Assembly (NCBI RefSeq): GCF_013391085.1
Contig: NZ_CP058334.1
Location: forward strand, 1,364,001 to 1,428,000
Origin: Natronomonas halophila
GTDB taxonomy: Archaea; Halobacteriota; Halobacteria; Halobacteriales; Haloarculaceae
Direction: 5' to 3'
Length of the DNA: 64,000 nucleotides
The notes beneath the pieces are model-generated. The model was not told the DNA's origin. It was given only the letters and a program-made list of their open reading frames with translations, and made no database searches. Shown in pieces: positions 1 through 64,000 of this stretch (the stretch's first letter is position 1; every line of letters starts with the position of its first letter). A program made the position numbers and the translations under genes.

Positions 1-1777
1 TCGCGCCGGCGCCGACGAAGTTCCAGAAGCCGGAGGCGACGACGAAGCAGAAGGGAAGTCGGTAGGCGAAGCCGTCGGTGGCGACGAGTTCCCGGTAGCG
101 ATTGACGGCCTCGAAGAGGACGAACACGAGCGGGATGAACTCCAGCGTCGAGAAGACCGTCCCCAGCGGCAGCCACACCTCCGCGTGGCCGGTCCACCAG
201 TAGTGGTGGCCGACGCCGACGACGGCGGCGCCCATCACGAACAGCGCCTGAAAGGCGACGGCCTTTTCGGCTGACTCCCGGGAAAGCAGCCCCATCGAGA
301 CGAAGAGCACGGCGATGACGGCGACGACGAAGAACTCGAAGGCGCCCTCGACCCACATGTGGACGACCCACCAGCGCCAGAACTCCGTCATCACCATGCT
401 CGTTTCGGGCGTGTAGAGCATTCCGGCGACGAACAGCAGGCCGATTGAGCCGCCCGCGAACAGCGTCAGGTGCGCGAGGCCGAACCGTTCCTCGCGTTCG
501 AGCAGGGGCCGGAAGCCACGCGCCACGAGCAGGAGCCACCCGACCATCGCCCCCAGCAGGGCGACCTGCCAGAGGCGGCCGACCTCCAGATATTCGAGGC
601 CCTCGTTGCCGAGCAGCCACCAGTTGTCGATGAAGCCGTGTGAGCCCAGCCAGATGCCCGCCAATCCGCCAACGACGACGGCAACGAGGCCGCCGAGCAA
701 CCCCGTCACGTATCGACCCTGTTTCGGCGGCTCGTAGCCCGTTAGAAGCGGCGCGAGGAAGAGGCCCGCACCGAGCCATAGCGTCGTAATCCACATGATT
801 GCGAGGTCGATGTGCCACGTTCGAGCGAGCAGGAAGGGGAGCCACTCGAAGAGGTCGATGCCGGTCGCCTCCGCGAGGCCGAAAAAGCCCGCCCGCTCGA
901 CGTAGTAGTGGGAGATGAGCGCGCCGAGGAACGTCTGGGCGGCGAAGAGCCCCGCCGCGACGAGGACGTATTTTAGGGCCGCGAGTTGGCTCGGTGTCAC
1001 GTCGACGTCGCCGGGTGGTGGCGCGCCCGCGGCCGTGCCAGAGTCGACTTCCGGGAGTTCGACCGACCGATACAGCGCGACGCCGGCACCGAGGGCCGCG
1101 ACGAGCAGGAAGACGCTGACGACGCTCCAGGTGAAGGTGGTGCCTGTCGGTTCGTTGCCCGCCGCCGGGTCGTAGGGCCAGTCGTTGGTGTAACTGCCGT
1201 CGGCGCCCGCCCGGTCGGTGTGTGAAATCCACGCCGTCCACAGCGCGAAATCGGCGAACCGCTCGGCGGCCTCGGCGGTCGGTATCGTCCCTTCGGGCAC
1301 GCCGCGGCGCTCACTGCCCTCGTGATACCGGGCGACGTAGGTCGCCCGAACCTGCTCGTGGGCGTGGACCTCAGCGGCCGAGTACGACCGGGTATCGAGG
1401 TCGGCCCGCACCCGCTCGTCGATGGTCGCTTGCTCGCCGGCTGAGAGGTCTGCATACGCCGCCCCGTACTCGCGGTCGGCGTAGAACGCGCGCATGAATT
1501 CGACCTTCAGCGAGAGCGCGTCGGCGGTGAAATCCACGCCGAAGTAGGCGCCGTTGCCGAGAATCGAACCGTGGTTCATCAGGCCGTTGCGCTGGAAGAC
1601 GGCCTTGCCCGCCTGAATCTCGGCATCAGTAACGACCGGCCCCTCCGGTCCCTCGATTTCCTCGGGGACCGGCGCCGCGTTCTCGTAGGCGTGAAGCGCG
1701 CCGGCACTCATCACGACGAGGTTGACGACGAACACGACGGCCATCGCCTTCGCCAGCGTCGCCCGCCGGAGTTCCAT
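1..1777 (-). CDS. norB: Quinol-dependent nitric oxide reductase large subunit (3' end cut by window edge)
   Basis: Membrane haem-copper oxidase superfamily enzyme that reduces 2 NO to N2O with electrons from quinol. The first 592 codons are present, reading leftward off the window. After an N-terminal membrane helix (about residues 8-28) comes the extracytoplasmic segment with the NHGSILGNGAYFGVDF motif and a periplasmic-type domain, both typical of single-subunit qNOR. Further helices hold RTWHIDLAIMW, WWVVHMWVEGAFEFF and GVGHHYWWTG, which match haem and non-haem-metal ligand regions of qNOR. The start at 1777 fits a TATA-like element about 26 bases upstream (leaderless). A divergent family member acting as an oxidase is less likely. 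NarK at the other end of the window supports a denitrifying lifestyle. Confidence 0.88.
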   Translation of the reverse strand, partial: MELRRATLAKAMAVVFVVNLVVMSAGALHAYENAAPVPEEIEGPEGPVVTDAEIQAGKAVFQRNGLMNHGSILGNGAYFGVDFTADALSLKVEFMRAFYADREYGAAYADLSAGEQATIDERVRADLDTRSYSAAEVHAHEQVRATYVARYHEGSERRGVPEGTIPTAEAAERFADFALWTAWISHTDRAGADGSYTNDWPYDPAAGNEPTGTTFTWSVVSVFLLVAALGAGVALYRSVELPEVDSGTAAGAPPPGDVDVTPSQLAALKYVLVAAGLFAAQTFLGALISHYYVERAGFFGLAEATGIDLFEWLPFLLARTWHIDLAIMWITTLWLGAGLFLAPLLTGYEPPKQGRYVTGLLGGLVAVVVGGLAGIWLGSHGFIDNWWLLGNEGLEYLEVGRLWQVALLGAMVGWLLLVARGFRPLLEREERFGLAHLTLFAGGSIGLLFVAGMLYTPETSMVMTEFWRWWVVHMWVEGAFEFFVVAVIAVLFVSMGLLSRESAEKAVAFQALFVMGAAVVGVGHHYWWTGHAEVWLPLGTVFSTLEFIPLVFVLFEAVNRYRELVATDGFAYRLPFCFVVASGFWNFVGAGA

Positions 1778-1800
1778 GGCCGTCGCTGTGTCCGCCGCGG

Positions 1801-1809
1801 ACTTATAGG
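1801..1809 (-). promoter_or_regulatory. TATA-like promoter element of norB
   Basis: On the minus strand CCTATAAGT is centred about 26-28 bases upstream of the norB ATG. That spacing is expected for a leaderless haloarchaeal transcript starting at the initiation codon. Position-based inference only. Confidence 0.45.
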
Positions 1810-1900
1810 CTGGCCGTCAGGATTCCGGGGCGCGAAAAGAAACCGCAAACAGCGAACGGACAGTTGGGGTCGACTGCCCGGCGAGTGGACAGCGAAGGCG

Positions 1901-4900
1901 TTAGACGTCGGCGCCGACGAGGATAACGTCGTCCTGACCGGCGAATTGGGCTTCCTCGCCAGCGTACTCCTCGTCGTCGACGATATCGGCGATAGCGGGG
2001 CCGTAGTTCGTGACGTTGGAGTTCTCGACACCGCTGGGCGACTCGACGAAGTACGTGAAGGTGACTTCGTTGTTGTCGCCCTCGACTTCAGTATCGTCAA
2101 CCTCGCGGAACTCAACGACACCGTCAGCAACTTCCTCGCCCTCGCCGAACGGCAGGAGGCGCCACTCGGACGGGAACTGGTCGCGAATAACCGCGTCGTC
2201 GTCGAGGTCCGAGACGGTAATCTTGACCCGGTTGGCCTGATTACCGCTCACGACGCTGCTGTCGACCTGACGGGTCCCGCTAGCACTAAACGTCGGTTGC
2301 GGGAACTCGTCGGCGGGCGTGAATTCGACGCCAAGTTCGAAGTCGGCCTGCACGTCGAACCCGTTGACGACGCCGGGGACGTTGACGAGTTTCGCGACGA
2401 CGAACAGCGTCCGGTCCTCGGTGGGTTCGTCTTCGGTACCGCGGTCGATGCTGACCGACACCTCGGCGGTCCCGTTGGCTCCGACGGCGCTGTTGAGGAT
2501 GGTGGGTTCGCCGACGTCGGTCGGGTTCTCGGCGTCATAGACGAACAGGTCGATATGAGGGTCCTCAGCCGCCATACCGGCGTTGCCACCGCCGTAGGAA
2601 TCGAACTCGACGGAAGCGGTCAGTTCGCCGCCCGGAACCTGCACGTATCCGGCGACCGCTCGGGAGTCGAAGGGCACGTCGAGGCCGACCGTCTCCTCGT
2701 GGGTGACGCTCTCGGTATCGCCGCCGAGGCTGATATCCGTGTCGAGCAGGTCGCGAGTGACCGCGTCGACGGCGGCGTCGGGATTGACCCGGCCGTACCC
2801 CTCGTAGGGGTCGCGTTCGCCGTGGGTGTAGGTCGCCGGACTCGGCACCAGTTGGGCGTTGTGGTACGGTGCGGCGGTAAAGGCCGTCGTCGACGCCGTC
2901 GAGAGTATCGCCTGCTTGAGACGCATGGTCTCCTCGTGTCCCATCTCCTCGGAACCGGGTTCGGGCAGTGCGATGGTGTCGGGCGCGTCCTCCTCCATCG
3001 CCTGTGCGACCAGACCGGCAACGCCGCAGACGTACGGTGAGGCCATCGACGTGCCGCCGATAGAACGGTGGTCGCGCGGGACGTCGAGGTCGTTGCTGTC
3101 CGCGTCGCCGACCGGCGTGACGTCGGCGTCGGGGGCGGGGTTGGCGGTCGCTCGCACCAACTCGACGTTGTCGGGCGTCGGCGTGCCGACGCCGGGCACG
3201 TCGACCGGCGCGAGCGCACCGGGGAGGCCGAGAACGATGGTCGCGAAGGCGTCGGGCTTGATGTCGCCGCCCGGCGCCGTCACGTCCGGCTTGAAGTCAA
3301 AGCCGTCCTGGTTCTCGTTGAGTTGGCCGATACCGCCCGAGGAGTAGCCGGTGATACCGTCGAAGGGGTCGGTCGCGACGACCGATATCGCCTCGCCGAC
3401 CGCCGCCGGCTCCCCGTTGCCGTTGGCCGGCGTCCAGGAGTTACCGGCCGCAGCGACGGTGAGGATGCCGGCGTCGGCCATGCTCCGAATCGCCGGTGCC
3501 GTGCTCGGCATCGCGCCGAAAGCGCTCACCGGCGCGCCGAGCAGCGGCCCCCACGACATGTTGACCGCGCGCATGTTGAGCAGGTCCGCGGCCTCCTCGG
3601 CGAAGCCGCCGAGGTCCTCGGCGGGGCCGCTGAGGCCCTGAAATCCGGCGAGGCTGAAGTTCGGTGCGACGCCGCCGTGGACCGTCGTCTCGTTTTCGTC
3701 GTCGCTCTCGTCGAGCGTGGTCCGGTCGCCGGTCGTCTCCGCGGGGTGCTTGTAGGCACCGACGGCGATCTGTTCGAGGCGACCGATGAGCGGGTTCCCG
3801 GCCTGTGCCTGCTCGGCGATGGGAACCGCGGCATCCGTCTCGGCGGGCTTGACCCGAACCGTGTAGGTGGCCTCGCCGTCCTCGTGGACGGTCGGCGCGT
3901 CGGCAATCATCGAGTCGAATCGGAGGGGCGACTGGTGAACCGTCTCGCCGTCGTGGACGATTTCGACGACGACACCGTCACCGATGGCGCTGGCGAAGAC
4001 GCTCGTGCCGGCGCGGGCGGTGACCTCGTATTCGAGGAAATCCGTCGGAACGACCGTCGCGTTCTCCTCGTAGACCTCCGTTCGGTCGGGGTCGATGGTC
4101 GAGGCGCGGCCGGTCGCAGTCATGATACCCGAGACGTGCGTCCCGTGGCCGTTCTGGTCGCGCGGGATGTCGAAGGCACCGTAACGCGTCGTCTCGCTGT
4201 ACCAGGCGACGGTCTTCGGTGTTTCCGTCGTGAAGTCGGACCCCTCCTCCGGAAGCAGCGTCCCGTCGAAGTCGTCGAACTCGACGACGGTGTCGGTCTT
4301 CGTCTCCTCGGTAGCGAGGAGTTTCTGTAATTTGACGTCGATATTCCAGGAGGCGATCCCTCGCCACGTAGTGACCTCGAAGCGGTAGGTTTCGTCGGCC
4401 TCAACTTCGATTTCGAGTTCGTGTTCGTTGCTGCTGGCGACGGTCAGGCCGTCGGGGCCGAAACTCGCGACGTTGGTGTACCCGTCGCCGGTCTGCCGCT
4501 GGAGGGTGGCCTCGACGCTCGCGACCTGTGCCTCGGGCGTGTCAGCGTTCCAGGAGAGGGTCGCGGAGATGCCGTGACCAGCGATTTCCTCGTCGTCTTC
4601 TGGGTCCTGAGCCGGAAGTTCGAACGTCGCGGTCTGGTTCGTCAACCCGACTGCGCCGGCACCGGCGTTCTGGCCGCTGAAGGACTTCGCATCGAACGTC
4701 ACCGGGTTGGTTACCGAGACCTCTTTTTCCACCTTATCAACGCTCTGGACTTCGAGTCCCCCGTTTCCGTCAGGAGAAAGTCGAGCGCCGTTCCAGGGCC
4801 CGAGGTCAGGGTGTCGGGCGGAGACGCCGGAGTCGGTCAGTCCGAGCGTCCGGTCCGGGCGGCCCCGGTAGCCTTTCTCCCAGACCTTCTTCGCTTCAGC

Positions 4901-5062
4901 GACCCGCCAGTTCAGGAGGCGGTCGTCGAGCGGGCCGATATCGGCTGCCGCCGAGCCGACGGCGTTCGCGCCGAGCAACCCGGCGCCAGCGACGGCACCG
5001 GACGCCTTCATGAACGTCCGCCGAGAGAAGTTCGTTCCGTCGTCGTTCTGCTGTCCACTCAT
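1901..5062 (-). CDS. Tat-exported subtilisin-like serine protease (S8) with inserted domains
   Basis: Secreted endopeptidase of 1,053 residues. The start at 5062 is chosen because it puts the twin-arginine motif SRRTFMK at residues 13-19, followed by an alanine/glycine hydrophobic core; an in-frame start 25 codons upstream would bury it. The catalytic triad is visible: Asp77 in LTDSGVSARHPDL, His306 in NGHGTHVSG, Ser672 in GGTSMASP, with oxyanion Asn541 in AAAGNS. The Asp-His spacing (about 229 residues) is far above the roughly 30 of classical subtilisins, so a beta-rich domain is inserted there, and a second insertion lies between residues 315 and 465. The C-terminal ~100 residues form a beta domain that also ends the CocE-type hydrolase at 21213-23150. 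Monocistronic. Confidence 0.9.
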   Translation of the reverse strand: MSGQQNDDGTNFSRRTFMKASGAVAGAGLLGANAVGSAAADIGPLDDRLLNWRVAEAKKVWEKGYRGRPDRTLGLTDSGVSARHPDLGPWNGARLSPDGNGGLEVQSVDKVEKEVSVTNPVTFDAKSFSGQNAGAGAVGLTNQTATFELPAQDPEDDEEIAGHGISATLSWNADTPEAQVASVEATLQRQTGDGYTNVASFGPDGLTVASSNEHELEIEVEADETYRFEVTTWRGIASWNIDVKLQKLLATEETKTDTVVEFDDFDGTLLPEEGSDFTTETPKTVAWYSETTRYGAFDIPRDQNGHGTHVSGIMTATGRASTIDPDRTEVYEENATVVPTDFLEYEVTARAGTSVFASAIGDGVVVEIVHDGETVHQSPLRFDSMIADAPTVHEDGEATYTVRVKPAETDAAVPIAEQAQAGNPLIGRLEQIAVGAYKHPAETTGDRTTLDESDDENETTVHGGVAPNFSLAGFQGLSGPAEDLGGFAEEAADLLNMRAVNMSWGPLLGAPVSAFGAMPSTAPAIRSMADAGILTVAAAGNSWTPANGNGEPAAVGEAISVVATDPFDGITGYSSGGIGQLNENQDGFDFKPDVTAPGGDIKPDAFATIVLGLPGALAPVDVPGVGTPTPDNVELVRATANPAPDADVTPVGDADSNDLDVPRDHRSIGGTSMASPYVCGVAGLVAQAMEEDAPDTIALPEPGSEEMGHEETMRLKQAILSTASTTAFTAAPYHNAQLVPSPATYTHGERDPYEGYGRVNPDAAVDAVTRDLLDTDISLGGDTESVTHEETVGLDVPFDSRAVAGYVQVPGGELTASVEFDSYGGGNAGMAAEDPHIDLFVYDAENPTDVGEPTILNSAVGANGTAEVSVSIDRGTEDEPTEDRTLFVVAKLVNVPGVVNGFDVQADFELGVEFTPADEFPQPTFSASGTRQVDSSVVSGNQANRVKITVSDLDDDAVIRDQFPSEWRLLPFGEGEEVADGVVEFREVDDTEVEGDNNEVTFTYFVESPSGVENSNVTNYGPAIADIVDDEEYAGEEAQFAGQDDVILVGADV

Positions 5063-5216
5063 AACGTACCGTCGCGTACCGACTATCACTAAAAAGGGAT
5101 TCTGACAAAACCGTCCAAACCACGATGTGAAAACCACTCAAACACCCGTATGAATCTGTTTAACTCCGAAATAAACCATTTCGTTGCTCCCGTTATTCCG
5201 GTTGCCTCACCCGGCA

Positions 5217-5225
5217 ATTTAAATA
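5217..5225 (+). promoter_or_regulatory. TATA-like element upstream of ubaA
   Basis: ATTTAAATA sits about 55 bases upstream of the ubaA ATG in the intergenic region shared with the divergent protease gene. It would place transcription start near 5245-5250, giving a leader of about 25-30 bases. Inference from position and composition. Confidence 0.35.
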
Positions 5226-5276
5226 CCCACCTCCGCATCCAGCGGTGATTTATGGGTTTAGCCGCTATGTGTCGGT

Positions 5277-6092
5277 ATGACCGACCTCTCGCTGGATGCG
5301 AACCAACTCGACCGCTACTCCCGCCACATCATCATGGACGACGTGGGGCCGGAGGGCCAGAAGGAACTCCTCGATTCGCGCGTCCTCTGTATCGGCGCAG
5401 GGGGCCTCGGCTCGCCCATCATCCAGTATCTCGCCGCCGCGGGCGTCGGCACCCTCGGCATCGTCGACGACGACGTCGTCGAGCGGTCGAACCTCCAGCG
5501 GCAGGTCATCCACGGCGACGCCGACGTCGGCCGGCCGAAGGTCGACTCAGCCGCCGAATTCGTCGCGGACCTCAACCCCGACGTGACCGTCGAAACCCAC
5601 GAACTCCGGCTGGATCCGAGCAACATCGACGAGTTCCTCGAGGAGTACGACGTGGTGGTCGACGGCTCCGACAACTTCGCGACGCGGTATCTCGTTAACG
5701 ACGCCTGCACGCTCGCGGGCGTGCCCTTCGCCCACGGCGCCATCCTCCGGTTCGAGGGTCAGATTACCACCTTCGAGGCCAACGAGGACGGCCCCTGCTA
5801 TCGGTGTCTCTTCCCGGAGGCGCCCGAACCCGGCACCGTTCCCGACTGTGCGACGGCGGGTGTCCTCGGCGTTCTCCCGGGCACCGTCGGCTGTATTCAG
5901 GCGACCGAAGCCGTCAAACTCGTCCTCGGCTACGGCGAGACGCTGGACGGCCGGATGCTCTTCTACGACGCCGCGGACATGACCTTCGAGGAAATACAGG
6001 TCGAACCACGACCCGACTGTCCCGTCTGCAGCGACGGCGGCATCGAGTCGATTCACGACGTGAGCTACGAATCGACTTGCGCGATTCAGTAG
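5277..6092 (+). CDS. ubaA: SAMP-activating E1-like enzyme UbaA (ThiF/MoeB family)
   Basis: Adenylates the C-terminal glycine of small archaeal modifier proteins (SAMPs) for protein conjugation and for sulfur transfer in tRNA thiolation and molybdopterin synthesis; cytoplasmic. The 271-residue protein has the nucleotide-binding GAGGLGSP at 40-47, DDDVVERSNLQRQ at 64-76, two zinc-binding CxxC pairs (C174/C177 and C248/C251), and a candidate catalytic cysteine, C191, in VPDCATAGVLG. Haloferax UbaA has its active-site Cys at the equivalent place. A JAMM desampylase lies less than 1 kb downstream on the opposite strand. Archaeal ThiF/MoeB homologues are hard to separate from UbaA by sequence, but in haloarchaea a single enzyme normally covers these roles. 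Confidence 0.9.
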   Translation: MTDLSLDANQLDRYSRHIIMDDVGPEGQKELLDSRVLCIGAGGLGSPIIQYLAAAGVGTLGIVDDDVVERSNLQRQVIHGDADVGRPKVDSAAEFVADLNPDVTVETHELRLDPSNIDEFLEEYDVVVDGSDNFATRYLVNDACTLAGVPFAHGAILRFEGQITTFEANEDGPCYRCLFPEAPEPGTVPDCATAGVLGVLPGTVGCIQATEAVKLVLGYGETLDGRMLFYDAADMTFEEIQVEPRPDCPVCSDGGIESIHDVSYESTCAIQ

Positions 6093-6107
6093 GTGGCCAC
6101 AGGCGGA

Positions 6108-6755
6108 TTACTCCGCTTCCTCGACGGGCGCGCCGGGCGCGTTCCGGCGGACGCTCCGCAGTCCCTGTTTGGCCTTCTGTTTCGAGGAATAGCCCTGTCC
6201 GCTGTCGGCGATGATGTTCCCGTTGTCGTGGCGGAGTCGCCAGCGATACTCGCCCGCCGAGTCCTCGAAGAGTTCGAAGGTGGCGTTGCTGCCGCCCTCC
6301 GAAGGAGCCTCGGCGTCGGTCGTCCGGTCGTCGAGGAACGCCCCCGAAGCGTTGGCCTTGACGCTCTCGATGCCGCCTTCGGCGTTGTCCTTCGAGGAGT
6401 AGCCCTCGCCGGAATCGGCGATGATGTTGCCGTTGCGGTGGCGGAGCCGCCAGCGATACTCGCCCGCCGAGTCCTCGTAGAGTTCGAAGGCGGCCTTGCT
6501 CGCGTCGGCCGCGGTGTCGACGGCGCCGTCGCCTTCCGGCCAGTCGAGTTCGAATTCGAGGCTGACGGTGCCGTTCTCGCGTTCGACTTCGATTTCCATC
6601 TCCGGTTCGGCCGGCGGATTGACGGTCACGCTTCCCTCGTCATCGACGGGAACGGGGTCGCCGTCGGCGAGTGCGTCGGCGACGCGTCGGAAGTACGACG
6701 CGATTGCTCGACGGCTCCAGACACCCTTCGATTCGTAAATCGTCTCCTCGGACAT
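6108..6755 (-). CDS. Amphi-Trp domain protein with two DUF1508 (YegP-like) repeats
   Basis: Protein of 215 residues, function unknown. Residues 1-80 resemble the amphi-Trp domain (IYESKGVWSRRAIASYFRRV followed by acidic beta strands ending at LEFELDWPEG). Then come two copies of a DUF1508 unit, each with EYRWRLRH, NGNIIADSG and a GYSSK segment, about 65 residues apart. DUF1508 units form small beta-alpha folds in YegP-like proteins of unclear role. The gene is convergent with ubaA (15 bases between stops) and runs in the same direction as the JAMM protease upstream, 60 bases away, so it may be cotranscribed with it. Confidence 0.75.
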   Translation of the reverse strand: MSEETIYESKGVWSRRAIASYFRRVADALADGDPVPVDDEGSVTVNPPAEPEMEIEVERENGTVSLEFELDWPEGDGAVDTAADASKAAFELYEDSAGEYRWRLRHRNGNIIADSGEGYSSKDNAEGGIESVKANASGAFLDDRTTDAEAPSEGGSNATFELFEDSAGEYRWRLRHDNGNIIADSGQGYSSKQKAKQGLRSVRRNAPGAPVEEAE

Positions 6756-6815
6756 ACGATGGTATTGGCGCGACTGTCGGTTAACTGTGCGTGTCGGAAT
6801 ACCGAACCGTCGGAC

Positions 6816-7235
6816 TCACTCGTCGGCAGTTATCTCGACGGACTCGGCCTCGAAGGCCTCACCCGTCCAGCGCCAACTCCCGAGTTCGGCCTCGTCGCCG
6901 GCCAACGAAACGATGACGTAGGAGTGGCCGGGCCATGCGGCCAGACGGGCGTCCGTTTCGCTTGGCCCGGTCGGCCCGCGCGGGTGGGAATGATAGAAGC
7001 CGACCACGTCGAGGCCCGCGTCGTCGATGCGTTCCAGCAGGTCCAGTTCCTCAGACGGCGCGATTTCGTAGCGCGTTTCGGGCGCCTCCGCGGCGTTCTC
7101 TGCCGTATAAACCCGTCCGACGGTCGAGCGGTCGTCGCCGCGGGCGCCGGCCAACACGCCGACGACTTCCTCGGGCGCGCCCTCCCGGGCGTGAGCGATG
7201 ATATCCTCTCGGAGAGCAGCGGGCAACGCCAACAT
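6816..7235 (-). CDS. JAMM/MPN+ metalloprotease, probable desampylase
   Basis: Zinc isopeptidase of 139 residues that would cleave SAMP modifiers from proteins, as HvJAMM1 does in Haloferax. The MPN+ signature is complete: Glu22/Glu23 in PEEVVGVLAG, His82 and His84 in FYHSHPRGP, Ser92 and Asp95 in PSETD. The length is that of a stand-alone archaeal JAMM domain. The ATG lies one base after the stop of the cobalamin-binding protein gene, so the two are likely translated from one transcript. The nearby ubaA supports the sampylation assignment. Confidence 0.85.
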   Translation of the reverse strand: MLALPAALREDIIAHAREGAPEEVVGVLAGARGDDRSTVGRVYTAENAAEAPETRYEIAPSEELDLLERIDDAGLDVVGFYHSHPRGPTGPSETDARLAAWPGHSYVIVSLAGDEAELGSWRWTGEAFEAESVEITADE

Positions 7236-7236
7236 C

Positions 7237-8148
7237 TCAGGCCGGACGTTTCGCCAGCGAGGTGGCCATCCACTCCTCGGGCACGTCGAAGCCCTCCGGT
7301 TGGATGAGCGCCGCCAGCGCCTCCAGCGTGTCGACGACGCGCGGCCCCGGGCGGTTCATGAGGTGGTGGCCGTCGACCGCGTAGGCGCGGTTCATCCGGA
7401 CCGCTCGGAGTTGCTGCCAGCCTTCGCGGTCGGTCAGGTCATCGAGGTTCTCGAACGTCTGGTCGAGTTCGAAGCCACAGGGCGCGGCGACGAGGATATC
7501 GGGGTCGTACTCCCTGATTTCGGCCCACTCGCGTGGCGTCGAGGCGTCGGCGGGGTCCGCGAGGCCGTAAGTCCCGCCAGCAATCTCGACCAGTTCGGGC
7601 ACCCAGTGGCCGGCGACCATTACGGAGTCCATCCAGTCGAGAACAGCTACCTCCGGGCTGAACGGCATCTCCTCGGCCCGCTCGGCGACGGAGTCGACGC
7701 GGGCCTGAAGGTCCGCGAGGAGGTCGCTGGCCCGCTCCTCGCGGTCCAGCGCGGCGCCGATGCGACGGATATCCCCGAAGATGTCATCGAGGCTGTGGGG
7801 GTCGGTTGTCAGGATTTCACAATCGAGGTCCAACGCCTCGATGGCATCCTCGACGACGACCGTATCGACCGCACACACCTCACAGATGCCCTGCGAGATG
7901 ACGAGGTCGGGGTCCGCGTCGGCCAGCGCCTCGCGGTCGATTTCGTAGACGCCGCCCTCGGTTTCGGCCTGCTGGACCTGCTGGTCGATGTCGCCGCTGG
8001 TCGCGTCGGCGTCGATTCGCGACTCGACGACGCTCGGGCGGTCGGCCGCCTCGGGCGGGAAGTCACATTCGTGAGAGGTTGCCACCGGCTCGACGCCGAG
8101 CGCATAGACGATTTCGGTCGCCGAGGGCAGCAGGGAGACGACGCGCAT
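7237..8148 (-). CDS. Cobalamin-binding / TroA-like periplasmic-binding-fold protein
   Basis: 303-residue protein of the BtuF/FepB-like helical-backbone binding-protein superfamily. It starts MRVVSLLPSATEIVYALG and contains SQGICEVCAVD and WMDSVMVAGHWVPELVEIAGG, typical of proteins annotated as cobalamin-binding. There is no signal peptide or lipobox, so unlike BtuF it appears cytoplasmic; this is usual for this archaeal subgroup and leaves its role uncertain (corrinoid handling is the usual suggestion). No ABC permease or ATPase is adjacent. It heads a two-gene operon with the JAMM protease, with one base between genes. Confidence 0.75.
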   Translation of the reverse strand: MRVVSLLPSATEIVYALGVEPVATSHECDFPPEAADRPSVVESRIDADATSGDIDQQVQQAETEGGVYEIDREALADADPDLVISQGICEVCAVDTVVVEDAIEALDLDCEILTTDPHSLDDIFGDIRRIGAALDREERASDLLADLQARVDSVAERAEEMPFSPEVAVLDWMDSVMVAGHWVPELVEIAGGTYGLADPADASTPREWAEIREYDPDILVAAPCGFELDQTFENLDDLTDREGWQQLRAVRMNRAYAVDGHHLMNRPGPRVVDTLEALAALIQPEGFDVPEEWMATSLAKRPA

Positions 8149-8201
8149 ACGCCGTGTTTGGTCTCCAGCGAATTAAAGGGCACCCGGCGCGACCATCGAC
8201 C

Positions 8202-8975
8202 GTGCGCGTCGATTACCACACCCACTCGACGTATTCGGACGGCCGCTTTATGTGGTCGATGTGCCGGGCCGCCGAGGAGGCCGACCTGAACGCCCTCGGC
8301 TTTGCCGACCACTGTAACGTCTCGCCGCGCGACCAGCAGCACCGCGCCAAGACGGCACTGGGATTCAATCTCGATATCACCTACGAGCGCCGCCGCGAGG
8401 CCATCGAAACGATGAACGAGCGGTTCGACCTGACTGTCCACGACGGCGTCGAGATGGATTTCGACTCCCGCGACATCGACGTCATCGCCGACTTCCTCGA
8501 TGAGGCCGACTTCGAGTACGCCATCGGCAGCGTCCACCACCTCGACGGGACGAACGTCCACGTCGAACCCTACTTCGCGAAGAAAAGCGACGACGAGAAG
8601 GCCACCCTCGTCGACGAGTTCTACGGCGAAGCCGTCGCCCTCATCGAGTCGGAACTGTTCGATATCGCCGCCCACGTCGACCTCGTGGAACGCAACCCCG
8701 CCCTCCGGGATTTCGCGACCGAGGATCACTTCCACCGTGTCGCCGAGGCCGCCGAGAGTTCCCGCACCCTGCTGGAGATAAACGCCGGGCGCGTCCTCGA
8801 CGAGTACGGCGAGTTCCATCCTGCCCCCGACTTCATGGACATTCTCGACAGCTACGACCTTGAATTCGTTCTCGGGACCGACAGCCACACGCCGGAGGAG
8901 ATTCCCGAACGCGTCGAGGAACTGGAGAAGTTCGCGGCCGCACACAGCCTCGAAACGACGGAACTGAACCTGTAA
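8202..8975 (+). CDS. PHP-domain phosphoesterase, histidinol-phosphatase-like
   Basis: 257-residue metal-dependent phosphoesterase. Metal-binding PHP motifs are present in order: DYHTHSTYSDG at the extreme N-terminus, FADHCN, HDGVEMDF, SVHHLDG, AAHVDLVER and GTDSHTPEEI. The GTG at 8202 is chosen because the PHP fold starts there; an upstream in-frame ATG would overlap the divergent cobalamin-binding gene and add basic, non-homologous sequence. Histidinol-phosphate phosphatase (HisJ type) is a possible activity, but other PHP proteins look similar and no his genes are adjacent (hisE lies 22 kb away). Confidence 0.8.
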   Translation: MRVDYHTHSTYSDGRFMWSMCRAAEEADLNALGFADHCNVSPRDQQHRAKTALGFNLDITYERRREAIETMNERFDLTVHDGVEMDFDSRDIDVIADFLDEADFEYAIGSVHHLDGTNVHVEPYFAKKSDDEKATLVDEFYGEAVALIESELFDIAAHVDLVERNPALRDFATEDHFHRVAEAAESSRTLLEINAGRVLDEYGEFHPAPDFMDILDSYDLEFVLGTDSHTPEEIPERVEELEKFAAAHSLETTELNL

Positions 8976-9057
8976 CGCCCGACACGGCGACTGGCGGAGG
9001 TTCAATCGCCGTTTGACTTTTGCAGGCGTTTATTTCCGGCCGCTACGAGGCATCGAC

Positions 9058-9483
9058 ATGAACCGACGGGCGTTTCTCACGACGGTGGGAAGCGGGAGTC
9101 TCGCGTTGACCGCCGGGTGTTCGTCCCTCCTGGAAGACCCGGGGGCGTTCCACTTCGGCATCACCAACTGGCGGGAACGGACGTATACGGCCGACCTCAC
9201 GCTTCACAAGAACGCCGAGGAGACGCTTATCGACGGCCGGTTCGACATCGCCGCGAACGGGCCCGACCGCGACGACCCACCCGGCGTGTATCTGGAAAGC
9301 GTGACGCAGGTGAAAAACGGGGACGTCATCGACGCCCGAGTGCGTCTCGACGGCGAGGAGTACCGCGGGAGCTACGAGGTGACCTGCAACCGACGCGAGG
9401 GCTCCGAGAACAACTTCTTCTTATATATCCACTCACCGGGGGGCGGTGATATCGAGTTCGGCGGCAGTGAGTGTGGAGTGTAG
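9058..9483 (+). CDS. Small Tat-type lipoprotein, function unknown
   Basis: 141 residues. The start at 9058 gives an N-terminus MNRRAFLTTVGSGS with twin arginines and a lipobox LTAGC at residues 18-22, so the mature protein would begin at Cys21 and be anchored outside the cell. The remainder is a single small beta-rich domain (IDGRFDIAANG, YRGSYEVTCNR, IEFGGSECGV) without a family I recognise. Similar short lipoproteins are common orphans in haloarchaea. Confidence 0.75.
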   Translation: MNRRAFLTTVGSGSLALTAGCSSLLEDPGAFHFGITNWRERTYTADLTLHKNAEETLIDGRFDIAANGPDRDDPPGVYLESVTQVKNGDVIDARVRLDGEEYRGSYEVTCNRREGSENNFFLYIHSPGGGDIEFGGSECGV

Positions 9484-9547
9484 CCAACGATTTAAAGAGA
9501 GAACGACCGGCGGGTTTCGCGGTTACGAAGCATAAACGGTCAAAGCG

Positions 9548-9705
9548 TCCGCCGAGCGGGGAGTTCAAAGAACACCCCCGAGGCGGTTCTCCGCGCCGAC
9601 CGGAGGGGAGGCGCGGGACCGAGGCCTGACCGTAGGGAAGGTCGAAGTGTCTTTTTCATCGAATTTTTTGCCGGCGAGCCGAAGGCTCGCCGTGCAAAAA
9701 GTTCG
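9548..9705 (-). repeat. Family B intergenic element, copy 1 (minus orientation)
   Basis: Read on the minus strand, this begins CGAACTTTTTGC two bases after the amzA stop codon. It then has a hairpin (GGCGAGCC/GGCTCGCC) and GCAAAAAATTCG, pairing with the start. Next come ATGAAAAAGACAC, a stem containing TTCCCTACGGTC, GCGGAGAACCGCCTCGGGGG, and the end CTCGGCGGA. The same ordered blocks occur on the plus strand at 41325-41530 directly after engB. No convincing protein is encoded. Confidence 0.75.
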
Positions 9706-9707
9706 TT

Positions 9708-10229
9708 CTAGAGAACGAGCCGCTGACAGCTCCCACAGAGGTTCTCCTCTTTGACGTCCACTTCGCGGACGGTCGGCGAGAAGTTCATGACACACCGGGA
9801 GTTGTCGCAGTGTTCGAGGCCGAGGGTGTGGCCGATTTCGTGGACGACCTCCTTGCGGACGCGGTCCGAGAAGATGTCGCTGGCCGACTTGTTCGAGAAG
9901 CCGCCGTCCGAGGAGGTCTGCAGGCGATACGTCGAGATGACCGACCCGTTGCCGGAGAGGTAGGCCAGCCCGAAGACGTAGTTGCGTCGCCGGTAGTAGA
10001 GGTCGTTGTCGGTGATGGCGATGTTCTTCTCGCCGCTTCCGACGCGGCCGGCGAGTTCGATGAACTCCTCTGCGCGGTACTGTTCTCGTGCCGGGTCGTA
10101 GGCGCCGTCGGGGATGGGTCGCCCGTCGTGGATGGTGACGTCACACTCGTAGACGGACCGAAGGGCGCTGGAAGCCTCCCGCTTGACGACGGCGGGGATG
10201 TCGCCGACCGGCACGATGTCGACGTGCAT
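9708..10229 (-). CDS. amzA: Archaemetzincin, zinc metalloprotease
   Basis: 173-residue metzincin-type peptidase. The zinc motif HEIGHTLGLEH lies at 130-140, followed by the archaemetzincin cysteines C141, C146, C165 and C168 (second zinc site, CGSC) and the VMNFS Met-turn. Length and motif order match archaeal AmzA proteins; the physiological substrate is unknown. A TATA-like GTTTATGAA lies about 26 bases upstream of the ATG, so it is probably leaderless. It diverges from the UPF0146 gene with 39 bases between starts. A family B element follows immediately after its stop codon. Confidence 0.92.
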   Translation of the reverse strand: MHVDIVPVGDIPAVVKREASSALRSVYECDVTIHDGRPIPDGAYDPAREQYRAEEFIELAGRVGSGEKNIAITDNDLYYRRRNYVFGLAYLSGNGSVISTYRLQTSSDGGFSNKSASDIFSDRVRKEVVHEIGHTLGLEHCDNSRCVMNFSPTVREVDVKEENLCGSCQRLVL

Positions 10230-10268
10230 GGGAAAACGTTAGATACCGCTGTTCATAAACATCCCGAC

Positions 10269-10658
10269 GTGAACACCGAGTCGAACGCGGGACTCGTCGA
10301 CCGGCTAGCCCGGTACGACGAGGTGGTCGAAGTCGGCGTGGGGAACCGCCCGAGCGTTGCGGCCGGACTGGCCGAACGCGGGTGTTCGGTCACCGCGACC
10401 GACATCTACGACCGGGAATCCCCCGAGGGCGTTCGGTTCGTCCGGGATGACGTGACCGACCCCGCCGGGAGCCTCTACCGCGGTGCCGACGCGGTGTACG
10501 CGCTGAACTGTCCGCCCGAACTCCAGCGGCCGCTCGTGGAGGCCGCGCGCGGGGCGGACGCGGACTGTCTCTTTACGACGCTGGGTGGGGACCCCGCCGT
10601 GGTCGAAGCGACACCCGAGACGGTGGGCAATCAGACCGTATTCCGAGCCAAACCATGA
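10269..10658 (+). CDS. UPF0146 family protein
   Basis: 129 residues from the GTG at 10269. The protein has a Rossmann-like start ([20 protein letters not shown], then [10 protein letters not shown]) and [18 protein letters not shown]. These features fit the UPF0146 family, whose fold resembles a truncated methyltransferase and whose function is unknown. Upstream in-frame ATGs lie inside the divergent amzA gene and are rejected. The stop overlaps the start of the HAD gene (ATGA), so the two are translationally coupled. Confidence 0.75.
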
Positions 10659-11524
10659 ACGTAGACGCGGTGATTCTCGATATCGACGGCGTACTGGTCG
10701 ACGTGGAAGACTCCTATCGGCGAGCTATCGTGGAGTCCATCGAACACGTCTACGGCGATACCATCGACAAGGACGACATCCAACTGTTCAAGAACGCCGG
10801 CGGGTTCAACGACGACTGGGAGTTGACCTACGCAGCGGCGCTGTACGTCCTCGCGCGCCGGGAGAAACCCCGCCTGAGCATCGAGACGTACGCGGGCCTC
10901 ATTACGGCCTCCGGCGGCGGTCTCGAAGCCGCACGGACGGCCATCGCCGACGAACTCGACCCCGCTGGACGCGAAAAAATCCTCAACGAGTGGGACCGCG
11001 AGCGCCTCCGTGACGTCTTCCAGCAACTCTACCTCGGGGCCGACCTCTATCGCGAACTCGAGGGCGGCGACCCGGACCTCGACACGGAGGGGTTCATCAA
11101 CGACGAACCCGTCCTGCTGTCGCCGGAGACGCGGGAGGCCCTGAAAGCGTGGCCCATCGGCGTCATCACCGGCCGGCCCGCCGACGAAGCCGATATCGCC
11201 CTCGAACGGGTCGGCCTCGATATCGCCGACGAACATCGCTTCACGATGGACGACTGGGAGGAGGGCAAACCCCATCCCCACGCCCTGCTTGACCTCGCCG
11301 ATACCTTCGATGCCGACCGACTGGCCTTCGTCGGCGACACGCTGGACGACATCCACACGGCGACCAACGCCGCCGAGGCCGACCCCGACCGCGAATACTA
11401 CGGTGTCGGGGTCCTGACCGGCGGCCTCACCGGCGATAAGGGCCGCCGGAAGTACCGCGAGGCCGGGGCCGACGTCATCATCGACAGTGTCAACGACCTG
11501 CCGGACCTGCTCGATAGCCAATGA
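10655..11524 (+). CDS. HAD superfamily phosphatase (TIGR01548-like)
   Basis: 289-residue haloacid dehalogenase family hydrolase. Motif I is [16 protein letters not shown] with nucleophile Asp9 and Asp11; motif II is VITGRPAD; motif III/IV are GKPHPHALL and FVGDTLDD. A helical cap lies between about residues 25 and 155. It looks like the haloarchaeal subfamily IA group of unknown substrate. The gene is coupled by ATGA overlaps both to UPF0146 upstream and to a small membrane protein downstream, forming a three-gene unit. Confidence 0.82.
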
Positions 11525-11718
11525 GCCTCGAACGAACCCTCGTGTGGGCGGCCGCCGTGGCCTGCTGTGTTGGCTCCGTTCTCGTCTACGGCGGCGTTGC
11601 GCGGCCGGACTCGACGGTCGCTCTCCTCGCGCTCGGCGCACTCGCTGCCCTGCCGCTTGCCGTCGTTTTCGGCCGCTTCTTGCTGTCGTTCCGACCCGTA
11701 GAACGCGGCTGGCGTTAG
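11521..11718 (+). CDS. Small two-helix membrane protein
   Basis: 65 residues, almost entirely two hydrophobic helices (about 8-26 and 33-55) joined by a short GGVARPDS loop, ending in a basic tail. Its ATG overlaps the HAD stop (ATGA), which supports it as a real coupled gene. Its stop overlaps the stop of the convergent downstream gene by four bases. Function unknown. Confidence 0.65.
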
Positions 11719-12179
11719 AAGAAGAGGTCGGGGTCCTCGTGGGTGAAGGTCACCCGGCTATCGTCCGAAAGCGGGCGGACGTGGGTGTACATGACGCCAG
11801 CATCGGTCGCGCGTTCTTCCAGCGAGTCGGATTCGGCGATATCGAGGAACGCCGGGACCACGACCGCCACGTCCTCGCCGTCGGCGTCGGTGCCCTCGAC
11901 GACGACGATGAAAAAGCGGGCGCCGCCCTCCTCGTTGCGGTAGACGTGGGAGGTGTCGAAGGTGGCCTCGTCGACGAGCGATTCCAGCGCCTCGAACTCG
12001 TCGCCGGGTGCCAGCACGTCCAGACCGAACGGAACCTCGGTCAGCGGCGTCACGTCGCCGGTGTGTATCAACAGCGTCCGACAGCCCTGCTCGTTGTATT
12101 CGGCGGCGGTCGCCTCGGCGTCGTCCATCAGTTCCTGCCAGCGCTCGGAAACGACCGGCGGCGGAGTGTTCGGGTTCAT
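11715..12179 (-). CDS. Conserved haloarchaeal protein of unknown function
   Basis: 154 residues, acidic and soluble with no signal peptide. Recognisable segments are a helical N-terminus (RWQELMDDAEATAAEY), LLIHTGDVTPL, RFFIVVVEGTD and VVVPAFLDIAESDSLEERA, suggesting an alternating alpha/beta fold. I do not recognise a named family with confidence. It is convergent with the HAD operon and lies upstream, in the same direction, of the Dpp operon's 3' end without being part of it. Confidence 0.65.
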   Translation of the reverse strand: MNPNTPPPVVSERWQELMDDAEATAAEYNEQGCRTLLIHTGDVTPLTEVPFGLDVLAPGDEFEALESLVDEATFDTSHVYRNEEGGARFFIVVVEGTDADGEDVAVVVPAFLDIAESDSLEERATDAGVMYTHVRPLSDDSRVTFTHEDPDLFF

Positions 12180-12227
12180 ATCGGGTAGCGGGCACCGAAC
12201 GGCAAAAACACCCGGGTCACCGGGCGG

Positions 12228-13571
12228 TCACTCCCGGGTTTCGACCCGGTCGACGTCGGCGGGGGCGACGTCCGCCGGGAGGCCGTTGAGGTGACAGGCC
12301 GCCCGCTCGCCGTCGGGCGCGTGGGTCTCACAGACGCTCCGATAGCGGTCCGCGAGGCGGTCGGCGGCCGCCTCCCAGTCGCCGTCGGCAAGCGACTCGA
12401 AGGCGGCATCGAGGTGTTCGCGCTCGGCATCGGGCGGGTCGATATCGTCGGGAAGCAGGCGGTCGGCCAGCGCCGACGCGACCACCTCGCTGTCGTCGCC
12501 GTCGGCCTCCGCTCGAACCCCTTCGAGGTTGATATCCCGGCTTTCGATGCGCCCGCGGACGTCCATCACGGCACGGAACGCTCGCTGTGAGAGGTCGACG
12601 TCGGCCGGCGGGATGACCTTCGGACACCGGGTGCGGAACCGACACCCGGAAGGCGGATTTCGAGGGGAGGGAACGTCGCCCGATAGCGGGTCGACGTCCC
12701 GCTGTTGTTCCTCGGTGGATGCGCGAGGGACGCTCTCCAGCAGGGCCTCGGTGTAGGGATGCTGTGGGTCCGAGAACAGTTCGTCGGTGTCGGCCAGTTC
12801 GACGATTTCGCCGAGATACATCACCGCGACCCGGTCGCAGATGTGCCGGATGACAGAAAGGTCGTGGCTGATGAAGAGGTAGGTGAGGTCGAACTCCTCC
12901 TGAAGGTCCGCAAGCAAGTTGAGGACCTGCGCCTGCACGCTCACGTCGAGGGCGCTTGTGGGTTCGTCCAGCACGAGGAACTCGGGGTCCAGCGCCAGCG
13001 CCCGCGCGATGCCGATGCGCTGGCGCTGGCCGCCGGAGAACTCGTTGGGATAGCGGTCCAGTTGGTCCGCCGAGAGGCCGACCCGCTCCATCAGGTGTTC
13101 GACCCGCTCGCGGCGCAACTCCTCGTCGGAGCGGCCCTGCCGGTCGACGTCGCTGTCGGGCCAGGGCCACTCGTGGATGTCCAGTGGCTGACGGATGGAT
13201 TCGAGGACGGTCATCCGCGGGTCGAGACTGGAGAAGGGGTCCTGGAAGACCACGCCGGTTCGACGACGGAAGGCAAAGAGGTCCTCGGCGTCGACGATGT
13301 TCCGGCCATCGTATTCGACGACGCCGTCGGTGGGGTCGAGCAACTGGAGAATCGTCTCGCCCGTCGTCGATTTCCCACAGCCGGATTCGCCGACCAGTCC
13401 CAGCGTCTCGCCCTCGTGAATGTCGAAACTGATGCCGTCGACGGCCCGAACGGGATCGGTCGTCTCCCCGAACAGTCGGTCGAGCAGCGAGTTCCCCATA
13501 TCGAAGTGCTTCTCGAGGTTGCGGACCCGAAGCAGGGGGTCGCTGCGCGGGGTGGTTCGGTCGCTACTCAT
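12228..13571 (-). CDS. dppF: Dipeptide/oligopeptide ABC transporter ATP-binding protein (DppF-like)
   Basis: 447-residue ATPase energising import of peptides or related solutes. Walker A GESGCGKST at 61-69, signature FSGGQRQRIGIARAL, Walker B LVLDEPTSALDVS. The C-terminal oligopeptide-transporter region has the usual GCRFRTRCPKV cysteines. It is then interrupted by about 100 acidic residues before CETHAPDGERAACH, where most family members place the last cysteine much closer, so the tail is longer than usual (family norm about 320-350). The start overlaps the dppD stop by eight bases. Last gene of the five-gene operon. Confidence 0.9.
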   Translation of the reverse strand: MSSDRTTPRSDPLLRVRNLEKHFDMGNSLLDRLFGETTDPVRAVDGISFDIHEGETLGLVGESGCGKSTTGETILQLLDPTDGVVEYDGRNIVDAEDLFAFRRRTGVVFQDPFSSLDPRMTVLESIRQPLDIHEWPWPDSDVDRQGRSDEELRRERVEHLMERVGLSADQLDRYPNEFSGGQRQRIGIARALALDPEFLVLDEPTSALDVSVQAQVLNLLADLQEEFDLTYLFISHDLSVIRHICDRVAVMYLGEIVELADTDELFSDPQHPYTEALLESVPRASTEEQQRDVDPLSGDVPSPRNPPSGCRFRTRCPKVIPPADVDLSQRAFRAVMDVRGRIESRDINLEGVRAEADGDDSEVVASALADRLLPDDIDPPDAEREHLDAAFESLADGDWEAAADRLADRYRSVCETHAPDGERAACHLNGLPADVAPADVDRVETRE

Positions 13572-14727
13572 CGAAGTATCCCTCCGGAAGCGCGTCGGCC
13601 TCGCTGTAGTCTTTCTCCGCGAGATAGCACATCGTGGTGTGGCCCTCCTCGACGTCGAATTCGGGTGGTTTCTCCAGACACTCCTCCATCGCCTTCGGAC
13701 AGCGGTCAGCGAAGTAACAGCGGTTTTCCATCTCCTCGTCGACGAGGCTTGGGACGTTCCCCGAAATCGGGTTCAGCCGCGTCGCCGCGCCGTCGAGGTC
13801 GGGGATCGACCCGAGCAGGCCCTCGGTGTAGGGGTGGACCGACTCGTCGAAGACGTCTTCGAGGGTGCCCCGCTCGACGAGTTCGCCGGCGTACATCACG
13901 CCGACGCGGTCGCACATCCGGGCGATGACGCCGAGGTTGTGCGTAATCAGGACCGTCGTCATCCCCGTCTCCTCCTGGAGGTCGTCCAGCAGGTCCAGCA
14001 CCTGCGCCTGAATCGTCACGTCCAGCGCCGTCGTGGGTTCGTCGGCGATGAGCACCGACGGTTCGCCGGCCAGTGCCTGTGCAATCATCGCCCGCTGGAG
14101 CATCCCGCCGGAGAACTGGTGTGGGTACTCGTCGGCCCGTTCGGCGGGGTCGGGAATGCCGACCATCTCCAGCAGTTCGACCGCGCGAGCGTGGGCCTCC
14201 TCGCTGACGTAATCCCGAGAGGGGAGTACGCTGTCGGCGAGGAACTTCGCCAGACCGTAGCCCTGCGTCCGCGAGCGGGTCGACCGCGGGTTCGCCGTCG
14301 CCCGACGCTGGACCTCGACGGCCTCGGAAATCTGCTCGCCGACGGTAAGCGAGGGGTTGAAACTGCTCATCGGGTCCTGGAAGATGGTCGAGAACTCGGT
14401 GCCACGGAGCGCGCGCCGCTCCGCATCGCCGAGTTCCCGGAGATCGACCATCTCGCCGTCGACCGCTTCCGGCGTCTCGTCGGCCACGCGGTCGGCGATA
14501 TCGGGCGACCGGAACCACACCGCGCCGTCGGTGATGCGGCCCGGCGACTCGACGAGGTCGATTATCGACAGCGCCGTCACCGACTTGCCCGACCCGGACT
14601 CGCCGACGATGCCGAACACCTCGCCTTCCTCGACGTCGAAGGAAACCGATTCGACGGCGTTTATCTGGCCCTCCTCGGTGAAGAATCGGGTCGAGAGGTC
14701 CTCGATTCGGAGTTTCGGCCCGGCCAT
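13564..14727 (-). CDS. dppD: Dipeptide/oligopeptide ABC transporter ATP-binding protein (DppD-like)
   Basis: 387-residue ATPase partner of DppF. Walker A GESGSGKSV, signature FSGGMLQRAMIAQAL, Walker B VLIADEPTTALDVT, and the C-terminal NRCYFADRCPKAMEEC cysteine segment of the oligopeptide family. The insertion around residues 165-220 (RRATANPRSTRSRTQGYG) is longer than in bacterial DppD. The start at 14727 leaves one base after the dppC stop; an alternative ATG at 14739 would overlap dppC by eleven bases. Confidence 0.9.
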   Translation of the reverse strand: MAGPKLRIEDLSTRFFTEEGQINAVESVSFDVEEGEVFGIVGESGSGKSVTALSIIDLVESPGRITDGAVWFRSPDIADRVADETPEAVDGEMVDLRELGDAERRALRGTEFSTIFQDPMSSFNPSLTVGEQISEAVEVQRRATANPRSTRSRTQGYGLAKFLADSVLPSRDYVSEEAHARAVELLEMVGIPDPAERADEYPHQFSGGMLQRAMIAQALAGEPSVLIADEPTTALDVTIQAQVLDLLDDLQEETGMTTVLITHNLGVIARMCDRVGVMYAGELVERGTLEDVFDESVHPYTEGLLGSIPDLDGAATRLNPISGNVPSLVDEEMENRCYFADRCPKAMEECLEKPPEFDVEEGHTTMCYLAEKDYSEADALPEGYFDE

Positions 14728-14728
14728 C

Positions 14729-15787
14729 TCAGACACCACCCTCCCCTTCGATGGAGGGGTCCAAGGCGTCCCGCAGCCAGTCGCCGATGAGGTTCACGCC
14801 GATGACCGCCAGCACGATGGCGAGGCCGGGCATCGTGGCGATCCACCAGTAGGACCGCTGGTCGCTGCGGCCGTCGGCAATGTCGGCGCCCCACGTGAGG
14901 TCGGTCCCCGAGAACCCGAGGAAGGAAAGCGCCGACTCCAGCAGGATGATGGCGGCGACCTGAATCGTCGCCAGCACGATAATCGGCGTCAGCGAGTTCG
15001 GCAGGACGTGCTGTTTGAGGATGCGAAGGTGGCTCGCGCCGGAACTCGTTGCGGCCTTGATGTACTCCTCCGAGCGGATGCTCATGGCCTCGCCGCGGGC
15101 GACGCGGGCGAACCACACCCAGTTCACCAGGGCGACGACGAGGGTCACCGTCACGGGGAAGGTAAACTCCGCGGGCATATTCGCGACGTGGTCGGCCCGC
15201 GGTAGCAGGACGTTCGGCACGGCGTCGGAGCGGGCCGCATAGACGAAGGGGTCCGGTATCGTCGTAGTGTGGAACTCCGTCTCCCTGAAGACGCCGACCA
15301 GCGCGATAGCGAGCACGAGCGACGGGAACGCCAACATCACGTCGGCGCCGCGCATCAGCGTATCGTCGACGTTACCGCCGAAGTAGCCGGCCGCCAGCCC
15401 GTAGGGAACGCCGATGAGCGTCGCCAACAGGGCGCCGAGGATGCCGACGAGCATCGACACCCGGGCGCCGTACAGCAGTCGGGAGAAGATGTCCTGCCCG
15501 AGCGCATTCGTCCCGAGGGGGTACTCCGTCTGGGCCTCGATTTCGACCGTTTCGCTCCCGCTGGGCGTGACTCGCTCCTGGGTATAGGAGAAACCGAGCG
15601 GCGGCAACTCCGAGCGGTCCTCGCCACCGCCGGTCCCGATGTTGGTCGTGGTCGGGTTGTGCAGCGTCAGGAAGGGCGCGAACGTCGCGACGAGGAAGAT
15701 GACGAGGACGAGCGCGACGCCCAACTGGGCGAGCCGGCTGGTCTTGAACTCCCGTTTGAGGCTCCGACGGACGCGGTCAGACAACAT
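14729..15787 (-). CDS. dppC: Dipeptide/oligopeptide ABC transporter permease (DppC-like)
   Basis: 352-residue inner permease. A membrane helix near residues 20-40 (LAQLGVALVLVIFLVATFAPF) is followed by an extracytoplasmic loop and the binding-protein-dependent transport domain with IAATSSGAS-like EAA motif (EEYIKAATSSGASHLRILKQHVLPN). The start at 15787 overlaps the dppB stop by one base (TAATG); an earlier in-frame start would add basic non-homologous residues inside dppB. Partners: dppB upstream, dppD downstream. Confidence 0.9.
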   Translation of the reverse strand: MLSDRVRRSLKREFKTSRLAQLGVALVLVIFLVATFAPFLTLHNPTTTNIGTGGGEDRSELPPLGFSYTQERVTPSGSETVEIEAQTEYPLGTNALGQDIFSRLLYGARVSMLVGILGALLATLIGVPYGLAAGYFGGNVDDTLMRGADVMLAFPSLVLAIALVGVFRETEFHTTTIPDPFVYAARSDAVPNVLLPRADHVANMPAEFTFPVTVTLVVALVNWVWFARVARGEAMSIRSEEYIKAATSSGASHLRILKQHVLPNSLTPIIVLATIQVAAIILLESALSFLGFSGTDLTWGADIADGRSDQRSYWWIATMPGLAIVLAVIGVNLIGDWLRDALDPSIEGEGGV

Positions 15788-16776
15788 TAGTCGGCCACCA
15801 CCCGCGGGTCGAGATACGCATACAGCGCGTCGACGGCGATGTTGATGACCACGAAGCCGGCGCCGATGACGATGATAGTGCCCTGAATCGACGTCCAGTC
15901 GCGGTTGTTGATACTCGTGATGAGGAATCGGCCGAGGCCGGGCCACGCGAAGATGGATTCGGTGATGACCGCGCCACCGATGAGCGTCCCCAGTTGCAGG
16001 CCGAGTACCGTGATAATCGGGATGAGCGTGTTGCGGAGCACGTGTTTATACAGCGTGAGCGTCTCGGGCAGGCCCTTCGCCCGGCAGGCCTTCACGTAGG
16101 CCTTGTTTATCTCTTCGAGCATGCCGCTGCGGGTCAACCGCGTGATGAGCGCCGTGAAGTACGTTCCCAGCGTAATCGCCGGGAGGACCAGTTGGGCGGC
16201 CCAGCGGCCGAGTTCGGAGACCGACCCTTCGGTGACCAGCGCCGCCGCGGCCGTCGACAACGCCATCTGTCGGCCGGTCGTCGGCAGGAAATCCACGTGG
16301 ACGGCGACGAAGATGATGAGCATGACGCCGAGCCAGAAGTTCGGCGTCGAGATGCCGAACAGCGAGAACAGCGTCGCGCCGTAGTCGACGGGTTCGTGGC
16401 GGCGACGGGCGCTGATGACGCCGAGCGGGATGGCGATGACGATGGCGACGATAGTCGAGGCGACGGCGAGTTCGATGGTCGCCGGCAGGCGGGCGAGGAT
16501 GAGCGAACTCACCTCGCGGTTGATGGCCATCGACTGACCGAAGTCGCCGACCGCGAGGTCGGTGAGGTAGTCGTAATACTGGACGTAGAGCGGTTCGTCC
16601 AACCCGAGGTTCTCACGGAGACGGTCCCGAACCTCCTGGCCGGCGTCCGGCGGGACGAGGGCCGAGGTCGGGTCGCCCGGGGTCAGGAACCGCAGAAAGA
16701 ACACGACCGTAACGACGCCCCAGATGACGAGAATCCCCTGAAGGCATCGCTTGGCCAGGAACTTGGCGAACCCCAT
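15787..16776 (-). CDS. dppB: Dipeptide/oligopeptide ABC transporter permease (DppB-like)
   Basis: 329-residue permease with six predicted helices, starting MGFAKFLAKRCLQGILVIWG and carrying the family hallmark RFLTPGDP early, plus the EAA-type loop (NKAYVKACRAKGLPETLTLY) near residue 210. Length and order match DppB/OppB. It follows the binding-protein gene after 113 bases and overlaps dppC by one base. That larger gap is common in this operon type, where the binding protein is made in excess. Confidence 0.9.
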   Translation of the reverse strand: MGFAKFLAKRCLQGILVIWGVVTVVFFLRFLTPGDPTSALVPPDAGQEVRDRLRENLGLDEPLYVQYYDYLTDLAVGDFGQSMAINREVSSLILARLPATIELAVASTIVAIVIAIPLGVISARRRHEPVDYGATLFSLFGISTPNFWLGVMLIIFVAVHVDFLPTTGRQMALSTAAAALVTEGSVSELGRWAAQLVLPAITLGTYFTALITRLTRSGMLEEINKAYVKACRAKGLPETLTLYKHVLRNTLIPIITVLGLQLGTLIGGAVITESIFAWPGLGRFLITSINNRDWTSIQGTIIVIGAGFVVINIAVDALYAYLDPRVVAD

Positions 16777-16889
16777 ACTGTCGCAAGGCTTGCCGGGAGA
16801 CTATAAAAAACCGCCGCTCTGTGTCGAATTCGACTGATTAGTCAGGGACGAAAGCGTCGGCCCGAACGGGGGCCGTCCGCAGGGTGGCG

Positions 16890-18521
16890 CTACTCGCTGC
16901 CGCTCGGGATGTTGTTCGCCTGTTCGAGCAGGTCGGCCAGTTCCTGATTGTTGAAGTGCTGGAAGGCGCCCTCGGTGAACCACGGCCCCATCGCGTAGTT
17001 GGCGTCCAGCGTCGGGTTGCCCCAGCCGATGAGGAAGAAGGCGGGCGATTCGCTCTGCTCGGCGACGAGTTCGCTCACGAGGTTGGCGAATTCCCGCCGG
17101 TTGACCTCACAGGAGACGTTCTCCAGTTCGTCGATCTGGCTGGCACAGGCCTCGGCGATGTCGACGTCCCGGAGATATCGGCCGCGCGGGACGTGCAGTT
17201 CGAGTTCGGCACCGGCGTGGCCGCTTTCCTCGACGAGCGCCTCCGCCCGAGCGGGGTCGTGCGGATAGGGGTCGACGTCCGGGTTGTGGCCGTTGTGGCC
17301 CGGCAGCGTCGGCTGGCTCGTCTGGTCGCCGAACTCGTTGAGGATGTTGTTGATGATGGATTCGACGTCGACGGCGAAGTTCATCGCCTGTCGGAACTCC
17401 TGGCTGTCGAACGGCTCGAAGGCGTCGTTCATCACGAGGAAGATGAGCCGCGTCGACGGCGTGTCCTCGTAGCGGACGCCCTCGGCCTCCTGAACGTCCG
17501 GAATGTCGTTGGGCCGGACGTTGACGATGAGGTCGGTGTCGCCGGCGATGAGCGCGTCGACGCGGGGGCCGTTCTCGGGAATCGCCGTGAAGGTGACCGA
17601 TTGCGGGTCCGGCGTTTCGCCCCAGTAGTCGTCGAACTGCGTGTAGGCGACGCGGGTGTCGTCGACGTACTCGTCGAGTTCGTAGGGGCCGGTGCCGTTC
17701 ATCACGTCAGCGATTTCGCCGTCGTTGTCATTGACCCAGCTCTTCTCGACGACCCGGCCGAAGGCGGTCAGGTTCCGGAAGATGGCGGGTTCGAGCGAGT
17801 TCAAATCGAGGACGACGTCGCCGTCGACCTCGCTGGCCTCGTTGATGTCACCGATGGTCGACGCGACGTCGCTGACGTCCGGATTGTTGGCCCGGTTGAT
17901 GGAGTAGGCCACGTCCTCGGCGGTCATCCCGTCGCCGTTGTGGAAGGTGACGTCGTCCCGAATCGTCAGGCGGACCTCCTGTTCGCTGGTTCGCTCCCAG
18001 TCGGTGACGATAAGCGCGATAGGGCGGCCGTCGCGGTCCCGGTAGAGGAACGGCTCGTATCCCTGGTCGATGACGTTGTAGGTCGACGTGCTGTTGTCGC
18101 CGACCGGGTCCAGCGTGGGCGCGAGTTGGCCCTGCGTAATCGTGATTTCGTCGCGCTGGGTGCTGATTTCCTTGACGTTGATGTCCTCGTCGGCGCGGGC
18201 GGTCCATTCGAGGTCGTTGTTGACGCCGTAGATGCTGTACTGCTGGTGGAGGAAGACCCACGGCGCGAGTTCGTTGGACACGCCGTTGGCGTGCTGAAGC
18301 ACCTGCTCGCGGGTGGGGTCCTCTGGGAGTTCACCGTCGTACTCCCGCAGTTCCGCCTCGGCACCGGACGGCGTCGGCGTATCCGTCTCGCCGTCGCCAT
18401 TGCCGTTTCCGTTGCCGTTACCACTGTCACCACAGCCAGCCAGACCGACACTGGCCGCCGTCGCCGCGGCAGCGCCGCCGTATTGGAGGAACGTTCGTCG
18501 ATCAACGTCGTCGCGTGACAT
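16890..18521 (-). CDS. dppA: ABC transporter substrate-binding lipoprotein, peptide/solute family 5 (DppA-like)
   Basis: 543-residue extracytoplasmic solute receptor. The start at 18521 gives MSRDDVDRRTFLQYGG with twin arginines and a lipobox GLAGC ending at Cys30, followed by an asparagine/glycine linker (GNGNGNGNGDG) typical of haloarchaeal lipoproteins. The body has family 5 features such as VTFHNGDGMTAEDVAYSINR and YDPARAEALVEES-like segments. First gene of the operon; TATA-like sequences (GTATTTATC, GTATATG) lie within about 50 bases upstream. Substrate cannot be read from sequence; dipeptides, oligopeptides or sugars are all possible. Confidence 0.9.
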   Translation of the reverse strand: MSRDDVDRRTFLQYGGAAAATAASVGLAGCGDSGNGNGNGNGDGETDTPTPSGAEAELREYDGELPEDPTREQVLQHANGVSNELAPWVFLHQQYSIYGVNNDLEWTARADEDINVKEISTQRDEITITQGQLAPTLDPVGDNSTSTYNVIDQGYEPFLYRDRDGRPIALIVTDWERTSEQEVRLTIRDDVTFHNGDGMTAEDVAYSINRANNPDVSDVASTIGDINEASEVDGDVVLDLNSLEPAIFRNLTAFGRVVEKSWVNDNDGEIADVMNGTGPYELDEYVDDTRVAYTQFDDYWGETPDPQSVTFTAIPENGPRVDALIAGDTDLIVNVRPNDIPDVQEAEGVRYEDTPSTRLIFLVMNDAFEPFDSQEFRQAMNFAVDVESIINNILNEFGDQTSQPTLPGHNGHNPDVDPYPHDPARAEALVEESGHAGAELELHVPRGRYLRDVDIAEACASQIDELENVSCEVNRREFANLVSELVAEQSESPAFFLIGWGNPTLDANYAMGPWFTEGAFQHFNNQELADLLEQANNIPSGSE

Positions 18522-18686
18522 ACACCGTCTATCGGGCAACCCTTACATATACTTTGGTGATAAATACCCCCGCTTTGCGGCAATACGCAACCCCTCGTCG
18601 TCGACCGTTTCCAGCCCAGCGGCCCGCCCGACGGCAACCATCTCCGCTCGCACAACGGTTAACCCCCGGAAGAGCGATATTCGGGT

Positions 18687-19355
18687 ATGCGAATCGCACT
18701 ACTCGGCGGAACCGGCGATATCGGGCAGGGACTGGCCCTCCGGTGGGGCTACGACAGCAGCCACGAGGTCCTCATCGGCTCGCGGGACCCCGAGAAGGCC
18801 CGCACCAAGGCCGAAGAGTACGTGACCGAACTCGAAAGCCGCGGCACCGAAGCGGACATCAAGGGCTTCGAGAACGCCATGGCCGCCGACCGCGCCGACG
18901 TGGTCGTGCTGGCGGTGCCGGCCTACCATCTGGTCGACACCGTCGAGGACATCGCCGACCGTCTCGACGACGAGACGATTCTCGTCACCCCCGCCGTCGG
19001 GATGAAGCGTGACGACGAGGGCTTCCACTACAACCGCCCCGGTGCCGGCAGCGTCGCCGCGCTTGCAGCGGAGGCCAAACCCGACGACGTGTCGCTTGTC
19101 GGGGCCTTCCACAACCTGCCGGCCGGCGGCCTCGCGGACCTCGACCACGACTTCGAGTGGGACACCCTCGTCTTCGGCGAGGACGAGGACGCCAAGGGCA
19201 TCGTGTCGGATCTAGCACGGGAAATCGAAGGGCTACGCCCGCTGGACGTCGGCGGCCTCGCAAACGCACCCGAAGTCGAGGCGATTACGCCGCTGCTTAT
19301 CAACGTCGCCTCCGAAAACGATGGGATGCACGACCTCGGCGTGCGGTTCCAGTAG
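18687..19355 (+). CDS. npdG: F420-dependent NADP reductase
   Basis: 222-residue enzyme transferring hydride between reduced coenzyme F420 and NADP+. The N-terminus MRIALLGGTGDIGQGLALRW is the family nucleotide-binding loop (GGTGxIGxGLA) followed by VLIGSRDPEKA, where Ser-Arg contacts the NADP 2'-phosphate. VTPAVGMKRDDEGF and GAFHNLPAGGLADL are family segments near the F420 site. Length matches archaeal Fno. Monocistronic. CofE, an F420 biosynthesis enzyme, is also encoded in the window at 49.0 kb. Confidence 0.9.
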   Translation: MRIALLGGTGDIGQGLALRWGYDSSHEVLIGSRDPEKARTKAEEYVTELESRGTEADIKGFENAMAADRADVVVLAVPAYHLVDTVEDIADRLDDETILVTPAVGMKRDDEGFHYNRPGAGSVAALAAEAKPDDVSLVGAFHNLPAGGLADLDHDFEWDTLVFGEDEDAKGIVSDLAREIEGLRPLDVGGLANAPEVEAITPLLINVASENDGMHDLGVRFQ

Positions 19356-19361
19356 GCGACG

Positions 19362-20135
19362 TCAGTCGATGAGGCCGTAGCCGCGCTTGAAGAGGTAGAT
19401 GTCCAGCGCGATGACGGCGGCCGTCAGCCCCGACAGCACGCCCAGCGAAAGCACGGGGTCGACCTCCTGAAAGCCGAGGAAGCCGTAGCGGACACCGTTG
19501 ACCATGTACACCATCGGGTTCAAAAGCGACAGCGTCCGGTAGACCCCCGGCAGCACGTCCAGCGAGTAGAAGACGGCGCCGAAGAAGACCAGCGGCCGGA
19601 GGATGAACTGGTTCATCACCGTCAGGTTGTCGAAGTCCTCGGCGACGAGGCCGCCGATGACGCCCAACGCGGCAAACAGCAGCGGCACGACGACCATGAA
19701 CGCCACGAGGAAGAACGGCTGCCGGACCGGCACCGACGTGAACACGAGGCCGATGCCGATGATGATGAGGCCGACGATAATGCCCCGAAGCGCCGCCGCG
19801 AAGATGTAGGCCAGCACCATCGACGAGTAGGAAAGCGGCGAGGTCAGCGTCTCATGGATATACTCGTTCCAGCGGCCGTGGAAGATGGAGAACGAGGAGT
19901 TCTCGAAGGCGTTGCCGATGGCGCCCAACACGACGAGGCCGGGCAGGATGAACAGCAGGTAGTCGAAGCCGGCGATGTCGTCGATACGCTGGCCCAGAAT
20001 GACGCCGAAAACGGCGAAGTAGAGGACGTTCGTAATCGCTGGCGGGAGGAACGTGTTCCGGGGCCGGCGGACGAACCGCAGAATCTCCCGCTTGAGCAGC
20101 GACCGAAAGCCGACGCCGAAGACCGAGGTGCTCAT
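19362..20135 (-). CDS. ABC-2 type exporter permease
   Basis: 257-residue membrane protein with about six helices (for example NVLYFAVFGVILGQ, YLLFILPGLVVLGAIGNAF, and PLLFAALGVIGGLVAED), the ABC2_membrane fold found in drug, lipid and polysaccharide exporters. Its start overlaps the stop of the ATPase gene by four bases, so they are coupled. It contains SSFSIFHGRWNEYI, a family-typical loop. Substrate unknown. Confidence 0.85.
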   Translation of the reverse strand: MSTSVFGVGFRSLLKREILRFVRRPRNTFLPPAITNVLYFAVFGVILGQRIDDIAGFDYLLFILPGLVVLGAIGNAFENSSFSIFHGRWNEYIHETLTSPLSYSSMVLAYIFAAALRGIIVGLIIIGIGLVFTSVPVRQPFFLVAFMVVVPLLFAALGVIGGLVAEDFDNLTVMNQFILRPLVFFGAVFYSLDVLPGVYRTLSLLNPMVYMVNGVRYGFLGFQEVDPVLSLGVLSGLTAAVIALDIYLFKRGYGLID

Positions 20136-21079
20136 TGCAGCACCTCCAACTCCTCGGCTTCCTCGCCGGGCCGAGTCATGTCGACGAAGACCTCTTCGAG
20201 GGAGGCCCGCCGGATATCGAGGTCCAGCACCTCGTAGCCCGCGGCTTCGAGTTCACGCAGGAGTTCCGGCGCGACGCTTCGGCCGCCGCCCGCCGTAACG
20301 AGCAGGCCGTCGTCCTCGACGCGGTACTCGATGACGTCGTCGACTTTGATGTCGGGCACCGATTCGGGCGGGTTTGCCAGCGTGACGTGGAGCTGGTCGG
20401 TCCCGCGCGACCGCAGGTCGTCGGGCGTGGCGACCTCGACGACCCGCCCGGAGTCACAGATGGCCACGCGGTCACAGAGGCGTTCGGCCTCCTCGATGTA
20501 GTGGGTCGTCAGGAGGATGGTCGTCCCCTCGGCGTTGAGGCGCTCGATGACGCCCCAGAGGTCCCGCCGCAGTTGGACGTCGACCCCCGCCGTGGGTTCG
20601 TCGAGGATGAGCAGGTCGGGATTCGTGACGAGCGCACGCGCGAGGAGGAAACGGCGCTTCATCCCGCCGGAGAGCCAGTCGAAGCGCGTGTCGCGCTTGT
20701 CGTAGATGCCGACAGTCTTGAGTGCGTCCTCGGCCCGTTCGGCGGCCTCCTCGGGCGGGACGCCGTGGTAGCCGGCCTTGTGTTCGAGCACTTCGTGAAT
20801 GGGGAAGAATCGGTCGACGTTGAACTCCTGTGGCGCGAGGCCGATGCGGTCCCGAGCCTCCCGATAGTCGTCTTCGACGTCGTAGCCGAACACCTCGGCG
20901 GTGCCGCCGTCCTTGCGGACGAGGCCGACGAGAATGTTGATAAAGGTGGTCTTGCCGGCCCCGTTCGGGCCGAGCAAGCCGAAGAACTCCCCGCGCTCGA
21001 CTTCGAAAGAGAGACCGTCGAGCGCCCGGACGTCGCCGTATGACTTCCGGAGGTCGTCGGCGCGTATCGCAGGTTCCAT
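20132..21079 (-). CDS. ABC exporter ATP-binding protein (DrrA/CcmA type)
   Basis: 315-residue ATPase. Walker A GPNGAGKTT, signature LSGGMKRRFLLARAL, Walker B LLILDEPTAGVDVQ, His-loop LTTHYIEEAERLCD, then an ~80-residue C-terminal domain usual in DrrA-type proteins. First gene of the two-gene operon with the ABC-2 permease. Likely exports a lipid, drug or polymer; no neighbouring gene indicates which. Confidence 0.88.
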   Translation of the reverse strand: MEPAIRADDLRKSYGDVRALDGLSFEVERGEFFGLLGPNGAGKTTFINILVGLVRKDGGTAEVFGYDVEDDYREARDRIGLAPQEFNVDRFFPIHEVLEHKAGYHGVPPEEAAERAEDALKTVGIYDKRDTRFDWLSGGMKRRFLLARALVTNPDLLILDEPTAGVDVQLRRDLWGVIERLNAEGTTILLTTHYIEEAERLCDRVAICDSGRVVEVATPDDLRSRGTDQLHVTLANPPESVPDIKVDDVIEYRVEDDGLLVTAGGGRSVAPELLRELEAAGYEVLDLDIRRASLEEVFVDMTRPGEEAEELEVLQ

Positions 21080-21212
21080 ACGAAAACGGAGTCGATTCGG
21101 CCGGTTAAGGGTGCTGAAACCGGACGTGACGTGGCACCGAACGCCGGGCAGGGTTTAAATAACCCTTCATTGTCGGCGATGAACCTATCCGGGAACCTTC
21201 CGACCCGCAGCC

Positions 21213-23150
21213 ATGGATAGACGAACGTTCGTGACGGCTGCGGGGGGAATCGGGCTCGCGTCGCTACTGGGGACGGGGACGGTCACCGCGGCGGAAGGCG
21301 ACGGCTACACTCGCGAGGAACACAGCGTCGAGTCCTTCGACGGGACCGAGATACCCGCCGTGCTGTTCGTGCCCGACGGCGGGGCCGACGCGGCCCTGAT
21401 AACGACCCACGGCTGGGGCGGGTCGAAATCCAGCGTCGAAGGCTACGGCCCGCTGGCCACCGACAACGGCTATGCACTCGTGGCGTTCGACCAGCGTGGC
21501 TTCGGCGAGTCGACCGCCGAAGTCGGCCTCTCGGGGCCGAAAGAGGTCGCCGACGTATCGGCACTCATCGACTTCCTCCGGGCGGACGACCGCATCGACA
21601 ACGCCGCCGACGGCGAGCCGAAAATCGGGATGCTCGGCGCCTCGTATGCCGGCGGTATCCAACTCAACGCCGCCGCGGTCGACGACCGCATCGACGCGCT
21701 GGTTCCTGTCGTCCCGTGGCACGACCTCGCCTTTTCGCTGGTGCCCAACGGCGTCCCGAAACTCGGCTGGACGACGCTGCTGTACGGGTCGGGTATCGCC
21801 GCGTCCCGCGGCGTCGAGAGCCCCGACCCGGAGAACCTCCAGCGCGGCGTCTCCCCGCGACTCCACGAAATCTACACCAAGACGGTAGGGCAAAACCGGC
21901 TTCCGCCGGAGGGCGAGTCGTTCCTGAAGGTCCGCTCGACGGTCTCGAAGGCCGACCGCATCGACACCCCGGCGCTGGTCGTACAGGGGCTTCCCGACAC
22001 CCTCTTTACGCCCAACGAGGGCCACCGCATCGTCGAGACGCTCCGAAACGACGGCGTCGATTCACGGTTCGTCCTCTTCAACGGCGGCCACACCGCGACA
22101 GAGACGGCCGAACCGACCGAACAGGTCGAAGAAATCGAGTCGATGGCGATGTCGTGGTTCGACCAGCACCTCCGGGACGACGGCGACTCGGGAATCGCGT
22201 CGCTGACCTACTGGGACATCCAGAACGGCGAGTTCCGCGAGGCCGACGGCTTCCCGCCGAGCGACGCCGAATCGCTCGACGTCTCGCTTTCGGATCTCAC
22301 CGGGGAGGGACAGAGCCCCGTTATCAACACCGCAGCACCCACGTCGACGAGTCACTTCAGTCCCGAGAACACCGACGCCGTACCCGCGTCGGTCGCGGAG
22401 TTCGACCTGACTATCGGCGACGATATCGAGGTCCTCGGCACCCCCGAACTGTCCCTCTCGGTGACGCTTGTCGGTGCCCGAGCGTTCCTCTTCGGGAAAC
22501 TGTATCACGTCTCCGACGGCGAGGCGACGCTGCTCAACAATCAGGTCGCGCCGGTCGCTATCGAGGGCACGCCCGGGGAGTCGCGGACCGTCGAATTCGA
22601 ACTCGTCGGCACGCAGCGACACCTCGAATCGGGCGATACGCTCCGCCTCGCGCTGGCTGCGACCGACGCCGGGTTCACCTCCGCACGCACGGGCGCTGGC
22701 GCCCTCGTCGACCACGCCGGGTCGACGCTGACGCTGCCGGTCCGGAGCGACGAGAGCGACGGCGACGATGACGAGGAAGCCGATACCGATGCGACGGTGA
22801 CCCGTTCGGGCGGCAGCACCGTCTCCACCGGCGGGTCACACCACAGCCACGAGTTGGACGTCGAGGGCGGTCCGACGTTCGTCCGCGACCGGACGCCCGA
22901 TGGCTGGGTCGTCGTGGACGCCGACCACCCCTACGAGCGAACGGCCCCGCCGGAAACGACCGAGAACTACATCGAGTTCCACGGCAAGGTGGCCGACGAC
23001 AGCAGAGAATATCTGACGCGTGCGCCCGCCGGCGTCGACCAGAGCAACGTCTACACGTTCGGTCCGGTCGAAGTCAGCGACGACGGCACCGAGTGGCGGA
23101 CCGTCTCGGGAACCGAACGGACGGTGTTGCTCGTCGGCGCCGACGTCTAA
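21213..23150 (+). CDS. Tat-exported CocE/NonD alpha/beta hydrolase with haloarchaeal C-terminal domain
   Basis: 645-residue secreted serine hydrolase. N-terminal MDRRTFVTAAGG is a twin-arginine signal ending near AEGD (about residue 27-30). The alpha/beta hydrolase core has Ser144 in GASYAGG, a candidate acid in QGLPDTLFTP and His in FNGGHTAT, with HGWGGS as oxyanion loop. Residues ~370-510 form the jelly-roll domain of the CocE/X-Pro dipeptidyl peptidase C-terminal family. After an acidic linker (ESDGDDDEEAD), the last ~110 residues (FVRDRTPDGW, RAPAGVDQSNVYTFGP, LLVGADV) match the end of the subtilase at 1901-5062. Specific substrate (ester, amide or peptide) is unknown. Confidence 0.87.
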   Translation: MDRRTFVTAAGGIGLASLLGTGTVTAAEGDGYTREEHSVESFDGTEIPAVLFVPDGGADAALITTHGWGGSKSSVEGYGPLATDNGYALVAFDQRGFGESTAEVGLSGPKEVADVSALIDFLRADDRIDNAADGEPKIGMLGASYAGGIQLNAAAVDDRIDALVPVVPWHDLAFSLVPNGVPKLGWTTLLYGSGIAASRGVESPDPENLQRGVSPRLHEIYTKTVGQNRLPPEGESFLKVRSTVSKADRIDTPALVVQGLPDTLFTPNEGHRIVETLRNDGVDSRFVLFNGGHTATETAEPTEQVEEIESMAMSWFDQHLRDDGDSGIASLTYWDIQNGEFREADGFPPSDAESLDVSLSDLTGEGQSPVINTAAPTSTSHFSPENTDAVPASVAEFDLTIGDDIEVLGTPELSLSVTLVGARAFLFGKLYHVSDGEATLLNNQVAPVAIEGTPGESRTVEFELVGTQRHLESGDTLRLALAATDAGFTSARTGAGALVDHAGSTLTLPVRSDESDGDDDEEADTDATVTRSGGSTVSTGGSHHSHELDVEGGPTFVRDRTPDGWVVVDADHPYERTAPPETTENYIEFHGKVADDSREYLTRAPAGVDQSNVYTFGPVEVSDDGTEWRTVSGTERTVLLVGADV

Positions 23151-23154
23151 CGGG

Positions 23155-23508
23155 TTATCGGCCGAGTTTCGACCGCGAGATGCCGACGCCGCCGGGCGTG
23201 ATGACGATCTGGTCGTCTTCCTTCTGGACGATGTCGCCGCCGACCTCGTTGGCGACCTGCTTGAGTTCGTCCGAGATGTGCTCCATCGTCCGGTCGGTCG
23301 TCGTATGCCGGGTGATGTCGGCGATGACGACGTCGCCGTCGTAGACGGCGTCCTTGATGTCGACGACGTCGCCTTTCTCGCTGATTTCGGCGAAGTGTAC
23401 CTGCATGCTCGCCGCGCCGGCGTCAGCGTCGAAGTCATCGATATCGAGTTCGACGTAGTCCTCGGCGTTGTGGGAGTTGCCGCCGAGAAGCTTGCTCATG
23501 AGACCCAT
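23155..23508 (-). CDS. sepF: SepF cell-division protein (FtsZ membrane anchor)
   Basis: 117 residues. An N-terminal amphipathic helix (MGLMSKLLGGN) would bind the membrane, then an acidic linker leads to the SepF domain (VHFAEISEKGDVVDIKDAVYDGDVVIADI ending VITPGGVGISRSKLGR when read with its gaps). Archaeal SepF tethers FtsZ to the membrane at mid-cell and in Haloferax is essential. A second in-frame ATG three codons later (MSKLL) is an alternative start. Convergent with the CocE hydrolase, four bases between stops. Confidence 0.92.
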   Translation of the reverse strand: MGLMSKLLGGNSHNAEDYVELDIDDFDADAGAASMQVHFAEISEKGDVVDIKDAVYDGDVVIADITRHTTTDRTMEHISDELKQVANEVGGDIVQKEDDQIVITPGGVGISRSKLGR

Positions 23509-23655
23509 ACCTGCGAAAGCGGGGTCTGGCGGCATAGGCTTTACGTCAGACGACGCGTCGAGAGGGCCGTCGGCGGGTGCGCCACCGCGTCGACGACCCG
23601 ACGCTCCGTTTCCGCCGAACACATCTTTTTGCATCGCCGTGGCCCAGATGGGACC

Positions 23656-24426
23656 ATGACCTTCAGCATCTGCGTTCGCGAGGAGTACGAGGACGACGAC
23701 GGCACCGACCAGACCCGATTCGGCGTCGCCGTCACCACCCGGCTTGCGGGAGTCGGCACGCTCTGTCCGTTTATCAGTGAGAACGGCGCGGTCGCCACCC
23801 AGAGCCTCGTCAACATCGAGTTGGGCGAGAAGGGCATCGAGTACATCGACGACGGGCTGGCCGTCGAGGACGCCCTCCAATCCCTCCTCAATGCCGACGA
23901 CGGCGCCGCAAACCGCCAGCTCCACGGCGTGGACAGCGAGGGCTCGTTCGTCTTCTCGGGCGAGGAGTGCAAGCCGTGGTACGGCCACCACGACGGCGGG
24001 TCGTTTACCGTCGCCGGCAACCTCCTGACCGGCGAGGAAGTCATCGAGTCGGTCACAGAGGCCTACGAGAAGAGCGCGCCGCCACGCGGCGCGGACAGTC
24101 GAGCGGATACCGAAGGGAACCGCGAGACGGGCGACCGCGAGGAACCGCTCGCCGAACGCCTCATCGACGCCCTCGAAGCGGGTCACGAGGAAGGCGGCGA
24201 TAAACGAGAGGAACTGCCCGTCCAGAGCGCCGCGCTCATGGTCGAATCCACCGAGGAGTTCGCGCTGGACCCCGCCTACAACGACCTCCGCATCGACGCC
24301 ACAGAGACGCCAATCGAGGACCTCCGCGAGACCTACGAAACAGCCGTGCAGGGCCACGAGGACGCGATGGAACTCTACGAGGACGCATACGAAGAGGACG
24401 AGATGAACGACGTGGGCGAGGAGTAA
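23656..24426 (+). CDS. DUF1028 family Ntn-hydrolase-like protein
   Basis: 256 residues. The start at 23656 (MTFSICVREE) is the family start; longer in-frame starts run back through sepF and are rejected. The domain shows GVAVTTRLAGVGTLCPF, GAVATQSLVNIELGEKGIE, FSGEECKPWYGHHDG and FTVAGNLLTGEEVI, typical of DUF1028, which has a proteasome-like (Ntn hydrolase) fold and unknown substrate. The acidic insert around residues 150-180 is haloarchaeal style. A short perfect palindrome (CCACC/GGTGG) follows seven bases after the stop. Confidence 0.85.
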   Translation: MTFSICVREEYEDDDGTDQTRFGVAVTTRLAGVGTLCPFISENGAVATQSLVNIELGEKGIEYIDDGLAVEDALQSLLNADDGAANRQLHGVDSEGSFVFSGEECKPWYGHHDGGSFTVAGNLLTGEEVIESVTEAYEKSAPPRGADSRADTEGNRETGDREEPLAERLIDALEAGHEEGGDKREELPVQSAALMVESTEEFALDPAYNDLRIDATETPIEDLRETYETAVQGHEDAMELYEDAYEEDEMNDVGEE

Positions 24427-24429
24427 GAC

Positions 24430-24641
24430 GACCACCCTGGTGGACGAAGGGCGAGGGCTTCGGGAGCCGTTTTGTGGATACCGAATACGGAACCGCGAGC
24501 AACATCTCTGAAGCCCTCGCACGCTACGGGAGTCCGAACCCGCAAGCACCGCAACGAGCGAAGCGAGTGAGGAGCGCAGCGCGGTTCAGACGACCGTAGC
24601 GCGCTCGCCCTTCATCCGCCAGGAGCCCGGTTTATAAATGG
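24430..24641 (+). repeat. Family A intergenic element, short/divergent copy 3
   Basis: Non-coding stretch between two convergent genes. It shares several blocks with the longer elements at 40108-40600 and 49788-50468: AAGGGCGAGGGCTTCGGG, GAAGCCCTCGC (inverted partner), GCAAGCACCGCA followed by GAGC-rich sequence and GCGCAGCG, CTCGCCCTT then CCGCCAGGA, and a terminal TTTATAAATGG. The central hairpins of the long copies are missing. Blocks were matched by eye. Confidence 0.55.
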
Positions 24642-24673
24642 TCTACGCAGGGAAGAAAGACGGCCGGCTGAAA

Positions 24674-25153
24674 TCACACATGAAACTCGTATAGCTCGTC
24701 GCCGACGTGGTGGAGGTTCTCGACGACCTTCCCGGAGTCGCCGACCATATCGTTACCATCGGCCTCGGCGCGACCGACCGCGAGCGCCTTGCCGTGGTTC
24801 TCCTCGACGACGATGACGAGGTCTCCCGGCGCGATGTCGTCGGTGGCTTCGACGATGCCGGGCCGCATGATGTTGGCACCGTCGGAGACGAAGGAGATGG
24901 CCCCCGAGTCGACGGTGACGACGTGGTTTTCGGGCGGGTGTTCGTTGGCGCCGACGACCGTCAGGAAGAGTTCGTCGTCGAAGGAGGCGACCAGCGGCTC
25001 GCCGTCGACGAGGACGACTTCGCGGTCGACGTCGTCGAACTCGACGCGCTCGTAGCTGTCGCCGTCGAGGTCGACGCCGAGCTTTTCGGCGAGGGCGTCC
25101 TCCAGTTCGCTGATTTCGTCCGACCGGAGGTGGTGGCGGGACTTGACGTCCAT
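24674..25153 (-). CDS. PUA-domain RNA-binding protein (MCT-1/Tma20-like)
   Basis: 159 residues. N-terminal ~70 residues (SRHHLRSDEISELEDALAEKLG, then EVVLVDGEPLVASFDDELFLTVVG) match the pre-PUA domain of the archaeal MCT-1/Tma20-like group; residues ~75-150 form the PUA domain (HVVTVDSGAISFVSDGANIM, RPGIVEATDDIAPGDLVIVV, GKALAVGRAEADG). Eukaryotic relatives act in ribosome recycling and re-initiation; the archaeal role is inferred as RNA or ribosome binding. Monocistronic. Confidence 0.85.
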   Translation of the reverse strand: MDVKSRHHLRSDEISELEDALAEKLGVDLDGDSYERVEFDDVDREVVLVDGEPLVASFDDELFLTVVGANEHPPENHVVTVDSGAISFVSDGANIMRPGIVEATDDIAPGDLVIVVEENHGKALAVGRAEADGNDMVGDSGKVVENLHHVGDELYEFHV

Positions 25154-25263
25154 ACCCGGGCTTGGCGCGTCACGAGTTAAAAACCGCCGGTCCGGGCCGG
25201 GAGCGGCGCGGCGCCTCGGGACCGTCCCGTCACCGCTAAGGCCGCGGCGGCCCGCGTGTCAGT

Positions 25264-26274
<1,011 letters not shown>

Positions 26275-26472
26275 TTACTCGTTGCCCCCGCGGCCCCGCC
26301 GAAGCCCTTCGGTGAAACTCAGGAGGATACGCCGGACGAAAAGGAAGAGCCCGAAGACGATGAGCAGGAGAACGACGATGATGCCGACCAGCGCGGGCGA
26401 GACGTCGCCGGGAAGGATTTGAAGCCCGGCGAGGGCCGCCGCGAGCGCGGTGAGTGGCGCGAGCGCATCCAT
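26275..26472 (-). CDS. Small single-helix membrane protein
   Basis: 65 residues from the ATG at 26472. A weakly hydrophobic N-terminal segment is followed by one strong helix (ALVGIIVVLLLIVFGLFLFV) and a basic C-terminus (RRILLSFTEGLRRGRGGNE), so the C-terminus is likely cytoplasmic. Function unknown. Start chosen because upstream in-frame ATGs extend toward the divergent regulator with non-hydrophobic, low-quality sequence. Confidence 0.6.
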   Translation of the reverse strand: MDALAPLTALAAALAGLQILPGDVSPALVGIIVVLLLIVFGLFLFVRRILLSFTEGLRRGRGGNE

Positions 26473-26549
26473 AGTCGGCGGTTGCCGCGCCGGGGCAAAG
26501 GCGTTTCGGGGAACAAAGTTCATGCCCACGGGTTCAAAAGCTACGTTCG

Positions 26550-27335
26550 ATGAGTCTCCTGCCCTCCAGTCCGGATATCTCCCCGGACAGCGAGCCACGG
26601 GTTGTCGGCCTCGACAGCGAGGAGGCCGACGACCTGATGGCGGCGCTTTCCTCGACGACGGCCCGGCGGCTTCTCTCGGAGTTACACGACGACCCCGCGC
26701 CGCCCGGCGAGTTGGCCGACCGCGTCGACACCTCGCTGCAGAACGCCCAGTACCACCTCGAAAAGCTCGAAGACGCCGGCGCCATCGAGGTCGTCGGTAC
26801 CGCCTACTCCGAGAAGGGCCGCGAGATGAACGTCTACGGCCCCGCCGACAGCCCGCTTGTCATCTTCGCCGGCGAGCAGGAACGGGCCTCCGGCCTCCGG
26901 GCCGCGCTCTCGCGACTCTTCGGCGGCTTCCTCGCGCTCGGTGTCGGCGCGCTGGCGATTCAGGAACTGTTCGGCCGCAGCCTCCTCCGGGCGGGCGGGG
27001 AGGGCGCCGCGCCGGCCGGTACCGAGACGCCGACGCCGGAGCCCTCGGCGACGGGGACGCCGACGTCCACGGAGGGCGGAAACGGCGGCAATGTCGGCAT
27101 TCAGTCGACCGAGACGGAGGCGGCCGCCGATACGCCGGCCCCGACGGAGGCCCCGGAGGCCGCCGAGACGATGACGCCGACCGAAGTCGCGACGGAAGCC
27201 GCCGACGGCATGGACCTGCCCGCCGTCATCGACGCGCTGGGCGGCGGGCTCCCGCCGGGACTGGCGTTCTTCCTCGGCGGCGCAACTGTGCTGACGGTCA
27301 TCGTCGCGCTGACCTACGTCCGGACCCGGCCGTAG
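26550..27335 (+). CDS. Membrane-associated winged-helix (ArsR-like) regulator
   Basis: 261 residues. Residues ~25-95 form a winged helix-turn-helix (LMAALSSTTARRLLSELHDD, LADRVDTSLQNAQYHLEKLEDAG) of the ArsR type common in haloarchaea. Two hydrophobic stretches follow: GGFLALGVGALAIQELFG and, near the C-terminus, GLAFFLGGATVLTVIVALTY. Between them lies a long Thr/Pro/Glu-rich, probably extracytoplasmic segment (residues ~150-225). A DNA-binding domain tethered to the membrane suggests sensing of an envelope signal. Targets unknown. Confidence 0.78.
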   Translation: MSLLPSSPDISPDSEPRVVGLDSEEADDLMAALSSTTARRLLSELHDDPAPPGELADRVDTSLQNAQYHLEKLEDAGAIEVVGTAYSEKGREMNVYGPADSPLVIFAGEQERASGLRAALSRLFGGFLALGVGALAIQELFGRSLLRAGGEGAAPAGTETPTPEPSATGTPTSTEGGNGGNVGIQSTETEAAADTPAPTEAPEAAETMTPTEVATEAADGMDLPAVIDALGGGLPPGLAFFLGGATVLTVIVALTYVRTRP

Positions 27336-27520
27336 CGTCGCTTTCCGTGGGTTTTCGATACCTAAAACGCTTTTTTGACCTTTCGCCGGTGCCTTATCAA
27401 CCATGCCCGTATGAATAGATGCGCTGAACGCTTCGGCCCTCCACCCCGCTGACGTTTGCCCTTGCCCGACCGATCGGCGTTCGGCGCGTTCTTCCTCCCC
27501 CACTCTGCCGCACAATCCGG

Positions 27521-28045
27521 CTATCCGTCGATAACTCGCGGTTCCACGGTGAACTCCTCGAAGACCTCACCCGAGGGTTCGACCAGTCGCCCCCGGGCGA
27601 GTCCACTCTCCTCGTCCCACGTCAGTTCGGCGTGTGCCGGCCGGTTCCAGCGCGGGTCCGCGTGGCTACCGGGGTTCAACATCGGGACGGTGCCCGTCCG
27701 GAACTCGGGTTTGTGGGAGTGGCCGAAAACCAACAGGTCGGCGTTGGATTGTCGGGCGAACATCGACAGCGCCGTTTCGGTCTTCCCGTCGCCGTGGGTG
27801 ACCGCGATGCGGAGGTCCTGCCAGTCGACGACCCGCTCGGCCGGCAGGCGCTCGCGGACCGCCTCGTCGGCGTTGTTGCCGTAGACCCCCCGCAGGTCAC
27901 AGCGGTCGTCGAAGGCATCGAGGACGGGTTCGGTCATGAAATCGCCGGCGTGAATCACGACGTTGGCGGCGTCGACGGCCTCGGCAGTGCGACCCTCGAG
28001 CCGGGTCGACTCGTGGCCGTGGGTATCCGAGAGGGCGACGAGCAT
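27521..28045 (-). CDS. Calcineurin-like metallophosphoesterase (YfcE/MJ0936 family)
   Basis: 174 residues. The start at 28045 begins directly with the first metal motif, MLVALSDTHGHE. Further motifs are VIHAGDF, GVYGNNAD, VTHGDG and LLVFGHSHKPEF, giving the complete dinuclear metal site of small archaeal phosphodiesterases. In vivo substrate unknown. A paralogue of the same family is encoded at 48474-48968. Confidence 0.87.
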   Translation of the reverse strand: MLVALSDTHGHESTRLEGRTAEAVDAANVVIHAGDFMTEPVLDAFDDRCDLRGVYGNNADEAVRERLPAERVVDWQDLRIAVTHGDGKTETALSMFARQSNADLLVFGHSHKPEFRTGTVPMLNPGSHADPRWNRPAHAELTWDEESGLARGRLVEPSGEVFEEFTVEPRVIDG

Positions 28046-28111
28046 ACCGGCGCTACGGCGAGGGGGCCCATGACACCAACGCCTTAGTCCCGGCGGGGAG
28101 TGGTCGGTCGT

Positions 28112-29077
28112 ATGGCAAGCGGCAGTACCGGCGTCGTCGTCGCAGCGATGTTCGCAAACGGGGCCATCGCCGTCCTGAAATTCCTCGGCTTCCTGCTGAC
28201 GGGGAGTCCCTCCATGCTGGCCGAGACCTACCACTCCATCTCCGATACGGGCAATCAGGTGCTCCTGCTGGTCGGCATCAAGTACAGCCAGCAGGAGGCC
28301 AACCGGGCCCATCCGTTCGGCTACGGCCGTGCGCAGTTCTTCTATGCCTTCCTCGTCTCCGTGTTGCTGTTCGGCATCGCGGGTTGGGAGAGCCTCAAAC
28401 ACGGCTACGAGGAACTCCGCCACGGCGGCCACGAAACCGAGGCCGGCGCCGCCGAGTTCCTCGGCTACACCATCGACATCCCGCTACCCGTCGACCCCTT
28501 CTGGGTGTCGGTGGCCATCCTGCTGGGCGCTATCGTCTTCGAGGTCTACGCGTTCGTCAAGGCCCGCGCGGAACTGAAACGGCAGATGGACCAGTACGGC
28601 TGGTCGGGCTACCGTGAGACCTTCGAGCGGACCAGCGACATCACGACGCTGACGGCCTTCACGGAGGACACCGTCGCCCTCATCGGTCTCGTCGTCGCGC
28701 TGGTCGGCATCTTCGCGACCCGCATCACCGAAAACCCCGTCTACGACGCCGCCGGGGCGGTCGTCATCGGCATCCTCCTGATGGTCTTCGCCATCCTGCT
28801 GGCTATCGAGAACAAGCGACTCATCCTCGGCGAGAGCCTCGAAAAGACGGCCGAAAACGACCTCCGGGAAATCATCGCTAGCGGCGACGGTATTCTCGGC
28901 ATCGACGACCTGCAGACGACCTTCGTCGGCCCCCAGAAGGTCCTCGTGGTCGGCGACGTGCGCTTCGAGACGGACCTCTCGCCGGCCGACGTCGACCTCG
29001 CCATCGAGGACGTCGAGAACACACTCCGCGAGGCCGACGACCGCGTCGCGTTCGTCTACATCGAGCCCGCGGACTGA
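28112..29077 (+). CDS. Cation diffusion facilitator family transporter
   Basis: 321-residue CDF-type metal/proton antiporter. About six helices, with the CDF motifs LAETYHSISDTGNQVLLLVG in helix 2 and AFTEDTVALIGLVVALVG in helix 5, where the His/Asp residues (HSISD, TEDTV) form the metal site. It lacks a clear His-rich loop, so the metal is not predictable (Zn, Mn, Fe and Co are all possible). A cytoplasmic C-terminal domain of ~90 residues ends at VYIEPAD. ATG at 28112 preferred over an in-frame GTG twelve bases upstream. Confidence 0.87.
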   Translation: MASGSTGVVVAAMFANGAIAVLKFLGFLLTGSPSMLAETYHSISDTGNQVLLLVGIKYSQQEANRAHPFGYGRAQFFYAFLVSVLLFGIAGWESLKHGYEELRHGGHETEAGAAEFLGYTIDIPLPVDPFWVSVAILLGAIVFEVYAFVKARAELKRQMDQYGWSGYRETFERTSDITTLTAFTEDTVALIGLVVALVGIFATRITENPVYDAAGAVVIGILLMVFAILLAIENKRLILGESLEKTAENDLREIIASGDGILGIDDLQTTFVGPQKVLVVGDVRFETDLSPADVDLAIEDVENTLREADDRVAFVYIEPAD

Positions 29078-29143
29078 CTGCCCGGCGTCGGTTCGGACGC
29101 CGCCTTTCGAGTCCTTTTTCCCCGCCAGTCGGCAAGGGTCGGT

Positions 29144-29722
29144 ATGCTTACAGCGGGCGTCATCGCCGTTCAGGGCGACGTCTCCGAACACGCCGACGCC
29201 ATCCGCCGGGCGGCCGACCGCCACGGCGAATCCGTCGAAGTCCGGGAGATTCGCGACCCCGGCATCGTCCCCGACTGCGACCTCCTGCTCATGCCAGGCG
29301 GCGAATCGACTACCATTTCCCGCCTCCTCCGACAGGAGGGCATCGACGACGAGATTCGGGCCTTCGCCGCCGACGGCAAGCCGATGCTCGTCACCTGTGC
29401 CGGCCTCATCGTCGCCAGTCGCGACGCCAAGGACGACCGCGTCGAGACGCTCGATATCCTCAACGTGACCGTCGACCGCAACGCCTTCGGCCGGCAGAAG
29501 GACAGTTTCGAGGCCCACCTCGACGTCGAGAGGCTCGAACAGCCGTTCCCGGCGGTCTTCATCCGCGCGCCCGCCATCGACGAGGTCGGCGAGGGCGTCG
29601 ACGTACTCGCGACCGCCAAGGACCGCGTCGTCGCCGTCCAGCAGGACAACATCGTCGGCACCGCCTTCCATCCCGAACTCACCGAGGACTCCCGGATTCA
29701 CGGACTGGCCTTCTTCGAGTAA
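29144..29722 (+). CDS. pdxT: Pyridoxal 5'-phosphate synthase glutaminase subunit PdxT
   Basis: 192-residue class I glutaminase that hydrolyses glutamine and channels ammonia to PdxS for PLP synthesis. PGGES at 51-55, nucleophile Cys85 in VTCAGLIV, and catalytic His176/Glu178 in AFHPELTED are all present, as is the family start AGVIAVQGDVSEH. The usual partner pdxS is not in the window; in haloarchaea the two are often unlinked. Monocistronic. Confidence 0.93.
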   Translation: MLTAGVIAVQGDVSEHADAIRRAADRHGESVEVREIRDPGIVPDCDLLLMPGGESTTISRLLRQEGIDDEIRAFAADGKPMLVTCAGLIVASRDAKDDRVETLDILNVTVDRNAFGRQKDSFEAHLDVERLEQPFPAVFIRAPAIDEVGEGVDVLATAKDRVVAVQQDNIVGTAFHPELTEDSRIHGLAFFE

Positions 29723-29768
29723 TCGAGGCGAAAAACGAAGTGGGCGCGCGGTCGACGTTCGGACAGCA

Positions 29769-30170
29769 ATGGAATCGGAACAGGTTCCAGACGACGGGGA
29801 TACCCCGCTGGAGGAGGTCACCGCGGGCGTCGTCATCACGCTGACGCTACTCGCTGGCTTCGGGTTGCTGTTCGCGGGGTTCGAGTTCTTCTGGGTCGCC
29901 TTCCCCGTGGGGTTCGCCGGCCTCCTGCCGGCGGCGATGGGGGCCGTCAAGTACTATCAGCAGTCGACCGACGGGACCGCGTCGTCCCCAAGCGAGACGG
30001 ACCAAGCCCTGGACGACTTGCGCCAGCGCTACGCGCGCGGTGAGTTGACCGAAGCGGAGTTCGAAGCACGCGTCGAACGCCTGCTGGAGACGGAATCGGT
30101 GGGCGACGCCCGGGACTACGCCGACCGAATCGAGACGCGCCCCGAGGCCGACCGGGAACGCGAGCGCTGA
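29769..30170 (+). CDS. Two-helix membrane protein with SHOCT domain
   Basis: 133 residues. Two hydrophobic helices (VVITLTLLAGFGLLFAGFEF and FPVGFAGLLPAAMGAV) precede a cytoplasmic SHOCT motif (LDDLRQRYARGELTEAEFEARVERLLET), a short oligomerisation-type helix pair often found at protein C-termini. It follows pdxT by 46 bases in the same direction. Function unknown. Confidence 0.78.
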   Translation: MESEQVPDDGDTPLEEVTAGVVITLTLLAGFGLLFAGFEFFWVAFPVGFAGLLPAAMGAVKYYQQSTDGTASSPSETDQALDDLRQRYARGELTEAEFEARVERLLETESVGDARDYADRIETRPEADRERER

Positions 30171-30238
30171 GACGGTCGGCCGAACCGCGGCGTTGCAGAG
30201 ACGAACGCGTTTTTAGCCGTGCGTGCCGTGCCGAACGT

Positions 30239-30682
30239 ATGGACGCACACATCGACGGGGTTCGGGTCGCCGAGACCCCAACGGGACTGGCGGCGGTCGT
30301 CCTCCTCGGCGTCGCGGACAGCGAGGACGTACTGCCCATCTTCATCGGCGTCGAGGAGGCGACCAGCATCGCCCGCGGACAGGACGCCACCGACATCGGG
30401 CGGCCGCTGACCCACGACCTCATGCTCGACGTGATGGAGGAACTCGGCGGCCGCGTCGACCGCGTCGTCATCTCCGGCCTCGACGAGGACACCTACGTCG
30501 CCGACCTCCACATCGAGACGCCGCGGGAGGCAGCCGTCGTCGACGCCCGCCCGAGCGACTCGCTGGCGCTTGCGGCCCGCACCAACGCCGACATCGAAAT
30601 CGAGGACGGCGTCTTCGAGGTGGGCCGTGAGTCCCCCGACGAGTACGACGAACTGGACGACGTCCGCGAGGTGATGGCCTGA
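30239..30682 (+). CDS. Bifunctional nuclease (BFN/DUF151) domain protein
   Basis: 147 residues covering a single BFN domain: VVLLGVADSEDVLPIFIGVEEATSIA, RPLTHDLMLDVMEELGG, VDARPSDSLALAARTNADI. Bacterial and plant relatives show DNase/RNase activity in vitro; the physiological role in archaea is not established. The stop overlaps the hisE start by one base (TGATG), so expression is coupled, although no functional link is known. Confidence 0.87.
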   Translation: MDAHIDGVRVAETPTGLAAVVLLGVADSEDVLPIFIGVEEATSIARGQDATDIGRPLTHDLMLDVMEELGGRVDRVVISGLDEDTYVADLHIETPREAAVVDARPSDSLALAARTNADIEIEDGVFEVGRESPDEYDELDDVREVMA

Positions 30683-30981
30683 TGAGCGAGGGGTCGACCG
30701 ACGAGATTCTCGACGAACTGTTCGCCGTCATCGAATCCCGAAAGGAGGAGTTGCCCGAGGACTCGTATACGGCCTCGCTGTTCACCCACGAGAAAGGCGA
30801 GAACGCGGTGCTGGAGAAACTCGGCGAGGAATCGACCGAACTGATTCTCGCGGCCAAGGACGACGACCACGAGGAACTGGCCCACGAGGCCGCCGACATC
30901 GTCTATCATATGCTGGTTCTGCTCTCGATGAAGGACATGGACGTCGCGGACCTGCGTGCGGAGCTTCGTGAGCGTCGGTGA
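30682..30981 (+). CDS. hisE: Phosphoribosyl-ATP pyrophosphatase
   Basis: 99-residue enzyme of histidine synthesis that hydrolyses PR-ATP to PR-AMP and pyrophosphate. The all-alpha NTP-pyrophosphohydrolase fold is evident from LFTHEKGENAVLEKLGEEST, LILAAKD and LAHEAADIVYHMLVLL, where the Glu/Asp residues (EESTE, EAAD) bind magnesium. Complete length. Other his genes are not adjacent, which is normal in haloarchaea, where histidine genes are scattered. Confidence 0.92.
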   Translation: MSEGSTDEILDELFAVIESRKEELPEDSYTASLFTHEKGENAVLEKLGEESTELILAAKDDDHEELAHEAADIVYHMLVLLSMKDMDVADLRAELRERR

Positions 30982-31028
30982 CCGCATTTCGTGTTGTTTG
31001 TTTATAAAACGAACCCGTGCGAAAACGC

Positions 31029-31226
31029 CTAGCGGTCGATGTGGTGGATTGCGCCCGGCGAGAGCAACGTTCCATCGGGCAATTCGACCCACCCGTCCGG
31101 TTTGATGGTCGCCGGTCCCTCGTGGAGAACAGTCGTACCGTCGTCACCGTAAATGACGGCGTCTTCGAGGGACGTCTGCAGAAGTTCCCGGATGGCTTTG
31201 GCGAAGGGTTCGGCGGGAGCGAACAT
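31029..31226 (-). CDS. Small haloarchaeal protein of unknown function
   Basis: 65 residues from the ATG at 31226 (MFAPAEPFAKAIRELLQTSL). A short helix is followed by beta-rich sequence (AVIYGDDGTTVLHEGPATI, WVELPDGTLLSPGAIHHID). The upstream in-frame ATG adds a few basic residues and is less likely. No recognised domain. Confidence 0.6.
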   Translation of the reverse strand: MFAPAEPFAKAIRELLQTSLEDAVIYGDDGTTVLHEGPATIKPDGWVELPDGTLLSPGAIHHIDR

Positions 31227-31269
31227 ACCCGATAAATCGGGCCGACGGGACAAAACGGTCCGGCCTAGT

Positions 31270-31590
31270 TTACTGCGGTTCGAACCGGTAGGTCAGGATT
31301 TCGCTGGATTCGTCCCACTCGAAATCGCCGGGATGGACCTTCTCCATGCGCTTCTTGTAGGCGTCCAGCGACGGCGACCCCTCTCGCTTGGCGTCGGCGT
31401 CGGTCAAATCCCCGAGCGTGCGCTCCTCGACGCTCGTCACCTCGAAGGTGGTCCCGTCGACGTCGAAGGTGTCGCCTGCCTCGGCGTAGCGATTGCCGGC
31501 CCCGCGGCTGAGTTGGGTGATGTCGCCGTCGAGGGCGGCCTGTTTGACGCGGTCGTTCGGCAGCAGCGCGTCGGCGTCGATGCGTGCCAT
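31270..31590 (-). CDS. ASCH-domain protein
   Basis: 106 residues. It has an ASCH-type arrangement: a Lys/Arg-containing start (LLPNDRVKQAALDGDITQLSRG), a beta strand with GDTFDVDGTTFEVTSVEERTL, then LTDADAKREGSPSLDAYKKRM and FEWDESSEILTYRFEP. ASCH domains are PUA-related beta barrels thought to bind RNA; in this small stand-alone type the target is unknown. Followed in the same direction by the small protein at 31029-31226. Confidence 0.78.
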   Translation of the reverse strand: MARIDADALLPNDRVKQAALDGDITQLSRGAGNRYAEAGDTFDVDGTTFEVTSVEERTLGDLTDADAKREGSPSLDAYKKRMEKVHPGDFEWDESSEILTYRFEPQ

Positions 31591-31614
31591 ACCCCCAGTA
31601 CGGGTGCCAGCCCC

Positions 31615-31974
31615 TTAATCGAGGAGGCCGCCGACGGCGCCGCCGATGGCGCTGTCGACCGCGAGTAGGACGGCGATGAAAGCGACCACCGCGAAGACGC
31701 CGAGGCCGCCCACCGCGCCGACGGGGCCTTCGAGCGTGAGGCCGATTACCGCCACCAGCAGGCCGGCGATGACCGCCAGCAGGAGACCGCCGAGCGCGCC
31801 CGCAAGCAGGCCGTGCCAGGCGCCGCGGAGGACGCCGCCGCCCGCAATCAGGCCGGCGACGAACCCGCCGACTAGCCCCGCGCCGACGTGGCCGACGACC
31901 GGCAGTGCGAACGCGAAGACCCCGGCGACGATACCGACGAGAGCGCCGATGAGGACGGCACGCCAGTTTACCAT
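31615..31974 (-). CDS. DUF5518-like multi-helix membrane protein
   Basis: 119 residues, nearly all hydrophobic, with four predicted helices rich in Gly and Ala (AVLIGALVGIVAGVFAFALP, GAGLVGGFVAGLIAGGGVLR, GLLAGALGGLLLAVIAGLLV, FAVVAFIAVLLAVDSAIGG). GAWHGLLAGALGG is typical of DUF5518 proteins in haloarchaea. Function unknown. An in-frame ATG three codons upstream is an alternative start. Confidence 0.72.
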   Translation of the reverse strand: MVNWRAVLIGALVGIVAGVFAFALPVVGHVGAGLVGGFVAGLIAGGGVLRGAWHGLLAGALGGLLLAVIAGLLVAVIGLTLEGPVGAVGGLGVFAVVAFIAVLLAVDSAIGGAVGGLLD

Positions 31975-32096
31975 GGGCGCCATAGGTCGCCGTCGCGCAA
32001 ATGGCTTCCGGCAAGCGGCTTGCCGGCCGGAAAACGGGGGTTAGCCGCCCGTACGCGAGACACGCTCCTTATAGGGACGGACCCACTATCCGAGGT

Positions 32097-33074
32097 ATGG
32101 ACTTCGAAGACCTTCCGACGGTGCCCCGGTCGGAGGAGTTGGTCGACAAGGCGTTCTCGCGGGCAGCACGCGCGGGGCGAGCGAAACAGGGGATCGAGGC
32201 CCAGGAGTCGATGCTCCAGACCTCGGCCAACATCCTCTCCGATAACCTCCAGAACGTCGTTACCTCGTGGCCGGATTTCGGACTCGTCGACGAGTTCTAC
32301 TACGAACTCGCCGACGCGACGCTCGCAGAGACGGACGTCGGCGGCGTCGACAACCTCCGCCAGCACCTCTCGTCGGTCATGAGCGCCGGTCGCCAGATCG
32401 AGAACCTCAAAGAGGAGTACCACGGCCGCATCCGCAACGCCGACAGCGACACCGCCCGAAAGCTCCGCAAGCAGGCCTTCGCCCGCTTTGCGGACGTAAC
32501 CGAAGGCGTCGCCGACGACCTGCTGGCCATCGGCGAGGCACGGGACGCGCTGAAAGTCCTGCCCGACATTCGGGCGGACGAACCCGCCATCGTCGTCGCC
32601 GGCTACCCGAACGTCGGCAAATCCTCCTTCGTCAACGACGTCACCAACGCGACGAACGAGACGGCCTCCTATCCGTACACGACGACGGGCATCAACGTCG
32701 GCCACATCGAGCGAAACCACATCCGCTATCAGTTGGTCGACACGCCCGGCGTCCTCGACCGGCCCTCCGAGGAGCGCAACGCCATCGAGTCGCAGGCAGT
32801 CTCCGCACTGGAGCATCTCGCCGACGCCGTTTTATATATGGTCGACGCCAGCGCGGCCTGCGGCTACCCCCTGGAGGACCAACTCGACCTGCTCGAAGAG
32901 GTTCAGGACCGATTCGACGTGCCCGTCCTCGTCGTCTGCAACAAGTCGGACCGCTCGACCGACGTCGAGGCCGATTACTACATGAGCATCGAAACGGGCG
33001 AGAACGTCGAGGAGGTCCTCGATGCCGCCATCGAAGCGGTCGGCCACGAACCCGAACTGCCCTTCGAGGAGTAA
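32097..33074 (+). CDS. NOG1-type GTPase
   Basis: 325-residue TRAFAC-class GTPase of the Obg/NOG1 group. An N-terminal ~160-residue helical domain (KQGIEAQESMLQTSANILSD) precedes the G domain: G1 GYPNVGKSS at 169-177, G3 DTPG in LVDTPGVLDRP, G4 NKSD, with the SYPYTTTGINVGHI switch region characteristic of NOG1. Eukaryotic NOG1 acts in 60S ribosome assembly; a role in large-subunit maturation is inferred for the archaeal protein. The start at 32097 begins MDFEDLPTVPRSEEL; earlier starts overlap the divergent gene. Confidence 0.88.
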   Translation: MDFEDLPTVPRSEELVDKAFSRAARAGRAKQGIEAQESMLQTSANILSDNLQNVVTSWPDFGLVDEFYYELADATLAETDVGGVDNLRQHLSSVMSAGRQIENLKEEYHGRIRNADSDTARKLRKQAFARFADVTEGVADDLLAIGEARDALKVLPDIRADEPAIVVAGYPNVGKSSFVNDVTNATNETASYPYTTTGINVGHIERNHIRYQLVDTPGVLDRPSEERNAIESQAVSALEHLADAVLYMVDASAACGYPLEDQLDLLEEVQDRFDVPVLVVCNKSDRSTDVEADYYMSIETGENVEEVLDAAIEAVGHEPELPFEE

Positions 33075-33236
33075 CCGGCCTTTTTCAGTGCCCCGCGAAT
33101 CGATAGTCAATCGGCCAGTAGCTTCGGAGAAGCGCTCTCCGGCCCGATCAAACCGTTTTAATCCGAATAAATTCGGTCAAACTCCGTGTGACGGTTTACC
33201 CCCTTTATCTTCCGTAGGGCCGTCGTGCCGACTGCA

Positions 33237-33791
33237 ATGTCAGTCTCAAAGACCCTGGTGGCAGTGCTGGCAGTATTGCTCGTTGCTGGAAGCGGTGCCG
33301 CAGTAACGGGACTGGCCCAGACGGATGCCGGCGCGTCGTCGGCGTCCGTATCCGACCTCGAGATGGATGCAGCGCTCGATAACGAAACCGTCACGGTGAC
33401 CGTGACTGACGACGGCGCGCCCGTAGAGAACGCCTCGGTCACCGTCGAAGGCGAAGAGGAGGTAACCGTCACCACCGACGCGGACGGAACGGCGACGGTC
33501 AACCGCTCGGCGCTCAGCGAGGACGATGAGTCCCTCGAAGAACTCGAAGTCGAGTACGAGTCCGACCACGCGGAGGGCGAACTGGAGTACGTCGTCGATG
33601 ACGGCTCGCTCTCCCTCGTCGAAGAGGAATACGAGTACGACGTAGAGGAAGAAGACGGCGAGGCGGATGACGACGAGAGCGAGGAATCCGAAGACGAGGA
33701 CGACGAAGAGGAAGACGACGACGATGAGGCAGAGGAGGATGATGAAGAAGAGGACGATGAAGAAGACGACGAAACCGAGGAAGACGCCTAA
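33237..33791 (+). CDS. Secreted protein with extreme acidic C-terminal tail
   Basis: 184 residues. A Sec-type signal peptide (residues 1-27, ending GLAQTDA) precedes a small beta domain (~42-125; ETVTVTVTDDGAPVENASVTV resembles Ig-like surface-protein modules). The last ~48 residues are almost only Asp and Glu, with codons GAC/GAG/GAT/GAA mixed. There is no C-terminal membrane anchor or lipobox. A TATA-like CTTTATC about 30 bases upstream of the ATG suggests a leaderless transcript. Possible roles are cation binding at the cell surface or solubility; function unknown. Confidence 0.78.
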   Translation: MSVSKTLVAVLAVLLVAGSGAAVTGLAQTDAGASSASVSDLEMDAALDNETVTVTVTDDGAPVENASVTVEGEEEVTVTTDADGTATVNRSALSEDDESLEELEVEYESDHAEGELEYVVDDGSLSLVEEEYEYDVEEEDGEADDDESEESEDEDDEEEDDDDEAEEDDEEEDDEEDDETEEDA

Positions 33792-33866
33792 CCGCGCGTA
33801 AGGTCCCCCGGTCTGTCGACGGACGGCACAGTTTTTCGCCTGTTTTTCTCGTCAATCGGCCGCTAC

Positions 33867-34313
33867 TCAGGGCAGCAACGACCGGCCGAACTTCGGCAGC
33901 ATGCCGACCGCGGCCGTCGTGAATGCGATACCGGCGGCGGGCGACGGCAACCTATCGCCGAATATCCAGCGATAGCCCCGAACCGGTGTGAGCGCGCCCA
34001 TGGCGATGACCATGTGCGCCGGGATGTCGACCGTCGCGTGTTCGACCGGGTGGTAGTGGGGGTTGTAGTGGTCGAGCGAGACGACCCACGAGGTGGGGTA
34101 CTCCCGAATCTGGAGGTGTTCGCCCTGTTCGTGCTCGCGGTAGACCGAGACCGCTCCCTTATGAATCGACCACGGGAAGTTCGACCGCCGGAGGTCGATA
34201 TCGGTGGGAAGCGCCGGCTCGGCGGCTTTCGGTACGGCCACCGACTCCTCGGCGCCGAGCGCACGCGCCAGCGTGACGGCCTCCTCCCACGACTCGACGG
34301 TCTGCTTCTCCAT
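33867..34313 (-). CDS. Conserved haloarchaeal protein of unknown function
   Basis: 148 residues starting MEKQTVESWEEAVTLARALGA. The middle contains many aromatic and His residues (RRSNFPWSIHKGAVSVYREH, SLDHYNPHYHPVEHATVDIP), and the C-terminal third has hydrophobic stretches (HMVIAMGALTPV, GIAFTTAAVGML) that could contact the membrane. No family recognised. The three His-rich clusters could bind metal, which is speculation. Confidence 0.62.
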   Translation of the reverse strand: MEKQTVESWEEAVTLARALGAEESVAVPKAAEPALPTDIDLRRSNFPWSIHKGAVSVYREHEQGEHLQIREYPTSWVVSLDHYNPHYHPVEHATVDIPAHMVIAMGALTPVRGYRWIFGDRLPSPAAGIAFTTAAVGMLPKFGRSLLP

Positions 34314-34389
34314 ACCTATCATACGAACGGCACGCGGATAAAATAGCCGGCTGTGGACTCGAAACGGTCCGTGGGGAAGAAGCGACGCG

Positions 34390-35139
34390 TCAGTTCACTG
34401 CGGTCGCGTTGTAACTCACGCGCACCTGATAGGAGACCGACACCGACCCGGTATCGAGTCGCGTGTTCGCGCCATCGGCCGACGCCTCGGCGACGGCCCC
34501 CTCGTATCGGACCGGGCGGTAGTGCTGCTGGGAGGCATCGACGGTGGCGACGTTGGTCACCTGCAGGTCGCCGTTGGCCGCGATGGCGTCGGCCTGCGTG
34601 CGTGCGTCGGCCATCGCGTTGTCGATGGCGTCCTCACGGAGGTCCGTGCGGGTGTCCTCCGAGAGCGTGAACCGGACGGCGCCGACCTCGGCGTTCGCGG
34701 CGGTGGCAGCGTCGATGACGTCCCCGGCGCGGGCGGGGTCATCCACCGTCACCTCGAAGGCGTGGACGCCGCGGTAGGCGGGCCCCTCGCGTTCCTCCTC
34801 GCGCGGGTGTCGCTGTTCGTGAATGCGGTATTCGGTCGTTTCGTAGGCCGATTCGTTGACACCGGCCGCCGCGAGTTCCTCGCGGAGGGTCTCGGCGTCG
34901 GCCACGAGCGCGTCACGGACGGCGCTCGCGTTGTCGCCTTCGGCGGTCGCGGCGACGCGGACGACGGCCTGGTCCGGCGGGGCGTCGGCCTCACCGGTCG
35001 CGTCGACGGTAATCGCTCGGTTCGCGGGGTCGTGTGCAGTCGTGTCGCCGCTCGCCGCGGTGACGAGCGCGGCGCCGGCCAGCGCCGCGCCGAGGATGGC
35101 GATGACGACGACCAGCACCGGGAGGGCATCTCGTTGCAT
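34390..35139 (-). CDS. Exported SIMPL (DUF541) domain protein
   Basis: 249 residues. An N-terminal signal or anchor helix (LPVLVVVIAILGAALAGAALVTAAS) is followed by a SIMPL domain: ITVDATGEADAPPDQAVVRV at its start, ELAAAGVNESAYETTEYRI in the middle, and DAIDNAMADARTQADAIA near the C-terminus. SIMPL proteins form oligomeric rings in some bacteria (BP26); their role in archaea is unknown. Confidence 0.85.
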   Translation of the reverse strand: MQRDALPVLVVVIAILGAALAGAALVTAASGDTTAHDPANRAITVDATGEADAPPDQAVVRVAATAEGDNASAVRDALVADAETLREELAAAGVNESAYETTEYRIHEQRHPREEEREGPAYRGVHAFEVTVDDPARAGDVIDAATAANAEVGAVRFTLSEDTRTDLREDAIDNAMADARTQADAIAANGDLQVTNVATVDASQQHYRPVRYEGAVAEASADGANTRLDTGSVSVSYQVRVSYNATAVN

Positions 35140-35203
35140 ACACGTCTCCGTGCGGCGGCGACTACCCTATAAACGCCGAAACATCAAACGCGCCTTTGAG
35201 TCT

Positions 35204-36502
35204 TCAGGCGCGTTCGACCTCGAAATACAGCACCTGCACGTCGATATCGAGGCCGTGTTCGGTCCGGAGACGGTTGTCTATCGCCTCCGCGAGGCCCGGC
35301 CGTGGGGCGTCGGGCGGGACGCCGACGGTGACGACCACCGTCTCCGGGCGGTGGAAGAGCACGTATTCGGTCTCCGTTCGGACCTCCAGTTCGACCAGTT
35401 GATAGCTCTGATAGGCCGGGTCCGCCAGTTCCGTGTTCACGCTCTCGCGGATGTCCTGTTCGGCCGTCGCCGTCTGATAGGAGTCGTAGGTGACGCCGCC
35501 GAGGAACAGCGACAGGAGCGCGATGGCGGCAACGAGGACGCCGACCCGTTTGAGGGTCGCGACGCGCGCACGGTCACGGCGGAAGAAGTGTTCCGGCCGG
35601 TAGCCGGCATACCAGAGGACCAGCAGGGCCGCGAGGTTAATCGAGAGGACGTTGACCGCGACGAGGACGCCGGACCCGACCGCCAGCGCGGGAAGGCCGT
35701 AGGCGATGCCGATACCCACCGTCGCCGCGGGCGGAATCAACGCCACCGCAATCATGACGCCGACCAGCGCGGCGCTGATGCCGGTCATCAGGCTGAGCGC
35801 GCCGGCCACGCCCGCACCGAGGGCGACCACGAGCGAGAGGAAGTTCGGCGAGAGCCGTTCTTCGACTTCGCTCAGGGCCAGCGGGTCCAACCCCGGCGGC
35901 ACGAGGTTCGCCATCTGCACGAAGACCGCGAAGCCCGTCGCCGCGACGATAGAGAGGAGAACACCAAAGACCTGCAGGAGGATGCCCCGTCGGAAGAGTT
36001 CGGCGTCGTCGACGACGCTACCGACCGCCGCGGCCATCGCCGGGCCGATAAGCGGCGCGATAACCATCGACCCCACGACGGTCGCCGGCGAGTCCAACAG
36101 GAGGCCGGCGGTGGCGATGACCGCCGAGACGATTGTCATCACGACGTAGGTCGGCAGCGAGGAGGCCAACTCCTCGGCGCGGGCGACCAGTTCCTGTCTG
36201 GCGATGCGGTCGCTGCTGTCCCCGTTTTCCTCCCCGTATTCCTCCTTCAAGCGGTCGAACTTCTCGGAGACGACCGTCTCCGCGCTCAATACGACCGTGT
36301 AGGCCTGCCGGTCGAGGCCGACCTCGCGGAGGTCCTCCAGAATCGGCTCGACGGCGTTCGTCGGCAGCGGGAAGTACGCCACAGCCGTGTACTCCCGGCC
36401 GCTGGTCTCGTCGGTGACGACGTAGTCGATACCCTCCTCGTCGAGGACCTTCAGCACCGTCTCCCGCTTGCCGGCAGGGATGGTCACCTGAACGAGTCGC
36501 AC
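35204..36502 (-). CDS. DUF389 (TIGR00341) integral membrane protein
   Basis: 432 residues. The N-terminal ~140 residues form a soluble domain (MRLVQVTIPAGKRETVLKVL, then TDETSGREYTAVAYFPLP). The DUF389 membrane domain follows, with TVVGSMVIAPLIGPAMAAAVG, LMTGISAALVGVMIAVALIPPAATVG and ALAVGSGVLVAVNVLSINLAAL. The C-terminal ~90 residues are extracytoplasmic after a last helix. Transport has been suggested for this family but no substrate is established. Confidence 0.85.
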   Translation of the reverse strand: MRLVQVTIPAGKRETVLKVLDEEGIDYVVTDETSGREYTAVAYFPLPTNAVEPILEDLREVGLDRQAYTVVLSAETVVSEKFDRLKEEYGEENGDSSDRIARQELVARAEELASSLPTYVVMTIVSAVIATAGLLLDSPATVVGSMVIAPLIGPAMAAAVGSVVDDAELFRRGILLQVFGVLLSIVAATGFAVFVQMANLVPPGLDPLALSEVEERLSPNFLSLVVALGAGVAGALSLMTGISAALVGVMIAVALIPPAATVGIGIAYGLPALAVGSGVLVAVNVLSINLAALLVLWYAGYRPEHFFRRDRARVATLKRVGVLVAAIALLSLFLGGVTYDSYQTATAEQDIRESVNTELADPAYQSYQLVELEVRTETEYVLFHRPETVVVTVGVPPDAPRPGLAEAIDNRLRTEHGLDIDVQVLYFEVERA

Positions 36503-36573
36503 ACTGGCCCGTCGAACGGCACCGCGTTAACCCTGTCGCCGTCGGGAGAGCCGACCGAAAACGGGTGCCGGAC

Positions 36574-37008
36574 TCACACCGAAAGGACGGGCTGGGAGGC
36601 GTGGGCCAGCACGTACTCGGCGGCCTTCTCGATGACCGCCTCGGGGTCGCCGGTGACCGGTTCCCGCGGGACGACGACGAAATCCGCGTTCAGGGTCTCG
36701 GCGACGTCGAGAATGACGCTTCCGGGGTGCTGCGAGAGCCGCGAGACCGAAAAGCCGCAGGCCGACGAGTGGGTGATCGGCACCTCACCGGAGAGCGTCC
36801 GGACGGTGGCCATGATTTCCTCGCCCTGCTTGGCGACCGATTCGGCGGTAACCTCGCCGTTGGCCATCGCGTCGCCGGCGTTCTCCGCGACGAGATACAC
36901 CGCGTGGACGCCCGCTTCGTAGCGCTCGGCGACGGCGGTGGCGTACTCGACGGCCTCCAGGGCCGTCTCGGAACCGTCGACCGGAACGAGGACCGTATCG
37001 ACCTGCAT
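36574..37008 (-). CDS. Universal stress protein (UspA family)
   Basis: 144 residues, single Usp domain: TVLVPVDGSETALEAVEYAT at the start, the middle helix/strand region, and NADFVVVPREPVTGDPEAVIEKAAEYVLAHASQPVLSV when read in pieces. The usual G-x2-G-x9-G-[ST] ATP-binding motif is not clearly kept (PVTGDPEAVI), so this may be a non-ATP-binding Usp. Divergent from another Usp gene 77 bases away. Confidence 0.83.
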   Translation of the reverse strand: MQVDTVLVPVDGSETALEAVEYATAVAERYEAGVHAVYLVAENAGDAMANGEVTAESVAKQGEEIMATVRTLSGEVPITHSSACGFSVSRLSQHPGSVILDVAETLNADFVVVPREPVTGDPEAVIEKAAEYVLAHASQPVLSV

Positions 37009-37085
37009 ACCTGAGTCTTGCTCCGGGTACTCAAAAAGCTGTGTCCGCGGGTACTTTTAAGCCGACGGCGGGCCGACAGTCTGGT

Positions 37086-37523
37086 ATGTTCGAGACGGTG
37101 GTGGTCGCAACCGACGGCTCCGAGAGCGTCGGCCGGGCCGTGGATTGCACGCTCGACCTCGCGGCGAAGTTCGACGCCACCGTCCACGCGCTTTACGTCA
37201 TCAACGAGAGTCAGGTAGAGTCACTGCCCGAACGGCTCCACAGTGACGTCCGGCAGGCTCTCGACGAACAGGGACAGGACGCGCTGGATAACGTTATCGA
37301 AGCCAACGAGGACCGCGAGTATCCCGTCGACCTCGAAACCGCGGTCCGTGTCGGCCGCCCGGCCAAACAAATCGTCGGCTACGTCCGGGATATCGAGGCC
37401 GATGCGGTGGCGATGGGTACCCGTGGCCGGAGCGGCAAACACTCCTTTCTGGTCGGTAGCGTCGCCGAACGCGTCGTCCGCACCTCGCCGAAGCCGGTGT
37501 TGACGGTTCGGCAGTTGGATTAG
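37086..37523 (+). CDS. Universal stress protein (UspA family)
   Basis: 145 residues from the ATG at 37086 (MFETVVVATDGSESVGRAVD). The ATP-binding motif is present: GTRGRSGKHSFLVGSVAERV, followed by PKPVLTVRQ. Divergently transcribed from the neighbouring Usp gene, suggesting a shared control region in 37009-37085. Haloarchaeal genomes carry many such proteins; specific roles are not assigned. Confidence 0.87.
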   Translation: MFETVVVATDGSESVGRAVDCTLDLAAKFDATVHALYVINESQVESLPERLHSDVRQALDEQGQDALDNVIEANEDREYPVDLETAVRVGRPAKQIVGYVRDIEADAVAMGTRGRSGKHSFLVGSVAERVVRTSPKPVLTVRQLD

Positions 37524-37590
37524 TCGGGCGCGACACGCACGCGCCACCGCCGAACGAGGGATTATTCCCCGGGGCGCCCCACCCGTCGGT

Positions 37591-38670
37591 ATGGACGATT
37601 GGCTCATCGACGACGAGACCCTCCCCCTTAGCCGTCGCTCGGTCCTCCCGGGCGAGGGCTTTTTCATGCCGGATTCGCTCGACGAGGCACAGGCCGAACA
37701 GGAGGCCCGCGAGACGTTGGCCGACGCCGACCGCGTGGTCATCGCCGACCCCGACGCCGACGGCCTCGGCTGTGTCGCCCTCCTGCGGCAGGCCTTCGAC
37801 GAGGCCTCACTTCTGCCTGCTGGCCCCCACGAACTCGGCGAAGCCCTCGAATACGTCGCCGAGTACGCCGAACCCGGCATCGACGTCTACGTCTGTGACC
37901 TCTGTCCGGATTCGGAGTACGACATCGAATCGCTGCCGCTGGTGGCCGAACTCGCCGACTCGGTGCGCTGGTTCGACCACCACCAGTGGGACGACGAATA
38001 CGTCGACCTCGTCCGCGAGCACGCCGAGTTGGTCGTCGGCGACTCCGACGAGGAGTGTACCACCGACGTGGCGCTCCGCTCGCTCGATTTCGACTTCGAC
38101 GACCGCTTCGTCGACCTCGCGGCAGTCACCCGCGACCACGACCTCTGGATTCGCGACGACCCCCGCAGCGACGACCTCGCGGACAACTCCCACTGGGCCG
38201 ACCCCGAGGAGTACATCGAGACGGTGACCGAACACGGCGCGGACCTGCCCGCCGAGGTCCAGGACTTCCTCGAGGAACAGCGCGTCGAGAAGGAAGCCCT
38301 CATCGAGAAGGCCGTCGACCGCGCCGAGTACAAGGTCATCGGCGACTGGACGGTCGGCGTCACCTACGGCCGGTGTTCGCAAAACGAGGTCGCTGAAGCG
38401 ATGCGCGAGGAGGGCGCCGACGCCTCGGTCATCGTCAAACCCGCCGGCTCCGCGTCGATTCGCGGCACCGACGAGTTCGAGCGCTGCCACGAAGTCGCCG
38501 CACAGGTCAGCGGCGGCGGCCACCCGAAAGCCGCCGGCTGCAAGCCCGATATCTACGACGACATGCTGGATTACGCCCACCACTGGACGACCCGCGGCGC
38601 CATCACGAAGCAGGTCATCCTCGACGCCTTCCGGAACCTCGACGACGAGGAGTCCGAAGCCGACGCATAA
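37591..38670 (+). CDS. DHH/DHHA1 family phosphoesterase
   Basis: 359 residues. DHH domain motifs: VVIADPDADGLGCVALL (~45-65), CDLCPDSEYD, and RWFDHHQWDDE with the name-giving Asp-His-His; the C-terminal DHHA1 domain has GRCSQNEVAEAMREEGAD and VSGGGHPKAAGC. It resembles haloarchaeal RecJ-like or nanoRNase-like proteins, which degrade short nucleic acids or cyclic dinucleotides. Substrate undetermined. The first 30 residues precede the domain and may not all be translated. Confidence 0.85.
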   Translation: MDDWLIDDETLPLSRRSVLPGEGFFMPDSLDEAQAEQEARETLADADRVVIADPDADGLGCVALLRQAFDEASLLPAGPHELGEALEYVAEYAEPGIDVYVCDLCPDSEYDIESLPLVAELADSVRWFDHHQWDDEYVDLVREHAELVVGDSDEECTTDVALRSLDFDFDDRFVDLAAVTRDHDLWIRDDPRSDDLADNSHWADPEEYIETVTEHGADLPAEVQDFLEEQRVEKEALIEKAVDRAEYKVIGDWTVGVTYGRCSQNEVAEAMREEGADASVIVKPAGSASIRGTDEFERCHEVAAQVSGGGHPKAAGCKPDIYDDMLDYAHHWTTRGAITKQVILDAFRNLDDEESEADA

Positions 38671-38697
38671 CGCGAAAAGAACGGAACGTTCCGCCCG

Positions 38698-39150
38698 CTA
38701 TTCCTCGACGACCCACTTGTCGGAGTAGGTCGTCCCGCAGGCACAGGCCGCGTAGGCGTGAATCACGTCGCCCTCGGCGTAGATACCGCCGACGGCCTCG
38801 TTTTGCTCCTCGGCGAAGGCGAAGACGAACTTGACGTAGTGTTCGTCGGCCTCGCCGTCGCCGACCTCGGGACAACTGCCGCTGGTGCAGTCCTCGGCGA
38901 TGTCGCCGTCGGTCTGCATCGCCTGCCCGGCGAAATCCATCGCATCCAGCCCCGTCGCGCTCTGGAAGGCGGCCTTGCCGTCGTCGCCCGGCAGAACGAG
39001 GATGACGCCGTCCTCGACGCGCGTGCCGATTTCGAGCAGGTCGTCGATGGAGCCGACGCCCTCCTCGTGGAGGTAGATGAGGATGTCCTCGGGGCGCTCC
39101 CCGCGAAGAAAGGCGTCGTAAAGGGCGCTCTCCTCGCCGTCCTCGCTCAT
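38698..39150 (-). CDS. Conserved haloarchaeal protein with cysteine cluster
   Basis: 150 residues. N-terminal helices (LYDAFLRGERPEDILIYLHEEG) lead into an acidic domain with CTSGSCPEVGD and, near the C-terminus, YAACACGTTYSDKW. The four to five Cys residues could form a metal site or disulfides. It resembles a haloarchaeal DUF (possibly DUF5807), but I am not certain of the family number. Its start overlaps the upstream gene's stop by four bases; last gene of the S6e transcription unit. Confidence 0.68.
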   Translation of the reverse strand: MSEDGEESALYDAFLRGERPEDILIYLHEEGVGSIDDLLEIGTRVEDGVILVLPGDDGKAAFQSATGLDAMDFAGQAMQTDGDIAEDCTSGSCPEVGDGEADEHYVKFVFAFAEEQNEAVGGIYAEGDVIHAYAACACGTTYSDKWVVEE

Positions 39151-39560
39151 CCGTCGAGGTCCTCCGCTATCGAGGCGAGGCTGTCGTCCGGGCTGTCGGC
39201 GACCTGGTAGACCGCGTCCTCACCGGGCGCCCGGAAGCCGTACTGTTCGCCATCGACGACGATATCGACGAGCACGGACCGGCCGGCTTCGAGGTCCTTC
39301 TCGTCGACCCACTCGCTCAGACGGTTCTGACCGTCGCGTTCGCGGGCCAAGCGGGCGTTCTCGTAGAGCCCGCGAATCTCGACGTCGCCGTCCAGTCCGA
39401 CCTGCACGTCGGCGTGGTAGGTTGTGTTGCCGGCTTCGACGCGGACCACGCCCTCCGGCATCGTCCCCTCGGGAACGACGACTTTCGGACGGTTCAACGC
39501 GCCAGCCTGCTCTATCGACGCACGGACGGTTTCGACACCGTCTGAAGAAAGGCTCGGCAT
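39147..39560 (-). CDS. Conserved haloarchaeal protein of unknown function
   Basis: 137 residues. Mostly beta-rich acidic sequence (KVVVPEGTMPEGVVRVEAGNTTYHADV in pieces, SVLVDIVVDGEQYGFRAPGE). No catalytic motif is visible. It starts 20 bases after the S6e stop and overlaps the next gene by four bases, so the three form an operon. That placement suggests a housekeeping or translation-linked role, but this is only inference. Confidence 0.66.
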   Translation of the reverse strand: MPSLSSDGVETVRASIEQAGALNRPKVVVPEGTMPEGVVRVEAGNTTYHADVQVGLDGDVEIRGLYENARLARERDGQNRLSEWVDEKDLEAGRSVLVDIVVDGEQYGFRAPGEDAVYQVADSPDDSLASIAEDLDG

Positions 39561-39580
39561 GAAAGAATGAACCGCGGTCG

Positions 39581-39970
39581 TTACTCGTCGTCCTCGCCGC
39601 CGAGGAGGTCGTCGATGGACTCCTCGCCCTGCTCGACGATGCTGGCGTTGATCTGTCGCGTGTCGTCGGAGATTTCCGCGCCGCGAACGGTCACGCGCTT
39701 GCGCTCGCCGTCGACGCTCGGCTCGAAGCCGACGCCGCCCTCGAGGAGGATTTCGGCGGTGTCCGTGCCCGAGACGTCCTCGCGCATCGGTCGGCCCGAC
39801 GTGTCGGAGCCGCCCGTGATTTCGAGTTCGTAGCCCGAGAGGCCGAGGGCGTCACCGTCGACGGTTTCGCCGATAGAACGGCCGATGAATCGGTTCGCGT
39901 CCTGTCCGTCCACCTCGAAGGAGTACGTAGTGCCGTCCTCGTCCCCGACGACGACCTGAAAGTCTGCCAT
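39581..39970 (-). CDS. rps6e: Ribosomal protein S6e
   Basis: 129-residue small-subunit protein of the archaeal/eukaryotic S6e family. The start at 39970 yields MADFQVVVGDEDGTTYSFEV; the family core GRSIGETVDGDALGL, YELEITGGSDTSGRPMRED is intact, including the GGSD.xGxPM signature. The eukaryotic phosphorylated C-terminal extension is absent, as expected for archaea. Heads an operon with two conserved haloarchaeal proteins and diverges from engB across a 729-base gap holding a family A element. Confidence 0.93.
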   Translation of the reverse strand: MADFQVVVGDEDGTTYSFEVDGQDANRFIGRSIGETVDGDALGLSGYELEITGGSDTSGRPMREDVSGTDTAEILLEGGVGFEPSVDGERKRVTVRGAEISDDTRQINASIVEQGEESIDDLLGGEDDE

Positions 39971-40107
39971 ACGGGATGACACTCGGTGCGGCGGCAAAAG
40001 GGTATTGAAACAGATTGGTGGCTGGGCGTTTTTGGATTCGGTATCTATTCACCCGCTTCGGCGCGCTTTCGGGTGTTTTGCTCTACTGGGGTTGTGTTCT
40101 TTGGCGG

Positions 40108-40600
40108 TTTATAAATCGAGCTTGGCGACTCCTCGGCTGCAAACAGCCGGAAAGCCCTCGGCCGCTGGCGGTCGCTCAGCGACATATCCTCGCTTCGCTC
40201 GGATAGTGGTCGCTGAGGCGACTATATAAACGCCAGCGCACCTCGCCCTTTCTGTCCGCCAGGAACCGCGACCGCACCGCGCCTGCCCTTCCCCGGGTCG
40301 CGAGGGTCGCCGAGGGCGACCACTCGCTCCCGGCCAAGTGAGTCTTATAAATGGCGCGCGCTGGCCGACCGCCGCGAGCACACCGCGAGCGGCGGTCAGA
40401 CGGAGCCGTGCGAGGGACGACTGAACCCGAGCGAAAGCGAGGGTGAAGGAGTCGGTTGGGGAGGGTGTGGCTGCGGTCGCGGTACCTGGCGGAATCGAAG
40501 GGCGAGGCCGGATGGACGAAGCACGGCGACGCAAGCACCGCAGGGAGCAACGCGACCGAGGCGCGCAGCGAGCCGCGCGAGTCGAGCCGGCCGAGGGCTT
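40108..40600 (+). repeat. Family A intergenic element, copy 1
   Basis: Non-coding element in the gap between divergent rps6e and engB. It opens with TTTATAAAT. Its terminal inverted repeat AAGCCCTCGGCCG at 40152-40164 pairs exactly with 40588-40600. Inside are CGCTGGCG/CGCCAGCG (40163-40170, 40231-40238), GTCGCTCAGCGAC/GTCGCTGAGGCGAC (40171-40183, 40209-40222), GGTCGCC/GGCGACC (40305-40311, 40315-40321) and GACCGCCGC/GCGGCGGTC (40367-40375, 40389-40397). TATA-like CTATATAAAC and CTTATAAATGG lie between the stems. The element at 49788-50468 has the same order with different but still pairing stems. Short overlapping reading frames exist, but none looks like a gene. The rest of 39971-40699 holds the rps6e and engB promoter sequences. 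Confidence 0.8.
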
Positions 40601-40699
40601 CGGAGGCGGCAGTCCCTCTTGAGTAGCAGTCGGCAACATCAAACCCCTCAATTCCAGCAGAACCGGTCGGCTTATCCGAGCCAGCAGTCAAACATACAT

Positions 40700-41320
40700 A
40701 TGTTCGATTCACGCCCGAACCGCGATGCGGAGGTCGTCCTTCTCGGGCGGTCCAACGTCGGGAAATCGACGTTGATGCGGGAGATTACGGGCCACAGCAA
40801 GTTCGCCACCGGTGGCAGCCCCGGGGTCACGAAGAAGCCGAACCACTACGACTGGACTTCGGAGGACTTCGTCATCACCGACCTGCCGGGATTCGGCTTC
40901 ATGTCCGGCGTCCCCGAGGACGTCCGCGAGGACATCAAACGCCGCGTCGTCCAGTACCTCGAAGAGTACGCCGACAACATCCTCGTCGGCGTCCTCGTCG
41001 TCGACGGCAAGGCCGCCGTCGATATCATCGACCGCCACTCCGGCCCCGACGAGATTCCCCACGACGTCGAGATGTTCGGCTTCCTCCAGGAACTCGACAT
41101 CCCCACCGTCGTCGCCGTCAACAAGATGGACAAGGTCGACGAGCAGGACGACCGCCTCGACGAACTCGCCGAACGCCTCGGCTTCTATCCCCCGTGGCAG
41201 CAGTTCGACCACATCTTCGCGCCAATCTCCGCCAAGCGGGGCAATATCCAGCCGCTCAACGATGCGGTTCGGCACCATCTGCACGAACAGCAGCGGGACG
41301 ACCTTTTCAAGTTCTTTTAA
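40700..41320 (+). CDS. engB: EngB/YihA-type GTPase
   Basis: 206-residue GTPase that in bacteria assists 50S subunit assembly. G1 GRSNVGKST at 16-24, the switch segment [16 protein letters not shown]3 [11 protein letters not shown]4 NKMDKVD and G5-like PISAKRGN. The start at 40700 ([21 protein letters not shown]) is the family start; an upstream in-frame ATG would add 27 residues encoded by the flank of the repeat element. A family B element begins five bases after the stop codon. Confidence 0.9.
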
Positions 41321-41324
41321 ACCA

Positions 41325-41530
41325 CGAACTTTTTGCCGGCGCGGGTTGCGGGCTACGCCCGCAACCACATGACGTGGCGGCGAAGCCGCCACGCTCGCGT
41401 AGCGCGCCGTGCAAAAGTTCGATGAAAAAGACACGTCGGCCCTCCCTACGGTCGGGCCTCCGTCCCGCGCTCCCTGCGGTCGCGCGGAGAACCGCCTCGG
41501 GGGCCTTCTCCGAAGGCCCCACTCGGCGGA
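41325..41530 (+). repeat. Family B intergenic element, copy 2
   Basis: Begins CGAACTTTTTGC four bases past the engB TAA. It then has paired hairpins (GGTTGCGGGC/GCCCGCAACC; GTGGCGGC/GCCGCCAC) and returns with GCAAAAGTTCG, closing a long stem. The rest is ATGAAAAAGACAC, CCCTCCCTACGGTC, GCGGAGAACCGCCTCGGGGG, a GGCCTTC/GAAGGCC hairpin and CTCGGCGGA. The hairpin sequences differ from copy 1 (9548-9705), while the linkers are nearly identical. The first stem with its T-run could also act as a transcription terminator for engB. Confidence 0.78.
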
Positions 41531-41718
41531 TACTAACCGCTCGTTGATTGTTGAAGCCTCTCGTCAGAAGTTGGAACGGTGGCTCAGAGAAAGTCCCTCA
41601 TCACAAGGGGCTCAGAGGGGGTAACTGTCGTCACCGCCACCATCGGCACTTGGCTCTGGACCACCAAGAATCCACGCTTACGTGCTCACAGGGGCGAGGG
41701 GTTCGCCTGCTCGTGGAA
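41531..41718. other. Intergenic stretch after family B element, nothing recognised
   Basis: With the preceding element, this makes a gene-free gap of about 400 bases. It has no convincing coding frame, no tRNA-like cloverleaf and no matched repeats. It lies between the 3' ends of convergent genes, so it may simply hold terminators. Confidence 0.5.
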
Positions 41719-42066
41719 CTACGTCTCCGACTGCAGGATGTCCATCAGTCGGCTCTTGCCGAGTTCCTCGATGAGCACGGAGAGTTCGAGGATTTTCTCC
41801 TCGCCGAGTTCCTCCACGAGGGCTTCGATTTCGTCGGCCGTGAACGTACGTGCGAGACTCGCCATCGTATCGACGACCTCACCGGTGCGCTCGGCGGCGT
41901 CCTGCGACGGCGAAATCGTCAACGGCCGGTTGACGAACTCACCCTCCTTGTAGTAGCAGAACCGGAGCTGGTTCTCGTCGGCGTCCTCGGGCGTCACGAT
42001 CTGCACCACGCCGTAGCCGTCCTCCCATTCGTCGACTTTCTGTTCGAGAATCGTTCGGTATCGCAT
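41719..42066 (-). CDS. Conserved haloarchaeal protein of unknown function
   Basis: 115 residues starting MRYRTILEQKVDEWEDGYGV. The N-terminal half is beta-rich (VVQIVTPEDADENQLRFCYY), the C-terminal half is two long acidic helices (SLARTFTADEIEALVEELG, ILELSVLIEELGKSRLMDIL) that may dimerise. No family recognised. A TATA-like CTTATGTATG lies about 25-30 bases upstream of the ATG. Confidence 0.68.
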   Translation of the reverse strand: MRYRTILEQKVDEWEDGYGVVQIVTPEDADENQLRFCYYKEGEFVNRPLTISPSQDAAERTGEVVDTMASLARTFTADEIEALVEELGEEKILELSVLIEELGKSRLMDILQSET

Positions 42067-42175
42067 TACGACAACGCTTGTCGCCTACATACATAAGCGC
42101 TTTCGCTTAGAAGATTCGTGGAATGGGAGAATAGTCAGTCCACAGCTAGCCGCTGTCGTCCCGGGACAGTAAGTG

Positions 42176-42874
42176 CTACGCCAGCGCCAGCACGGTGTCG
42201 GCAACCGCACCGACGATCGTCTCCCACACCGAGACGTCCGTCGCCATCGCCAGCACGGTATCGAGCCCGAAGAAGGCAAACAGGCCGGCGGCGACGAAGT
42301 GGACCGTCCGCGCCTCGAAGAGGTGGGCAAACCGGCTGAACACGTAGGCGTTCAGCAGGCTGACGGGGATAATCGCGAGCATCTCACCGAGCCAGATGGC
42401 TGCGGTGGCGCCGTACTGGGCGGCGAGGCCGATGGTTACCAGTTGCGTCTTGTCGCCGAACTCGCCGGCCGCCATCAATACGAAGATGGGGAGATAGCCG
42501 CCGAACACCTCCGGGACCTCCCGGTCGATGATGGGAACGCGGACGTCCTCGGCGACGCCGAGGCCGCCATCGGCGACCGTCGACATGTCCTGACCCGGGT
42601 CGGGCGCCGACCGCGCCAGCAGATACGCAAAGAGGAGGAACATCCCGGCGGTGATGCCGTCGAGAGCGAGCGGCGGGAGCACCTGCTGAAGCAGATGACC
42701 GAACCAGATTTCCAGCGCCGTCCAGCCGGCGAAGGCGGCAGTCGCGGCGGCGACGACACCGAGGGGATGATAGCGCGTCGACAGCCCCGCGATGATGAAC
42801 TGGACCTTCTCGCCCGGCAGCACCGCGAGTTGCGCGACGAAGGCGACGGCGACGATAGTGAGGAACTCGGCCAT
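42176..42874 (-). CDS. TMEM165/GDT1-family cation transporter
   Basis: 232-residue membrane protein of the UPF0016/GDT1 family, whose members exchange Ca2+ or Mn2+ for protons (Gdt1, cyanobacterial Mnx). Two homologous three-helix halves are joined by an acidic loop (~90-125). The second half has the canonical ExGDKT motif, GEFGDKTQLVTIGL, with Glu138 and Asp141. The matching motif in the first half is degenerate (LAVLPGEKVQFIIAG, Glu22 shifted), so the usual symmetric metal site is altered. A DtxR-like palindrome lies 89 bases upstream, suggesting metal-dependent control. Confidence 0.83.
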   Translation of the reverse strand: MAEFLTIVAVAFVAQLAVLPGEKVQFIIAGLSTRYHPLGVVAAATAAFAGWTALEIWFGHLLQQVLPPLALDGITAGMFLLFAYLLARSAPDPGQDMSTVADGGLGVAEDVRVPIIDREVPEVFGGYLPIFVLMAAGEFGDKTQLVTIGLAAQYGATAAIWLGEMLAIIPVSLLNAYVFSRFAHLFEARTVHFVAAGLFAFFGLDTVLAMATDVSVWETIVGAVADTVLALA

Positions 42875-42962
42875 ATCAGCGGGTCACCCCGACGATACCG
42901 CGGCCTCGTAGCGCGGCGGTACTCGCCCGGATCGCCACGGTATCAGCTCCCATTACGTGTAA

Positions 42963-42976
42963 TTAGATGCCCCTAA
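42963..42976 (-). promoter_or_regulatory. DtxR/SirR-like palindrome upstream of the GDT1-family gene
   Basis: TTAGATGCCCCTAA has TTAG and CTAA half-sites six bases apart, the same geometry as the site at 46204-46219 and as classical DtxR boxes. It lies 89 bases upstream of the GDT1 ATG. A single copy with an imperfect centre, so chance occurrence is possible. Confidence 0.4.
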
Positions 42977-43024
42977 TCCTAAAAAGGTTCAAATCTAATC
43001 CGAGCGGCGAGGGTGAGGGGGTCG

Positions 43025-43918
43025 TCAGTCCTCGAGCGGCCCGTGCGGCATCACTTCGGGGCCGGGGTTGCCGTTCGTGACCGTCGCATTGACGCCGAAG
43101 ACGTCCGCGAGGAGGTCCTCGGTGACGACGTCGTTCGGCGGCCCCCAGTCGTAGGGCGACCCGTCCCGAAGCGCGACGAGGTTGTCGGCATAGCGGGCCG
43201 CCTGTGCGATATCGTGGAGGACGAGGCCGACGGTGATTCCGTTTTCGCGGTTGAGCGACTGGACGGTTTCCAGCACCTGCAACTGGTGGCGCAAATCGAG
43301 GAACGTCGTCGGTTCGTCGAGCAGGAGAACGTCGGGTTCCTGTGCCAGCACCATCGCGATCCACGCGAGTTGGGACTGGCCACCGGAGAGTTCGGCGAGT
43401 TGCCGGTCCCGGAGGTGTTCGATGCCGGTTCGCTCGATGGCGCGGTCGACCGCCTGCATGTCCTCCTCGTTGACGGGGTCGAGGAAGCCGCGGTAGGGAT
43501 ACCGGCCGTGGGTGACCAGTTCCTCGACGGAGACCGACTCCGGCGACTCCCGTTCCTGTGAGAGGAGGCCGATGCGCCGGGCGCGGGCCTTGTCGTCCAT
43601 CGCGTAGACGTCGGTATCGTCGACGGTGACGTCGCCGTCCCACGGCTTGAGTTGGCCGGCAAGCCCCTTCATGAGCGTCGATTTGCCGGAGCCGTTGGGG
43701 CCGACGAGGGCGGTCACTTCGCCGGCAGGCAGAACGACGTGGTCGCACTCGACGATGGGACCTTCCGCCGAGTCGTAGCCGATTTCGAGGCCGTCGCCGA
43801 CGAGTTCCGACCCCACCGGGGCGGCGTCGGTCGCGTCGGTTCCGTCGGCCGACCGACCGTTCGTCGCGTTGTCGGTCCGGTGCTCCGTCTCCATCGGTGG
43901 TGGCGTCGCGTCGCTCAT
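43025..43918 (-). CDS. Iron-siderophore type ABC transporter ATP-binding protein
   Basis: 297-residue ATPase of the FecE/FhuC/BtuD group. Walker A GPNGSGKST, signature LSGGQSQLAWIAMVL, Walker B VLLLDEPTTFLDLRHQ, and the VLHDIAQAARYADNLVALRDG segment typical of siderophore importers. An acidic ~45-residue N-terminal extension (SDATPPPMETEHRTDN...) precedes the domain. The ATG at 43918 lies one base after the permease stop; one at 43930 would overlap it. Third gene of the operon. Confidence 0.9.
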   Translation of the reverse strand: MSDATPPPMETEHRTDNATNGRSADGTDATDAAPVGSELVGDGLEIGYDSAEGPIVECDHVVLPAGEVTALVGPNGSGKSTLMKGLAGQLKPWDGDVTVDDTDVYAMDDKARARRIGLLSQERESPESVSVEELVTHGRYPYRGFLDPVNEEDMQAVDRAIERTGIEHLRDRQLAELSGGQSQLAWIAMVLAQEPDVLLLDEPTTFLDLRHQLQVLETVQSLNRENGITVGLVLHDIAQAARYADNLVALRDGSPYDWGPPNDVVTEDLLADVFGVNATVTNGNPGPEVMPHGPLED

Positions 43919-43919
43919 G

Positions 43920-45083
43920 TTAGAGTTCACCCAGTTGCTTGCGCTTGCGCATCAGATACAGGAAATAGGGGCCGCCGATGAGGCCGGTCACGATACCGAC
44001 CGGCAACTGCGTCGGGGAGTTGAACACCAGTTCGAAGGAGAGTCGCGCGGCGGTGTCGGCGACGACAAGCAGCGCGGGCCCGACGAAGGCACATCCGACC
44101 AGCAGGCGTTTGTGGTCGCTGCCGACGAGCGTCCGCACCATGTGCGGGACGATGAGGCCGACGAAACTGACGATGCCGGCGACGGCGACCGAGGACGCCG
44201 CCGCGACGATGGCGACCGCCGACAGGACGAACCGCGCCCGTTCGACGCGCATGCCGAGGGCGCTGGCGGTTCGCTCGCCCAGCAGGAGGACGTTGAGGTA
44301 TCGGGCGCCGAAGATGGCGCTCGGCAGGACGATGAGGACCGTCCACGGGGCGACGATGCGGACCTGTTCCCAGTCGACGCCGGTCAGCGACCCGGTCGTC
44401 CAGGCGATAGCCGCCTGCACGGTTCCGACGTCCTCCGCGAAGAAGAACAGCGCCGTCTGCATCGAATCCAGCACCATGGCGACGATGACGCCGGCCAGCA
44501 CGAGTCGCACCGGCGATGTGCCGCCCTTCCAGGCGATGAGGTAGACGAGCAGCCACGCGGCGGCGCCACCGAGGGCCGCCGTCAGCGGCAACAGCGCCGC
44601 GACGCCGGTGAAAACGACGATGGTCAGCAGGATAGCCAGTCCGGCACCGGAGGAGACGCCGAGGATGAACGGACTGGCGAGTTCGTTGCGGGTGACCGCC
44701 TGAAAGATGGCCCCCGAGATGGCGAGGTTGAAGCCGACGAACGCGGCGACGAACACCCGCGGTAGGCGGATGTTCCAGACGATGAGGGTTTCGCTGGCGA
44801 GGTCGGCCTGCGTCGAGAGGCCGAGCGCCTGTGTGGCCGCGTCGCCGAGGAAGAAGGACAGCAGCACGCCGGGGTTGCCCCAGACCGCGGGGTCGAAGAC
44901 GGCCCGCCACGCGTCGACGAGCGTCATCGAGTAGGTGCCGAACGACACCTGCACCAGTGCGGCGGCGAAGGCGGCGGCGATGCCGCCGATAATCGTCACC
45001 AGCAGACTCCGGTCGACCCACTCGAGGCGGCGGGACGAACCGGCGTCGTGACGGGGGGAAACCTCGTCGGTATCTGCTGCCAT
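43920..45083 (-). CDS. FecCD-family ABC transporter permease
   Basis: 387-residue permease with about ten helices, of the BtuC/FecCD family. Family segments: RLPRVFVAAFVGFNLAISGA, QAVTRNELASPFILGVSSGAG, and GIVSFVGLIVPHMVRTLVGSDH near the coupling helix. A hydrophilic N-terminal ~25 residues is haloarchaeal style. It begins six bases after the binding-protein gene and is followed by the ATPase gene after one base. Confidence 0.9.
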   Translation of the reverse strand: MAADTDEVSPRHDAGSSRRLEWVDRSLLVTIIGGIAAAFAAALVQVSFGTYSMTLVDAWRAVFDPAVWGNPGVLLSFFLGDAATQALGLSTQADLASETLIVWNIRLPRVFVAAFVGFNLAISGAIFQAVTRNELASPFILGVSSGAGLAILLTIVVFTGVAALLPLTAALGGAAAWLLVYLIAWKGGTSPVRLVLAGVIVAMVLDSMQTALFFFAEDVGTVQAAIAWTTGSLTGVDWEQVRIVAPWTVLIVLPSAIFGARYLNVLLLGERTASALGMRVERARFVLSAVAIVAAASSVAVAGIVSFVGLIVPHMVRTLVGSDHKRLLVGCAFVGPALLVVADTAARLSFELVFNSPTQLPVGIVTGLIGGPYFLYLMRKRKQLGEL

Positions 45084-45089
45084 GAGGGG

Positions 45090-46199
45090 TTACTCGGTGA
45101 TAATCGAAGCCAGTTCCTCGCGGTCGAAAAGTTCCCCGGAATAGGAATCCGGGAAGTAGAGTTTCGCGTACCGTTCGGTGAGGAACAGGTTGTGAATCGG
45201 GCCGGCGTAGATGGGGCCGCCACGGAAGACCTGCCCCTCCTGAACGGCGGTCAGGTCCGAGGCGACGTCGTGGTTTTCCATGAACGCGAGGACGGTGTCC
45301 TCGAACTCCTCGCGGGTCTTGGTTTCGTGGCCGCGGATGAGGATGGAGTCGGGGTCGACCTCCAGCATCGTCTCGTAGTCGATCTGGCCGCGGTCGTTCG
45401 TCGAAAGTCCCTCGATGCCGGTGCCCGAGAGCGCGTCGGTGATACCGAGGTCGCGGAACTGCTTTTTGTTCGTCCCCTTGTCAGACAGGCGGTACGGGTA
45501 GAAAGCCTCGGGTTCGTTGCCCGCGGCGAAACACAGCAGGGCGTTCGGCCGCTGGTCGGCCGACGGAAGGTTCGTCTCCACCTCGGTGATGAACCCGTCG
45601 TGGAACTCGGCGAAGGCCTCGTAGCGGTCGACCTCGTCGAAGACTTCGGCGACCTTCTGGAAGGCCTCGTACATCGTGTAGTAGCGGTAGTCGTGCCACG
45701 AGTCGGTCCGCCGGAAGATGGTGTTGCCGAAGAAGGGCGCGACGTTTTCCGACAGTTCGTCGACATCGGCCTGCTCGAAGCCGAATCCGTTGTTAATCAG
45801 CCACTGCGGGTCGATGAGATGGAGGTCGCTTTCCAGTTCGTAGAAGATTTCCTTGTCGATAGCACCGTCGGTGACCAGTTCGGTGAGACTCCCTTTGTCG
45901 ATGTCGACGCCGTCGAGTTCCTCGTAGTGGTCGATGTGATAGCGGTTGATGATGCCGGTGGAGTTGATGGCGTCGCCGTGGCCGAGCGCGACGGCCATAT
46001 CCGCGTAGCCGGGGAAGTAGTTGGCCACGTTCTCGGGGACGCCGTCGAGCGTTACCTCGCCGACGGGTTCCATCGACACCGTGCGACCCTCGCCGTTGTC
46101 GTCGCCTGCGCCGGGCGACGATCCGCTCACACAGCCAGCAAACAGTCCGACGGCACCGGCGGCGCCGGCACCCAGCACGTCACGTCGTGTGCGTTGCAT
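45090..46199 (-). CDS. Iron-siderophore type ABC substrate-binding lipoprotein
   Basis: 369 residues. N-terminus MQRTRRDVLGAGAAGAVGLF with twin arginines and lipobox FAGC (Cys23), then a Ser/Gly linker. The mature protein shows the helical-backbone binding-protein fold (VENVANYFPGYADMAVALGHG, NAINSTGIINRYHID-like region). First gene of a three-gene importer operon; with the iron-box palindromes in front, a ferric siderophore or haem-like iron source is the likely ligand. Cobalamin cannot be excluded by sequence alone. Confidence 0.88.
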   Translation of the reverse strand: MQRTRRDVLGAGAAGAVGLFAGCVSGSSPGAGDDNGEGRTVSMEPVGEVTLDGVPENVANYFPGYADMAVALGHGDAINSTGIINRYHIDHYEELDGVDIDKGSLTELVTDGAIDKEIFYELESDLHLIDPQWLINNGFGFEQADVDELSENVAPFFGNTIFRRTDSWHDYRYYTMYEAFQKVAEVFDEVDRYEAFAEFHDGFITEVETNLPSADQRPNALLCFAAGNEPEAFYPYRLSDKGTNKKQFRDLGITDALSGTGIEGLSTNDRGQIDYETMLEVDPDSILIRGHETKTREEFEDTVLAFMENHDVASDLTAVQEGQVFRGGPIYAGPIHNLFLTERYAKLYFPDSYSGELFDREELASIITE

Positions 46200-46203
46200 A
46201 TGC

Positions 46204-46219
46204 TTTAGGCCAGCCTAAA
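46204..46219 (-). promoter_or_regulatory. DtxR/IdeR-type operator (site 1)
   Basis: TTTAGGCCAGCCTAAA is a near-perfect 16-base palindrome matching the DtxR-family box layout (TTAGG-N4-CCTAA). It lies five to twenty bases upstream of the substrate-binding protein ATG, between the TATA-like element and the start, where a bound repressor would block transcription. Such sites are expected for iron-dependent repressors (Idr/SirR) of haloarchaea. Confidence 0.72.
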
Positions 46220-46229
46220 CGAATAAAAG
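46220..46229 (-). promoter_or_regulatory. TATA-like element of the siderophore operon
   Basis: On the minus strand CTTTTATTCG lies about 21-30 bases upstream of the ATG and between the two operator-like palindromes. The spacing implies a leaderless or very short-leader transcript. Confidence 0.5.
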
Positions 46230-46239
46230 AACATCGGTT

Positions 46240-46254
46240 TTTAGGCAGGCCAAA
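46240..46254 (-). promoter_or_regulatory. DtxR/IdeR-type operator (site 2, degenerate)
   Basis: TTTAGGCAGGCCAAA repeats one intact half of site 1 and a degenerate second half, 36 bases upstream of it, on the far side of the TATA-like element. Together the two would flank the promoter. Confidence 0.5.
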
Positions 46255-46371
46255 ATACAACCACTTGGTCGAGAATATAGGCCGTAAAGACCCCAAATAT
46301 CGTACTTTTCTGCGTTTCGAGAATTAGACATCCCACGACAGGAGGGCGGTCGACGCCGGGGATGAAACGCC

Positions 46372-47130
46372 TCACTCGAAGGCGCACTCGACGAGCAGCG
46401 CGAAGTGGTCCGAGGGGTACATCCCCCGCGAATCGAGGTCCGTCCGAACGCCGAACCGCTCGATTGCGACGTCCTCGGAGACGAACGCGTGGTCGATTCG
46501 TTTGTCCGGTTGGGCCGCCTCGAAATCGTTGAACGTCGTTTCGGGCCCGTGGGGCGCGTCGGCGAGTTCGCGGGCGTCCCGCAGGCCCGAGTCGGTGACG
46601 ATGCGGTAGGGGTCGTCGTCGGGCGTCGCGTTGAAATCCCCGACGAGCAGGGTCGGCAACGCACCGTCGGCGAAGCGGTCGGCCAGCAGGCGCGCGCTCT
46701 CCCGTCGCGCGGTCGGGTGTTCGTGGTCGAAATGCGTGCTGACGACGCGGAACGCCTCGCCCGTGGCCGTCTCCTCCAGTACGGCGGTCGTCGTCACCCG
46801 CGGGATGGTCGCATCCCAGCCGATTGCGTCGGGTTGGTCGGGCGTCTCCGACAGCGACAGGGCCGCCTCGTCGGCGACGACGAACCGCTCGGGCCGGTAG
46901 CCGATGGGCGTGTGTTCGCCCTTATGAACCTCGTGGGCGACCCACTCGTAGCCCGGCAGACGCGTTCGGAGGTCGTCAAGCTGGTCGAGCCACACCTCCT
47001 GCAGACAGACCACGTCGGGGGCGTGAAACCGAATCACGCTCGCGACACCGTCGCGACGCTTCGGCCAGACGTCCTCGCCACTGTCCACCGCCGCGTATCG
47101 GACGTTATACGAGAGGACGCTGACCGACAT
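46372..47130 (-). CDS. Endonuclease/exonuclease/phosphatase (EEP) family protein
   Basis: 252 residues with the DNase I-like fold: VLSYNVRYAA, CLQEVW (Glu metal ligand), STHFDHEHPTAR, LLVGDFNATPDDDPY and PSDHFALLVE (catalytic Asp-His). The length suits a small soluble phosphodiesterase or phosphatase; no secretion signal. It could act on DNA, RNA or a phospholipid headgroup; sequence alone does not decide. Same direction as and downstream of the NUDIX fusion by convergent spacing only. Confidence 0.85.
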   Translation of the reverse strand: MSVSVLSYNVRYAAVDSGEDVWPKRRDGVASVIRFHAPDVVCLQEVWLDQLDDLRTRLPGYEWVAHEVHKGEHTPIGYRPERFVVADEAALSLSETPDQPDAIGWDATIPRVTTTAVLEETATGEAFRVVSTHFDHEHPTARRESARLLADRFADGALPTLLVGDFNATPDDDPYRIVTDSGLRDARELADAPHGPETTFNDFEAAQPDKRIDHAFVSEDVAIERFGVRTDLDSRGMYPSDHFALLVECAFE

Positions 47131-47173
47131 ATTGGGGGAAGGTTGCGGGCCGGTTACTTAAGGGGACGGGCTG

Positions 47174-48418
47174 TCAGCCCGCCGATTCGGGCCACTCGGC
47201 GAGGGCGGCGTGCTCGTCGGCGACGGCCGCGACGTCGGACGCCGAGAGCGGGCCGTCCTCCGTGATGACGCCGTCGAGACGCTCGGCGGGCACCGCCTCG
47301 AAGGTCGGATTGAGCACGCCCACGTCGGCGTCGCCGTCGTAGACGGCATTCGGCGGCCCGGGCTCGCGGTCGGCCTCGGTTCCGGGAACGATTTTGTCAC
47401 GGGAGCAGACCGCATAGCAGTCGACGCCCGCGGTTTCGGCGGCGAGGGCGGCCGGGTGGCTACCGACCTTGTTGACGACCGTGCCGTCCGAAAGCACCGT
47501 ATCCGCGCCGAAGAGGACGGTATCGACGTCCTCAGTTCGGATGACCTCGGCGACAGCCGCGTCGACGAACACCGTGACGTCGAGACCCGCATCGGCCAGT
47601 TCGTCGGCGGCGTCGACGCCCTCGCGTGCCGGCCGGGATTCGGCGACGTAGACCGCCTCCGGCGTCGCCTCGCGAAGCGCGTCGAGGACAGTCCCGGACC
47701 GCGAGAGCGTGAGGACGCGCTCGCCGAGGACGCTCATGGCTGCCTCCGCTGCCTCGGCGTCGCTGTTGACCGCCCGCTGACAGGCTTCCGTCGCCGCCTC
47801 AAGGACCGATTCGGGCGTCGTCTCGGCGGTCGCCATCACCCGGTTGATGCGGTTGACGACGGCGCCCATGCTCGGCCGCGCGTCGCGGAGGTCACGGGCG
47901 AGGGACCCGTAGTCGCCATCGCCCCGCTCCGCCGCGACGGCCGCGCGGTCACGCAGCACCTCCAGCGCGCGCAGGGAGATGTACGCCGACCCGTGGTCGG
48001 TATCGGCTCGGACCGACTCGACCGACGGCGCGACGGCGGCGTAGGCCGCCCAGAGTTTCGGCACCGTCTCCCGCCGGAGGATTTCGGGCGGCTGGACCCA
48101 CTCGTAGTCGACGAGTTCCTCGTTGAGGGTCACGTCGGTCGATTCACAATCGAACAGGTAGGGGTGGACCAGCCAGCGCGTCCCCCGGTCGTCGTCCTCG
48201 ACGGGAATCGGGTCGGCCGACCGCACCTGCGTGACGGCCGTCAGCAGGTCGACTTCCTCGGCGATTTCCCAGCGGGCCGCCTCGTGTGGCGTCCCCTCGG
48301 CGAACCCCGAGACGCCACCCCACTTGCCGGGATAGGAGCCGACCGACTCGCCGCGGCGGACGAGGAGTACCTCCGTCCCGTGGCGGAGAAAGCAGGTCAC
48401 GACGGCGCGTTCGTCCAT
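47174..48418 (-). CDS. NUDIX domain fused to eIF-2B alpha-like (sugar-phosphate isomerase-like) domain
   Basis: 414 residues. Residues ~1-135 are a NUDIX domain (TCFLRHGTEVLLVRRG, GGVSGFAEGTPHEAARWEIAEEVDL). The box keeps the Glu residues of WEIAEE, but the usual Arg of REUXEE is Trp and the final Gly is Asp. Residues ~150-414 are an eIF2B alpha/beta/delta-like domain (SMGAVVNRINRVM, ILTLSRSGTVLDAL-like, VYVAESRPAREG, TVLFGADTVLSDGTVVNKVGS), the fold of ribose-1,5-bisphosphate and methylthioribose-1-phosphate isomerases. The fusion suggests clean-up of a nucleotide or sugar phosphate coupled to isomerisation. Specific substrate unknown. Confidence 0.82.
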   Translation of the reverse strand: MDERAVVTCFLRHGTEVLLVRRGESVGSYPGKWGGVSGFAEGTPHEAARWEIAEEVDLLTAVTQVRSADPIPVEDDDRGTRWLVHPYLFDCESTDVTLNEELVDYEWVQPPEILRRETVPKLWAAYAAVAPSVESVRADTDHGSAYISLRALEVLRDRAAVAAERGDGDYGSLARDLRDARPSMGAVVNRINRVMATAETTPESVLEAATEACQRAVNSDAEAAEAAMSVLGERVLTLSRSGTVLDALREATPEAVYVAESRPAREGVDAADELADAGLDVTVFVDAAVAEVIRTEDVDTVLFGADTVLSDGTVVNKVGSHPAALAAETAGVDCYAVCSRDKIVPGTEADREPGPPNAVYDGDADVGVLNPTFEAVPAERLDGVITEDGPLSASDVAAVADEHAALAEWPESAG

Positions 48419-48473
48419 AGCGGGGCTTGGGACGGCTGGCGCTTATAAGTCGCCCCCGTACCTACGACCGCTC

Positions 48474-48968
48474 ATGCGCGTCGCCCTCCTGAGCGATACC
48501 CATATCAAATCCCGCGCCGCTCACCTCCCACACTGGGTCCGCGAGGAACTGCGGGCCGCCGACCACGCTATCCACGCCGGCGATTTCGACTCCCGGCCCG
48601 CACTGGAGGAGATTCGGTCGCTCGTGGCCGACCACACTTTCGTCGGCGGGAACATGGACCGCGCGTTCGACCTCCCCGAAGTCGCCACCGCCGACCTCGG
48701 CGGCGTCCGCTTCGTCGTCACCCACGGCACCGGCCCCGACGCCAACTACGAGTCGCGGGTCGTCGCCATCGTCGACGAGTACGCCGCCGCCGACCGCCCG
48801 ACCGTCGGCGTCTCCGGCCACACCCACGGCGTTCTCGATACCACCGTCGACGGCTATCGCCTTTTGAATCCCGGCAGCGCGACCGGCGCCTGGCCCGCAC
48901 AGGAGGCGACGATGATGGTCGCCGAGGTGGCGGACGGCGACCTCGATGTCGAGGTTCGGCGCGAATAG
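48474..48968 (+). CDS. Calcineurin-like metallophosphoesterase (YfcE family)
   Basis: 164 residues: MRVALLSDTHIKSRA, IHAGDFDS, VGGNMDR, VTHGTG and GVSGHTHGV provide the dinuclear metal site; LLNPGSATG is the usual C-terminal motif. Paralogue of the protein at 27521-28045. It is followed 47 bases later by cofE in the same direction, and diverges from the NUDIX fusion. Confidence 0.88.
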   Translation: MRVALLSDTHIKSRAAHLPHWVREELRAADHAIHAGDFDSRPALEEIRSLVADHTFVGGNMDRAFDLPEVATADLGGVRFVVTHGTGPDANYESRVVAIVDEYAAADRPTVGVSGHTHGVLDTTVDGYRLLNPGSATGAWPAQEATMMVAEVADGDLDVEVRRE

Positions 48969-49015
48969 CCTCGTCGACCGCGAGCCTTTTGAGGCATACC
49001 CACCGACTCCGAAAC

Positions 49016-49768
49016 ATGGAGGCCTTCGCCGTCGAGGGACTGCCGGAAATCCGTGCGGGCGACGACCTCGCCGCGCTCGTCGCCGACGCCGTCGAGTTCG
49101 AGGAGGGCGACGTACTCTGCATCGCCAGCACCGTCGTCTCGAAAGCCGAAGGGCGGAAGGCCGACCTCGCGGATTTCGAAGCCAGCGACCGTGCCCAGGC
49201 CATCGCCGAACGTATCGAGGCGATTACCGGCGACGAGAAGGACCCCCGGTTCGCACAGGCCGTCCTCGACGAAAGCGAGGAGTTGCTGACCGAAGCACCA
49301 TTCCTGCTCACAGTCACGCACTTCGGCCACATCACCGTCAACGCCGGCATCGACCGCTCGAACGTCCCCGGCGCCGACCTGCTGTTGTTACCCGAGCATC
49401 CGAGCGAATCTGCGCGGCGACTTTCGGAGGCATTGGGTGTGCCCGTTGTCGTGACCGATACGTCCGGGCGGCCGTTCCGCTACGGCCAGCGCGGCGTCGC
49501 CGTGGGCTGGCACGGTATTCCCGCTTCCCGGGACTGGCGCGGCGAGACGGACCGGGATGGTCGGGAGCTCGGCGTGACCGTGCAGGCCGTCATCGACGAA
49601 CTGGCTGCGACCGCGAATCTGGTCGCTGGTGAGGGTGGTGGCGGGACGCCTGCTGTGGTTATTCGCGACTGGGAATTCGGCGACCACGACGGTAGCGAGA
49701 ACCTCTTTCGGACCGAAGAGGACGACATCGTTCGGGAGGCTCTTCGGGATTGGAACTTCGGGGAGTAG
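49016..49768 (+). CDS. cofE: Coenzyme F420-0:L-glutamate ligase
   Basis: 250-residue GTP-dependent enzyme adding glutamates to F420-0. Start at 49016 (MEAFAVEGLPEIRAGDDLAA) matches the family N-terminus (AVxGLPEIxxGDDL). Other family segments: VLCIASTVVSKAEGR, RSNVPGADLLLLPEHPSESA, VVVTDTSGRPFRYGQRGVAVGW. Complete length. Provides F420 used by enzymes such as the NADP reductase at 18687-19355. Probably cotranscribed with the phosphoesterase upstream. Confidence 0.92.
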   Translation: MEAFAVEGLPEIRAGDDLAALVADAVEFEEGDVLCIASTVVSKAEGRKADLADFEASDRAQAIAERIEAITGDEKDPRFAQAVLDESEELLTEAPFLLTVTHFGHITVNAGIDRSNVPGADLLLLPEHPSESARRLSEALGVPVVVTDTSGRPFRYGQRGVAVGWHGIPASRDWRGETDRDGRELGVTVQAVIDELAATANLVAGEGGGGTPAVVIRDWEFGDHDGSENLFRTEEDDIVREALRDWNFGE

Positions 49769-49787
49769 TTTCGTCTGTGTTTCTTCT

Positions 49788-50468
49788 TTTATAAATAGAG
49801 CTTGACGACAGCGGGACCGCAAACAGCCGGAAAGCCCTCGGCCCGCTAGCTTGAGTCGTTTCTTTAAAAATCGAGTTTGGGAACGAGCAGACCGCAACGA
49901 CATAGAAAGCCCTCGGCCCGCTGGCGGTCGCTAATCAGGATATCCTCGCTCGCTCCGCTCGCTCGGATAGGGCCTGATTAGCGACTATATAAACGCCAGC
50001 GTGCCTCGCCCTTTCATTCCACCAGGACAGCACCTGCCCTTCCCCGGGTCGCGCGGCGGCCCTGACGGGCCGCACGCGCTCCCGGCCATCTGGATTTATA
50101 GATGGCGCGCGCTGGCCGACCACCGTGAGACTCGCCCGAGCGGTGGTCCGGCCAGCCAGCGCGCGAGGGACGACCGACTGAGCGCAAGCGAAGGAGGGAG
50201 TCGGCTGGGGAGGTTCGTGGTGCGGTTGCGGTGCTGTGCGGTCCTTGGAGGACTCGAAGGGCGAAGTGGTTCGAGAGAGCGAAGCTCTCTCGTCATCACG
50301 AAAGGCGCGAAGCGCCTTTCGGACGACCGGCTGGCGCTTGCATGGTCGTCTGAGCGGCCACTATCCGAGCGACCGAAGGGAGCGAGGATATGCCGCTCAG
50401 CGACCGCCAGCCGGCTGAGGGCTTCGTATGCGCTGTGGTCGAGACCGTTCGCAGGTTTGTTTATAAAT
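49788..50468 (+). repeat. Family A intergenic element, copy 2
   Basis: Occupies most of the 775-base gap between cofE and msrA, with TTTATAAAT at both ends. A 26-base terminal inverted repeat (49907-49932 with 50399-50424) matches at 24 positions and starts AAGCCCTCGG. Inside are GTCGCTAATCAGG/CCTGATTAGCGAC (49927-49939, 49973-49985), CGCTGGCG/CGCCAGCG (49919-49926, 49994-50001), GCGGCCC/GGGCCGC (50056-50062, 50067-50073) and GACCACCG/CGGTGGTC (50118-50125, 50141-50148). The first ~60 bases are partly duplicated in tandem (49788-49850 and 49862-49920). The right end repeats the left-end hairpin module in inverse orientation. The remaining bases of the gap hold nothing recognisable beyond the msrA promoter region. 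Confidence 0.8.
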
Positions 50469-50543
50469 CCCCCAACTCAAAGTGGTCCTCATCCCCTTTC
50501 CGACACGGAGAGGTTCAAGCGTCTGGAGGCCCAACAACACGCC

Positions 50544-51077
50544 ATGAGCGAGAACGAAACCGCGACGCTCGCGGGGGGCTGTTTCTGGTGTATCGAGGCG
50601 GCGCTGAAGGAGTTACGCGGCGTCGAATCGGTCGTCTCGGGCTACGCCGGCGGCCACGTCGAGGACCCGAGTTACGAAGCCGTCTGTCGGGGCGAGACCG
50701 GCCACGCCGAGGTCGTCCAGGTGGAGTTCGACCCGAACGTCGTCTCCTATCGCGATTTGCTGGAGGTCTTTTTCACCATCCACAACCCGACGACGCTGAA
50801 CCGGCAGGGCCCGGACATCGGCGAGCAGTACCGCTCGGCGGTCTTCTACCACGACGACGAACAGAAGGTGACCGTCGAGGACGTCATCGAGGACCTCCAG
50901 CCGCTGTACGACGACGATATCGTCACGGAGGTCGAACCGCTGGCGGAGTTCTACCGCGCCGACGACCACCATCAGGACTACTTCGAGAAGAACCCCGAGG
51001 ACACCTACTGCGTGGTCAACATCAACCCGAAACTGAAGAAGATTCGCGAGAAGCACGCCGAACTGATGGAGAGTTAA
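50544..51077 (+). CDS. msrA: Peptide methionine sulfoxide reductase A
   Basis: 177-residue enzyme reducing methionine-S-sulfoxide in proteins. Active-site GGCFWCIEAAL with Cys13 (and Cys16), GYAGGHVEDPSYEAVCRGETGHAEVVQV, FFTIHNPTTLNRQGPDIGEQYRSAVFYH in consecutive segments are diagnostic. Start at 50544 (MSENETATLAGGCFW); longer in-frame starts come from within the repeat element and are rejected. Monocistronic; 76 bases before a Usp gene. Confidence 0.94.
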   Translation: MSENETATLAGGCFWCIEAALKELRGVESVVSGYAGGHVEDPSYEAVCRGETGHAEVVQVEFDPNVVSYRDLLEVFFTIHNPTTLNRQGPDIGEQYRSAVFYHDDEQKVTVEDVIEDLQPLYDDDIVTEVEPLAEFYRADDHHQDYFEKNPEDTYCVVNINPKLKKIREKHAELMES

Positions 51078-51153
51078 GGGCAGTCACACGGGTGGTCCCG
51101 TCCCGCGGGACGCCGCCCCTATCTCTTTATATCCGCCCTTCGACGGGTCGAAT

Positions 51154-51585
51154 ATGTACGACAGAATACTCTTGCCGACTGACGGGAGCGACGCGACCAA
51201 CCCGGCCGTCGACGAGGCCATCGGCCTCGCCCGGGAAACGGGCGCGGAACTGCACGTCCTCTTCGTCGTCGAGGACATCCCCTACGCGCCGGAGATGATG
51301 GACGACCAGGTCGAGGGGCAACTCCGAGAAATCGGCGAGGACGCCATTCAGGACATTCGCGAACGGGCGAGCGAGGAGGGCGTCGAGGTCGTCTCGGCGC
51401 TGCGGGAGGGCGCGCCGCACAACTCGATTCTCGGCTACGCCGACGAGGAGGGCATCGACGCCATCGTGATGGGCACCCACGGCCGCAGCGGTCTGGACCG
51501 CTATCTGCTCGGCAGCGTCACCGAGCGCGTCGTCCGGACCGCCGATGTCCCCGTGTTGACCGTCCGAAAGACCGACGAGGAGTAG
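51154..51585 (+). CDS. Universal stress protein (UspA family)
   Basis: 143 residues, complete Usp domain: MYDRILLPTDGSDATNPAVD at the start and the ATP-binding GTHGRSGLDRYLLGSVTERVV near the end, followed by VPVLTVRK. Third Usp gene in the window. A TTTATAT element about 25-30 bases upstream of the ATG suggests a short-leader promoter. Confidence 0.89.
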   Translation: MYDRILLPTDGSDATNPAVDEAIGLARETGAELHVLFVVEDIPYAPEMMDDQVEGQLREIGEDAIQDIRERASEEGVEVVSALREGAPHNSILGYADEEGIDAIVMGTHGRSGLDRYLLGSVTERVVRTADVPVLTVRKTDEE

Positions 51586-51735
51586 CGCCGATACCGGCCC
51601 CGAGGCCGCGAGCGACCGGCGACTAGCCGGATGTTCGATTCTGCCGCCCTACATCGTATCATCACTGGTCCGCGATATATCCAATAATGTTAGGCACGGC
51701 AATAATCCGGATGCCGACCGGACTATTGATAACTA

Positions 51736-53550
51736 ATGGCAGACGCCGACGACCGTGGACAGTTGCTGGTCATCGGGGCCGTGGCGATGGCGCTGGTATT
51801 GGTGGGGTTCGGAATCGTGCTCAACGCGGTTCTGTACACCGACGCGCGGGCGGCCCAGGAGCGAGCCACGAGCGGCGGTGATACCTATCGGTTCCACCAG
51901 TCGATACACGACGGTATCGGCGGCGGCGTCTTCTATGCCAACTACGACGACTACGGGAGTTACGCCCGACTCGTCGACCGCGTCCGAACCAGCACGCGGA
52001 CGTGGACGGAAAACGCGAGCGCCCACTACGCGGTCAACGCCGTCGCCATCGTGAGTCGGGTCCGCGATTCGACGAACGGGACACAGGTGACCCAATCGGC
52101 CGACCGGCCGCTTACCAACGCCGGCGGCGAGTCCGACTGGACGGTCGCCTCGGACGTGACGGGCGTGCGCCGCTTCTCGTTGAACGTCTCCCGGGATTCG
52201 CTCGTAGAGTCCGCCGCCGACCCGACGGTGTCGGACCTGAACTCGCAGGGCGTCACACGGATACGGGCTGAAGACGACGACAGCGCGGCCGAACGGACCG
52301 TCTACCTCTATCGCAACAGCAGCGATTACGTGGTCGTAGAGACGGCCCACAACGGTACGTCGCTCGGCAGGTGCAGCGTACAGGCGCCGGAGGCCGCCGT
52401 CGATTTGACCGAGGGAACGGTCGCGAGTCAGAACTGTCCGAGCCTTCAGTTCCCCGCCCTCGCGGGCCCCTACAGTATCGAAATCGAAAACGGGGACAGC
52501 GCGACTGCCCGCTATTCGCTCGTCGTCGACGAGGAACGGCAGAACCTCGACGACGATAATTTCACCGGCGCCGGAAGCGACTGCGGTGGCACTGCCGGCC
52601 CCATGGCGACGCGGGCGCTCTACTCGGCGACGGTCAACGCCTCCTATCTCACCGACAAGCAGGCCTACCGGACGAACGTGACCGTCGCCCCCGAAACCAC
52701 GCCGCGCGGGCGAACGTACTCCGTCGGCAGCGGTAGCACGGTCCCCCGAGAACTCGTCTACACGAACTCGTCGGGCGGGCTGTTCTCCATCTCCACGGGC
52801 GGTGCCGTGACCGAATATCCGGTCACCGACGCACAAGCAATCGGCCCGCGGACCGCCGACCTCGACGGCGACGGCGCCTGCGAAATCCCGTACGTGAACA
52901 GTTCGAACGTGTTGAAGCTCGTCGACGGGGGCGGCGATATCGACACGCTCGCGGAGAGCGCGACCAAATCGAAAACACGGCTCGCTGTCGGGACCTGGAA
53001 CGGCAAGCAGGGCGTCTACTACGTCAACAGTTCCGACGGGAAGATGTATCGAGCGACACCCGGTGAATCGCCGACGGTCGTCCTCGCAGCCGACGGCGAC
53101 ACCGACGGTATCGGCGCCGTTGCGGGCATCGCCGACTACAACAGCGATGGTGACACCGACATCGTGTTCACCGACGGCTCACAGCTCGTCACCTACTACG
53201 ACGACGGAACCACCCACGAAACGTCCGAAGGCGTCGGGCAGAACAACGGCGTCGCGGTCGGCGACCCGAAGGACTTCAACGGGAACGGAAGCCGACGGGC
53301 CCCGATAGTCGACGGGAGCAACAACGTTGCGCTACTACCCACGTCGGGGACGAGCGAGGACCTGACGAGTAGCGGCCCGGCCGCGAAATCGCCCGTCGCC
53401 GGCATCGACTGGACGGGTGACGGCGACAAAGAAGTCGTCTACATCCACAACGGAGAACTCTACTACGTCACGCTCGGTGGAACTATCGAACGGATCAACG
53501 ACGCCAGCGGGGACCCGGTTTCCGCCGAGGACGACCGGGGGGTGGCCTGA
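51736..53550 (+). CDS. Pilin-like surface protein with FG-GAP/VCBS-type beta-propeller repeats
   Basis: 604 residues. The N-terminus MADADDRGQLLVIGAVAMALVLVG fits a class III (type IV pilin-like) signal: charged head, RG cleavage site, then an uninterrupted helix. A beta-rich domain follows (~45-340, many NxS/T sequons). Residues ~365-570 contain four D-x-D/N-x-D/N-G calcium-type loops: DLDGDG (375), DYNSDG (467), DFNGNG (513), DWTGDG (558), the last three about 45 residues apart, as in FG-GAP/VCBS blades. First of five tightly packed genes. Likely a minor pilin or adhesin carrying a propeller; ligand unknown. Confidence 0.78.
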   Translation: MADADDRGQLLVIGAVAMALVLVGFGIVLNAVLYTDARAAQERATSGGDTYRFHQSIHDGIGGGVFYANYDDYGSYARLVDRVRTSTRTWTENASAHYAVNAVAIVSRVRDSTNGTQVTQSADRPLTNAGGESDWTVASDVTGVRRFSLNVSRDSLVESAADPTVSDLNSQGVTRIRAEDDDSAAERTVYLYRNSSDYVVVETAHNGTSLGRCSVQAPEAAVDLTEGTVASQNCPSLQFPALAGPYSIEIENGDSATARYSLVVDEERQNLDDDNFTGAGSDCGGTAGPMATRALYSATVNASYLTDKQAYRTNVTVAPETTPRGRTYSVGSGSTVPRELVYTNSSGGLFSISTGGAVTEYPVTDAQAIGPRTADLDGDGACEIPYVNSSNVLKLVDGGGDIDTLAESATKSKTRLAVGTWNGKQGVYYVNSSDGKMYRATPGESPTVVLAADGDTDGIGAVAGIADYNSDGDTDIVFTDGSQLVTYYDDGTTHETSEGVGQNNGVAVGDPKDFNGNGSRRAPIVDGSNNVALLPTSGTSEDLTSSGPAAKSPVAGIDWTGDGDKEVVYIHNGELYYVTLGGTIERINDASGDPVSAEDDRGVA

Positions 53551-53966
53551 TGCCGGACAACCGCGCACAGACGGCACTCGATTATGCAATCGGTATCGGG
53601 GTGTTCATCATCGCCGTCGCGCTGGCGTTCACGTTCGCGATGAACATCCTCGCGCCGACGACCGACACGAAGGGCCACGGTAACCTCGTAGCCGACCGGA
53701 CGGCGACGCATCTGGCGGTCGAGGAACTGGCCGACGAGCGGTACGTCTGGAACCGTACGGCCGTCGACGCGTTCTTCGCGCTGTCACCGCCCGACGCAGT
53801 CGACCGGGTGCCGCTCGATGACGGCCAGTGGAACGCGACGCTCGAAGCCGGGGGGAATAGATGGACGGTCGGCCCGACGCCACCGGACCGCAGCAGTATC
53901 GGCACGGCGTGGCGCGTCGGCACGCTCGACGGAAACAGGGCCGACCTCCGGGTTCGGGTGTGGTAA
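53550..53966 (+). CDS. Pilin-like small protein
   Basis: 138 residues. N-terminus MPDNRAQTALDYAIGIGVFIIA has a class III signal (NRA then hydrophobic helix to about residue 33), with an acidic residue near position +5 of the mature form as in many pilins. The rest is a small beta domain. Its ATG overlaps the upstream stop by one base. Belongs to a haloarchaeal DUF group found in pilin clusters. Confidence 0.72.
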   Translation: MPDNRAQTALDYAIGIGVFIIAVALAFTFAMNILAPTTDTKGHGNLVADRTATHLAVEELADERYVWNRTAVDAFFALSPPDAVDRVPLDDGQWNATLEAGGNRWTVGPTPPDRSSIGTAWRVGTLDGNRADLRVRVW

Positions 53967-53968
53967 CC

Positions 53969-54550
53969 ATGCGAGCACAGGCTCACGCACTGGAAGGCGT
54001 CATGGCCTCGTTGATAATCCTGCTGGGGCTGTTTTTCGCCCTGCAAGCGGTGACGGTGACGCCGCTGACGGCCAGTCTCGCCCAACAGCACGTCGCCGAC
54101 CAGGGGCAGGCGGCGGCGACGGGAACGCTGACCGCAGCCCAGGAGACCGGCGACCTACGGCCGACGCTGCTGTACTGGAACGAGAGCAGGGCGACCTTCC
54201 ACGGGGCGACGGGGCGCGGCTTTTACGTGGCCGGTGGGCCGCCGACGGCGTTGGGCGGAATGCTCAACGAGACGTTCAATCCGCGGCGGCTCGTCTTCAA
54301 CGTCAATCTCGTCTATCTGGATTCCGCGGGCAACCGCCAGCGGCGGCCGCTCGTCCGGTCGGGCGAACCGCCGGCGGACGTCGTCGTCGCGACGCGGACC
54401 GTGACGCTCTACGACCACGACCGACTGCGGGACGCCTCCGGCGAGCCGACGAACACGCACCTCGAAAACGGGAGCTACTTCGCGCCCGACGTCGGCTCCG
54501 GTGAGGTCTACAACGTCGTCGAAATCGAGGTGGTCATATGGCAGGGATAG
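53969..54550 (+). CDS. Pilin-like protein
   Basis: 193 residues from the ATG at 53969: MRAQAHALEGVMASLIILLG. The RA cleavage site, Glu at about +6 of the mature chain and the long helix give a class III signal. A beta-rich domain follows with NESRATFHG and YWNESR sequons. Two bases separate it from the previous gene and it overlaps the next by 13 bases. Confidence 0.72.
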   Translation: MRAQAHALEGVMASLIILLGLFFALQAVTVTPLTASLAQQHVADQGQAAATGTLTAAQETGDLRPTLLYWNESRATFHGATGRGFYVAGGPPTALGGMLNETFNPRRLVFNVNLVYLDSAGNRQRRPLVRSGEPPADVVVATRTVTLYDHDRLRDASGEPTNTHLENGSYFAPDVGSGEVYNVVEIEVVIWQG

Positions 54551-54987
54551 ACGCCGAACGCGGCCTTTCGCCGGCGGTCAACTTCGTGCTCGTGACGGGC
54601 ATCAGTCTGCTCCTTATCGGGAGCCTGTTCACCGGCATCTCGGGCGTTCTCGAAGACCGCCGCGAGGCCGCCGTCGATGACGGCCTCGAAGTGACGGGCC
54701 ACCAACTCGCCGCCGATATCGCGGCGGCCGACCGGGCGGCCCAGACCGCCGGAGAGGGCCACATCACCGTCGAATCGCGACTCCCCACCCGTATCGCGGG
54801 CACGCGCTATTCGGTCGAAATACGGCGGGACGGGTCGTCGGTCGTGTTGCTACTGCGGTCCGACGACCCCGCGGCTACGGCCCGGACGACCGTGAACAAC
54901 GAGACGGCCATCGAGACGGGGACGTACAACGGCGGAGCGATACGGCTCGACTGGAGCGGCGATACCATCGAGGTGAACGATGTCTAG
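54538..54987 (+). CDS. Pilin-like protein
   Basis: 149 residues. N-terminus MAGIDAERGLSPAVNFVLVTGISLLLIG: RG followed by LSPAV closely resembles haloarchaeal pilins (RG-xSPVIG). The C-terminal part is a short beta domain (YSVEIRRDGSSVVLLLRSDD). It overlaps the next gene by eight bases. Role inferred as a minor pilin or pilus-assembly factor. Confidence 0.73.
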   Translation: MAGIDAERGLSPAVNFVLVTGISLLLIGSLFTGISGVLEDRREAAVDDGLEVTGHQLAADIAAADRAAQTAGEGHITVESRLPTRIAGTRYSVEIRRDGSSVVLLLRSDDPAATARTTVNNETAIETGTYNGGAIRLDWSGDTIEVNDV

Positions 54988-55705
54988 GGGCGTCTCACAG
55001 CTGGTCGGCTTCGTGCTCGTATTCACCATCGTGCTGTCGACTGCCGGCGTCGCCTACACCGCCGGCGTCTCGTCGCTCGGCGAGGTTCGGAGCGCCGAAC
55101 AGGCGAACAACGCCGAACGGGGGTTCCAGTCGCTGTCCCACAACATCGACGACATGGTGGCCAGCGACGCGACGCGGCGCGTCACGAGCGTCAGACTCGG
55201 CGGCGGGACGCTCACCTACGGTGATACCGTGACGATGAACCTCACGGTCGTCGGCAAGGACGTCAGTTACGGGGCGTCGTATCGCCCGCTCGTCTACGAG
55301 ACCGAAAACGGCGAACGGTTCGTCTATTCGGGCGGGATGGTGACTCGCGGACGGGAGAGCGGCCACGCGGTCGTCCGACAACCGCCGTTCAGGTTCGGGA
55401 CCGACACGCTGGTTCCGTTCATGGTCACGCGTCCCACCGGGTCGAACGCCGGCGCCATATCCGGCCGGACGACGGTCGCGATTCGGACCACCCTCGGCGG
55501 CAGACAGGAGTTCGCCCGGCGTACTGACGGGCCCTACACGATACGGTTCAACGTCACGACCTCCCGGACCGACGTCTGGCAGCGGACACTCGAATCGAAC
55601 GGCCTCGATTGTTCAACCGCCGATGCGACGACGGTTACCTGCGAGACGACGACCCAGAGTATCCATGTCGCGCTGGTCCGCCTCAACGTGAAGTACGTGG
55701 CCTGA
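54980..55705 (+). CDS. Pilin-like protein
   Basis: 241 residues. N-terminus MSRGVSQLVGFVLVFTIVLSTAG: RG then VSQLVGFVLVF is a class III signal. The mature region (~30-241) is mainly beta strand, ending RLNVKYVA, with several sequons (MNLTVVG, RFNVTTS). Last gene of the five-gene unit; convergent with the sixth pilin-like gene 24 bases away. Confidence 0.74.
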   Translation: MSRGVSQLVGFVLVFTIVLSTAGVAYTAGVSSLGEVRSAEQANNAERGFQSLSHNIDDMVASDATRRVTSVRLGGGTLTYGDTVTMNLTVVGKDVSYGASYRPLVYETENGERFVYSGGMVTRGRESGHAVVRQPPFRFGTDTLVPFMVTRPTGSNAGAISGRTTVAIRTTLGGRQEFARRTDGPYTIRFNVTTSRTDVWQRTLESNGLDCSTADATTVTCETTTQSIHVALVRLNVKYVA

Positions 55706-55729
55706 CGTGAGAATACCCGCGGGGCGCCC

Positions 55730-57157
55730 TCAGTCCGCTCGCGTCACGTTGACGGCGTTGTCGGTGATATGCAGGTAGGTGACGACTTCCGACTGACCGT
55801 AGTCGAGGGTTCCGCTGGAGGCGGATTCGGAGACGCTCCCCGAGGAACTCCGCGCATTGCCGTTGCCCTTATCGGACACCGTCAGGTCGACGCTCGACCC
55901 GAACAGCGCCAGATAGTGGTTGACGAGTTGGTCGACCTCGGTCGAGTCCCCGTGTGTGAACGTCTCCGGTTCGTCGGCATCGTGGTCGAAGTCGACGCTA
56001 CTGGGGCCGCTGACGTATTCGAACGATTCCGCGCCGGTCAGGTTGACCGATAGCGTGGGCGTCCCGTCGCAGCTGTACGAGAAGGCGCTGTCGCTCCCGT
56101 TTTCGACGAAGGCGTCGTTCGCACGCCAGACGTGTTCGTTGCCGTCGGCGTCCTCGTAGCGAATCGTCGAGTCGACCTCACCGCCATTGCACGGCTTTCC
56201 GCCATCGGAGACCAACGAGATTTCGAAGGACTGCTCCGCCGTCGATTCCTGCAGCGACCATTCGAGGTTCGCGAAGTTGGCGGCGTCCTCGTCGGGCCGG
56301 AGCGTGAGTTCGAACTGGTCGACGGAGTGGCTGTCGTTCAGACCGCGGAGGCGGACGTCGTTGCCCGCACGCGGCATCTGGAACGGCCCCAACATCCCGT
56401 TGGCCGTCAGGCTGAGCGTCACGGTCTTGCGGTTGTGGTTGACGGACTCGACGTCGCCGTCGGTCTGGGTCCGGAAGTACTCCGCCCAAGCCTCGTAGTA
56501 GTCGCTCTGGACGGTCACGTGAACCCTCCCGCCGCCCACCGGGTTGCGATACGAATCGCCCGTCGCGTTGTAGGTCTCGTTGGAGGGATACACCGGCGCG
56601 TCCTGAACCGCGGGCGAGACGCGGACGGTCGACCCGTCGATCGACCCGACGTCGCCCTGTGTTCGGAGCACCGGAAGCGTGAGCGTCTTCCGCTGGTAAT
56701 GCAGTTCCGGCGGTGAGACGAGAACGGACCCGCTGCCGTGGCCGTTCCCGCGGAAGACGCCGCCGCCCTGATAGGCCACGTTCGTCCCGCCGTTCTCGTA
56801 GACCACCGCCCCGAGCGTCCGATTATAGATGGTCTCGGTGTTGCCATTGGAGTAGTTGATGTGTCTGACCCGAATCCAACCGGCGTCCTCCTGAACCGTC
56901 GCGTCGCCGTCCACGCGGGCAAAGGAGACGGTTCGGGACCCGGATTCGCCGACCCCGACGAGGGAGGCCTGACGGTCGAACTGTGCCATCGTGGTTTCGG
57001 CCTGCTGTATGTCGGCGTCGGAGCGCGTCTCGGTGATGGCCTGATTGCCCATCAGCAGTACCCCCCCGGAGCCGACCGTAATCATCCCGATGAGCAGAAC
57101 GACGGACATGACGCTCGACTGCGCTCGGCCATCCGCCGTCACCGCCGTGTTATCCAT
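55730..57157 (-). CDS. Large pilin-like surface protein
   Basis: 475 residues. N-terminus MDNTAVTADGRAQSSVMSVVLLIGMITVGSGGVLL in overlapping pieces: RA cleavage site followed by the hydrophobic helix. The long remainder is beta-rich and Asn/Gly/Ser-rich, with many sequons (YSNGN, NYSNG, NDSHS). Near the C-terminus DLTVSDKGNGNARSSSGSV resembles a surface-protein linker. Convergent with the five-gene cluster. The ATG at 57157 is preferred over a GTG two codons upstream. Confidence 0.72.
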   Translation of the reverse strand: MDNTAVTADGRAQSSVMSVVLLIGMITVGSGGVLLMGNQAITETRSDADIQQAETTMAQFDRQASLVGVGESGSRTVSFARVDGDATVQEDAGWIRVRHINYSNGNTETIYNRTLGAVVYENGGTNVAYQGGGVFRGNGHGSGSVLVSPPELHYQRKTLTLPVLRTQGDVGSIDGSTVRVSPAVQDAPVYPSNETYNATGDSYRNPVGGGRVHVTVQSDYYEAWAEYFRTQTDGDVESVNHNRKTVTLSLTANGMLGPFQMPRAGNDVRLRGLNDSHSVDQFELTLRPDEDAANFANLEWSLQESTAEQSFEISLVSDGGKPCNGGEVDSTIRYEDADGNEHVWRANDAFVENGSDSAFSYSCDGTPTLSVNLTGAESFEYVSGPSSVDFDHDADEPETFTHGDSTEVDQLVNHYLALFGSSVDLTVSDKGNGNARSSSGSVSESASSGTLDYGQSEVVTYLHITDNAVNVTRAD

Positions 57158-57258
57158 ACCCACAGGTACTGGTCACTCAGCCTTCATTAGCAGGCCTATA
57201 CAGTTTGGGTATCCAGAAGTCGACGGCGTGGGAGGTTCACATCGGGGTCGAACGAGGC

Positions 57259-57486
57259 TTACCGGAGGCCGAACGCACGAACCGACGCGTAGCCCGCGAT
57301 GACGGCCAGCGAGGCCGCGCCGACCGCGACGAGGAAGAATATCGGCGCGGTCGTCGCGCCGTAGGCGGTCGCCTGTATCGCGCCGAAAGCCGACATCGCG
57401 GCGAGCCACATGAAGCCGATCCCGTAGACGGCGTCCCGAACCCGAATGAAGCCGTCGCCGGGGTCCTCGACCGGGTCGTCGCTCAT
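57259..57486 (-). CDS. Small two-helix membrane protein
   Basis: 75 residues from the ATG at 57486. Acidic N-terminus (SDDPVEDPGDGFIRVRDAV), then helices AVYGIGFMWLAAMSAFGAI and APIFFLVAVGAASLAVIAGYASV. Function unknown. It faces the HhH gene divergently with 86 bases between starts. Confidence 0.66.
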   Translation of the reverse strand: MSDDPVEDPGDGFIRVRDAVYGIGFMWLAAMSAFGAIQATAYGATTAPIFFLVAVGAASLAVIAGYASVRAFGLR

Positions 57487-57572
57487 ATCCGAACGCGGGC
57501 GTCCGAACCGATAAGCCCTCGCTTCCCGATGGGGGGTTAACTTATTACTCGCGGCGGCGCACATCGCTTCCC

Positions 57573-58244
57573 ATGCCAGAGTTGTCCGTCTCCGAAGCCC
57601 AACTCCAGCGGCTCGAATCGGTCCGCGAGGACCTCGAAGCCGCCTACGTCGGCCCCTACGGGACCATCAGCCGCGAGGAAGCCCTCGAATACCTGCTGGA
57701 CACCTACACGCCACCGGAGGAACACGACGCGGAGGCCGATACGACGGCCGCCGAGACGGGAGGAGAGACCGCCGAACCCGACCCAGAGACGGAAGCGACC
57801 AGCGATGTCGACACCGATACCCAACCGGTCGGCGAACTCACCGACATCGTCGGCGTCGGCGAGGCGACCGCCGAGGCGCTCGCGGCAGCCGGCTTCGGTT
57901 CGATAGCCGACGTTCGGGACGCCGACCCCGCGGCCCTGACCGCCGCGGACGGCATCGCGGAAAAACAGGCCATCGATATCAAGGCCGAAATCGCCGATTT
58001 CGACGGTCCCGGCAGCGACGACGAGAGCGATGGCGACACGGACGCCACGGCCCCGGGCGAAACCGAGGACGAAAGCCCGGAAAACACCCTTCAGCAGGCG
58101 ATGAGCCTGCTGGAACAGCACGACGACAAGTGGCGGGAGAGTTCGGGCGACGAACCCTACGAAGTCGACCTTCCGGACGGGGGGACCGAGGCGGTCCGCA
58201 CGAAGGACGACATCAAGCGCCTGCTGTTCAAACACTGGCGATGA
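57573..58244 (+). CDS. Helix-hairpin-helix protein with conserved C-terminal module
   Basis: 223 residues. Residues 1-45 are helical (ELSVSEAQLQRLESVREDLE, ISREEALEYLLDTY). After an acidic Thr/Glu linker, residues ~87-135 contain two HhH-type motifs (LTDIVGVGEATAEALAAAGFGS, IADVRDADPAALTAADGI), likely nonspecific DNA or RNA binding. A second acidic linker leads to a C-terminal ~50-residue module (LLEQHDDKWRESSG, YEVDLPDGGTEAVRTKDDI, KRLLFKHWR) that also ends the next gene's product. Followed by that zinc-ribbon gene after 43 bases. Confidence 0.76.
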   Translation: MPELSVSEAQLQRLESVREDLEAAYVGPYGTISREEALEYLLDTYTPPEEHDAEADTTAAETGGETAEPDPETEATSDVDTDTQPVGELTDIVGVGEATAEALAAAGFGSIADVRDADPAALTAADGIAEKQAIDIKAEIADFDGPGSDDESDGDTDATAPGETEDESPENTLQQAMSLLEQHDDKWRESSGDEPYEVDLPDGGTEAVRTKDDIKRLLFKHWR

Positions 58245-58287
58245 CCGGCGGCAATACTGATAGGCTCGCGGCCGCTACGGGCGACTA

Positions 58288-58734
58288 ATGGGGCTACTCG
58301 ACGGGGTTCGACGGTGGTGGAAACGACAGTTCGGCAACGGCGAGGAGGCCGACGGTGGCGCCGAAACCGCAAGCGATACCGGTTCGTCGACCCAGCCCAC
58401 CGGCGCGGGCTACGAGTGTGCCATCTGCGGCACCAGCGTCGAGGGGCCCGAGGCGACCTGTCCCGTCTGCCAGTCCGGCGATATCGTCGCCGCCGACCGG
58501 GATACGTCCGACGGCCGGTCGGCGCCGGCGACCACCCGTCAGCATATCGAGGACAGCGACGACGAGACGGTCAACCGCCTCCAGCAGGTCCACGACAGCA
58601 GCGAGATTCTGGCGGCACACGAGGACCACTGGACGGAGGCCGACGGCGAGTTCCGCGTCGAAACCCCCGACGGTGAGGTGACGGTTACCTCCCGAATCGA
58701 GGTGGCCGCGCTGCTGGAAGAACACTACAAGTAA
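58288..58734 (+). CDS. Zinc-ribbon protein with the same C-terminal module as its neighbour
   Basis: 148 residues. A basic amphipathic N-terminus (MGLLDGVRRWWKRQFGNG) may contact membrane or nucleic acid. Residues ~47-70 hold a zinc ribbon, CAICGTSVEGPEATCPVC. The last ~50 residues (ILAAHEDHWTEADG, FRVETPDGEVTVTSRI, VAALLEEHYK) align with the end of the HhH protein at 57573-58244. Function unknown; the two genes look like a functional pair. Confidence 0.72.
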   Translation: MGLLDGVRRWWKRQFGNGEEADGGAETASDTGSSTQPTGAGYECAICGTSVEGPEATCPVCQSGDIVAADRDTSDGRSAPATTRQHIEDSDDETVNRLQQVHDSSEILAAHEDHWTEADGEFRVETPDGEVTVTSRIEVAALLEEHYK

Positions 58735-58759
58735 AGGCGCTGGCGGTCGGCCATCGGCC

Positions 58760-59527
58760 ATGAGCGTCGAGTTATCACGCGACGGACGCGTCGGCACCAT
58801 CACCATCTCGAACCCCGAACGGAAGAACGCGGTCGACGCGCCGACCGCGGAGACGATGGCCGACTACGTACACGAACTCGCCTACGACGACGACATCCGG
58901 TGTGTCGTCGTCACCGGCGAGGGCGACGCCTTCTGTTCCGGCCTCGATTTGGCGGGCGATATGGGCGGCGGCGACGTGATGGCGGAACTGGAAAACGGCC
59001 TCAACGCCATTGCCCTCGGCCTGATGCGCATGAAGAAACCGACCGTTGCCCGAGTTCCCGGCCCCGCGGTCGGCGCGGGCGCCTCCATCGCGGCGGCCTG
59101 TGACTTCGTCTATCCCGTCGAGGGCACCTTCTTCGAGTGGGGCTTTACGAACATCGGGCTGGCACCGGACACCGGCGCGACGTATATCCTCCCGCGACTG
59201 GTCGGCCTCCGGCAGGCGCTGGAGTTGATGATTACGGGCAAGCGCATCGACGCCGACCGGGCGGTCGAGTTGGGTATCGCCAACGAGACCGTGCCCGAGG
59301 ACGACTTCGATGCGTTCGTCGACGAGCGCGCCGAGACGCTGGCCGGGCGGCCGACCAAAGCCGTCGCCGCCGCGAAACGCCTGACCTACCGGAGTTTCGA
59401 CCGGTCGATGGAGGAGACCCTCCGCGAGGAGGGCCTCGCACAGGAGGAGATGATAGAAAGCGAGGACTTCATGGAGGGTGTCGCGGCGTTCATGGCCGAC
59501 CGGGAACCGGAATTCGAGGGGCGGTAG
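58760..59527 (+). CDS. Enoyl-CoA hydratase/isomerase family protein
   Basis: 255-residue crotonase-fold protein. ISNPERKNAVDAPTAETMAD, GEGDAFCSGLDLAGDMGGG (oxyanion and CoA region), PAVGAGASIAAACDFVY and GLAPDTGATYILPRLVG are typical. An acidic residue at the usual second catalytic Glu (LAPDTGA) is Asp, so hydratase activity is less sure than isomerase or another crotonase reaction. Possible role in fatty-acid or aromatic degradation; no pathway neighbours. Confidence 0.87.
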   Translation: MSVELSRDGRVGTITISNPERKNAVDAPTAETMADYVHELAYDDDIRCVVVTGEGDAFCSGLDLAGDMGGGDVMAELENGLNAIALGLMRMKKPTVARVPGPAVGAGASIAAACDFVYPVEGTFFEWGFTNIGLAPDTGATYILPRLVGLRQALELMITGKRIDADRAVELGIANETVPEDDFDAFVDERAETLAGRPTKAVAAAKRLTYRSFDRSMEETLREEGLAQEEMIESEDFMEGVAAFMADREPEFEGR

Positions 59528-59628
59528 ACGGCCGAGACCGGCACCGTCGGGCGCCCGACGGCGTGTTTTATACCCCCTCCTATGCGGGGAGGTAACTCAA
59601 TACGCCCGTGTATCGTTGGCACATCTGT

Positions 59629-60573
59629 ATGACACAGATACGGGATGACAGCCGCGAGATGCGCATCAGCGAGGATACCGTCGGCGGCGGCTATTTCAAA
59701 CACGCCGTCTACAACCACTGGGACCCCTACGAGGACATCGAGGCCGAACTCATCCAGACGGACCTCGAACGGAGCGTGGACTCGGATTTCACCGAAGACG
59801 AGTATTTCGAGACGATGCAGTATCTCGCGCTGTTCGGCGCGGGCGAGGAGGCGGTCACCGAGGACCTCGCACCACTGATGCTCGCGCTGGAGGACATCAA
59901 CGACCAGATGTTCGTCTCCTCCCAGATTTACGAGGAGGCCAAACACACCCAGTTCTTCGACCGCTACTGGCGGGAGGTTATCTACCCCATCGCCGAGGAA
60001 CAGGGCTTCGAGAAGGTCGCCCCCACCGACCAGCGGTTCTTCCCGGACGGCTACATCGACCTCTTCGACCGCACCGAGGAGGCCATGGAGACGCTTTTGA
60101 CCGACGACACGCCCGAAAACCGCGTCCGAGCGTACTGTCGCTACCATCTGGTCGTCGAATCCGTGCTGGCCCAGACCGGCTACTACGGCATCACGAACGT
60201 GATGGGCCCCGACGAGGACAGCGAGGTCGCGCTCCGACAGGACACCCCACACCTGCCGGGCCTCGTCAAGGGCGTCAACTACATCCGCAGCGACGAGGGG
60301 CGCCACGTCGGCTTCGGGATGCAGAAAGTCCAGAAACACATCGCCGAGGACGACGTCGACCCCGATATCGTTCAGGAGACGCTGATGGACCTGATGCCGC
60401 TCGTCGCCGAAACCGTCTCCGTCGGCGACGGCGTCGTCGACCCGATGCCGCTTGTCAACTACGCCCGCGACAAACTCTCCCGCCGCATCGACATCATCAC
60501 CGACGCCGACGCAGAAATCCCGCCCGTCGAGGAACTGGTCGCGCTGGACGACGCACCCGCGGCCGCCGACTGA
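59629..60573 (+). CDS. R2-like ligand-binding oxidase (R2lox family)
   Basis: 314-residue ferritin-like di-metal carboxylate protein related to ribonucleotide reductase R2. Start at 59629 (MTQIRDDSREMRISED). Metal ligands can be placed at Glu73 in GEEAVT, Glu103/His106 in EEAKH, Glu177 in LVVESV, and Glu223/His226 in DEGRH. Val76 and Tyr172 occupy the positions of the Val-Tyr ether cross-link of R2lox (three after the first Glu, five before the fourth ligand). R2lox uses a Mn/Fe centre and binds a fatty-acid-like ligand. The class I R2 alternative is less likely because of the Val and Tyr spacing. Confidence 0.8.
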   Translation: MTQIRDDSREMRISEDTVGGGYFKHAVYNHWDPYEDIEAELIQTDLERSVDSDFTEDEYFETMQYLALFGAGEEAVTEDLAPLMLALEDINDQMFVSSQIYEEAKHTQFFDRYWREVIYPIAEEQGFEKVAPTDQRFFPDGYIDLFDRTEEAMETLLTDDTPENRVRAYCRYHLVVESVLAQTGYYGITNVMGPDEDSEVALRQDTPHLPGLVKGVNYIRSDEGRHVGFGMQKVQKHIAEDDVDPDIVQETLMDLMPLVAETVSVGDGVVDPMPLVNYARDKLSRRIDIITDADAEIPPVEELVALDDAPAAAD

Positions 60574-60732
60574 GCGCGCGCAACGTCATCGTCACGGGGA
60601 CCCGAGGACGAGGCGGCGTCGACGGATACCCGTTCGAACGGCCGAACCGCCCGTATTCACGGGGCGGGACGACGAGTCGGGTTCGACGGGTGCTGTTTTC
60701 TGTCGAGAATATAGAGACACAGCAGGGCGTCG

Positions 60733-62046
60733 TCAGTCGTCCGCCATGACGCTCCCGTTCGGCTCCGTTTCGGAGACGAGCCAGCCGCTTTCGGTCGCCT
60801 GCTCGGCGATATCGGGCTGGAACACCCAGGCGGCGAGCGCGAGGATGGGAATCATCGTCGCCGCGGCGATGGCAAAGCCCCAGTGGAGACTCGGCAGGAA
60901 CGGCGCGGCGAAGACCAAGGGGTAGATGGAACCGCCCGAAGAGCCGATGCCGCCCACGACGCCCGCGACGCTGCCGGAGTCGTCCGGGAACATCGCCGGC
61001 ACCTGCGCGAAGATGGCGCCCTCGGCGAAGGCACAGCCCATACCGACGAGGAAGGCGGCGCCGACGGCGGCGTAGATGCTGCCCGTGAGGCCCGCGGCGG
61101 TCATCCCGAACATCGCCGCGATGACGAACACGAGGGTCACGAACGTCCACTGTTCGCGGTGGCGGCCGGCGAACCACGGGAGGACGTCCCACTCGTTGCG
61201 AGCGGAGAGGTCGCTGATGTAGCCGCCGATGGGACGGAGCAGGCCGGCAGCCACCGAAAAGGTCGCGGCGAACGTGGCGGCGATGACGAGGTCTCCCTGC
61301 CCGAAGCCCTCGCGGTAGTAGGTGCCGAGCCAGCCGTTCATCGCCAGTTCGAGGCCGAAGGTCATGACGTAGGCCACCGAGAGGACGACGGCGCCGTAGC
61401 GGGTCGCCACCCACATCCATTGTTTGAAGCCGACGCCCTCCTTCGTCGCCTGTCGCTTGGCCTCGCTTTTGGCGGCGTCGCCGACGAAGTAGTAGGTGAT
61501 GCCGACGAGTATCGCGAGCGCACCCGTGTAGAAGAACGCGGCCCGCCAGTTCGTCGAGAAGAGCGGGCCGGCGTAGCCCTCACCGAAAATCCGGGGGAGC
61601 GTGAAGTACGCGCCGATGCCCGCACCGGCGTTGCCGATGCCGGCGAAGATGCCCTCGGCGGTTCCGAGGTTCTCCTCCTCGAACCACTCGGAGACGTGCT
61701 GGATACCGATGACGAAGGTGATGCCGGACAGCGAGGCGATGACCCGAGAGCCGATGAGCACCTCGTAGGACCACGCGAACGCGCTGATGACGGCGAACGA
61801 GCCGACGATGACCATCGTCCAGCCCGCGGTCACCGGCGCACCGTAGCGGTCGGTCAGGGGGCCGATTACCATCCGTCCCAGCGGCACCGCGATGACCGCG
61901 GAACTGGCGACGATACCCAGTTGGGCCACCGAGAGCCCGAACTCATCGGCGATGCCGCCGGTGTACGGCGCAAAGGAGAACCAGATGACGAACCCGAGGT
62001 TGAACATCGCGGTCGCCAGAATCAGGTTCTTCCACTTGTCCTTCAT
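60733..62046 (-). CDS. narK: Nitrate/nitrite transporter, MFS NarK family
   Basis: 437 residues, twelve predicted helices. NarK features: FVIWFSFAPYTGGIADEFG at helix 1, the GAGIGAYFT and GGIGSSGGSIYPLVF Gly-rich nitrate-signature helices (AGIGNAGAGIGAYF and GVVGGIGSSGGSIY), and Arg residues in helices 2 and 8 (LGRMVIGPLTDRYG, RPIGGYISD). Substrate nitrate or nitrite; direction of exchange unknown. Monocistronic. It is consistent with the NO reductase at the left edge of the window, though the two are 59 kb apart. Confidence 0.9.
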   Translation of the reverse strand: MKDKWKNLILATAMFNLGFVIWFSFAPYTGGIADEFGLSVAQLGIVASSAVIAVPLGRMVIGPLTDRYGAPVTAGWTMVIVGSFAVISAFAWSYEVLIGSRVIASLSGITFVIGIQHVSEWFEEENLGTAEGIFAGIGNAGAGIGAYFTLPRIFGEGYAGPLFSTNWRAAFFYTGALAILVGITYYFVGDAAKSEAKRQATKEGVGFKQWMWVATRYGAVVLSVAYVMTFGLELAMNGWLGTYYREGFGQGDLVIAATFAATFSVAAGLLRPIGGYISDLSARNEWDVLPWFAGRHREQWTFVTLVFVIAAMFGMTAAGLTGSIYAAVGAAFLVGMGCAFAEGAIFAQVPAMFPDDSGSVAGVVGGIGSSGGSIYPLVFAAPFLPSLHWGFAIAAATMIPILALAAWVFQPDIAEQATESGWLVSETEPNGSVMADD

Positions 62047-62414
62047 GCGGTCACCCCCGAACGGCGGTCGGCGGACGTCCCGTCCGCCACACTATCCCGA
62101 GTCCATTCGTCTAATAATACCAAAATATCGAACACATACGACGTTTCTGTCATCGTTTTATGCCAATAGACACTATATTATAGGGATTAGCGTTGATGGA
62201 CGTCCAGATAATAAGGCCCAGGGATGGAAGAGCAGACAATTACTATGGACCTAGTATATGTATATATAATCGGTTGCCCGGAACGACTCTCGAATAGTAA
62301 ACGTTCATGCGCATTTACTCGGGAGGGCGCTCGCAGTCACACGCAGGCAGCGGGCGCTCCGCGGGGCCGATTTCGTCGTGGGGACACAGTACATCGACCG
62401 CTCGCTCGGCCGGC
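62047..62414. other. AT-rich intergenic region upstream of narK, no gene seen
   Basis: 368 bases with clearly lower G+C than the rest, including ATATATAATC-like runs around 62250-62270. It should contain the narK promoter near 62070-62150 (CATCGTTTTATGCC and similar). No convincing reading frame, RNA gene or repeat matched here. Confidence 0.5.
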
Positions 62415-62906
62415 TCAGGAATCGAGGTTCGCTATCGGTTCGCCGCGTGAGAGGGCCGTAACGGAGTCCTCGATACTGTGATGGGTACCGTCCTGCCAGC
62501 AGGGATAGAGCCCCCGAACGGCGTCGTCGTCCCGGAGCGCGATACAGACCGGGGGCAGCGCGACGACGTACTCGTCGCTTCCGGTCGCCGCCTTCCGTTC
62601 GAAGAACGGTTCGAGGGAGGTCCGCCCAACCGCCTCGACGAACCGTTCGTAGGCTTCCGCCACGGTGTCATCGTTCGGGAGGGTAGCCCGTTCGGGCCAC
62701 TCGACCACCGAGACCGAATCGAGGACGCCCGCAGCAGTCAACGTATCGAACACCTCACGGACGTTCCGCTGACGGCGCCGGACGTATGTGGGAGGGTCCT
62801 CGCGCACGTACACCGTAATATCGCCAGTGAGGTCGGCTCGGTCCGCGACCTTGACGATCACCGCATCGTCCCCACGAGCGTTCCGTGCGTCTATTCCTCT
62901 GAGCAT
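62415..62906 (-). CDS. Haloarchaeal HTH-family-like protein of unknown function
   Basis: 163 residues from the ATG at 62906 (MLRGIDARNARGDDAVIVKV). It has the order seen in a family common on haloarchaeal plasmids and islands: beta start, RRRQRNVREVFDTLTAAGVLD helix, VSVVEWPERATLPNDD, an SLEPFFERK segment, and a C-terminal VVALPPVCIALRDDD, GLYPCWQDGTHHSIED. Members have been called HTH-domain proteins; the evidence for DNA binding here is weak. A 16-codon longer start exists. Surrounded by AT-rich DNA. Confidence 0.65.
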   Translation of the reverse strand: MLRGIDARNARGDDAVIVKVADRADLTGDITVYVREDPPTYVRRRQRNVREVFDTLTAAGVLDSVSVVEWPERATLPNDDTVAEAYERFVEAVGRTSLEPFFERKAATGSDEYVVALPPVCIALRDDDAVRGLYPCWQDGTHHSIEDSVTALSRGEPIANLDS

Positions 62907-63703
62907 ACACTCCGTTTCGAACGAATTATTAAATACCCTCGTATGAACAAGCATCTCTTTTTAGGACTAATTAGTAATTATATACAAGATTTTAGTCCAA
63001 ATTAGACCATATATAGCTAGATATCCGACCATTATAAGACATTCATAAATCACTTCACGATAGACGCTACAAAAGACGAATCGGCCATCGCCGACGTCTC
63101 GGACAGACAACGTCGGCACGAGCCGATGGGACGTCCCTGCTCGCCACGACAGGGACATGACAGAGTTCTGGACCACGGCTGCAATGGCAGGCCCGATAGC
63201 GCAGGTGCCAGAGAGGGTCGACTCGTGTGTTCACCAGACTTCGTTCCACCTCCCGTTTCGAACGGTCGTTTCGGCAGAACTCCCCGTGACGAGCCGCCCG
63301 AACGAGCGACACGGAACCCGTCCGGCACGGCACCAACACGCGATGAGTTCTGCGAACACCACACAAACGAATGTGTCCTTATCTGGGATAAAGTTTTCCT
63401 ATAAACATCCTAGAACTGTATTTTGAATATGAACGTTCATCTATCCCCAGTACAAGATTAGAATCAAAATCATCTATTTCGTTCCGAGCACCACCCACAT
63501 CCGATTAGCGTTCAAATCACCCCAGTTCCGGCCGCTCAGCGTTTCACGCGCTGATACCCTGCGTCCTGCTGACCATCATCCAGACCCCATTATTTTACAA
63601 TCAAGGCTAGAATCGGTATTTTAGAAAATGTTTCTAAACCTAATACTGTTCTAGACACCTTATCAAGAACCTTTATCTACTTCTTCTGGATATTCGTTCC
63701 TGT
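62907..63703. other. AT-rich gene-poor region
   Basis: About 800 bases with strongly reduced G+C except a GC-richer patch at 63060-63380. The patch has overlapping reading frames on both strands but no recognisable motif, so it may be decayed coding DNA. TTAGGACTAATTAG and other AT-rich palindrome-like stretches lie at 62960-62985. The last 30 bases contain the TATA-like CTTTATCTA serving the microprotein at 63704. No tRNA or insertion-sequence end seen. Confidence 0.5.
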
Positions 63704-63826
63704 ATGTCAGCAAAACAGCCTTCGTTCGTTGGCTCAGCGAGCTTCGCACCGTGTCCGAACTGCAACGAGGGGGCCCTCACGTGGGACCCGACGAAAGCCG
63801 AATCGACCTGTATGGTCTGTGACTGA
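63704..63826 (+). CDS. Zinc-finger microprotein (40 residues)
   Basis: Starts MSAKQPSFVGSASFAPCPNC and ends with CMVCD. Cys17/Cys20 and Cys36/Cys39 make two C-P/M-x-C knuckles of a treble-clef or ribbon type, as in haloarchaeal zinc-finger microproteins. A TATA-like CTTTATCTA about 27-30 bases upstream suggests a leaderless transcript starting at the ATG. It lies 12 bases before the NAD synthetase gene in the same direction, so the two are probably cotranscribed. Function unknown; protein partner or RNA binding are possible. Confidence 0.72.
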   Translation: MSAKQPSFVGSASFAPCPNCNEGALTWDPTKAESTCMVCD

Positions 63827-63838
63827 CCCTTTTCAGAA

Positions 63839-64000
63839 ATGGCGACACGCGACCGGGCGAACGACAGTCGTCCAGTTATCGACGGGTTTCGAGACGATAT
63901 CGAAACGGTCGAAGAGGAGTGCGTTTCGTTCATCCGCTCGGCCGTCGACGATGCCGGCGTTCAGGAGGTCGTCGTCGCGCTGAGCGGCGGCATCGATTCG
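63839..64000 (+). CDS. nadE: NAD+ synthetase (3' end cut by window edge)
   Basis: First 54 codons only, running off the window. After an N-terminal helix (VEEECVSFIRSAVDDAG) comes the PP-loop strand VQEVVVALSGGIDS, the ATP pyrophosphatase signature of NAD+ synthetase. Helix-plus-loop layout fits archaeal NadE (ammonia-dependent, ~270 residues). Other PP-loop enzymes (GMP synthase ATPase subunit, asparagine synthetase-like) start differently, but the missing C-terminus leaves some doubt. Follows the zinc microprotein by 12 bases. Confidence 0.75.
   Translation, partial: MATRDRANDSRPVIDGFRDDIETVEEECVSFIRSAVDDAGVQEVVVALSGGIDS

What the first reader, a model, noticed from the sequence alone, without database searches (positions are those of the whole stretch)
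40108..40600. Family A intergenic element with covariation-like stems between copies
Comparing this element with 49788-50468 by eye, linkers are similar (AAAGCCCTCGG, CTATATAAACGCCAGCG, CCTCGCCCTTTC, CCCTTCCCCGGGTCGCG, CGCTCCCGGCCA, ATGGCGCGCGCTGGCCGACC, GCGAGGGACGA) while the stems differ in sequence yet still pair. Stem 1 is GTCGCTCAGCGAC/GTCGCTGAGGCGAC here and GTCGCTAATCAGG/CCTGATTAGCGAC there. Stem 2 is GGTCGCC/GGCGACC here and GCGGCCC/GGGCCGC there. Stem 3 is GACCGCCG/CGGCGGTC here and GACCACCG/CGGTGGTC there. Compensatory change in three independent stems suggests selection on structure (RNA or extruded DNA), not protein. TATA-like motifs sit between the stems. Inference: a structured non-coding RNA or a non-autonomous palindromic mobile element of haloarchaea.
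Basis: partly seen in the sequence, partly recalled or inferred. Interest (0 to 1): 0.85.

Follow-up and report, generated by a model that had tools for sequence, protein, structure and literature searches.

The report
Haloarchaeal modular structured intergenic repeat
The two matching stretches belong to a large, apparently undescribed family of folded DNA/RNA elements scattered between genes across salt-loving archaea, whose stems keep changing sequence yet stay paired, which points to selection on the folded shape, most likely of an RNA.

Summary
The two copies belong to a family of about 25 intergenic elements in this 3.2-Mb genome. They are built from repeated modules: a core hairpin (GGCCGGGA-[stem]-YGACCCGGGGAAGGGCAGG) and an M hairpin (GAAAGGGCGA-[stem]-GAGGGCTTTC).

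The core occurs in 154 of 394 genomes sampled from the class (44 of 85 genera). It is absent from 2.9 million viral contigs and has no Rfam match.

Covariation is far above controls. Core score is 0.362 against 0.131 ± 0.011 in shuffles. M pairs exceed every shuffle at nine positions. At syntenic loci in different species, stems differ but still pair. In the core, wobble pairs fall on one strand (29 GU against 4 AC).

The inner "TATA" is a variable bulge. Mobility is only indirectly indicated: copies in this genus are lineage-specific, while in other families they sit at conserved loci beside gene 3' ends. No transposase link was found.

Best reading: a BIME-like mosaic repeat whose units are selected as folded RNA. 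Expression is untested and the molecular function is inferred. I found no earlier description in the literature I could search.

The parts
40109..40150 (-). Element 1, left terminal segment (E1 type; outer TTTATAA, then GAGCTTGGCGAC...CAAACAGCCGG)
   Evidence: conserved end in most own-genome copies
40151..40252 (-).
   Evidence: fold and family
40171..40222 (-). Stem 1 of the finding, an inner helix of module M
   Evidence: family covariation of module M
40282..40335 (-).
   Evidence: covariance model R1 hit, E=2.4e-15; covariation
40345..40354 (.). Centre AT-rich box TTATAAATGG
   Evidence: kept in most own-genome copies
40353..40420 (+).
40497..40601 (+). Element 1, second module M, inverted relative to the first, with a different inner domain (CGACGCAAGCACCGCAG / GAGGCGCGCAGCGAG)
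40602..40626 (+). Element 1, right terminal segment (E2 type, ends CCCTCTTGAGTAG)
49788..49850 (-). Element 2, extra partial copy of the left terminal segment
   Evidence: self-similarity
49906..50015 (-). Element 2, module M hairpin, minus strand (stem 1 of copy 2)
50033..50087 (-). Element 2, core hairpin (stem 2 of copy 2)
   Evidence: R1 hit, E=1.7e-14
50095..50105 (.). Element 2, centre box TTTATAGATGG
50104..50173 (+). Element 2, third hairpin (stem 3 of copy 2)
50256..50425 (+). Element 2, second module M with two extra inserted hairpins
24510..24613 (-). Solitary module M elsewhere in the window, without a core

Best explanation
A haloarchaea-specific family of modular intergenic elements. 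Each unit has a core hairpin with invariant flanking motifs, and in many genomes an M hairpin with a fixed internal loop (GGCGA / GAGGG). SHOWN: the stems are kept paired by compensatory change, including at the same locus in different species; wobble pairs in the core lie on one strand; the window's elements combine a minus-strand unit and a plus-strand M module back to back. INFERRED: the selected molecule is RNA transcribed from that strand. Its invariant motifs (GGGGAAGGGCAGG, GGCGA/GAGGG, tandem CGAG/CGAG) would be sites for a shared protein or RNA partner, and the unit would work as a structured 3'-end or terminator-adjacent RNA. The family spreads and reshuffles in some genomes like bacterial interspersed mosaic elements.
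For: Covariation above shuffles and slides. 15 syntenic clusters with both flanks related, several with stems changed but paired, e.g. the rnp3 locus in five species and the thermosome-Lrp locus in four. GU 29 against AC 4 on one strand of the core stem, p about 1e-5, in the same direction in all lineage types. In the two short, gene-end types, T-runs on that strand are 80 against 40 on the other. In those types the convergent downstream gene end is constant (39 of 41). Internal loops and bulges are invariant while stems vary. Core hits are widespread in four families of the order. Absent from viral contigs and phages, one weak plasmid match.
Against: No expression data. No TATA box upstream of the core where the upstream gene points away. 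In the window's genome, copies lie between genes in all orientations, including 7 of 21 between divergent genes, so a 3'-UTR role cannot be general. In module M the GU/AC bias is weak (24 against 15). A C-to-T strand bias in mutation could mimic wobble asymmetry.
Confidence: 0.5

Rival explanations
1. A DNA-level REP/BIME-like element: the hairpins act as single-stranded DNA or cruciforms, recognised by a nucleoid, topology or recombination protein or by an unidentified single-strand transposase. Copies are moved and mosaicised as DNA.
For: Inverted pairs of modules in one element. Mosaic combinations of modules and inserted hairpins. High copy number, intergenic only, any orientation. Lineage-specific sites in the genus beside changed gene order. 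Tandem G-A motifs and short GC-closed loops also suit DNA hairpins (own knowledge). No promoter seen.
Against: No linked transposase: three TnpB loci and the single Y1 transposase locus do not carry the motifs. Stable inheritance at orthologous loci with compensatory change. Fixed orientation to the downstream gene end in two types.
Confidence: 0.33
2. No function: palindromes are kept paired mechanically by template switching between hairpin arms (quasipalindrome correction) and by gene conversion between copies.
For: The genome is rich in hairpin-forming GC repeats. Inner stem sequences are shared as cassettes between copies in this genome.
Against: Template switching would also remove the mismatched internal loops, yet these are the most conserved parts. 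Wobble intermediates favour one strand. Unpaired motifs are conserved across genera.
Confidence: 0.12
3. Derived from IS200/IS605 transposons, like the PATEs of Haloquadratum.
For: Haloarchaeal, non-coding, palindrome-bearing, a similar size (PMC3119063).
Against: No similarity beyond short chance-level matches to TnpB or Y1 loci of the same genome. Ends here are inverted repeats, whereas PATEs are defined as lacking them.
Confidence: 0.04

Closest known systems
Bacterial REP sequences and BIMEs (bacterial interspersed mosaic elements)
   Same: Many intergenic palindromic units per genome, paired in inverted orientation, mosaic with other short motifs, stems with alternative complementary residues; G-T pairing has been read as a sign of transcription (PMC3733652, PMC2817692).
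   Different: Units here are 55-170 nt with multi-helix structure and fixed internal loops, not 20-40 bp; no GTAG or CGTC tag seen; no RAYT link found; restricted to Halobacteria; inherited at orthologous loci.
PATEs, MITEs and SMRs of Haloquadratum walsbyi
   Same: Non-coding repeats of haloarchaea with palindromes, no transposase (PMC3119063).
   Different: PATEs lack inverted terminal repeats and match IS605 ends; no such match here; site conservation across genera.
Candidate structured RNA motifs found by comparative genomics (Rfam-type families)
   Same: Covarying stems, conserved loops, lineage-restricted distribution.
   Different: No Rfam match at E up to 10 for element 1, nor for the element in eight relatives' loci at E up to 1; copy number and mosaic architecture are unusual.

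Membership tests
REP/BIME | High-copy intergenic palindromic units | tested here: met
   about 25 copies in the own genome, all intergenic where the context was called
REP/BIME | Units of 20-40 bp with an unpaired GTAG or CGTC tag | tested here: not met
   units 55-170 nt; conserved flanks are GGCC/GGGGAAGGGCAGG and GAAAGGGCGA/GAGGGCTTTC
REP/BIME | Units in alternating (inverted) orientation within mosaics | tested here: met
   M minus - core - hairpin 3 - M plus in 16 own-genome copies
REP/BIME | Associated RAYT (Y1) transposase | tested here: not met
   the only Y1 locus found in the own genome carries no module motif
PATE / IS605-derived | Near-terminal palindromes matching IS605-type transposon ends | tested here: not met
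   the ISfinder collection itself was not available
PATE / IS605-derived | No terminal inverted repeats | tested here: not met
   arms of up to about 190 nt are inverted repeats
MITE | Target-site duplication and TIRs matching a transposon | not tested
   ends were listed but no duplication search was made; no clean empty site found
Known Rfam RNA family | Covariance-model match | tested here: not met
Structured non-coding RNA (as a kind) | Compensatory covariation above controls | tested here: met
   (no R-scape)
Structured non-coding RNA (as a kind) | Strand-specific wobble tolerance | tested here: met
   core 29:4; weaker in module M, 24:15
Structured non-coding RNA (as a kind) | Transcription | not testable with these tools
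   no RNA-seq data available; promoters not evident

The most novel reading that the evidence does not exclude
A Halobacteria-wide class of modular, multi-copy structured RNAs (core hairpin plus recurring internal-loop modules), present in dozens of genera, that binds a dedicated protein or RNA partner and acts at gene ends, spreading in some lineages as a mosaic repeat: an RNA family of a size and modularity not described in Archaea as far as I could search.
Probability: 0.4. Interest if true: 0.87.

Novelty: new variant of a known kind. Interest (0 to 1): 0.72.

Why it matters
A covarying, sequence-tagged structure repeated in dozens of haloarchaeal genera, with no Rfam family and no description I could find, implies an unknown cellular partner common to these organisms. 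Haloarcula and Natrinema, which carry it, include culturable strains, so transcription, binding partner and deletion effects can be tested. It would also bear on whether REP-like mosaic repeats work as RNA or as DNA, since here the strand and the loops are marked by selection.

Tried and rejected

Rfam at gathering threshold and at permissive E-values: nothing over the element; in relatives' loci only RNase P, tRNA and weak sub-threshold matches.

IS605/TnpB and Y1 origin: no shared ends.

Virus, phage or plasmid origin: no viral or phage match, one weak plasmid match in Halorussus.

Promoter idea (TATA between stems): the inner box is a variable bulge. From the listed sequence, the centre box would place a start inside the core stem (own reckoning from the usual archaeal TATA-to-start distance). 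No TATA upstream of the core in other lineages.

3'-UTR of the convergent neighbour: wrong strand for the wobble pairs. 3'-UTR of the upstream gene: that gene points away in about half of the cases.

Empty-site search in the genus: engB upstream in 18 relatives and the left gene of element 2 in 17 relatives had no element, but neighbours had changed too, so no clean empty site.

Literature: papers on Haloquadratum repeats, REP surveys including RepRanger, the Natrinema J7-2 genome and halite sRNAs were searched by term; none describes these motifs. Supplementary files could not be read, so one of the unnamed conserved Halobacteria sRNAs of PMC7002113 could be this element.

Full report
The observation. 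Minor corrections: stem 1 of copy 1 has one bulged base; stem 3 differs between the two copies by one compensatory pair only; the elements extend a little further than stated (40108 to about 40626, 49788 to about 50470); and copy 2 carries a second, partial left end.

A family, not a pair. A search of the window's own genome (3.2 Mb, one contig) with element 1 gives 58 matching pieces that assemble into about 25 elements or fragments. Aligned, they share linkers and swap stems. In the core stem, a few different stem cassettes recur between the same linkers. RNAalifold on 16 near-complete copies gives a left hairpin, a branched middle and a right hairpin.

Modules. Comparison with other haloarchaea resolves the element into recurring units. 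The core hairpin, read on the minus strand of the window, is GGCCGGGA-[stem]-YGACCCGGGGAAGGGCAGG. Module M is GAAAGGGCGA-[stem and loop]-GAGGGCTTTC, with a fixed internal loop GGCGA/GAGGG. Element 1 is M (minus), core (minus), a third hairpin (plus), M (plus): two units back to back. M-core-M in this arrangement is found in 16 own-genome copies. A solitary M lies at 24510-24613.

Covariation. For the core, 55 sequences give 90.9% paired cells, nine of fourteen pairs with changes on both sides, and a covariation score of 0.362 against 0.131 +/- 0.011 in shuffles, none of 500 reaching it; sliding partners by 1-3 columns drops pairing to 25-58%. A wider set of 105 distinct stems agrees. For M, 91 distinct modules are paired at about 75-98% in their first nine positions and exceed all shuffles at each. 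These controls do not model the phylogeny; R-scape was not available. Two facts reduce that worry. First, of 107 haloarchaeal matches to the 5' motif 97 have the 3' partner, against none of 14 chance matches in other organisms. Second, 15 syntenic clusters, in which both flanking regions are related, hold the element at the same place in different genomes, and in several the stem has changed while staying paired. Five distinct versions share the rnp3 locus, with stems such as GUGCGCCUC/GAGGCGCA and ACGCGUCUC/GAGACGCG.

Which strand, and RNA or DNA. In the core stem, transition-type departures from Watson-Crick pairing are mostly G-U on one strand (29) rather than A-C (4), in the same direction in every lineage type. 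That strand is the minus strand of the window. In the Natrialbaceae-like and Haloarcula types, T-runs of four or more after the core are 80 on that strand against 40 on the other. In these two types the element sits in a fixed direction beside the 3' end of the downstream, convergent gene in 39 of 41 cases, while the upstream gene points either way about equally. These points favour a transcribed RNA with a terminator at its 3' side, but do not prove it. No TATA box was seen upstream of the core where the upstream gene points away. In module M the wobble bias is weak (24:15). Single-stranded DNA hairpins would show a similar bias, and so could a strand-biased C-to-T mutation process.

Distribution and mobility. 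The core model finds 154 of 394 genomes drawn from the class, 44 of 85 genera, mainly in four families of the order. In a sample of the phylum the only matches outside the order are five single hits near the threshold. No match in 2.9 million viral contigs or in phages, one weak plasmid match. In the window's genus, orthologues of the flanking genes in up to 18 relatives carry no element and have other neighbours, so these copies are lineage-specific and lie at changed gene order. In the own genome the elements sit between genes of every orientation. No link to TnpB or Y1 transposases was found.

Interpretation. The family works like a BIME (mosaic, inverted, dispersed, palindromic) but fails the defining tags, unit size and transposase link of REPs, so I do not file it as one. 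It behaves like a structured RNA by covariation and strand bias, but expression is unknown. A mechanical origin of paired arms by template switching is unlikely because the mismatched internal loops are the most conserved parts. I put RNA-level selection at about one half, DNA-level selection at about one third.

Limits. Gene contexts rest on a home-made codon score, not a curated annotation. The collection pattern fixed the 19-base 5' motif, so conservation of that motif is partly by selection of hits; the stem was not so fixed. E-values of the covariance model are rough. Gene names such as rnp3, thermosome and Lrp were read from translated sequence from my own knowledge, not from a family search. 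Whether the element is already noted in supplementary tables of haloarchaeal sRNA studies could not be checked.

Noticed in passing
window 24510-24613 (minus): A solitary M hairpin without core; further solitary modules probably exist in the genome.
   Followed up: partly
L197 5239-5980; L096 near 7278: In two Haloarcula species the core lies just upstream of the RNase P RNA gene (Rfam match on L197; RNase P-like sequence read by eye in L096).
   Followed up: no
Natrialbaceae-type loci, e.g. L087, L098, L181: A further conserved hairpin follows the core: CGAAATTTTACCGAGGGAC-[stem]-GACCGCAGCGTAAAATTTCG, ending within a few bases of the neighbouring stop codon, with T-runs on both strands; in Haloarcula the same internal-loop strands appear in swapped order.
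   Followed up: partly
window 39970-40700 and 49768-50544: Gene neighbours on both sides of both elements differ from those in relatives of the genus; the elements may mark rearrangement breakpoints.
   Followed up: partly
L034, L038, L045, L048 and window 50256-50425: Extra hairpins are inserted whole at the same joints in several copies, as if hairpins were exchangeable cassettes.
   Followed up: no
own-genome copies, outer ends: Two kinds of element end occur: TTTATAA...GCTTGGCGAC and CTACTCAAAAGGGACCGC (outward CCCTTTTGAGTAG).
   Followed up: partly
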